From: a virus
DNA: 27,350 bases
Reading direction: 5' to 3' (one strand)
IMG/VR virus record: IMGVR_UViG_3300020418_000036
Location: 1-27,350 of that record
The stretch's first letter is position 1. The number at the start of each line of letters is the position of its first letter. Below are positions 1 through 27,350 of this stretch, one piece after another. Under the pieces are notes generated by a model, which ran no database searches, was not told the DNA's origin, and saw only the letters and a program-made list of their open reading frames with translations. Made by a program: the position numbers and the translations under genes.

Positions 1-1
1 T

Positions 2-583
2 ACCTCTGGGTCAGTATCCTTACAGGCTCCAGCATCAACAACAGGTGGTGCACATAGAGTCTTAACTTTACCAGATGTAAATGGTACAGTAGCTACAACA
101 ACAACTGCTGGTAAAATCTTGCAAGTTGTTCAAACAGTTAAGACAAATAGAACAACTATTCAATCAACAACTTTAACTGATATTACAGGCTTGAGTGTTA
201 CTATTACACCTAGTTCATCTTCTAATAAAGTTCTAATTAGTTATTCAATTATTGCTTATATGAACTCTGCTCAATATTGGAATATGCGTTTATTAAGAGG
301 TAGTGATAGCACAATTTTTATTGGAGATCAAAATGCAAGTGCCACAAGTCAATCCAGAGGTTCTTTTGGTAGTTATACGACATCTTATGTAGATGGAAGG
401 ATTGTAGCTCAAGAGTTTTTAGATTCTCCAAATACAACGTCTGCAACAACTTATAAATTACAAGCACATTCTCCATATTCTTCTTCTTACATCATTGGTA
501 TTAATAGCTCTCCACAACTTGATAACTACACTTACATGTCCAACGGTGTTTCAACAATAACCGCAATGGAAGTAGCAGCTTAA
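2..583 (+). CDS. Tail-fibre-like structural protein, 5' end outside window
   Basis: The frame is open from the first bases of the window, so this is the C-terminal 193 residues of a longer protein. A TTG at 119 is the first start-like codon but sits in continuous coding sequence and is not the real start. The protein is rich in Ser, Thr, Gly and Asn with alternating hydrophobic residues, as in beta-structured phage fibre or appendage domains. It carries GKILQVVQ, then DITGLSVTITP, and ends in MEVAA. The product at 925-1500 has the same landmarks in the same order (GKILQV, DITGLSV, MEVAA), so the two share a C-terminal domain. It lies upstream of the lysis and packaging genes, where T7-like phages keep fibre genes. 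The fibre role is inferred from composition, position and paralogy; no receptor-binding motif is identified. Confidence 0.7.
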   Translation, partial: TSGSVSLQAPASTTGGAHRVLTLPDVNGTVATTTTAGKILQVVQTVKTNRTTIQSTTLTDITGLSVTITPSSSSNKVLISYSIIAYMNSAQYWNMRLLRGSDSTIFIGDQNASATSQSRGSFGSYTTSYVDGRIVAQEFLDSPNTTSATTYKLQAHSPYSSSYIIGINSSPQLDNYTYMSNGVSTITAMEVAA

Positions 584-613
584 CAAACAAACAATTATTT
601 TTTTTTAACAACA

Positions 614-913
614 ATGGCATTAGATCACGAAGCAATCTACTCTGCATATGCAGGCACAGTAGTATCAATAGACGACTCCGCTGGAGCGTTTGACAAAGAC
701 GGTAAATCAGTAACACTGGATGCTGTCAAAGTAGCAGCAGCTCGCACAGAATTAGACAAGGCAGCCGCAGCAATTAAATATCAGTCTGACAGAGCAGCAG
801 CTTACGCCTCTGTAGGCGATCAGCTAGACATGCAGTATTGGGACGCAGTAAACGGAACCACTACATGGAAAGATCACGTTGCAAAGGTAAAGGCAGATCA
901 CCCAAAACCATAG
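614..913 (+). CDS. Small tail chaperone-like protein
   Basis: A 99-residue acidic protein starting at ATG 614, just after the preceding fibre gene. The C-terminal part reads SVGDQLDMQYWDAVNG, then a Trp-Lys segment and a KADHPKP ending. From memory this resembles small phage proteins found beside fibre genes in which a GDQLD motif is followed by a YPKP-like end; these are often annotated as tail-assembly or fibre chaperones. The middle is Ala-rich and probably helical. It sits between two related fibre-like genes, which fits an assembly role for one of them. Function is inferred from a short motif and context. Confidence 0.55.
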   Translation: MALDHEAIYSAYAGTVVSIDDSAGAFDKDGKSVTLDAVKVAAARTELDKAAAAIKYQSDRAAAYASVGDQLDMQYWDAVNGTTTWKDHVAKVKADHPKP

Positions 914-924
914 GAGGGTAAACA

Positions 925-1500
925 ATGTCTCGAATAATCGTAGACTCAATACGTAACTCGTCAGCTAGTTCTGACGGGATTACGCTTAGTTCAGATGGTA
1001 AGGTAGCGTTTCCTAATACAAGTACAGGTAAAATTCTTCAAGTCAAAACAGCTACAAAAACAGATGCTTTTACTAGCACTAGCACATCATTTGTAGACAT
1101 AACTGGTTTAAGCGTTGATATGACTTTAAGTAAGTCTACCCATAAGATACTTATTCGTTATGACATACTGTGTGGAGGAGATTACTGGACTTCTGGACCC
1201 GCTTATTTAAGCTTAGTAGCTGACAGTACAAGAATTGGTATTGGTACGGCTGGTGAAAACTCTGAAAGTAATGTAACTACGTTTCATAATCTTTACGCAA
1301 ATAATCAAAATAATAGTTCTTATAATGTGGCTACACAAACTGCTTCATTTTTATATTCTCCAAGCGATACAAGTTCTCACACATATAAAGTGCAGGGCCG
1401 TATGCAAAATAGTAGTTCGGGATTTTCAATAAACAGAAGATGGCATAGCGATGTTCGTAGTGCTATTTCTACATTAACTCTTATGGAGGTAGCAGCATAG
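925..1500 (+). CDS. Second tail-fibre-like protein, complete
   Basis: A 191-residue protein starting at ATG 925 behind a clear Shine-Dalgarno (AGGAGG, 8 nt upstream). The N-terminus (MSRIIVDSIRNSSASSDG, then a segment around LSSDGKVAFPN) resembles the start of many marine-phage fibre proteins, in which a short attachment segment precedes a beta-rich domain. The rest parallels the gene at 2-583: GKILQV, then DITGLSV, a Ser/Asn-rich beta region and the ending MEVAA. The two C-terminal halves therefore look paralogous while the N-termini differ. A receptor-binding appendage role is inferred, not shown. Confidence 0.65.
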   Translation: MSRIIVDSIRNSSASSDGITLSSDGKVAFPNTSTGKILQVKTATKTDAFTSTSTSFVDITGLSVDMTLSKSTHKILIRYDILCGGDYWTSGPAYLSLVADSTRIGIGTAGENSESNVTTFHNLYANNQNNSSYNVATQTASFLYSPSDTSSHTYKVQGRMQNSSSGFSINRRWHSDVRSAISTLTLMEVAA

Positions 1501-1877
1501 AACTTCCTACTATAAAGTTACCACCAGCACAAAAACTTGAAACAATATCTATACCTTTACCAACAGCTGACGTTCCTAGTTATGTACCTTTGGTAGTACC
1601 TCCTAGTGATCTTAGAGAACCAGAGGGCACAGAACCAGAGGCTACAGAAGAAGCACCTACTGGCATAAGGCAGGTTGACATACCTATTATTGATGTCAAA
1701 ATGCCTTTACCAGAAAACGAAATACTTATAACGGCTTCTACTACAGCAGTCGTTTCTGTAGCTGCAACCCTAACTGCAACAGCAGCCTTTAAATGGGTTG
1801 TAACTGCAATGAAACCTATACTAAAAACAGCATGGAAGAAGATAAGGTCATCAAAGGACAACCCAAAAGTTTCCTAA
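1497..1877 (+). CDS. Small membrane protein with apparent ATA start, lysis region
   Basis: The frame is open from a stop at 1458 to 1877 with no ATG, GTG or TTG before a TTG at 1590. A perfect GGAGGT at 1485-1490 lies 6 nt before an ATA at 1497-1499 that overlaps the TAG of the upstream gene. The most economical start is this ATA, giving 126 residues beginning (M)ELPTIKLPPAQKLE. The N-terminal half is Pro-rich and acidic. Residues roughly 80-110 form one hydrophobic Ala/Val/Thr segment, followed by a short basic tail. It precedes a holin-like gene and overlaps it, so a lysis or membrane role is plausible. A TTG start at 1590 would give only 95 residues and lose the Pro-rich part. Confidence 0.6.
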   Translation: MELPTIKLPPAQKLETISIPLPTADVPSYVPLVVPPSDLREPEGTEPEATEEAPTGIRQVDIPIIDVKMPLPENEILITASTTAVVSVAATLTATAAFKWVVTAMKPILKTAWKKIRSSKDNPKVS

Positions 1878-2125
1878 AAAAACTTAAAGAAAATGTAGAC
1901 GACCATGATGAACAGATGGCAGTTCTTGGTGCAGCAGTCCGTTTGGGTGTTGTCATATGGAGTGGATTTATAATTACTCTTAATTATGTCGAACTTCCTA
2001 TGGTCAAAAAAACAAATGCGTCAGCTGATATCACTTTCGTAGCCTCGATTTTTACGGGGGCACTCGCAACATTCGGGCTGTCTACAGGTAACAAAAAGTC
2101 AAAAGAAGATAAAACAAAACAATGA
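1832..2125 (+). CDS. Putative holin, two membrane segments
   Basis: ATG 1832 is preferred over the in-frame ATG at 1793 because the product then begins MEEDKVIKGQPKSFLKKLKE, a charged cytoplasmic N-terminus, with less overlap with the upstream gene. The 97-residue protein has two hydrophobic stretches, one around AAVRLGVVIWSGFIITLNYV and one around FVASIFTGALATFGL. It ends in a Lys-rich tail. Small size, two membrane spans, a charged C-terminus and a place between fibre and terminase genes (the T7 gene 17.5 position) fit a class II-type holin. No endolysin is recognised in the window. The overlap with the next gene (ATGA at 2122) suggests coupled translation. Confidence 0.5.
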   Translation: MEEDKVIKGQPKSFLKKLKENVDDHDEQMAVLGAAVRLGVVIWSGFIITLNYVELPMVKKTNASADITFVASIFTGALATFGLSTGNKKSKEDKTKQ

Positions 2126-2478
2126 AAAAAATTATCATTCTGTTAGCCTTGTTATCACCCAGCATAGCTAGAGCAAATGTCGTAACTCCTCAGTTTACTA
2201 CAGGGTCGATGAACTCAACGACCACAACCACACAAACTATAACCGAAGTAGAACAGCGTCAAGTTTATGGGGCTGAAGTAAAAACTTGGAATGGATCTAA
2301 TGTAACACCCTCTGCTGATATAGCAGGTAGTGATACTACATTTACCATAACAGATACAACTCTACCTTGGACACTAGAAACAACCTCCAGATCAGCTGGA
2401 ATAGTAGAACAATGGGACACCACAAGAAACTTTACAATAAACTCTACTACTACATCGCTTTCTGTATTCTCACAATAA
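2122..2478 (+). CDS. Secreted protein of unknown function
   Basis: A 118-residue protein whose ATG overlaps the upstream TGA (ATGA at 2122). It begins with a classic Sec signal: MKK, a hydrophobic core IIILLALL, and a likely cleavage after SIARA. The mature part is Thr/Ser/Asn-rich, with TTTTTQTIT and several NXT/S-type turns, and looks beta-structured. There is no lipobox cysteine. It lies between the holin-like gene and the small terminase, next to another secreted product. A virion-associated or envelope-targeted role at lysis is possible. I do not recognise a family with a known function. Confidence 0.55.
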   Translation: MKKIIILLALLSPSIARANVVTPQFTTGSMNSTTTTTQTITEVEQRQVYGAEVKTWNGSNVTPSADIAGSDTTFTITDTTLPWTLETTSRSAGIVEQWDTTRNFTINSTTTSLSVFSQ

Positions 2479-2978
2479 CACCTGTATATGCAGAAGGAGA
2501 CACCAATAACTCGTCCAACCCTGTGGCAGCAGCAACAGGAAATGTTACCAATCAGGCTGTGCAATTTCAAAATAATGGAGCACCGTCTAGACAACAATAT
2601 GGTTCTGCCATATCTTGTAATGGATCAACAATGACGTTTAGCCCCTTTTATATGGGTAATGACACCTCACCGTATGACGATGAAGGTTATGTTATATCAG
2701 AAAACTGGGGCTTTCAAATAAACTTTTCAGTGCCACTTAACCGTGACTTAACTAAACAATGTCAAGAAATGGCTAAGAGACAAGAAGAAAAGATGAGGCT
2801 TGACTACGAGCTTGTTCGTGCACTTAAATGTGCAGAACTACAACAAAAAGGGTTTACGATATACCCTGGTAGCCGTGTAGCTCACATGTGCCAAGACATC
2901 GTACCTATACAATCGTTATTACCTAAGAAAGATGTTAGCACTACTAAAACCAATCGTTTTAACTTTTTTAAAAAGTGA
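2412..2978 (+). CDS. Secreted protein of unknown function
   Basis: The start is placed at ATG 2412, giving 188 residues; the upstream TTG 2367 would only add a non-signal extension. The N-terminus MGHHKKLYNKLYYY leads into IAFCILTITPVYAEGDT, a signal peptide with probable cleavage near VYA. The mature protein has a Ser/Asn/Gln-rich part, then SCNGSTMTFSPFYMGNDTSP, and a charged helical part (KQCQEMAKRQEEKMRLDYEL) containing several Cys. Its signal peptide is encoded inside the 3' end of the upstream secreted-protein gene, in another frame (67-nt overlap). The nesting recalls spanin pairs, but neither protein has a lipobox, so that role is not claimed. Confidence 0.55.
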   Translation: MGHHKKLYNKLYYYIAFCILTITPVYAEGDTNNSSNPVAAATGNVTNQAVQFQNNGAPSRQQYGSAISCNGSTMTFSPFYMGNDTSPYDDEGYVISENWGFQINFSVPLNRDLTKQCQEMAKRQEEKMRLDYELVRALKCAELQQKGFTIYPGSRVAHMCQDIVPIQSLLPKKDVSTTKTNRFNFFKK

Positions 2979-2997
2979 CAAGTTTAAATTTTTTATC

Positions 2998-3090
2998 GTG
3001 GATATCCTAGAAAAACTTGTAGAGCAAAGTGACAATAGTCTTGATGACAAAGTTTTAGCTATGGTCAAGAAAGGATTAGACATAGAATAA
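2998..3090 (+). CDS. Possible 30-residue ORF with GTG start
   Basis: A short frame from GTG 2998 to TAA 3090 encodes MDILEKLVEQSDNSLDDKVL then a basic end. It fills the only gap between the secreted protein and the small terminase, and its stop overlaps the next start (TAATG at 3088-3092), as with neighbouring genes. There is no clear Shine-Dalgarno; the sequence upstream is A/T-rich. The amphipathic charged composition is compatible with a real peptide, but length alone cannot prove coding. Confidence 0.4.
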   Translation: MDILEKLVEQSDNSLDDKVLAMVKKGLDIE

Positions 3091-3332
3091 TGAACAAAGC
3101 AACTGAATCACAGTTTAACGAACTGCATCAGTTGGTCACACAAGAGTTTTTAGATAGAGTTAAGGGTGGTGAGGCAACTACCCAAGATTTAAAAGCAGCC
3201 TGTGATTGGCTGAAAGCAAATGATATAAGCGGTGTTGCATACGAAGGCAACCCATTAGCAAAATTAGCAAACGTATTACCTGAAGTAGACCCAGATCTAG
3301 TTCAAAGGAGATTATATGGCAGAAACCGCTGA
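3090..3332 (+). CDS. Putative terminase small subunit (DNA maturase A-like)
   Basis: An 80-residue, mostly helical protein (ATESQFNELHQLVTQEFLDR, then a TTQDLKAACDWLKAND segment and PEVDPDLVQRRLYG). In T7-like phages a small terminase of about 80-90 residues (gp18) recognises the concatemer and lies upstream of the large subunit. This gene has the right size, composition and position, with two short genes between it and the large terminase. The DLKAACDWLKAN stretch resembles small-terminase entries I recall from marine podoviruses. It overlaps the previous stop (TAATG) and the next gene by 17 nt. Confidence 0.6.
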   Translation: MNKATESQFNELHQLVTQEFLDRVKGGEATTQDLKAACDWLKANDISGVAYEGNPLAKLANVLPEVDPDLVQRRLYGRNR

Positions 3333-3558
3333 ATATTATCGTAAAAATAAAAAAGCTAGACAGAAACGTTTAGTTCAGCAAACTAAATACAATAAAACTG
3401 ATAAGGGTAAAAGCATTATTAAAAATGCACAGAAGCTTCGAGCTAAATTAGAGATACCAAAAGGTTCCAAAATGGATGCAGCCCACTATAAAGGCAGCAA
3501 AACCAGTGGCAGACCACAACACAGATCTAAAAACAGACAAAGCAGAACTAAAAAATGA
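3316..3558 (+). CDS. Small basic protein between terminase genes
   Basis: An 80-residue, strongly basic protein starting at ATG 3316 with AAAGGAG upstream at 3304-3310. It begins MAETAEYYRKNKKARQKRL and is Lys/Arg-rich throughout. The C-terminal part has a DAAHYKGSKTSG stretch followed by KNRQSRTKK. A D..H, Ser and Asn-Arg pattern of this kind is seen in small phage proteins sometimes annotated as HNH-like, but there are no zinc cysteines and I cannot assign nuclease activity. DNA binding during packaging is a reasonable inference from charge and context. Confidence 0.55.
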   Translation: MAETAEYYRKNKKARQKRLVQQTKYNKTDKGKSIIKNAQKLRAKLEIPKGSKMDAAHYKGSKTSGRPQHRSKNRQSRTKK

Positions 3559-3890
3559 CCCCTTTACTACCTAGTCCAGAACATTACTTACACAACTTAA
3601 TAACCATGACAAGTTCAGAATCTAAACGGCTCTGGAGAAGAGCTATTAAAGAGCACTTCAACTGTACATGTGTTTATTGCGGAGGAAATTATGAATTACA
3701 CGAACTTACACTTGACCATGTCAAGCCTAAAACACTTGGCGGAGAAGATTTACAATCAAATCTTGTTCCCGCATGTAGAAAATGTAATCAGGATAAAGGT
3801 AGTATGAACTGGCTGTATTGGATGCGTAACACGTTTGGACACATCCCACAGCGAGAGAAAAGAATATTAGATCATATTGCATATGAGTGA
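3555..3890 (+). CDS. HNH endonuclease
   Basis: A 111-residue HNH nuclease. The metal-binding finger CVYCGG is followed by the catalytic core LTLDHVKPKTLGGEDLQSN and the second Cys pair CRKCNQDKG. ATG 3555 overlaps the upstream TGA (ATGA); an in-frame ATG at 3606 (MTSSESKRLWRR) is an alternative. HNH enzymes next to terminase genes are common in tailed phages and can take part in packaging-associated cleavage, but a free-standing homing-type nuclease is equally possible. The end overlaps the large terminase start, so it belongs to the packaging operon. Confidence 0.85.
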   Translation: MTPLLPSPEHYLHNLITMTSSESKRLWRRAIKEHFNCTCVYCGGNYELHELTLDHVKPKTLGGEDLQSNLVPACRKCNQDKGSMNWLYWMRNTFGHIPQREKRILDHIAYE

Positions 3891-5616
3891 CGTTTTAACC
3901 GCCTTACAGGGCGATTTCAAGCTGTTTCTGCAAGCTTTGTGGGATCAGCTTGATCTACCCCAACCTACTAGAGCACAATATGCCATCGCAGACTACTTAC
4001 AATCAGGACCCAAGAGACTCCAGATTCAAGCTTTTCGAGGTGTTGGTAAATCTTGGATTACTGGTGCTTTTGTGTTATGGACCTTGTTCAAAGATCCAGA
4101 AAAAAAGATAATGATTATATCTGCATCTAAAGAAAGAGCAGATAACATGTCTATATTTTTACAGAAACTAATTATAGAGACACAGTGGCTCAAGCATCTA
4201 CAGCCTAAAAGTGATGATGCACGTTGGTCACGTATATCATTTGATGTTAACTGTGCACCTCACCAGGCACCTTCAGTTAAGTCTGTGGGTATCACTGGTC
4301 AGTTAACTGGATCAAGAGCTGACCTCATGATTTTAGATGATATAGAAGTGCCAGGTAATAGTATGACAGAACTGATGAGAGAAAAACTTTTACAGCTCTG
4401 TACTGAAGCCGAATCTATTCTTACACCTAATGATGATAGTCGCATTATGTATCTGGGAACACCCCAGACTACTTTCACAGTATATAGAAAACTTGCTGAA
4501 CGGAATTACCGTCCCTTTGTATGGCCAGCTCGTTTTCCTAAAGATTCAACGCCATACGAGGGACTACTAGCACCACAACTACAGGAAGACATTGACAATG
4601 GAGCATCAGCTGGAGACTGCACAGATCCAGACAGATTTAGTAACGAGGATCTCCTACAAAGAGAAGCAGCAATGGGACGTAGTAACTTTATGCTACAGTT
4701 CCAACTTGACACAACTCTTAGTGACGCTGAGAAGTTCCCTCTTAAAATGGCTGACCTCATTGTTACTAGTGTTAATCCTACTAAAGCACCCGACAATGTC
4801 ATATGGTGCTCAGATCCCAGAAACGTCCTTAAAGACTTACCTACCGTTGGACTTCCAGGAGATTATTTCTATTCGCCTATGCAACTGCAAGGAGAATGGA
4901 CAGAGTATGATGAAACAATCTGCTCCGTTGACCCATCAGGGCGAGGAACAGATGAAACTGCTGCTGCCTATATATCCCAAAAAAACGGGTTCCTCTATTT
5001 GCATGAAATGCGAGCATACAGAGATGGGTACAGTGATAATACCTTGCTCGATATCCTTAAAGGTTGCAAAAAGTATAACGTTACAACATTGGTTATCGAA
5101 ACAAACTTCGGAGATGGTATCGTAAGTGAATTATTTAAAAAACATATACAACAGACAAAACAACAGATTCTTATTGATGAGGTTCGTGCAAATGTTCGGA
5201 AGGAAGACAGAATCATTGACTCGCTTGAACCTATTCTTAACCAGCATCGTCTTATTGTTGACCGTGGGGTTATTGAGTGGGATTACAGCTCGAACAAAGA
5301 CAGTGCACCTGAAAGTAGGCTCCTCTATATGCTCTTTTACCAGATGAGTCGTATGTGTCGTATGAAGTTTGCAGTGAGACATGATGACAGAATAGACTGT
5401 CTAGCTCAAGGCGTTAAATACTTTACCGATGCATTATCTATTTCAGCTCTTGAACAGATTAAACTACGTAAACGTGAAGAGTGGGATGATATACTACAAG
5501 CTTTCCTAGATGACCCACAGTCAAGTGCTAATCATCTAGTGTTAGGGATGGATGTAGACCAAAGACAACAAGCCCAGGGTAACGTTGACGGGAACTCAGT
5601 CCCCACCTGGACTTAG
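3883..5616 (+). CDS. Terminase large subunit (T7 gp19-like)
   Basis: This 577-residue motor packages concatemeric DNA into proheads and cuts it. ATG 3883 overlaps the HNH stop; an upstream TTG at 3877 is less likely. The ATPase domain has a Walker A-like FRGVGKSW (Lys56) and a Walker B DLMILDDIE (acidic residues 152-155). The C-terminal RNase H-like nuclease domain shows SVDPSGRGTDETA (Asp350), VIETNFGDG (Glu406) and HDDRIDCLAQG (Asp501/Asp505). T7 gp19 is 586 residues, so the length matches. It is the last large late gene and is followed by terminator-like hairpins. Confidence 0.97.
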   Translation: MSDVLTALQGDFKLFLQALWDQLDLPQPTRAQYAIADYLQSGPKRLQIQAFRGVGKSWITGAFVLWTLFKDPEKKIMIISASKERADNMSIFLQKLIIETQWLKHLQPKSDDARWSRISFDVNCAPHQAPSVKSVGITGQLTGSRADLMILDDIEVPGNSMTELMREKLLQLCTEAESILTPNDDSRIMYLGTPQTTFTVYRKLAERNYRPFVWPARFPKDSTPYEGLLAPQLQEDIDNGASAGDCTDPDRFSNEDLLQREAAMGRSNFMLQFQLDTTLSDAEKFPLKMADLIVTSVNPTKAPDNVIWCSDPRNVLKDLPTVGLPGDYFYSPMQLQGEWTEYDETICSVDPSGRGTDETAAAYISQKNGFLYLHEMRAYRDGYSDNTLLDILKGCKKYNVTTLVIETNFGDGIVSELFKKHIQQTKQQILIDEVRANVRKEDRIIDSLEPILNQHRLIVDRGVIEWDYSSNKDSAPESRLLYMLFYQMSRMCRMKFAVRHDDRIDCLAQGVKYFTDALSISALEQIKLRKREEWDDILQAFLDDPQSSANHLVLGMDVDQRQQAQGNVDGNSVPTWT

Positions 5617-5665
5617 GCAGAGGTCGGAATAAGAGGGGGAAGGAGAAGGGTGGACTTCTTTCTCT

Positions 5666-5694
5666 GTAAAGGGGAGACACAACCTCCTCTTTAC
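5666..5694 (+). terminator. Terminator-like hairpin after terminase gene
   Basis: An 11-bp stem GTAAAGGGGAG / CTCCTCTTTAC (one G-T wobble) with a 7-nt loop ACACAAC, followed by a short TTTAAT. It begins 50 nt after the large terminase stop and fits the end of the late transcription unit. The U-run is weak, so efficiency is uncertain. Confidence 0.6.
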
Positions 5695-5696
5695 TT

Positions 5697-5717
5697 TAAT
5701 ATCCGTTAATGATATTA
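5697..5717. repeat. Second short hairpin after the late genes
   Basis: A perfect 7-bp inverted repeat TAATATC / GATATTA with a 7-nt loop, two bases after the previous hairpin. It may be a tandem terminator element or a protein-binding palindrome. Confidence 0.4.
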
Positions 5718-5734
5718 CTTTAAAGCACCTCTCT

Positions 5735-5768
5735 CTATCTAAGTAAACGAACTGTAATAATTAGATAG
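5735..5768. repeat. 8-bp inverted repeat upstream of small gene
   Basis: CTATCTAA at 5735-5742 and TTAGATAG at 5761-5768 are perfect inverted copies with 18 nt between. They lie 26 nt before the start of the next gene, where an operator or weak terminator could sit. The role is unknown. Confidence 0.35.
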
Positions 5769-5793
5769 TGATATTACGTATTATACATGATAT

Positions 5794-6054
5794 ATGCCTA
5801 AGTTAAAACTAGATCGTTTTAGACGTATCTACAAGAGTCTGAAGACTCCTTGGAAACCATTGAACTGGATCATACTGGGTTACTTGATAGGGATAGAACA
5901 ACAGTATATTAGCATACGAACTAAGCAAACTGTGGATGAGGCTATAAGTAATTACAAGAAAGAAGTGTTAGATGTGGTCAAAAAACCAGCTGTAGTGATG
6001 AAAAAGACTGATGATGGCTGGGAAATGAGCATAGGAGAGGTCGATAAAAAATAA
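5794..6054 (+). CDS. Small protein of unknown function at the late/early junction
   Basis: An 86-residue protein starting at ATG 5794. The N-terminus is basic (MPKLKLDRFRRIYKSLKTPW), followed by a moderately hydrophobic WIILGYLIGI stretch that could insert in or lie on a membrane. The C-terminal half is charged and helical (VDEAISNYKKEVLDVVKK). It sits after the late terminators and before the structured non-coding stretch, a position like the small right-end genes 19.2-19.5 of T7. I do not recognise a family. Confidence 0.6.
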   Translation: MPKLKLDRFRRIYKSLKTPWKPLNWIILGYLIGIEQQYISIRTKQTVDEAISNYKKEVLDVVKKPAVVMKKTDDGWEMSIGEVDKK

Positions 6055-6129
6055 CATAAATTTGTTAAGCCTATTACAGACGCACGCCCAAGGACGCAAC
6101 CCCCAGGGCGGTCCGCCGTTTTTGCCTGT

Positions 6130-6150
6130 AGCTAGTCTCTTAGACTGGCT
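6130..6150. repeat. 9-bp hairpin in junction region
   Basis: AGCTAGTCT / AGACTGGCT pair over 9 bp (one U-G wobble) around a 3-nt CTT loop. A T-run follows about 30 nt later at 6181. It could be a terminator or an end-recognition element. Confidence 0.4.
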
Positions 6151-6384
6151 CACAACAAGGCTATAACTGCGTTTTGAGCGTTTTTTATATTATTAATTGG
6201 CTTTTTTGTTGTTGTTTTTGTTGTATTGGTTGCCGTTGCCTGGTTGTTTATCCTTTTACATTCTCTTAATATTGCTTTGTTGTTTAGTGGGTATCTGTGG
6301 GCGTTTAATATTTGTTGCTACTTTGTACGGTTACCCGCCCTTTATATATTTGCTTTATTTTGTAAGTACTGGCAATATAAATAT

Positions 6385-6408
6385 TAAGTACTCGTTAAGA
6401 GTTACTTA
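6385..6408. repeat. Hairpin upstream of first early gene
   Basis: TAAGTA-CTC pairs with GAG-T-TACTTA (one bulged T) around a GTTAA loop. It lies 28 nt upstream of the first small early gene and could be an operator or a transcript-leader hairpin. Confidence 0.35.
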
Positions 6409-6436
6409 TTAACTGTCATTCATTCACCCTTTAATT

Positions 6437-6658
6437 ATGGCTACTCAAACAGACACTAACAAAGTTATACAGGTTTACATAGAAAACCACTATGGAACAC
6501 CTTACAACTATGTAAAAGACGAGGCCCAGGCCGAGGCACTCGAAGCACTAACAAAAAAGAAAACACTAGACCGTTACGACTTCAGAGCACTTGAAAAACT
6601 TGGCTATACTATCGAATTAGTCATGTCACCTAATTTGAGTTTAAATACTATTAAATAG
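6437..6658 (+). CDS. Small early protein of unknown function
   Basis: A 73-residue protein from ATG 6437, the first gene after the junction. Residues 8-30 (KVIQVYIENHYGTPYNYVKD) may form a small alpha/beta fold; the middle is helical and charged (AEALEALTKKK). The C-terminus ends NLSLNTIK. Short genes at the left end of T7-like genomes usually act on host functions early in infection. No family is recognised. The next start lies 2 nt after its stop. Confidence 0.65.
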   Translation: MATQTDTNKVIQVYIENHYGTPYNYVKDEAQAEALEALTKKKTLDRYDFRALEKLGYTIELVMSPNLSLNTIK

Positions 6659-6660
6659 GC

Positions 6661-6849
6661 ATGATCAGTAAATTTAATGTATTACGTGAATATGTAGTAA
6701 CTTATACGACCTGGGGAACTAGGGACGATATAAAGACATACAACGTTAAGGCAGTTAATGAGATTAACGCCTTAATGATGTTTCACAATAAACGTATTTC
6801 TTTAAAATCACACATTACGGGGGTCACACAATGTCCAGTAACAAACTAA
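6661..6849 (+). CDS. Small early protein of unknown function
   Basis: A 62-residue protein from ATG 6661. The sequence YVVTYTTWGTRDDIKTYNVK followed by AVNEINALMMFHNK suggests a small beta-beta-alpha fold, as in proteins that read 'tyr-x-val ... ala-x-asp-x-x-ala'. It overlaps the next gene by 19 nt. No function is assigned. Confidence 0.55.
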   Translation: MISKFNVLREYVVTYTTWGTRDDIKTYNVKAVNEINALMMFHNKRISLKSHITGVTQCPVTN

Positions 6850-7082
6850 CAACGGCCCGTTATTTACTTAAACAAGTACAAACAAAACGGTTAAGTTTGT
6901 TAAGTCTAGCTAATTATCATTACTTAACTAGTGATCAACTAGCTGAAATTAAAATGTGTGAAAGGGCGGCTAGTGAGCTAGACAACTTTCTAGACCAGGA
7001 ACCGCCCGAACTTCCAAATATTGCCAAGTTTAAAAAACCAAAAACAGAGGCAAGATTTAAAATTAACTTTAAACCCCACTAA
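6831..7082 (+). CDS. Small early protein of unknown function
   Basis: An 83-residue protein from ATG 6831. The first 55 residues are helical and basic/amphipathic (LTTARYLLKQVQTKRLSLLS, then QLAEIKMCERAASELDNFL). An acidic Pro-rich linker (DQEPPELPN) and a Lys/Phe-rich tail follow. The helical part plus basic tail would suit protein or nucleic-acid binding. No family is recognised. Confidence 0.55.
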   Translation: MSSNKLTTARYLLKQVQTKRLSLLSLANYHYLTSDQLAEIKMCERAASELDNFLDQEPPELPNIAKFKKPKTEARFKINFKPH

Positions 7083-7088
7083 AAACAA

Positions 7089-7370
7089 ATGACCACCAAA
7101 AAACCCGCACTTGTCAAAACTGACATAGTCCACAGTAACCCAGAGTTAGACGCTCAAAAGGCTTTATACAAAAAATACGGTCAGGCAAGATGGGATATCA
7201 TTAAATTAATTAAAGATATCGCACCGCTCACAACCGTTGACAACTACTTAGAAGACACAATTGTTCATCTATGTTATCAAGTTGTTGAAAAAGATAAACC
7301 TTTTCAAGATACAATAGAGCGTTTACAAAAGTTAGAGCCGTGTACATGTGATGAACACGATGACGACTAA
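7089..7370 (+). CDS. Small early protein of unknown function
   Basis: A 93-residue protein from ATG 7089, six nt after the previous stop. It is probably all-helical (ALYKKYGQARWDIIKLIKDI, later DTIVHLCYQVVEKDK) and ends in a very acidic tail with two Cys (EPCTCDEHDDD). The acidic tail could mimic DNA or bind metal, but this is speculation. A candidate attachment site lies directly downstream. Confidence 0.55.
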   Translation: MTTKKPALVKTDIVHSNPELDAQKALYKKYGQARWDIIKLIKDIAPLTTVDNYLEDTIVHLCYQVVEKDKPFQDTIERLQKLEPCTCDEHDDD

Positions 7371-7389
7371 CAACAAGTAAAAAAGTAAG

Positions 7390-7422
7390 GCTTTATGGGC
7401 GGTTCGATTCCGCCCTTTACAA
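7390..7422 (+). other. attP: tRNA T-arm-like sequence, candidate attP core
   Basis: Positions 7398-7414 form a canonical tRNA T-arm: GGCGG, loop TTCGATT, CCGCC, followed by seven acceptor-like bases and an A at 7422. No complete tRNA surrounds it: there is no matching 5' acceptor strand and no anticodon or D arm. A 3' tRNA fragment in a phage with a tyrosine integrase is typical of an attP core that recreates the host tRNA on integration. The integrase is about 2 kb downstream. The hairpin could instead be a plain terminator (6-bp stem plus CTTTA). Matching to a host tRNA gene would decide. Confidence 0.45.
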
Positions 7423-7425
7423 TTG

Positions 7426-7442
7426 CCGCTCACTGCGAGCGG
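7426..7442. repeat. GC-rich hairpin next to candidate attP
   Basis: CCGCTC / GAGCGG perfect 6-bp stem with a 5-nt loop (ACTGC), 4 nt after the T-arm-like site and 14 nt before the next gene. It may be an integrase arm site, terminator or operator. Confidence 0.4.
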
Positions 7443-7455
7443 TTCAACTTAAAAA

Positions 7456-8127
7456 ATGGTATTAGTTCACATCACCAAAAAGTCTAATAATAGGAAAGTC
7501 GGACCAATACCGACTACAACAACAGAGGCGGCATCTTGCCCGCCGTCTTGTCCTTTTATTAATAACGGTTGCTACGCTAAAAGCGGCCCGCTTTCTTTAC
7601 ACTGGAAGAAAGTAAGCAACGGCACACAATCAAATACAACTAATTGGGCGGGTTTATGTTCATTTATTGAGCAACAACCACCTAACCAGTTAATACGGTT
7701 AAACCAGGCGGGGGACTTACCGCACATAAACGGCGTTATTGATACCTTTTTATTAAGGCAATTAGTAAAAGCTAATAAGGGCCGTAAGTCTTACACATAC
7801 AGCCACCATAAACACACGCCCCATAATATAAAGGCATTACAACAAGCCAATAAATTAGGACTCACAATAAATGTGAGCACTGAATCATTAGAGGCCGCCG
7901 ATTATGTTGTTGACTCTTATGGCTTACCCGCTGTAACTGTGGTTAATTCAAAAGATAAACCACCAAAAACAACACCAGGCGGGCGGCGTGTGGTTGTATG
8001 CCCCGCACAAATAAAAGATGGCGTAACGTGTAGCACTTGCAAGTTATGCAGTAAACAACGCAAGTTTATAGTTGCATTCATAGCACACGGCACACAAAAG
8101 AAAAAAGTTGACGAGGTTTTATTATGA
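7456..8127 (+). CDS. Cysteine-rich DUF7227/GP88-like phage protein
   Basis: A 223-residue protein from ATG 7456. The N-terminal part has KVGPIPTTTTEAASCPPSC followed by PFINNGCYAKSGPLSLHW, a Cys cluster with a Gly-Pro-Leu turn. The middle carries IRLNQAGDLPHING and YTYSHHKHT, and the C-terminal part RRVVVCPAQIKDG then TCSTCKLCSKQ, ending with FIAHGTQ. This arrangement of an N-terminal CPxxCP...CYA and a C-terminal CP...CxxCxLC matches, from memory, a family in phages and plasmids annotated only as a domain of unknown function. The clustered cysteines suggest metal or Fe-S binding. It is richer in GGCGG-type words than late genes, which may point to a different origin. Confidence 0.7.
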   Translation: MVLVHITKKSNNRKVGPIPTTTTEAASCPPSCPFINNGCYAKSGPLSLHWKKVSNGTQSNTTNWAGLCSFIEQQPPNQLIRLNQAGDLPHINGVIDTFLLRQLVKANKGRKSYTYSHHKHTPHNIKALQQANKLGLTINVSTESLEAADYVVDSYGLPAVTVVNSKDKPPKTTPGGRRVVVCPAQIKDGVTCSTCKLCSKQRKFIVAFIAHGTQKKKVDEVLL

Positions 8128-8142
8128 CCTCGTTTATTTTTT
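8110..8142 (+). terminator. Intrinsic terminator overlapping a stop codon
   Basis: A perfect 7-bp stem ACGAGGT (8111-8117) / ACCTCGT (8127-8133) with a 9-nt loop, followed by TTATTTTTTTT. The stem includes the last codons and TGA of the upstream gene, so coding and termination share sequence. This is a convincing intrinsic terminator closing the first early operon. Confidence 0.8.
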
Positions 8143-8204
8143 TTGTATGCTTAACAATCATTTTATATATTTTTTTAAAAAACACCCTAAGATAAAAAAG
8201 TACT

Positions 8205-8408
8205 ATGAACACTTACCAAAAGCAAAAGAGCAACTACTCAATAAGACGGGCATTAATTCAACAATTAGTAAACGTTAAAGTAGCCGAGAATGACCAACAA
8301 AGAGCCGAGGCTCACAAACTGGTTAAAAGTCTCAAAATGCAATTAAAAGCATATGAGATTAAATATTGCTATTACCAGGCCAACTTAATTACTGGGGACC
8401 TGGGGTAA
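8205..8408 (+). CDS. Small early protein of unknown function
   Basis: A 67-residue, probably all-helical basic protein from ATG 8205: SIRRALIQQLVNVKVAEND then QQRAEAHKLVKSLKMQLKAY. The heptad-like spacing would allow a short coiled coil. It lies alone between the terminator at 8110-8142 and the palindromic repeat region. No family is recognised. Confidence 0.55.
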   Translation: MNTYQKQKSNYSIRRALIQQLVNVKVAENDQQRAEAHKLVKSLKMQLKAYEIKYCYYQANLITGDLG

Positions 8409-8423
8409 ATTTTTTTAGTCAAA

Positions 8424-8491
8424 AGTAGTACAAATGTATTATAGTACAGATGTTCATTAGTTCAAATGTACTATAGTATGTATGTACTACT
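8424..8491. repeat. Palindromic operator-like repeat cluster
   Basis: Two near-identical 16-mers, CAAATGTATTATAGTA (8431-8446) and CAAATGTACTATAGTA (8463-8478), are spaced 32 nt start to start. The second holds the perfect palindrome TACTATAGTA. The cluster is bracketed by inverted 9-mers AGTAGTACA (8424-8432) and TGTACTACT (8483-8491), and a T-run follows. Paired palindromes about three helical turns apart look like operators for a dimeric regulator or a large hairpin leader. No repressor gene is identified. Confidence 0.55.
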
Positions 8492-8522
8492 CTTTTTTAG
8501 TATATTTTTTTAATAAAAATGG

Positions 8523-8591
8523 CAAGGACGCAAGGACGTAGGGCAAGGACGTAGGGCAAGGACGCAAGACAATGTGAACTAGGCAAGGACG
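8523..8591 (+). repeat. CAAGGACG short repeat array
   Basis: Five copies of CAAGGACG start at 8523, 8531, 8544, 8557 and 8584. The middle copies are joined by TAGGG, giving a 13-nt period. One more copy stands at 6089, on the other side of the first early operon. In T7, short repeats (CCTAAAG arrays) lie beside the terminal repeats at both ends. This array may be an analogous left-end element or a protein-binding or origin iteron. The rest of 8409-8694 holds no gene. Confidence 0.6.
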
Positions 8592-8694
8592 CACTGCATA
8601 TTACAACCACGCATACCTATAACAAAACAAACCCACCCTGACAATACCTGACTGTCACAAAACCCTACAGGTTTTCACAATACAACTGCTGCAA

Positions 8695-8862
8695 ATGCAA
8701 ACTTATCAGGTTATGTATGGAGTCACTGGTGATTCTCGTTGGCGTTTCTTTGATGCTATCGATGATGAAGAGGCTGCATGGAAGGCTAACTGCTGGACTA
8801 AGTCCAAAGGTTTTGAGCTGATTGATGTTAAACAAATACGAGATATAGATCATGAAACGTGA
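8695..8862 (+). CDS. Small early protein of unknown function
   Basis: A 55-residue protein from ATG 8695: MQTYQVMYGVTGDSRWRFFD then an acidic, Trp-containing helix (DDEEAAWKANCWTKSKG) and FELIDVKQIRDIDHET. The pattern of a beta strand, an Ala/Trp helix and a second strand is common in tiny phage proteins. Its end overlaps the next gene by 11 nt, supporting coding and coupled translation. Confidence 0.6.
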   Translation: MQTYQVMYGVTGDSRWRFFDAIDDEEAAWKANCWTKSKGFELIDVKQIRDIDHET

Positions 8863-9184
8863 ACCACGTAAACGTAAAAAATACTTTCCTAATAATGTAA
8901 GAGCCTTACAAGATACACCTGACGCATACTTTATGTCTATTCCATATGAGGATTTAATCAGCTGGAAGATACACGGGTATGAGATACCTGACTCTGTGTA
9001 CTGTGTATTTAGAACTCGTAACATGCAAACAGGAAAGGTTGAAGAACACTACTACAACACCGAGCATCACGCAAAGAAGCGATTGAAAAGGAGCATTGAA
9101 AGCGGCTTGGAAATAACAATGGTATCAAACGATGGTTTATATCACCTTAGACCTTCAGATACTTTTATTGATTGGAACTTTTAA
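8852..9184 (+). CDS. Small basic protein of unknown function
   Basis: A 110-residue protein from ATG 8852. It begins MKREPRKRKKYFPNN, strongly basic, followed by a mixed region with IPYEDLISWKIHGYEIPD and YCVFRTRNMQTGKVEEHYYN, then a KKRLKRSIESG helix. The C-terminal part (YHLRPSDTFIDW) is beta-like. A DNA-binding early regulator is possible from charge and position upstream of integrase. No motif confirms it. Confidence 0.55.
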   Translation: MKREPRKRKKYFPNNVRALQDTPDAYFMSIPYEDLISWKIHGYEIPDSVYCVFRTRNMQTGKVEEHYYNTEHHAKKRLKRSIESGLEITMVSNDGLYHLRPSDTFIDWNF

Positions 9185-9186
9185 TA

Positions 9187-9327
9187 ATGAATAGTCAAAC
9201 AACAAAAAGAAGACTTGGTGCACTGCTCACCAGTATAACTACTCATCCACATAAACGTGAGTTGATTAAATTAATGAGACAACAGGTAGCTGATGATACA
9301 TATAAGGTCAGCAGTCTAGACCGATAG
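9187..9327 (+). CDS. Small basic protein of unknown function
   Basis: A 46-residue protein from ATG 9187, two nt after the previous stop: MNSQTTKRRLGALLTSITTH then a Lys/Arg-containing helix (KRELIKLMRQQVADD). It fits the gap before the integrase promoter region. Coding is supported by spacing and composition only. Confidence 0.5.
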   Translation: MNSQTTKRRLGALLTSITTHPHKRELIKLMRQQVADDTYKVSSLDR

Positions 9328-9338
9328 CAAAAATAGTG

Positions 9339-9363
9339 TATAATATGGGTAACTACCACCCAT
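9339..9363 (+). promoter_or_regulatory. Candidate promoter and operator before integrase
   Basis: A perfect -10 hexamer TATAAT at 9339-9344 lies 24 nt before the integrase start. No good -35 is seen (TCTAGA, poorly matching). Directly after it, ATGGGT (9345-9350) and ACCCAT (9358-9363) form a 6-bp inverted repeat with a 7-nt spacer across the expected transcription start, a natural repressor site. There is no Shine-Dalgarno before ATG 9368, so the message may be near leaderless. Confidence 0.55.
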
Positions 9364-9367
9364 TATT

Positions 9368-10252
9368 ATGACCACCTTTTTTAAAACCTGGGGCGAAGCA
9401 GTAGAGTACGACCTATTGCGTAACAAAAGCCACGGCAAGGACAGAGCCAGCCATGATGACGTTGTGCATCATCTTGATTACTTCACCGCATGTTATGGAA
9501 AGTCATTTCCTTGTATGGAAATCACACAGGATGTGATAGATGACATGCAGACACAGGTAATGGAAGAGAGAAATGTAGTTAATGCTACAGCTAACAGATA
9601 CATGGCTTCTGTTAAGGCAGTATTAAACTTTGCATACGCAAAAAGAAAGCTGCCACATTCCTTTAAATTCCTTAAGTTAAAAGAAAATAAAGGTAGACCT
9701 AATTGGTACGACAAAAGTACTATTGATGCATATGAACAGGTAGCACGAAGCCTTAACTTTTGCCGAGATGACCTTGCAGACATCGCTGTCTTTGGTGCAT
9801 ATGTAGGTGCAAGACAGGCAGAGATACTTAATCTTAGATCAATAGATATAGACCTCGATGCCTACGATGGCAGAGGCAGTATTTATATAGGAGGCCGCCC
9901 AGGGTTTTCTACAAAGAATGATGACTGGCGAGAGGTGCCAATGCATACAAAAGTGCGTCCAATAATCTTAAAAAGGATTAACAAAACACACCCGAATACT
10001 TTGATATTCGGACATGACTGGGCGAATAAAGATAAATTATTGCGTGAATTTAAAAAGGTGTTAGTTTATTTGGAACAGCCGCCAGTAATGAACTTTCACC
10101 ATTTACGCCACTCTTTTGGTGTATGGCATGCCGAAGCTGGAACACCAATAAGAACCCTCATGGAACTTATGGGTCACAAAACAATAGAAACTACCATCAT
10201 GTATGCGAAAGTTTCTAACAAAGCCAGGGCAGATGCAATGGCAAACATCTAA
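9368..10252 (+). CDS. int: Tyrosine-family site-specific integrase
   Basis: A 294-residue phage integrase. The N-terminal half (to about 110) is the SAM-like core-binding domain. The catalytic domain shows the family residues in order: Arg149 in VGARQAEIL, a probable Lys183, His244-x-Leu-Arg247 in FHHLRHSFGVWH, His270 in LMGHKTIETT and the nucleophile Tyr279 in TIMYAK. All are intact, so the enzyme should be active. It sits directly upstream of the phage RNA polymerase, as in other cyanopodoviruses with integrase. Together with the T-arm-like site at 7390-7422 it suggests tRNA-directed integration. The start at ATG 9368 follows the candidate promoter at 9339-9363. Confidence 0.95.
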   Translation: MTTFFKTWGEAVEYDLLRNKSHGKDRASHDDVVHHLDYFTACYGKSFPCMEITQDVIDDMQTQVMEERNVVNATANRYMASVKAVLNFAYAKRKLPHSFKFLKLKENKGRPNWYDKSTIDAYEQVARSLNFCRDDLADIAVFGAYVGARQAEILNLRSIDIDLDAYDGRGSIYIGGRPGFSTKNDDWREVPMHTKVRPIILKRINKTHPNTLIFGHDWANKDKLLREFKKVLVYLEQPPVMNFHHLRHSFGVWHAEAGTPIRTLMELMGHKTIETTIMYAKVSNKARADAMANI

Positions 10253-10273
10253 TCAACAATTGAAAGCATTACT

Positions 10274-12613
10274 ATGGCTACACCCTCACAAATTGATGAG
10301 CAAGTAAAGTTAGAAAGAGAACAAATTAGAAAAGGTATAGATATATTGCGTGACAACACGCAGAATCTAGAAAGCAAGTCATATTCTTCTGCAACTATAT
10401 ACGGCGTAACATCTATAAGAGATCTACTACCGTTAGTAATTGAACAGATAGAAACACGCAAAGACATGCTAAAACGAGGCCACAACGGAGTAGCCTTCAA
10501 GGACGTATATAAATATTTAGACTCTGTTGATACCAATGTGCTTGCATCCATAACCTGTAAGGTTGTCATGGATAAAGTGTTTAGCACTCGTGATAAGAGT
10601 AATTACTTAACTAATATATCTTCCGCAGTTGGCACAGCTGTAGAGGATGAGTGCCACATCACATATTACGAGAAGACTGTGCCTGGATTATTAGACTATA
10701 TCCAGAAAAATTATTGGCACAAGGCATGTGGTACACATCAAAAGGTTGTTGTCTTGCGTACATTGATGAACAGGTACAACGTAGAAACCTGGAAGAGATG
10801 GAATTCAGCTGTGCGTGTAAGGTTAGGTGCATGGCTTATTGACTGCGTCCTTAACTCATGTAACTGGTTTGAAAAGAAACGTGTACACATGAGAGGAACA
10901 AAATGTCCTAACGCAATAGTACCAACTGAAGCATACCTATCTATTAAAGATAAATTAATGGAAGATGCTGAGTTGTTTGCACCTCTATCATATCCAATGT
11001 TAATAGAACCAAACGACTGGACTAACGAAAGAAAAGGTGGATATCTTCTTAATGAAGTTATGAAGGGACATCAGTTGGTACGACAGGGAGAGGTCGGAAT
11101 AGTACAGGGAGAACTGCCACTTCGTTTCTTAAATAAGATACAGAAGGTTGGCTACAAAATAAATCCCTTTGTTTATGCTATAGCAGACGAGCTACAGCAG
11201 AGAGGTATAGCAGTAGGAAAGTTTATTCCTATTGTTGAAATACCATCGACACCACTTCCAAATAACATGGAAGATCCAAATGTTAAAAAGGATTATTGCA
11301 GAAAAGAAGCAGAAGTTCACAATAAACGTGCACTTGTTTACAAAGCTAGTTGTAGAACTAGAAAACAAATGGAAGCTGCAAGTATATTTAAAGACAGAGA
11401 TCGTTTCTTTTTACCTTGGAACTTTGACTGGCGTGGTAGATGCTACCCAATACCAGCTTATTTGACACCGCAATGTACTGACTTTGGTAAATCATTGTTA
11501 GTTTTTGCAGATGCAGTTGATTTAACACCTGATTCTGAGTCATGGATAGAGTTTCAAGTTGCAACAACATATGGATTAGATAAGGCAACTATGCCTGAAC
11601 GCCTTGCATGGGCAAGAAACAATCATGCATTGATAAGAAGAATTGTTGAAGATCCAATAGCTAACTTGCATGAGTGGGAAGGCGTTGAAGAACCTTGGCA
11701 ATTTGTGGCTGCATGTGAAGAAATGTACCATTGCCTTATCAAAAGAGATCGTAAGACTACAAGTCTAATGATTGCAATAGATGCTACGGCATCAGGTATA
11801 CAAATATTGTCTGGTTTAGCAAGAGATAAATCAGCAGCTATGTTATGTAATGTATTACCTTCAGATAAACCTGTTGATGCATACAAGATAGTAGCTGAGA
11901 AGTCTAAACCATACATACCTATAGTTTTACATCCGCATTGGGATAGAAAATGCACCAAGAGAACGGTCATGACTATACCTTACAATGCTAAACCTTTTAG
12001 TAATAGAACATATATAAGAGATGCTCTAAAAGAAAAAGGCGTAGACATAACTAAAGAAGATTTAACACAAACAGTACAGGCTGTACGCAATGCTATGGAA
12101 GTAGTTGTACCAGGTCCTATGGCTGTTATGCGTTGGATTGAAAAAGAGGTTGCAAAGACTATAAAGCGTGGTGTAGACAAGATTTTATGGGTTACACCAT
12201 CAGGTTTCGTTGTATCACAGAGATACATGAAAAAAGAAGTAGTTGAAATAAAGATGAAGTTATTAGGACGTTGTGAGATTAGAGTTGCTACTGACGATAC
12301 AAATGAAGTTGACCTACTAGGGCACAAGAATGGGACAGCTCCTAATTTAATACATTCACTTGACGCAAATACTTTACATTTTACTGTTGACAAGTTCGAC
12401 AAACCTATAGCTCTCATACATGACAGTGTCTTGTGCAGAGCTACAGATATGACAGAACTTTCGACAAAGGTGAGAGAAGTCTACATGCATTTATTTGCAG
12501 AGCATGACTATCTCAACGACTTTGCCAAAGCAATTGAAGCAGAGTCTGAACCACCTATCATCGGGGACTTAGTACCCTCAGACGTAATTAATTCCACTTA
12601 TTTTTTTTGTTAA
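10274..12613 (+). CDS. Single-subunit (T7-type) DNA-directed RNA polymerase
   Basis: A 779-residue polymerase, about 100 residues shorter than T7 RNAP (883). Catalytic motifs are present: motif A IAIDATASGIQILSG (Asp503, T7 Asp537), motif B KRTVMTIPYNAKPFSNR (Lys562 and Tyr570, T7 Lys631 and Tyr639) and motif C LIHDSVLC (Asp717, T7 Asp812). FFLPWNFDWRGRCYP upstream of motif A is another family signature. It should transcribe the middle and late genes from phage promoters; I could not derive a promoter consensus in this window. Its stop overlaps the SSB start (TAATG). Confidence 0.97.
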   Translation: MATPSQIDEQVKLEREQIRKGIDILRDNTQNLESKSYSSATIYGVTSIRDLLPLVIEQIETRKDMLKRGHNGVAFKDVYKYLDSVDTNVLASITCKVVMDKVFSTRDKSNYLTNISSAVGTAVEDECHITYYEKTVPGLLDYIQKNYWHKACGTHQKVVVLRTLMNRYNVETWKRWNSAVRVRLGAWLIDCVLNSCNWFEKKRVHMRGTKCPNAIVPTEAYLSIKDKLMEDAELFAPLSYPMLIEPNDWTNERKGGYLLNEVMKGHQLVRQGEVGIVQGELPLRFLNKIQKVGYKINPFVYAIADELQQRGIAVGKFIPIVEIPSTPLPNNMEDPNVKKDYCRKEAEVHNKRALVYKASCRTRKQMEAASIFKDRDRFFLPWNFDWRGRCYPIPAYLTPQCTDFGKSLLVFADAVDLTPDSESWIEFQVATTYGLDKATMPERLAWARNNHALIRRIVEDPIANLHEWEGVEEPWQFVAACEEMYHCLIKRDRKTTSLMIAIDATASGIQILSGLARDKSAAMLCNVLPSDKPVDAYKIVAEKSKPYIPIVLHPHWDRKCTKRTVMTIPYNAKPFSNRTYIRDALKEKGVDITKEDLTQTVQAVRNAMEVVVPGPMAVMRWIEKEVAKTIKRGVDKILWVTPSGFVVSQRYMKKEVVEIKMKLLGRCEIRVATDDTNEVDLLGHKNGTAPNLIHSLDANTLHFTVDKFDKPIALIHDSVLCRATDMTELSTKVREVYMHLFAEHDYLNDFAKAIEAESEPPIIGDLVPSDVINSTYFFC

Positions 12614-13206
12614 TGGCTAGAACCATCCACTTGACACCTGAACCAGTAGTACTAACTGGTTTCCAGGCTATATTAAAACCAAGCAAATTTGGTTACTCAC
12701 TTAAAGCACTAGTTGGTGAGGATATTATTTCAAAACTAGAAACAGAAAGGGAGGACTGTCTCAAATGGGCACAGTCTAAACTTAAGAATCCTAAAAGATC
12801 TACTCTTAAACCAGAACCCTGGGAAGAAGTAGAAGACGGTAAGTATACCGTTAAGTTTTCATGGGCAGATGAAAAGAAACCACCTGTTGTAGATACAGAG
12901 GGCACACCTATTAAGAATTTAGATACACCAGTTTACGAAGGATCTAAAGTTAAGTTAGGTTTTCATCAGAAGCCATACGTATTAAAAGATGGCGTTACAT
13001 ACGGCACAAGTTTAAAACTTAGTGGAATACAAATAGTTAGTGTACAAACAGGAGCTGGTGTAGACACAGGTGACCTTGATGAGGTTGGTGTTGCAGAACT
13101 CTTTGGTAAAACAAAAGGTTTTAAAACTGATGAACCAAACGTTACACCTGACTTAGCACCTAGCTCAGTAGAAATCGACATTGATCAATATCAAGACGAC
13201 TTCTAA
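12613..13206 (+). CDS. Single-stranded DNA-binding protein (T7 gp2.5-like)
   Basis: A 197-residue protein starting at ATG 12613, overlapping the RNA polymerase TAA; a TTG six nt upstream is not needed. It has a beta-rich OB-fold-like body (e.g. VVLTGFQAILKP, KYTVKFSW, TYGTSLKLSGIQIVSV) and the acidic, aromatic C-terminal tail EIDIDQYQDDF. That tail is the hallmark of gp2.5-type SSBs, where it contacts the polymerase and helicase. Position between RNA polymerase and endonuclease I is that of T7 gene 2.5. Identification rests on tail, fold pattern and synteny. Confidence 0.85.
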   Translation: MARTIHLTPEPVVLTGFQAILKPSKFGYSLKALVGEDIISKLETEREDCLKWAQSKLKNPKRSTLKPEPWEEVEDGKYTVKFSWADEKKPPVVDTEGTPIKNLDTPVYEGSKVKLGFHQKPYVLKDGVTYGTSLKLSGIQIVSVQTGAGVDTGDLDEVGVAELFGKTKGFKTDEPNVTPDLAPSSVEIDIDQYQDDF

Positions 13207-13556
13207 TGTTTAAATCAGGATTAGAGGAAAAAGTCTCTGATCTTTTATGTGAGTTAGGTGTTGACTACGAGTATGAAGGTTTAAGTTTACCTTATACAAT
13301 CAAACACTTATATACACCTGACTTTGTTTTGCCTAACGGCATCGTGTTAGAAACAAAAGGATATTGGAAACCAGAGGACAGACGAAAGATAAGACAAGTT
13401 GTCACTGAAAACCCACACATAGATTTACGAATGGTATTTCAAGATCCTTATAAAAAGATTAGTAAGAAATCCAAAACAACATATGCGAAATGGTGCACAC
13501 GATACAACATTAAGTGGTGTGCATACCACGCAATACCAGTGGATTGGCTGACATGA
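13206..13556 (+). CDS. Endonuclease I, Holliday-junction resolvase (T7 gp3-like)
   Basis: A 116-residue nuclease that resolves branched DNA and helps degrade host DNA. It aligns well with T7 gp3: SGLEEKV (Glu7, T7 Glu20), YTPDFVLPNGIVLETKG (Asp39, Glu49 and Lys51, T7 Asp55, Glu65 and Lys67), and FQDPYKK followed by IPVDWL near the end. It is shorter than T7 gp3 because it lacks the N-terminal extension and the basic C-terminal tail. The start overlaps the SSB TAA and the stop overlaps the primase-helicase ATG. Confidence 0.95.
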   Translation: MFKSGLEEKVSDLLCELGVDYEYEGLSLPYTIKHLYTPDFVLPNGIVLETKGYWKPEDRRKIRQVVTENPHIDLRMVFQDPYKKISKKSKTTYAKWCTRYNIKWCAYHAIPVDWLT

Positions 13557-15124
13557 CTGAAAGCGAATTCATTAGACACGAACCATGTCCAGACTGTGGC
13601 TCATCTGACGCACTAGCTGTGTATACAGATGGCCATACATTCTGTTTCAGTTGTCAAACTAGGACAGCTGCTAACAAACAAGAAAACAAATTATCCATGC
13701 AAACAAATGTCAACTTCAAAGGTACCGCTCAACGACTCAATAAAAGAAGAATCAGCGAACAGACGTGCGAAAAGTACAAAATCTACAGAGATGAGACATA
13801 CTTACGCTTCCCTTATTTCGATGGCTCTGGACGTATTAAAGGATTCAAAACAAAAACCAAACTAAAATCATTTAAGTATGAAGGACATACTACTGACACT
13901 TTATTTGGTCAGCATTTGTTTCCTAATTCTGGCAAACGTATTGTTATATTCGAGGGTGAGCTAGATGCAGCCTCTGGATACGAGGCAATGAATGGTTGGC
14001 CAATGGTGTCTTTGCCGCATGGTGCAGCAAGTGCAAAAAAAGATGTACAAAAACAAATACCCTTTTTACAGGGATATCAAGAGATTGTTTTATTTTTTGA
14101 TAAAGACGATCAGGGACGCAAGGCGACAGAGCAAGTGGCAGCTGTCTTACCGCAAGGGACAGTTAAGATTGCTCACCTGGAAGATCCGTACAAGGATGCC
14201 AGTGATGCTTTACAGGATAATAATCCAGACGCTATACGCCGTGCGATATGGGATGCGAAACCTTATAGGCCAGATGGAATCGTTGATGGTAAATCTTTAC
14301 TGAATGCAGTAACGACACCAAGTCAACCATGTAATCATGAGTATCCATTTGCTGGTTTACAGGCAATGACCCACGGTATAAGATATGGCGAACTTACAAC
14401 TATTACGGCTGGCACAGGCCAAGGCAAGAGCAGCCTATGTAGAATGCTCGCAACTGAGCTTCTTAACAAAGGAGAGAAAGTAGGCTACATCGCATTAGAA
14501 GAATCTAACAGGCGAACAGCACTTGGACTTATGTCAGTGGCTGTAGGAAAAGCTTTACATTTAGGTGAACATGAATATTCTACTTTGAAAGATGCTTACG
14601 ATAAAACTATCTTGGGTTGGAACCTTTATTTATACGACCATTTTGGCAGTCTATCTGCGGATATTATTTACAACCGTATTGAATATATGGCTCTTGGCCT
14701 GGATATAAAAGTAGTTTTCCTCGACCATCTTAGTATATTGCTGAGTGGATTAGACGGAAATATGGATGAAAGACGCACCATAGACAAGACTATGACTGAC
14801 TTACGTAGTCTTGTTGAGCGTACAGGAATTAAATTATTCTTAGTGTCTCATCTTAGAAGAGCACAAGGAGACAAAGCAGTTGAAGATGGTCAGCGTGTTT
14901 CTATTGGCATGTTACGAGGGTCAGCCAGCATAAGTCAATTATCTGACACAGTCTTAGCACTGGAAAGAGATCAGCAAAACCCAGATGATTGCTCTACATT
15001 ACGTGTGTTGAAAAACAGATACAGTGGAGAGACTGGGGTGGCAGCTGAACTGAAATATGATAAAACTACCTGTAGATTCAATGAAACTAAGAACACAGTT
15101 TTCAATCCCAGCACAGACTTCTGA
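13553..15124 (+). CDS. Primase-helicase (T7 gp4-like)
   Basis: A 523-residue bifunctional replication protein; ATG 13553 overlaps the upstream TGA, so the GTG at 13514 is not needed. The N-terminal zinc finger has Cys12, Cys15, Cys31 and Cys34, the same spacing as T7 gp4. The TOPRIM primase core follows with IFEGELDAASGYEA and LFFDKDDQGRKA. The helicase domain has Walker A GTGQGKSS (Lys292) and Walker B VVFLDHLSILLSG. An in-frame ATG at codon 49 could give a finger-less helicase form as in T7 (gp4B), though no ribosome site is obvious there. Confidence 0.97.
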   Translation: MTESEFIRHEPCPDCGSSDALAVYTDGHTFCFSCQTRTAANKQENKLSMQTNVNFKGTAQRLNKRRISEQTCEKYKIYRDETYLRFPYFDGSGRIKGFKTKTKLKSFKYEGHTTDTLFGQHLFPNSGKRIVIFEGELDAASGYEAMNGWPMVSLPHGAASAKKDVQKQIPFLQGYQEIVLFFDKDDQGRKATEQVAAVLPQGTVKIAHLEDPYKDASDALQDNNPDAIRRAIWDAKPYRPDGIVDGKSLLNAVTTPSQPCNHEYPFAGLQAMTHGIRYGELTTITAGTGQGKSSLCRMLATELLNKGEKVGYIALEESNRRTALGLMSVAVGKALHLGEHEYSTLKDAYDKTILGWNLYLYDHFGSLSADIIYNRIEYMALGLDIKVVFLDHLSILLSGLDGNMDERRTIDKTMTDLRSLVERTGIKLFLVSHLRRAQGDKAVEDGQRVSIGMLRGSASISQLSDTVLALERDQQNPDDCSTLRVLKNRYSGETGVAAELKYDKTTCRFNETKNTVFNPSTDF

Positions 15125-15227
15125 GCTGGATAAATTAAAAAAACCAAACCCACCAAGTAAACAAGCAGTGAAGAAAGCAAAGTTTCGGGATAAAACTTAT
15201 GTCGGAAAAGCAAATGCTCGTATTTGA
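15081..15227 (+). CDS. Possible small basic protein between primase-helicase and polymerase
   Basis: A 48-residue frame from ATG 15081 to TGA 15227 overlaps the end of primase-helicase by 44 nt and the start of the exonuclease gene by 29 nt. It is the only open frame covering the otherwise empty 15125-15198. The product is basic and Pro/Lys-rich (SELDKLKKPNPPSKQAVKKA, ending YVGKANARI). T7 also has tiny genes here (4.3, 4.5). Overlaps and the gap argue for coding; there is no family match I can name. Confidence 0.5.
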   Translation: MKLRTQFSIPAQTSELDKLKKPNPPSKQAVKKAKFRDKTYVGKANARI

Positions 15228-15732
15228 CTGCGAAACAAACGGATTATTGCATGACGTTTCTGAGATACATTGCATCGCCATATACGACAATACGAAAGAG
15301 GAAACCTTCGTATTTAATAATCAAGGTGACCAATCAGGACCAATCACTGAAGCTTTGCATTGGCTCAGTTCGGCTGATGTTCTTGTCGGCCATAACGTTA
15401 TTAATTACGACTTACCTGTTCTTCGGAAAATTTATTCTTGGTTTAATACTAATGCTTCTATTGTTGACACTCTTATCTTATCTCGCTTATATCATCCAAA
15501 CATGATGGAGATAGATAAGAAAAGAAACATAGCAAGAATGCCATTACAGTTGTATGGTAGACATAGCTTAGAAAGTTATGGCTATCGATTACAAGAATAC
15601 AAAGGTGAGTTTGGTAAAACAACAGACTGGCAAAAATGGAGCCAGGAGATGCAAGACTATTGCGTACAAGACGTTAAAGTTACAACTAAATTATGCGAGC
15701 ACTTCCGCCCTTACCTGACTGGTGCACGTTAG
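15199..15732 (+). CDS. DNA polymerase 3'-5' proofreading exonuclease subunit (split T7 gp5)
   Basis: A 177-residue DnaQ-like exonuclease corresponding to the N-terminal domain of T7 gp5. Exo I is VFDCETNG (Asp10, Glu12), Exo II GHNVINYDLPVL (Asn66, Asp71) and Exo III DYCVQDVKVT (Tyr144, Asp148). All metal ligands are present, so proofreading should be intact. The frame ends with TAG just at the exonuclease/polymerase domain boundary. The polymerase domain starts 40 nt upstream of that stop in the -1 frame. The two proteins presumably associate to form the replicative polymerase. Confidence 0.93.
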   Translation: MSEKQMLVFDCETNGLLHDVSEIHCIAIYDNTKEETFVFNNQGDQSGPITEALHWLSSADVLVGHNVINYDLPVLRKIYSWFNTNASIVDTLILSRLYHPNMMEIDKKRNIARMPLQLYGRHSLESYGYRLQEYKGEFGKTTDWQKWSQEMQDYCVQDVKVTTKLCEHFRPYLTGAR

Positions 15733-16955
15733 AACACCAAGTCGCACACATACTTACAGAACAAGAACTTCATGGATGGCAATTCGATGAACAAAAATGT
15801 CAGCAACTTGAATCACATCTCAGAAGAGAGATGGAAGAAGTTACTGGAATATTACAAAAACAATTCCCTCTCATTGGAGGAAAGATGTTCACACCTAAAC
15901 GAAATAACGCATCCCAAGGATATGTCGAGGGAGCAGAGTTACAAAGATTAGTTGAGTTCAATCCAACATCACGAGATCATATAGCATGGATATTAAAGAA
16001 TCGTCTGAAGATTACATTGACTCAGACTACGAAGACTGGGAAACCAATTATAGACGAGATCACTCTGACGGAGATATCGAATCCCTTTTGCAAGTTATGT
16101 GCGAAAGCTTTGGATCTAAAGAAGAAGCTAGGAATGATATCGCAAGGCGTGAACGCATGGCTTCGGCTATGTACGAACTCTAGGATTCATCATCATTGTT
16201 CTGTATCGACAAACACATTTCGATGTGCCCATCGTAAACCAAACGTGGCTCAGTCGCCAGCAGAAAAAGAATTTAGAGAACTATTTACAGCAAGTCCAGG
16301 TAATATAATGGTAGGTGCCGATTTAAGCGGTATCGAGTTACGCATGTTAGCCCATTATCTCGGACGGTATGACGGAGGTCGATACGCAGACATACTACTA
16401 AACGATGATATACATCAAGTTAACGCTGACAAAATAGGAATCACCCGCCGCCAAGTTAAGACTGTGACATATTGCTTTCTTTATGGTGGGGGAAATATAA
16501 AACTAGGTATGAGTTATGATAACTCTTTACAACCCAAGGAAGCCAGTAAAAAAGGATCCGAGATTAGAGCGGCTTACGTTGCTGCAATCCCTGGACTCTC
16601 CGACTTATTGGCAGCGGTTACAGATAAGGCTGCTAATGGTTACCTCTTGGCATGTGACGGACGAAGGGTGCTGGTCGATTCACCGCACAAAGGATTAAAT
16701 TACCTTCTACAATGTTCCGCTGGTATCATCGCAAAACGTTGGATGGTAATAGCAAACGACCAACTACAACCCTTTCACACTAAACAACTTGCGTTCATAC
16801 ACGATGAATTGCAATACGAATGTAATCCAAAATATACAGAAGAGGTAAAACAACAACTTGAAAACTCAGCAGTTAACGCTGGAGTGTATTACAAGTTACG
16901 CTGCCCAATTGCAGCAGAAGCAAAGTCAGGAAACAACTGGAGCGAAGTCCACTAG
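15693..16955 (+). CDS. Family A DNA polymerase, polymerase domain (split T7 gp5)
   Basis: A 420-residue polymerase domain without exonuclease. Motif A is GADLSGIELRMLAHYL (Asp210), motif B TRRQVKTVTYCFLYGGG (Arg252, Lys256, Tyr260) and motif C FIHDELQYE (His370, Asp371, Glu372). Tyr260 corresponds to T7 Tyr526 and E. coli Pol I Phe762, the residue that affects dideoxynucleotide discrimination. ATG 15693 lies inside the exonuclease gene; the frame is closed upstream by TAA at 15687, so this is a separate translation start or a very short slip window. A canonical slippery heptamer is not seen in the overlap. Confidence 0.94.
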   Translation: MRALPPLPDWCTLEHQVAHILTEQELHGWQFDEQKCQQLESHLRREMEEVTGILQKQFPLIGGKMFTPKRNNASQGYVEGAELQRLVEFNPTSRDHIAWILKNRLKITLTQTTKTGKPIIDEITLTEISNPFCKLCAKALDLKKKLGMISQGVNAWLRLCTNSRIHHHCSVSTNTFRCAHRKPNVAQSPAEKEFRELFTASPGNIMVGADLSGIELRMLAHYLGRYDGGRYADILLNDDIHQVNADKIGITRRQVKTVTYCFLYGGGNIKLGMSYDNSLQPKEASKKGSEIRAAYVAAIPGLSDLLAAVTDKAANGYLLACDGRRVLVDSPHKGLNYLLQCSAGIIAKRWMVIANDQLQPFHTKQLAFIHDELQYECNPKYTEEVKQQLENSAVNAGVYYKLRCPIAAEAKSGNNWSEVH

Positions 16956-17292
16956 ACAATGCAGTATATGTAAAGATTTTAAATTATTATCAAATTTTAA
17001 AATATCTAATACAACTCCAAAAAAAATACATTATAAGAGTTTTTGTAAAAGTTGTGACAGTAAAATATCAAAAGATCGTAGAGAGATACGTAAGAATGCA
17101 CCACCACAGTCAGAACAATGTGACTTATGTGGCAAAGTGTGTAAGACATATTTAGATCATTGTCATAACTCATTATTATTTAGAGGGTGGTTGTGTAACG
17201 AATGCAACACTGGTCTAGGTAAATTTAATGAAGATACAAATTTACTCAAAAAAGCAATAACTTATTTAAACCCGAATGAAACTACTAATTGA
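16858..17292 (+). CDS. Endonuclease VII-like HNH/zinc nuclease, non-ATG start
   Basis: A recombination endonuclease VII (T4 gp49) family protein. The core has CDLCG (Cys88, Cys91), YLDHCHNS (Asp100, His101), and FRGWLCNECNTGLGKF (Cys113, Cys116, Asn117), matching the zinc ligands and catalytic Asp/His/Asn of the family. An extra N-terminal zinc ribbon (CSIC and CKSC) precedes it. No in-frame ATG exists; TTG at 16858 or 16909 are candidate starts, both inside the polymerase gene, and numbering here uses 16858. Such genes are often free-standing homing-type nucleases beside polymerases; a resolvase role duplicating endonuclease I is the alternative. Confidence 0.8.
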   Translation: MKTQQLTLECITSYAAQLQQKQSQETTGAKSTRQCSICKDFKLLSNFKISNTTPKKIHYKSFCKSCDSKISKDRREIRKNAPPQSEQCDLCGKVCKTYLDHCHNSLLFRGWLCNECNTGLGKFNEDTNLLKKAITYLNPNETTN

Positions 17293-18040
17293 CTGCGACT
17301 ACATAGTATACAAATGCTGTGCAGCTGCTGAGACTGAAATTGATTTTGGTGATGATGTTATATTAGTCACCTCATTATTTACTGAGGCATACAGATGTGT
17401 ACAGAGAGAACTTGATAAGATAAAAAAAGATTTTCCTTTTGCAGAAGATATACTTTTATTTTTTACAAGTCCTAATAATTTTAGGAAAAAAATTCTACCT
17501 GAATATAAAGGTCATCGCAACAGAAAAAAACCCTGTGGATTCAAAAGAGTTATAAATCAACTCAAAAAAGATTATAAAGTAATAGTTAAACCTACACTTG
17601 AGGCTGATGACAGTCTTGGTATTTATGCTACAAAGTGGAAAGGTAATATCATTGTTTCACCTGATAAGGATATGAGACAAATACCAGGCAAACTGTATGA
17701 CTTTAATGAAACCATAGATATCACACCTGAAGAAGGTGCAATGTGGCATCTCACACAGACACTTTCTGGAGATAACACAGATGGATATAGTGGTGTACCA
17801 GGCATTGGTATTAAACGTGCAGAAAAAATTTTCAAAGAAAAAGGATATACCTGGCGAGCAGTCGTAGAAACCTTTGAAGATAAAGGCATGACTGAAAATG
17901 ATGCATTAGTAAATGCAAGACTTGCACGAATACTTACAACTGACGATTACGATCATGAGAAAAAAGAACCAATCCTTTGGACCCCCGCCACCAATTACCA
18001 AGTTAACAATGGATCAAGACTTGAAGCTACGCCAGCTTGA
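17276..18040 (+). CDS. 5'-3' exonuclease (T7 gp6-like, FEN family)
   Basis: A 254-residue FEN/PIN-type exonuclease that removes RNA primers and degrades host DNA. The start KLLIDCDYIVYKCC holds the first metal-binding Asp. EADDSLG and SPDKDMRQIPG carry further acidic ligands, and SGDNTDGYSGVPGIGIKRAEKI is the helix-three-turn-helix DNA-binding segment. The length is somewhat shorter than T7 gp6 (about 300). ATG 17276 overlaps the nuclease gene upstream by 17 nt and the next gene overlaps its 3' end. Confidence 0.93.
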   Translation: MKLLIDCDYIVYKCCAAAETEIDFGDDVILVTSLFTEAYRCVQRELDKIKKDFPFAEDILLFFTSPNNFRKKILPEYKGHRNRKKPCGFKRVINQLKKDYKVIVKPTLEADDSLGIYATKWKGNIIVSPDKDMRQIPGKLYDFNETIDITPEEGAMWHLTQTLSGDNTDGYSGVPGIGIKRAEKIFKEKGYTWRAVVETFEDKGMTENDALVNARLARILTTDDYDHEKKEPILWTPATNYQVNNGSRLEATPA

Positions 18041-18260
18041 AATCATGTTAGCTAAACCAGAGACAAGGAAAGAAGATATTGCAACCGTTATGATTGCATT
18101 ACAAGAACAAGCCTTTGTCTTATCTAATTGTATAGAAAACCTTATAAAGAAATGGCCAAAACCACCAACGACCAAGGACCATCGTACTACAGAAGAGGGC
18201 CTATTGATGTTTGGGATTTTGTTAGACAACAAGAACTCGGATTCCACCTCGGAAACGTAA
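18009..18260 (+). CDS. Small protein of unknown function
   Basis: An 83-residue protein from ATG 18009; an in-frame start at 17913 would run deep into the exonuclease gene and is not favoured. The first 50 residues are helical (DLKLRQLEIMLAKPETRKED, then IATVMIALQEQAFVLSNCIE). The C-terminal third overlaps the next gene by 109 nt in another frame. It may interact with the neighbouring nucleotide-metabolism proteins, but nothing in the sequence identifies a function. Confidence 0.5.
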   Translation: MDQDLKLRQLEIMLAKPETRKEDIATVMIALQEQAFVLSNCIENLIKKWPKPPTTKDHRTTEEGLLMFGILLDNKNSDSTSET

Positions 18261-18400
18261 TTAAATATGTATGTCGAGCTGGTTACAAAGACAATGACAT
18301 AGAAGATTTATCAAAAGCAATCCACTACTTATCAAATGAAATCGAATATAGAACCGCAAAAAATTGCGAGAACTGGGAGAGTACAATCCTGGATAGATAA
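18152..18400 (+). CDS. DUF3310 protein, possible nucleotide-metabolism role
   Basis: An 82-residue protein starting at ATG 18152 (MAKTTNDQGPSYYRRGPIDV). An upstream in-frame start at 18128 would add eight residues. The motif ELGFHLGNVIKYVCRAGYKD followed by DLSKAIHYLSNEIEY is the conserved DUF3310 core, shared with the C-terminal part of T7 gp1.7, a nucleotide kinase. The kinase role is not established for short DUF3310 proteins, but the place just before ribonucleotide reductase fits dNTP metabolism. It overlaps both neighbours. Confidence 0.82.
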   Translation: MAKTTNDQGPSYYRRGPIDVWDFVRQQELGFHLGNVIKYVCRAGYKDNDIEDLSKAIHYLSNEIEYRTAKNCENWESTILDR

Positions 18401-19742
18401 CCCTGGTTCTCGTTTACCAGTTAGTTGTACAATCTTCGTAGTAGAAGACTCAATGGAGGGTCCAAATGGTATCGAAAAGAGCTGGAGATTTGTGTCGCAT
18501 GCTCTTCGCTTTGGAGCGGGAGTTGCAGTCCACCTGTCGAAACTTAGGCCAAAAGGAACAACAACAAATAAGGGACCTGATTCGCTCGTTGCGAGCGGAC
18601 CTGTCTCATTCGCAAAAATCTACTCAACATTAAATGAAATTCTTAGAAGGGGTGGCACCTACCGTAATGGTGCGTGTGTTATTCATCTCGATATTACACA
18701 TCCCGATATTCTTGATTTTATCGAAGCTCCCAGGCATGAACTTCCCTGGATCAAAAGATGCATCGATCTCGAAGCCCAAGACTGGTATAATTCAAAACCT
18801 GAAGTCAAGGAAGCAATACTTAGAGGAATTGCAAGCGGAGACATTTGGCTCAATAAAATAAAATACGATGAACAAGGACAAAGAATATACAGCAACGTCT
18901 GTCTTGAAGTTTACTTGCCCTCACGAGGGACTTGCTTGTTACAGCACGTCAATCTCGGTGCCTGTCGTATCGGCGACTTACGGCAGAGTTTCCGTGAAGG
19001 TATGCAATCTCTGTGCGATCTCCATAGTCGGACAGGCGTTGGAGAATCTGGAGAATACCTTTCACCAGATGTCGATAGACAAGTCGGACTCGGCATGCTC
19101 GGTCTGGCCAACTTCCTCAAAATCAATAATATAACTTATAAAGAGTTTGGTGAAGGTTTAGAAGCTATTAACAATGGCAACATAACTGATACACTAGCTG
19201 GATTTGCTGCGAGAGAGTTATACATAGGTCTTGAGGAAGCAAGCAACGCAGCAAGACAACACAACATGGTGCGAGCTTTTGCCATAGCTCCAACTGCATC
19301 ATGTTCATATAGAAGTAGAGATTTACAAGGTTATACTTGCACACCAGAAATAGCTCCTCCTATTGCTAGAACAGTAGACAGAGATTCGGGCGAATTTGGT
19401 GTAGAAAGGGTGGAATATGGCAACGTTGAGATCGCATCCGAGGTCGGGTGGGAGAATTATAAAAAGGTAGCAGATCAGATAATGATTATGCTTCATAGAA
19501 CTGGTTTGCTTCATGGCTATAGCTTCAACTCTTGGAGTGATATGGTGACTTACGATGAGGCATTTGTAGACGAGTGGCTTAAAAGCCCACAAACGTCCCT
19601 CTATTATGCATTACAAGTAATGGGTGACGTTCAGGATAAATCAGATGCCTACGCTGCACTAGATCAGTCCGATGTTGACGCATACTTGGAGGACATAATG
19701 AGCAATAAACCCGATGAAATAGCTTGTGACTGTCAACAATGA
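18336..19742 (+). CDS. nrdA-like: Ribonucleotide reductase class I-like alpha subunit
   Basis: A compact 468-residue catalytic subunit that reduces ribonucleotides for phage DNA synthesis. Cys31 (PVSC) and Cys200 (GTCLL) are the redox pair, and Asn187-Cys189-Glu191 (SNVCLEV) is the catalytic triad with the thiyl Cys. Tyr423-Tyr424 in SLYYALQ matches the Tyr730-Tyr731 radical-transfer pair of class I enzymes. The tail has a CDC pair (464, 466) for re-reduction. There is no ATP-cone. Related cyanopodovirus enzymes were long annotated class II; the YY pair and the adjacent beta gene favour class I. ATG 18336 overlaps DUF3310 by 65 nt; the start is uncertain. Confidence 0.9.
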   Translation: MKSNIEPQKIARTGRVQSWIDNPGSRLPVSCTIFVVEDSMEGPNGIEKSWRFVSHALRFGAGVAVHLSKLRPKGTTTNKGPDSLVASGPVSFAKIYSTLNEILRRGGTYRNGACVIHLDITHPDILDFIEAPRHELPWIKRCIDLEAQDWYNSKPEVKEAILRGIASGDIWLNKIKYDEQGQRIYSNVCLEVYLPSRGTCLLQHVNLGACRIGDLRQSFREGMQSLCDLHSRTGVGESGEYLSPDVDRQVGLGMLGLANFLKINNITYKEFGEGLEAINNGNITDTLAGFAARELYIGLEEASNAARQHNMVRAFAIAPTASCSYRSRDLQGYTCTPEIAPPIARTVDRDSGEFGVERVEYGNVEIASEVGWENYKKVADQIMIMLHRTGLLHGYSFNSWSDMVTYDEAFVDEWLKSPQTSLYYALQVMGDVQDKSDAYAALDQSDVDAYLEDIMSNKPDEIACDCQQ

Positions 19743-20452
19743 ACCCCTACGAAAAATTATTAAATAGAAAAAGAACCTGGACACCAGTACAAACCACCAA
19801 AGGAAAATTTAAACATGGAGCAGAAGAAACCATCTACCGTGCTCTTGCAATACGCCACATGGAATTACCAGTTGGCGACTTTATATCAGAAGCAATCTCT
19901 GAGATTCCTGACAAAGCTAAAAAACTTTTGGAGTCAAATGTAAAGGATGAGATAAAGCATGACCTTGCTCTTGGATACATCACCAACGCTCATGGCGTTA
20001 ATGACAAAGCAGAAGCCGAGGCACTACGCCTACGAGATGCCTGGTTATCACATCCTGATCATACGATAGCTAAAGCACTAGTAATAGAAAGAGCTATATT
20101 TTTCGTGCTATTACCTATGTTTAGATTTAATGGTGATGCTGGATTAGCAACAGTGTCAGCAGATATATCAAGAGATGAGCAAGTACATGTAGCTACTAAC
20201 TCATTAGTATGTGCAGAGTTAGGATTAAGACCTAGCCAGTCACTAGACAAACTTAGAAAAGCAACAATAAATTGGATTATGCAACCATTGTCTATGGAGC
20301 ATGACGATAAATATTTAAGCAAAAAATTTTGGCTGGATGCGAGTGATCGCCTCATGTATGAAGGTAAAGCTCCACAGCTAAATGGTACCAAAGCTGGAAG
20401 AATGCCAGCATTTTTTGAACATGACAACAGAAATCTCCCTAGCTACGCTTAA
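19739..20452 (+). CDS. nrdB-like: Ribonucleotide reductase class I beta subunit, Tyr-less
   Basis: A 237-residue ferritin-like protein, translationally coupled to alpha by ATGA. Metal-ligand motifs are EIKHD (Glu71, His74), IERAIFF (Glu117) and RDEQVH (Glu147, His150), with Glu42 as a likely first carboxylate. In E. coli NrdB the radical Tyr122 is seven residues after Glu115; here that position is Leu78, so a stable tyrosyl radical cannot form there. The C-terminus keeps a Tyr (RNLPSYA) that could relay the radical like Tyr356. It is shorter than bacterial NrdB (about 375). From memory, a reannotation of cyanophage RNR described such Tyr-less beta subunits. Confidence 0.87.
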   Translation: MNPYEKLLNRKRTWTPVQTTKGKFKHGAEETIYRALAIRHMELPVGDFISEAISEIPDKAKKLLESNVKDEIKHDLALGYITNAHGVNDKAEAEALRLRDAWLSHPDHTIAKALVIERAIFFVLLPMFRFNGDAGLATVSADISRDEQVHVATNSLVCAELGLRPSQSLDKLRKATINWIMQPLSMEHDDKYLSKKFWLDASDRLMYEGKAPQLNGTKAGRMPAFFEHDNRNLPSYA

Positions 20453-20612
20453 ATTACACAACGAGCGATTAGATAAATTACTAACAAGGCTAGAGGAAAA
20501 TTTTGGTTGGAAACCTATCCATCCTAAAGAAGACGTACAGACCATCATGTACAGAGCTGGACAAGCCAGCGTAATTGATTACATAAAATCCATAATGGAG
20601 GAAGAAATCTAA
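20421..20612 (+). CDS. Small helical protein upstream of virion genes
   Basis: A 63-residue protein from ATG 20421 (MTTEISLATLKLHNERLDKL), inside the end of the beta-subunit gene. It continues LLTRLEENFGWKPIHPKEDV and ends in an acidic helix (IKSIMEEEI). It is probably a helix-turn-helix bundle without clear DNA-binding features. T7 genes 6.5-7 occupy the same position and are small. Its stop overlaps the next start (TAATG). Confidence 0.6.
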   Translation: MTTEISLATLKLHNERLDKLLTRLEENFGWKPIHPKEDVQTIMYRAGQASVIDYIKSIMEEEI

Positions 20613-20950
20613 TGTGTGCACCAGTCATACCATTAATTAGTGCTATAGGTGGTTTAGCAACAGCCGCCTCATCACTAGGAATACTAGGAGGAAATAGAAA
20701 TAGACAGACTCAACCAACAAGAACAATGACCCCACCTCCTACAGTACAGGGTCCAGGACCAGCTGCATCAGCTGCTGGAGATGACGAAAAAACTAAGAAG
20801 GTTGATGAGTCAATCAAGATCCAACAAAACGCAAAACAAAAAAGAGATAAGCAAACAGTTAAGAAAGGACTTGCATCTCTTGGAGCGGCATCAGCAGTTA
20901 ATACAGGTGTAGATAGCACCCCAGCTGGCGGAGTTAATACAGGAACATGA
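20612..20950 (+). CDS. Putative tail/virion assembly protein (T7 gp7.3-like)
   Basis: A 112-residue protein starting at ATG 20612. It has a small hydrophobic Ala/Gly N-terminus (PLISAIGGLATAASSLGILG), a Pro/Gln-rich linker, and a basic helical part (KIQQNAKQKRDKQTVKKGLA). A Gly/Thr-rich end follows. It lies immediately upstream of the portal gene, the place of T7 gene 7.3, whose product is a small virion protein of about 100 residues needed for tail assembly and adsorption. The assignment is by size, low-complexity composition and synteny. Confidence 0.6.
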   Translation: MCAPVIPLISAIGGLATAASSLGILGGNRNRQTQPTRTMTPPPTVQGPGPAASAAGDDEKTKKVDESIKIQQNAKQKRDKQTVKKGLASLGAASAVNTGVDSTPAGGVNTGT

Positions 20951-22536
20951 TGCTGGCACGTACTAGATATGATCGATTGACACATGGTCGTACCGAGTTC
21001 CTTGACACCGCAGTCGATTGTAGTGAGTTAACGTTGCCTTATCTTATAAGAGATGATTTAGATGGACCATATCACAAAAGGTTAATAACACCTTGGCAAA
21101 GCATTGGAGCTAAAGCAGTTGTTAACCTTAGTGCTAAACTTGGTCTAGCTCTCTTACCACCCCAAACTACATTTTTTAAGTTACAAATTAGAGATGATAA
21201 ACTTGGTGTAGATTTACCAGCAGAAGTTAGAAGTGAACTAGACCTATCTTTTTCTAAAATGGAAAGGATGGTTATGGATTACATCAATGCTTCTACTGAT
21301 AGAGTCGTTGTAAACCAAGCATTAAAACATTTAATTGTTTCTGGAAATGCATTAATATTTATGGGCAAAGATGGTCTAAAGCACTATCCCCTTAACCGTT
21401 TCGTAGTTAATAGAGATGGAAACGGGAACGTGCTAGAGATTGTCACAAAGGAACTTATATCACGTCAGGTTCTTGACATAGACTTAGAAGAACCAATAGT
21501 CGAGCCTAACTCAGGCATAGATGAGACAAAGTCTGATGAAGATGATGTAGAAGTATTTACCTATGTGCGTTTAGAAAACGGACGTTGGGTATGGCATCAA
21601 GAAGCGTTTGATAAAATAATAGCTGGCAGCAGAAGTAGTGCACCAAAAAATGCAAACCCCTGGCTTGTTCTTAGATTCAATACCGTTGACGGTGAGGACT
21701 ATGGACGTGGCAGAGTAGAAGAGTTTCTTGGTGATTTTAAATCTTTAGAAGGTTTATCTCAAGCACTAACGGAAGGCAGCTCGGCGGCTGCGAAGGTAAT
21801 TTTTCTAGTCAGTCCCTCTTCAACTACGAAGCCAAAAACCCTTGCAGAAGCTGGAAATGGAGCCATAGTTCAGGGAAGGGCGGAAGATGTACAAGTCGTT
21901 CAAGTTGGAAAGACCGCAGACTTCAGAACAGCATCTGAAATGATTTCTAATTTAGAAAGAAGAATTAACGAAGCATTTCTCGTTTTACAAATTAGACAAA
22001 GTGAAAGAACTACCGCAGAAGAGGTACGTCTTACACAGTTAGAATTAGAGAAACAGCTTGGCGGACTCTTTAGTTTGTTAACGGTTGAGTTTCTCATACC
22101 TTACCTCAACAGAACTCTACACATACTTCAAAGAAATAACGAAATACCTAAGATACCTAAAGATTTAGTTAGACCACAAATTGTAGCTGGTGTTAACGCA
22201 TTAGGTAGAGGACAAGACAGAGAAAGCTTAACTCAGTTTGTACAAGTGTTAGCCCAAACTATGGGACCTGAAGCACTTATGAAATTTATTGAGCCAAGTG
22301 AATATATCAAACGTCTTGCAGCTGCACAAGGTATAGACGTATTAAATCTTGTTAAGACACAACAGAAGTTACAACAAGAAATGCAGCAACAACAACAGAT
22401 GATGCAAGCTAAAGAAATGACCAAACAGGCTGGGCAGATTCTTGGCACACCTATGATGGACCCAAGTAAGAACCCTGCAATGATGGAAGGAATGGCTGAA
22501 GCAGAACCTGAAATGGAAACACCACCAGAAGAATAA
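20947..22536 (+). CDS. Portal (head-tail connector) protein, T7 gp8-like
   Basis: A 529-residue portal protein, close to T7 gp8 (536). It forms the dodecameric ring through which DNA enters and leaves the capsid. The N-terminal part has ELTLPYLIRDDLDGPYHKRL then TPWQSIGAKAVVNLSAKL and LPPQTTFFKL, typical of podoviral portals. The central part includes DYGRGRVEEFLGDFKSLEGL and a helical segment with RINEAFLVLQIRQSERTTAEE. The C-terminal tail is Gln/Met-rich (QQQQQMMQAKE) and acidic. Its start overlaps the upstream TGA. Confidence 0.96.
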   Translation: MMLARTRYDRLTHGRTEFLDTAVDCSELTLPYLIRDDLDGPYHKRLITPWQSIGAKAVVNLSAKLGLALLPPQTTFFKLQIRDDKLGVDLPAEVRSELDLSFSKMERMVMDYINASTDRVVVNQALKHLIVSGNALIFMGKDGLKHYPLNRFVVNRDGNGNVLEIVTKELISRQVLDIDLEEPIVEPNSGIDETKSDEDDVEVFTYVRLENGRWVWHQEAFDKIIAGSRSSAPKNANPWLVLRFNTVDGEDYGRGRVEEFLGDFKSLEGLSQALTEGSSAAAKVIFLVSPSSTTKPKTLAEAGNGAIVQGRAEDVQVVQVGKTADFRTASEMISNLERRINEAFLVLQIRQSERTTAEEVRLTQLELEKQLGGLFSLLTVEFLIPYLNRTLHILQRNNEIPKIPKDLVRPQIVAGVNALGRGQDRESLTQFVQVLAQTMGPEALMKFIEPSEYIKRLAAAQGIDVLNLVKTQQKLQQEMQQQQQMMQAKEMTKQAGQILGTPMMDPSKNPAMMEGMAEAEPEMETPPEE

Positions 22537-22537
22537 A

Positions 22538-23395
22538 ATGGCAGAAACTTTAACAGTAAACGATACCCCTGAAGCTGAAGGTCTAAGTGCTGAAGAGCAA
22601 GACTCCCTGCAAGTTGGGGAACAAATGGCTGAACAGCAAGGTGAATTACTTGCTGGTAAATATAAAAATGCTGAAGATTTAGAAAGAGCATACGTAGAAC
22701 TACAGAAAAAATTAGGAGACAAAGATGCCTTATCACAAGAAAGGGAAGGGGAGCAAGAAACCCAAGAAGTAGAAGAACCTACTGAAACACAGATGTATCA
22801 TGATGACGGTAACGTTAATTATGAGTCTGTAAAAGAACACTATGGTGAAACTCTTAGTAGTTTATTTCAACAAAAAGGTGTAGATCCTTACAGTATTGCT
22901 GAACATTTTTATAAAAATAATGGTCAGATAACACCTGAAATGCACAACCAATTAACTGGAGCTGGTATAGCAAAAGAAGCAGTAGATGCATATTTAGCTG
23001 GACGAGCAAAAGATATGGGTATGAATTCTGCCATACAGCAAACTGATATAAATGCTATTTATAATTCAGTTGGCGGAGAACAGCAGTATAAAACTCTTAT
23101 GAATTGGGCAAGTCAAAACTTATCAGAAGATTCTATAAAGTCATTTGATAATCTTGTAAATACTGGAGATCCTGGTTCTATACAACTAGCAGTAGATGGT
23201 TTACTATCTAAATATCAAAATGAAAATGGATATGAAGGAAGAATGTTAACAGGCAAACCATCTAAGCAAAGTTCAGATGTATTTAGAAGCCAAGCACAAC
23301 TTGTAGAAGCTATGAGTGACCCACGCTATGATAGAGATCCAGCATATAGACAGGATGTCATAGCTAAATTAGATAGATCAGATTTGAAATTTTAA
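22538..23395 (+). CDS. Capsid scaffolding protein (T7 gp9-like)
   Basis: A 285-residue acidic protein directly after the portal and before the capsid gene. The N-terminal third is Glu/Gln-rich and probably disordered, with LLAGKYKNAEDLERAYVELQ, a segment typical of phage scaffolds. The middle is acidic (QEVEEPTETQ) and the C-terminal half helical (ITPEMHNQLTGAGIAKEAVD). The end is basic (YRQDVIAKLDRSDLKF), where scaffolds contact the coat protein. Length and synteny match T7 gp9 (about 307). Confidence 0.92.
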   Translation: MAETLTVNDTPEAEGLSAEEQDSLQVGEQMAEQQGELLAGKYKNAEDLERAYVELQKKLGDKDALSQEREGEQETQEVEEPTETQMYHDDGNVNYESVKEHYGETLSSLFQQKGVDPYSIAEHFYKNNGQITPEMHNQLTGAGIAKEAVDAYLAGRAKDMGMNSAIQQTDINAIYNSVGGEQQYKTLMNWASQNLSEDSIKSFDNLVNTGDPGSIQLAVDGLLSKYQNENGYEGRMLTGKPSKQSSDVFRSQAQLVEAMSDPRYDRDPAYRQDVIAKLDRSDLKF

Positions 23396-23397
23396 TC

Positions 23398-23535
23398 ATG
23401 GCATACAAAAAAGTATTAAAAAAAATTAAAAAGTACATGACAAAAAAGGAGAACGTGTCTCCAACATCTAAGTACATAAGAGCTGTAGATAAAAGAAACA
23501 AAGCAATTCAAGATGCATTTAACGGGAACTTTTAA
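23398..23535 (+). CDS. Small basic protein of unknown function
   Basis: A 45-residue, very Lys-rich protein from ATG 23398: MAYKKVLKKIKKYMTKKENV then SPTSKYIRAVDKRNKAIQDA. It begins the run of tiny genes between scaffold and capsid. Its start lies 2 nt after the scaffold stop and the next start 2 nt after its own. Virion or DNA-associated roles are possible; no family is recognised. Confidence 0.6.
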   Translation: MAYKKVLKKIKKYMTKKENVSPTSKYIRAVDKRNKAIQDAFNGNF

Positions 23536-23537
23536 TC

Positions 23538-23747
23538 ATGTATTTCGATAACATGTTTGACAATAGGCAACCTCCTAGAGCAACACCTCTTAGAGAACCA
23601 CCAGCACCAAAAAGACCAAAAGCACAAAAAACACCTCAAAAAAAAGCACCAAAAAAAACTGGCACTAAGTGTCCATCTGGTTTTTATTTTGATAAGAAAA
23701 AAGGAAGGTGTGTACAGGCTGGTGTTGGTCCAGAATTTAAACCATGA
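23538..23747 (+). CDS. Small Pro/Lys-rich protein with CPSGFYFD motif
   Basis: A 69-residue protein from ATG 23538. The first 42 residues are Pro/Lys-rich and disordered (PPAPKRPKAQKTPQKKAPKK). The end holds a compact Cys-Cys motif, CPSGFYFDKKKGRCVQAG, which looks like a tiny disulphide- or metal-stabilised domain. The stop overlaps the hli start (ATGA). Confidence 0.6.
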   Translation: MYFDNMFDNRQPPRATPLREPPAPKRPKAQKTPQKKAPKKTGTKCPSGFYFDKKKGRCVQAGVGPEFKP

Positions 23748-23941
23748 AGCCTCAAGACTTAGAAAAATTATTAAACAATTATCCCTACGAACCGCCGATA
23801 AGAATTATGACCCATCATAACCACGAAAACGATAGATGGCATGTAGCTGAAGAAACAAATGGTCGCCTTGCAATGATAGGCATCATAGCTGCATTAGGTG
23901 CTTATGCACTAACAGGACAAATTATTCCAGGTATATTCTAA
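23744..23941 (+). CDS. hli: High-light-inducible protein (Hli, CAB-like)
   Basis: A 65-residue one-helix thylakoid protein. The C-terminal part is the diagnostic motif: DRWHVAEETNGRLAMIGIIA, then LGAYALTGQIIPGIF. The conserved Glu-x-x-Asn-Gly-Arg and the Gly-x-x-x-Gly-type helix are chlorophyll-binding features of the light-harvesting superfamily. In cyanophages Hli proteins are thought to protect the host photosystem during infection. This is the strongest evidence that the host is a cyanobacterium. It lies between scaffold and capsid genes, the usual place in related podoviruses, where psbA is often also found; psbA is not in this window. Confidence 0.93.
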   Translation: MKPQDLEKLLNNYPYEPPIRIMTHHNHENDRWHVAEETNGRLAMIGIIAALGAYALTGQIIPGIF

Positions 23942-24091
23942 ATGCCATATTCTAAATACTCTGCAAAACAAAAAGGTTTGGCATCTTTAGCTGGTAATAG
24001 AAAGAAGATTGGTGCAGACGATCTAGCAAAACTTAGAGCAATGAAGTCAAATGCCAAAAAAAAACGTAAGCCTAAAAATAGGAAAGCATAA
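23942..24091 (+). CDS. Small basic marine-phage protein of unknown function
   Basis: A 49-residue protein from ATG 23942 immediately after the hli stop. It reads MPYSKYSAKQKGLASLAGNR then KKIGADDLAKLRAMKSNAKK. The SxKQKxLAxLAxxRxKIxxxDxxxLR pattern recurs, from memory, in many marine phages without a known role. The 3' end overlaps the next gene by 41 nt. Confidence 0.65.
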   Translation: MPYSKYSAKQKGLASLAGNRKKIGADDLAKLRAMKSNAKKKRKPKNRKA

Positions 24092-24293
24092 AAGTAGAAC
24101 TGGCGGACTTACAAAAGCTGGTAGAGAAAAATACAACAGAGAAACTGGCAGTAATTTAAAAGCACCCCAGCCAGGAGGTGGACCTAGAAAGAGATCATTT
24201 TGTGCTCGCATGAAAGGTGTAAAAGGTCCTATGAAAAAACCAAACGGCAAGCCTACACGTAAGGCTTTAGCCCTTCGCAAATGGAAATGTTAA
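24051..24293 (+). CDS. DUF6321-like small basic protein
   Basis: An 80-residue protein from ATG 24051. The core TGGLTKAGREKYNRETGSNL followed by RKRSFCARMKGVKGPMKKPN and RKALALRKWKC is the conserved pattern of a phage family annotated as DUF6321. It is very basic with single conserved Cys residues near SFCARM and the C-terminus. A nucleic-acid-binding or virion role is likely but unproven. Confidence 0.75.
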   Translation: MPKKNVSLKIGKHKSRTGGLTKAGREKYNRETGSNLKAPQPGGGPRKRSFCARMKGVKGPMKKPNGKPTRKALALRKWKC

Positions 24294-24362
24294 ATGGCAC
24301 ACAAAGGTAAAGGCTCCTGTAAAGGAGGCATGAAAAAAGGAGGAAAAAAAAATGCCCGCTAA
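24294..24362 (+). CDS. Possible 22-residue Lys/Gly peptide
   Basis: A tiny frame from ATG 24294, directly after the previous stop, to TAA 24362: MAHKGKGSCKGGMKKGGKKN. It overlaps the next start by 11 nt and contains that gene's Shine-Dalgarno (GGAGG), so it may serve mainly as a coupling leader. Coding is uncertain. Confidence 0.45.
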   Translation: MAHKGKGSCKGGMKKGGKKNAR

Positions 24363-24522
24363 ACGTGGACTCTATGCAAACATACATGCAAAGAGAAAAA
24401 GAATAGCTGCTGGGTCAGGTGAAAAAATGAGAAAGCCTGGAACTGCGGGGGCACCTACTGCTGCTAATTTTAGAAGAGCAGCTAAAACTGCTAAAGGTGC
24501 AAAGAAAAAAACTAAGAAGTAA
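24352..24522 (+). CDS. Small basic phage protein of unknown function
   Basis: A 56-residue protein from ATG 24352 with a strong GGAGG upstream. It reads MPAKRGLYANIHAKRKRIAA then GSGEKMRKPGTAGAPTAANF. The YANIxAKRKRIAAGSGEKMRKPG pattern recurs, from memory, in many marine phages. It is basic and Ala/Lys-rich, and likely a virion- or DNA-associated protein. The function is unknown. Confidence 0.7.
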   Translation: MPAKRGLYANIHAKRKRIAAGSGEKMRKPGTAGAPTAANFRRAAKTAKGAKKKTKK

Positions 24523-24527
24523 TCCTT

Positions 24528-24665
24528 ATGTCTAATACAAAACCTACACCAGAACATGATTTTGAAGTTGCTAAACTACAAAAGCAAGTAGAGGATATAT
24601 TAGAAAAATATAGACAAGAAAAGATTCCTGTGTATAAAGAACCAGAAGGTGATCCATCATTTTAA
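24528..24665 (+). CDS. Small acidic helical protein of unknown function
   Basis: A 45-residue protein from ATG 24528, five nt after the previous stop: MSNTKPTPEHDFEVAKLQKQ then VEDILEKYRQEKIPVYKEPE. Unlike its neighbours it is acidic and contains a helical, possibly coiled-coil centre. No family is recognised. Confidence 0.55.
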   Translation: MSNTKPTPEHDFEVAKLQKQVEDILEKYRQEKIPVYKEPEGDPSF

Positions 24666-24667
24666 AA

Positions 24668-24793
24668 ATGGCTGAAAGTACAAGACACTGGAAATCTGAA
24701 ACTACAGGTAGAAAAAATATACCAATAGTTGCAGAAAAACCAGTTAAAAAAAAGCGTGACGAAAAAGGACGCTATATTAAAAAAGAAAAATAA
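24668..24793 (+). CDS. Small basic protein of unknown function
   Basis: A 41-residue protein from ATG 24668, two nt after the previous stop: MAESTRHWKSETTGRKNIPI then VAEKPVKKKRDEKGRYIKKE. It is mostly basic and probably disordered. The regular 0-6 nt spacing in this run supports coding. Confidence 0.5.
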   Translation: MAESTRHWKSETTGRKNIPIVAEKPVKKKRDEKGRYIKKEK

Positions 24794-24876
24794 ATGCCAC
24801 GTCCGTTCATCCTGTTATAGGACGCATGAAACCTAGACATGGAACGGGGTCTAGGTATATGGGAGATTACTCATGA
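24794..24876 (+). pseudogene. Tiny gene apparently broken by a one-base loss near its start
   Basis: ATG 24794 follows the previous stop directly, like the other genes in the run, but its frame ends after eight codons (MPRPFILL). The neighbouring frame reads ATSVHPVIGRMKPRHGTGSR then YMGDYS and ends in a TGA overlapping the next ATG (ATGA at 24873). It has no ATG of its own upstream of 24826. Adding one G after the ATG (ATGGCC instead of ATGCC) would restore MATSVHPVIGR. Either a frameshift or sequencing error, or a shorter protein from ATG 24826. An 8-bp inverted repeat (24831-24838 / 24849-24856) lies inside. Confidence 0.45.
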
Positions 24877-24926
24877 CAGTAACTTACGTATATCGTGGCG
24901 TTGCTTACACTAAAATAGTTAAGTAA
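24873..24926 (+). CDS. Possible DUF4278-like mini-protein
   Basis: A 17-residue frame from ATG 24873 with GGGAG upstream: MTVTYVYRGVAYTKIVK. The T(x)YRGVxY core resembles the start of DUF4278 proteins of cyanobacteria and cyanophages. It is the last frame before the structured leader of the capsid gene. Very short, so coding is tentative. Confidence 0.45.
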   Translation: MTVTYVYRGVAYTKIVK

Positions 24927-25106
24927 CAACAAAGAAAGAGAGCACCTCAGAGTCGGACTCTCTTTCAGTTTGGCTTTTGACCCTTACGAGGATACTCACT
25001 AGCCGTCATGACGGTGGGATAGACCACGCAACAAATGAGTCGCATAAGACTCACAACTTTTCACATGTGAAGACGATTATTTATACCTTAGATTTTATAA
25101 CTTAAA
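24927..25106 (+). promoter_or_regulatory. Structured leader upstream of capsid gene
   Basis: A 180-nt gap with four inverted repeats in a row: GAAAGAGAG/CTCTCTTTC (24934-24966, 15-nt loop, terminator-like), the perfect palindrome CCGTCATGACGG (25003-25014), TGAGTC/GACTCA (25036-25053), and the palindrome TTCACATGTGAA (25060-25071). An AT-rich stretch (TTTATACCTTAGATTTTATA) follows up to ATG 25107. It probably ends the accessory transcript and carries the capsid promoter and a stabilising 5' leader. No phage promoter consensus could be verified. Confidence 0.55.
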
Positions 25107-26234
25107 ATGGCTAATGCTAATCAAGTTGCTTTAGGTAGATCGAATCTATCTACAGGCACAGGGTATGGTGGTGCTACCGATAAGTACGCCCTTTACCTTA
25201 AATTGTTTAGTGGAGAAATGTTTAAAGGTTTCCAGCATGAAACAATTGCTAGAGATCTTGTAACAAAAAGAACACTAAGAAACGGCAAATCTCTACAGTT
25301 CGTCTACACAGGACGCATGAGCAGTTCCTTCCACACACCAGGTACTCCCATACTTGGAAACAGTGACAAGGCACCTCCAGTGGCAGAGAAGACCATCGTA
25401 ATGGATGATCTACTAATCAGCTCTGCATTTGTTTATGACTTAGATGAAACTCTTGCTCACTACGAATTAAGAGGAGAAATTTCCAAGAAGATTGGATATG
25501 CTCTTGCTGAAAAATATGACAGACTTATCTTCCGTTCTATAACACGTGGAGCTAGATCTGCATCTCCAGTATCTGCAACAAGTTTTGTAGAGCCTGGCGG
25601 AACACAAATCAGAGTTGGATCTACAACAAACGATTCTGATGCTTATAACGCTACAAACCTAGTAAACGCATTTTATGATGCTGCTGCTGCTCTTGACGAA
25701 AAAGGAGTGAGTACTGACGGACGCTGTGCGGTATTGAACCCAAGACAATATTATTCCCTCATCCAAAATGTAGGGTCTAACGGACTTGTTAACAGAGATG
25801 TACAGGGTGATGCATTACAAGGTGGTACAGGCGTTATAGAAATCGCTGGTATCCACATCTACAAGTCAATGAATATTCCTTTCCTTGGCAAGTATGGTGT
25901 TGCTTACGGCGGTACAACAGGTGAGACTTCTCCTGGAAATCTTGGTTCTTTCATTGGACCTACACCTGAAAATGCTAACGCTACTGGTGGAGTTAACAAC
26001 GACTACGGTACTAACGCTGAGTTAGGTGCTAAGTCTTGTGGACTTATCTTCCAAAAGGAAGCTGCTGGTGTTGTTGAAGCAATCGGACCACAAGTTCAAG
26101 TAACAAACGGTGACGTTTCTGTAATCTACCAGGGCGATGTGATCTTAGGTCGCATGGCTATGGGTGCAGACTACTTAAACCCAGCTGCTGCTGTTGAACT
26201 ATATGTTGGAACATCTGCTCCTTCTGCATTCTAA
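25107..26234 (+). CDS. Major capsid protein (T7 gp10-like)
   Basis: A 375-residue HK97-fold capsid protein, close to T7 gp10A (345) and podoviral homologues. It begins MANANQVALGRSNLSTGTGY, followed by the N-arm and spine-helix region (YALYLKLFSGEMFKGFQHET). IARDLVTKRTLRNGKSLQFV, then YTGRMSSSFHTPG and a DDLLISSAFVYDLDE segment, is characteristic of T7-like coat proteins. The A-domain and C-terminal part (QVTNGDVSVIYQGDVILGRM) are regular. The gene is flanked by a structured leader and a strong terminator, as expected for the most highly expressed gene. Confidence 0.97.
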   Translation: MANANQVALGRSNLSTGTGYGGATDKYALYLKLFSGEMFKGFQHETIARDLVTKRTLRNGKSLQFVYTGRMSSSFHTPGTPILGNSDKAPPVAEKTIVMDDLLISSAFVYDLDETLAHYELRGEISKKIGYALAEKYDRLIFRSITRGARSASPVSATSFVEPGGTQIRVGSTTNDSDAYNATNLVNAFYDAAAALDEKGVSTDGRCAVLNPRQYYSLIQNVGSNGLVNRDVQGDALQGGTGVIEIAGIHIYKSMNIPFLGKYGVAYGGTTGETSPGNLGSFIGPTPENANATGGVNNDYGTNAELGAKSCGLIFQKEAAGVVEAIGPQVQVTNGDVSVIYQGDVILGRMAMGADYLNPAAAVELYVGTSAPSAF

Positions 26235-26249
26235 TTTATACATTTATAC

Positions 26250-26272
26250 GGGAGCTTCGGCTCCCCTTTTTT
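26250..26272 (+). terminator. Strong intrinsic terminator after capsid gene
   Basis: GGGAGC / GCTCCC stem with a stable TTCG tetraloop, followed by CC and a T-run (26267-26272). It lies 16 nt after the capsid stop and, as with T7 T-phi downstream of gene 10, would limit read-through into the tail genes. Confidence 0.9.
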
Positions 26273-26278
26273 ATATAT

Positions 26279-26941
26279 ATGACAACTCCCACAACAATAG
26301 ATACCGAGACAGAACTCTCCGCTGTAAATACAATACTGGGAGCTATCGGTCAATCTCCAGTAACAACATTAGGTACAGTAACTACAAACGTAACTAATAC
26401 AGCTTCAGAAGTTGCAAACACTTTTGAGAATCCAGAAATAGCACTTATATTTCAGATATTAAAAGAGTGTAATAGTGACATACAAAATGAAGGGTGGTCT
26501 TTTAACAGAGAAAATCATGTTAAGTTTAGTCCAGATGCAACAACAAAACATATTGTTATACCTACAAATGTACTGAGATTAGATTCAGAAAATCCTGAAG
26601 ATAGAACTATAGATCCAGTTAGAAGACAAGGAAAACTATATGACAAAGTAAATCATACATATGAATTTGACGATGACATTTTACTAAATGTTGTTTATCT
26701 TTTTGAGTATGAAGATTTACCTTCTGTGTTTAAGAGATACATAACATATAAGGCAGCTGGTAGAGCAGCTACACAAATGATTACAAATGCACAGCTTGTA
26801 CAACTAATAGCTACACAAGAACAAATGGCTAGAGCTGCATGTATGGAATATGAGTGTAATCAAGGTGATTATAATATGTTAGGTTTTGGACATAACACAC
26901 ATTATTCAACATACAAACCATTTAAAGCATTGCAGAGATAA
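26279..26941 (+). CDS. Tail tubular protein A (T7 gp11-like)
   Basis: A 220-residue adaptor between portal and nozzle; T7 gp11 has 196 residues. The start has the family pattern ELSAVNTILGAIGQSPVTTL, followed by NPEIALIFQILKECNSDIQN and EGWSFNREN, in which Glu-Gly-Trp-x-Phe-Asn is typical. The end is helical (YKAAGRAATQMITNAQLVQL). ATG 26279 lies just after the capsid terminator, without an obvious Shine-Dalgarno. The stop overlaps the next start (TAATG). Confidence 0.95.
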   Translation: MTTPTTIDTETELSAVNTILGAIGQSPVTTLGTVTTNVTNTASEVANTFENPEIALIFQILKECNSDIQNEGWSFNRENHVKFSPDATTKHIVIPTNVLRLDSENPEDRTIDPVRRQGKLYDKVNHTYEFDDDILLNVVYLFEYEDLPSVFKRYITYKAAGRAATQMITNAQLVQLIATQEQMARAACMEYECNQGDYNMLGFGHNTHYSTYKPFKALQR

Positions 26942-27350
26942 TGTCTACAGTTACACAACAAATACCTAACTATATTTTAGGAATATCAGAACAGCCAGAT
27001 GAATTAAAACTACCAGGACAAGTTAAAGATTTAGTAAATGCTATACCTGATGTAACTTTAGGTTGTATAAAAAGACCTGGCAGTAAATTAATAAAAAAAA
27101 TTACACCAAACAGTGGTACATTAAGTTGGTTTCACATTTATACAGATGAAGATAATCAGTATATAGGTTGTGTGAATACATCTGGTGATGTGCAAATATG
27201 GAGGACAAGAGATGGTTTTTCATATCATGACAATAATGGCCAAGGAACTAATTTAATTATATACAAAGATAATGATGCCAATGGGTTACCTAATGTAAGT
27301 AACAATACACAAACATATTTATCTGGTTGGACAGAATCAACTGATATACA
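26941..27350 (+). CDS. Tail tubular protein B (T7 gp12-like), 3' end outside window
   Basis: The first 136 residues of the nozzle protein; T7 gp12 has 794. It starts MSTVTQQIPNYILGISEQPD, then LKLPGQVKDLVNAIPDVTLG and KRPGSKLIKKI. The pattern of ISQQPD, Pro-Gly-Gln, Asn and a KRPG motif is diagnostic for this family. The following beta-rich part (WFHIYTDEDNQYIGCVNTSG) is its propeller-like body. The frame is open to the end of the window. Confidence 0.95.
   Translation, partial: MSTVTQQIPNYILGISEQPDELKLPGQVKDLVNAIPDVTLGCIKRPGSKLIKKITPNSGTLSWFHIYTDEDNQYIGCVNTSGDVQIWRTRDGFSYHDNNGQGTNLIIYKDNDANGLPNVSNNTQTYLSGWTESTDI

Follow-up and report, generated by a model that had tools for sequence, protein, structure and literature searches.

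An octamer array at a conserved position in T7-like cyanophages is the densest cluster of a sense-strand word of the early genes

The RegB endoribonuclease of phage T4 has its sites at GGAG in early mRNAs, lambda-type nut sites are sense-strand signals of phage early units, Chi is an oriented genome word, and the SRL and SRR elements of T7 are short repeats adjoining the terminal repeats. The binding motif of CsrA/RsmA is CANGGANG (PMC4894983). The cyanophage octamer described below, CANGGACG, shares features with all of these. Like the RegB sites, it is a short GGA word that would single out early phage messages, and the early-gene, sense-strand enrichment by which RegB-type signals are judged is found for it as well; unlike them, it is longer, contains a free base, lies mostly within genes and forms a dense array in a leader. 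With the nut sites it has in common the placement on the sense strand of early units, but it occurs about once per kilobase within genes and has no boxB-like hairpin. It resembles Chi in being a strand-specific, over-represented short word in which one base may be free, but it is restricted to the early zone, and the left end would gain no protection from its orientation.

The window, by which we mean the whole 27,350-nt stretch analyzed, is a linear IMG/VR contig, the DNA and proteins of which match the cyanopodoviruses P-SSP2, P-SSP7, and their relatives. In it, terminase and orf5794 are followed by the predicted terminal repeat, small genes, and DUF7227, then by the array, and then by orf8852, integrase, and RNA polymerase (RNAP). 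The array (8523..8591) is flanked on its 5′ side by the DUF7227 gene (7456..8127; PF23872, E 4e-78) and, immediately adjacent, a T-rich tract (8493..8515), and on its 3′ side by a small ORF of 55 aa (8695..8862, length by eye), orf8852 (8852..9184; a conserved cyanopodovirus early protein, phrog_9569), a tyrosine integrase gene (9368..10252), and the gene for a T7-like RNAP (10274..12613), all on the plus strand. As the first-pass annotation had described, the octamer CAAGGACG occurs here five times within 69 nt (at 8523, 8531, 8544, 8557, and 8584), with a 13-nt period for the copies at 8531, 8544, and 8557, and a sixth copy is present at 6089–6096. To its list we add a seventh exact copy at 10498–10505, within the RNAP gene, and the variant CAGGGACG at 14111–14118, within the primase/helicase gene, which is the last copy of the word. 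Every copy in the window is on the plus strand, and all 8 copies of CANGGACG fall in the early zone, which extends from the predicted terminal repeat to the end of the primase gene (6060..15124). The 7 exact copies compare with 0.39 expected, and at least 7 were found in none of 100 dinucleotide shuffles; more than one copy per 70 bp was found in none of 300 shuffles, against five in the window. A reading of the array as coding sequence was discarded, with stops seen by eye in the frames through it, and an Rfam scan returned no family above the gathering score at the array.

Searched with the array as the only query, IMG/VR yielded 67 loci, 28 of which match cyanopodovirus proteins; these include a record carrying the array of P-SSP2 and the L121, L122, and L131 contigs. 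In all 28, the array lies 3′ of the upstream genes and 5′ of orf8852/RNAP, and in the 19 with DUF7227 the distance from that gene to the array is 93–583 nt. The array is located 2.2–3.0 kb 3′ of orf5794, the gene adjoining the terminal repeat, in 12/12 loci holding both, and about 2.2 kb inward of the predicted terminal repeat in the window. Among the remaining 39 loci are high-GC phages, in which the word occurs within genes or as plain octamer runs, and a few low-GC loci that match no protein. Copy number and form vary. The near relative L121 has an identical set of five copies; L122, whose integrase is 99% identical, carries three; and in L131, whose integrase identity is 67%, five copies lie at the same place. 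In P-SSP7 the copies, at 2489 and 2516, are spaced, P-SSP2 and P-SSP3 have CATGGACG runs, all four third bases are mixed in the array of P-GSP1, and NATL1A-7 has a tandem pair. In most relatives, a T-rich or terminator-like stretch precedes the array. The first-pass annotation had named two observations that would speak against an element of this kind, namely, absence of an array from close relatives and a random spread of the octamer; neither was made, since arrays recur at one place and the word is bound to a zone. As a separate observation, L200, L182, L231, L183, L229, and L237 carry another tandem word, CACAATAA or CACAATCAT, immediately 5′ of the CANGGACG array.

The repeat unit is CANGGACG, with a free third base. 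Of the units in 12 arrays that were located by synteny, 24 match it exactly, 19 depart from it at base 3 alone, and 8 have a change at any of the remaining 7 positions; all four bases are seen at position 3, even within a single array. The fair evidence for the free base comes solely from these 12 arrays, because 26 of the 36 arrays in the set used for spacings and flanks were found with a pattern leaving base 3 free. In this partly pattern-selected set, the base following the word is C or T in 153/168 copies, and the commonest spacing is eight bases (45 of the 114 spacings of up to 60 nt).

The array is the densest cluster of a word that is much more widely distributed over the early genes. 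In P-SSP7, P-SSP2, and P-GSP1 together, the DNA up to the connector gene contains 33 sense and 0 antisense copies, and the remainder, which is twice as long, contains 1 and 0. Our survey covered 22 genomes in addition to the window, with 14 word-bearing genomes (13 and the window); P-SSP3 also bears the word and was dropped from the sums as a near-copy of P-SSP2. Across the 14 genomes, 142 early sense copies were counted versus 11.4 expected under a second-order Markov model, whereas early antisense copies numbered 2 versus 5.3 expected; the depletion among late sense copies is weak (6 versus 9.3). The density of isolated copies is 0.68 per kb 5′ of the RNAP gene, 0.65 within it, 0.39 from there up to the end of the primase gene, and 0.01 beyond, with all copies in late genes amounting to 0.016 per kb. 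The zone ends at the primase gene: the 80.9 kb between primase and connector contain a single isolated copy, and the 383.9 kb of late DNA contain 6 copies, versus 91 isolated copies in the preceding 150.3 kb. When the arrays were masked in 13 genomes, 88 early sense copies remained, with 1 antisense and 7 in the other 447 kb, and the word ranked first of 15,857 patterns on the early sense strand. It also ranked first in S-CBP3 and S-TIP37 alone, which are without a tandem array and played no part in defining the word.

The distribution is not uniform across the survey. Late reverse-strand copies number 0–1 in most genomes and 5 in S-TIP37 and Syn5. Enrichment was absent from P-SSP10, P-SSP6, R27W, NATL2A-133, SS120-1, Syn5, S-SRP01, S-CBP42, and S-CBP2, and was weak in S-TIP28 (6 versus 1.9 expected); 8 of the 22 surveyed genomes show none or weak enrichment. 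S-CBP1, which belongs to the RNAP-chosen set described below, is hardly enriched, with 1 of 3 copies in the zone. Among genomes without CANGGACG, no other early-only word was as strong; the best, CCACNAGA in the early region of S-CBP42 (9 early sense copies, 0 elsewhere, 0 antisense), is maybe another word of this type. A set of nine more records, chosen by RNAP similarity and not by the word, has 42 of 53 sense copies between −5.5 and +5 kb of the RNAP start, which is 23% of the sequence, and 1 of 7 antisense copies in the same zone, the limits of which were modeled on the earlier zone profile and fixed after the positions were visible.

Within genes, the word is under selection at the nucleotide level. 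Where the amino acids permit it in the commonest frame, it is used at 62/165 early sites versus 2/478 elsewhere, and the synonymous bias has the same direction in 13/13 genomes (2–9 early, 0–1 in the rest). In four genomes, isolated copies are found 18 times in frame 2, 5 times in frame 1, 4 times in frame 0, and 5 times between genes, so that frame 2 takes 18 of the 27 coding copies. Sorting the 88 isolated sites by the similarity of their flanks gives 61 groups, and some sites are therefore shared by descent.

Strand, zone, synonymous selection, and the leader array argue for a signal that is read alongside early transcription. Tentatively, and at only a little under an even chance, we favor the reading that CANGGACG serves the early block as a sequence-specific signal on the sense strand, the block running, in this one large cyanopodovirus group, from the terminal repeat via RNAP to primase, and that the word is read at the RNA level, on early mRNAs. 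A putative RNA-binding protein or sequence-specific RNase would recognize the word and thereby tell early messages from late ones, with a possible effect on decay, translation, or elongation, and the array would offer it closely packed docking sites in the untranslated leader of a second early unit (orf8852, integrase, and RNAP). A broader version, a phage-wide tag of early transcripts for which T7-like cyanophages would write the octamer with its free base by synonymous codons, letting a putative factor single out the early messages, again with a docking array in one leader, is possible but somewhat less probable. Across 88 word sites, predicted unpairedness was no higher than at 162 matched GGA controls (p 0.70), and the fold of the array was not unusual (z −0.70). 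Base pairing of GGACG with CGTCC was considered and rejected: the sole CGTCC of the window is 1.4 kb away, and 6/22 loci have none within 1.5 kb.

Two candidates for the reader were set aside. The orf8852 family is present in 13/13 word-bearing genomes and, per query, in 1/7 lacking the word (S-SRP01 or NATL2A-133), S-TIP28 being in neither set; other families, and even out-of-frame ORFs, have an equal or cleaner profile, and the pattern thus follows kinship. A structural model of the orf8852 protein (mean pLDDT 71) had no match among solved structures at E 0.001. No MarR protein was detected among nine scanned early proteins of the window, though P-SSP7 encodes a MarR-type regulator; the accessible part of the paper on that regulator shows no motif. 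We found no account of the word or the repeat in the open literature (5.39 million papers, searched with GCAAGGACG and tandem forms; the best 12 of 207 hits are unrelated by title), nor, in the literature searched, of the way in which early and late expression are told apart in T7-like cyanophages. The word offers a concrete handle on this question, as it predicts a factor that a short bait of RNA or DNA could catch, and it provides a marker for the early zones of uncultured phage contigs. It may surprise specialists, because the signal lies mostly within genes.

The main rival, which we regard as rather unlikely, is an oriented DNA-level site, at which a phage or host factor bound to duplex CANGGACG would help the host RNA polymerase to run through (by antitermination, pausing, or transcription-driven DNA entry) or would mark the first-entering part of the genome; the DNA would be read by a transcription factor. 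Since the genes are all on one strand, orientation itself does not separate RNA from DNA reading. Such a site accords with the strict strand preference, with confinement to the first-entering and presumably host-transcribed part, and with the placement of the array after T-rich or terminator-like stretches in most relatives. The eight-base steps, however, are tight for proteins sitting side by side on duplex DNA, and P-SSM2 and P-SSM4 have only 3 and 4 copies, respectively, so the host polymerase has no general need of the word.

Replication iterons, which the first-pass annotation had also offered, are improbable. Here, the array and its AT-rich tract would bind an initiator, or the word would mark the points at which primase starts for a fork moving leftward. 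The array considered by itself agrees with this proposal, consisting of direct repeats next to a T-rich tract at one conserved place, and the zone ends sharply at the primase gene; the scattered sense-strand copies, picked at synonymous sites, and the codon bias are left unexplained. GTC is the triplet of the T7 primase, which prefers G or T before it, and the complement of the word contains GTC. The preceding base here is C, however, and to the right of the zone there is no enrichment on the opposite strand.

The other element proposed at first pass, for packaging or concatemer processing in the manner of the T7 end repeats, is very unlikely, and the copy at 6089–6096 bears directly on it. 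The terminal repeat of P-SSP7 is 206 bp (PMC3350473), and positions ~6070–6290 of the window align with it by eye; because this stretch matches the left end of the P-SSP7 repeat, the copy is located ~18 nt inside the predicted direct terminal repeat. Its assignment to a junction region was right in that sense, and the window itself shows no genome end. The exact octamer is present at this site in the window, L162, and L131, and absent from it in L122, L163–L165, L170, L171, P-SSP7, P-SSP2, P-GSP1, NATL1A-7, L198, and L177, and the copy does not belong to any conserved end element. Like SRL and SRR, the array consists of short direct repeats in noncoding DNA in the left part of a T7-like genome; unlike them, it is 2.2–3.0 kb inside and is unpaired at the right end, near which P-SSP7 has no copies, and the word runs on, sense-only, through the early genes to primase. 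Independently, a perfect AGTACATTTGTACT palindrome was observed within the predicted terminal repeat of L122 (2371–2384) and L164 (5440–5453).

Also very unlikely is a sponge for CsrA/RsmA or a CsrA-controlled leader, for which the word is the published high-affinity motif letter by letter, including the free third base, with several GGA sites in series. CsrA scored above the cut-off in none of 22 phage records, with one weak 17-bit match in the L131 contig, whereas E. coli, B. subtilis, and T. maritima were positive in the control run and S. elongatus, also a control, was not. For the hosts, its absence is taken from a statement in the cited part of a paper that cyanobacteria are without CsrA or have a CsrA that does not bind RNA. 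Furthermore, position 7 is mostly fixed as C in the phage word, and GGA was not found to be presented in hairpin loops.

A Shine–Dalgarno-like or start-codon sequence (AAGGA, ATGGAC), suggested by the second copy of the NATL1A-7 pair, which begins 12 nt 5′ of an ATG, is very unlikely as a general rule, as the distance to the next start ranges from 8 to hundreds of nt without fixed spacing and the free third base spoils the AAGGA. Neutral slippage of an octanucleotide repeat may set the copy number of the array, which varies among near relatives (five in L121, three in L122), and comparable octamer runs are found at 76 loci of unrelated genomes, with no cyanobacterium among the titles, but as the whole explanation it is hardly credible, leaving the isolated copies, the codon choice, and the fixed place unexplained.

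Several other signals were observed near the array. Just 5′ of it, the window has a row of four LexA-box-like 14-mers spaced by exactly 16 bp (8427, 8443, 8459, and 8475; 8427..8488, plus strand; consensus from PMC3091678), and similar clusters occur in L122 (5059–5147), L121 (2421–2482), and L179 (7591–7635). One of the sequences, AGTACAAATGTATT, is one base off the MED4 lexA operator, GGTACAAATGTATT (PMC3091678). Four such sites within 50 bp (up to 2 mismatches) were found in none of 300 shuffles, and single sites with 2 mismatches occur at chance frequency. The cluster suggests that host LexA, and hence the SOS response, may control the integrase and RNAP unit in this clade.

Hairpins resembling a tRNA T-arm (a stem with a TTCRANT loop, in about ten different pairing stems) were seen 5′ of early genes in the window (7397–7415), L131, L179, L195, and L237, as well as in P-SSP7 (L133), 91 nt past the array start and further upstream, and in P-SSP2 (L134), near 8599 and 8815. 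They often lie within a short acceptor-like stem, with a second hairpin between them and the ATG; neither ARAGORN nor Rfam reports a tRNA at these sites, which are possibly tRNA-like processing signals. Finally, just past the integrase gene of L131 (6992–7009, minus strand), there is an 18-nt match to the 3′ end of a tmRNA (Rfam E 0.018, under the gathering score), which is perhaps an attachment site.
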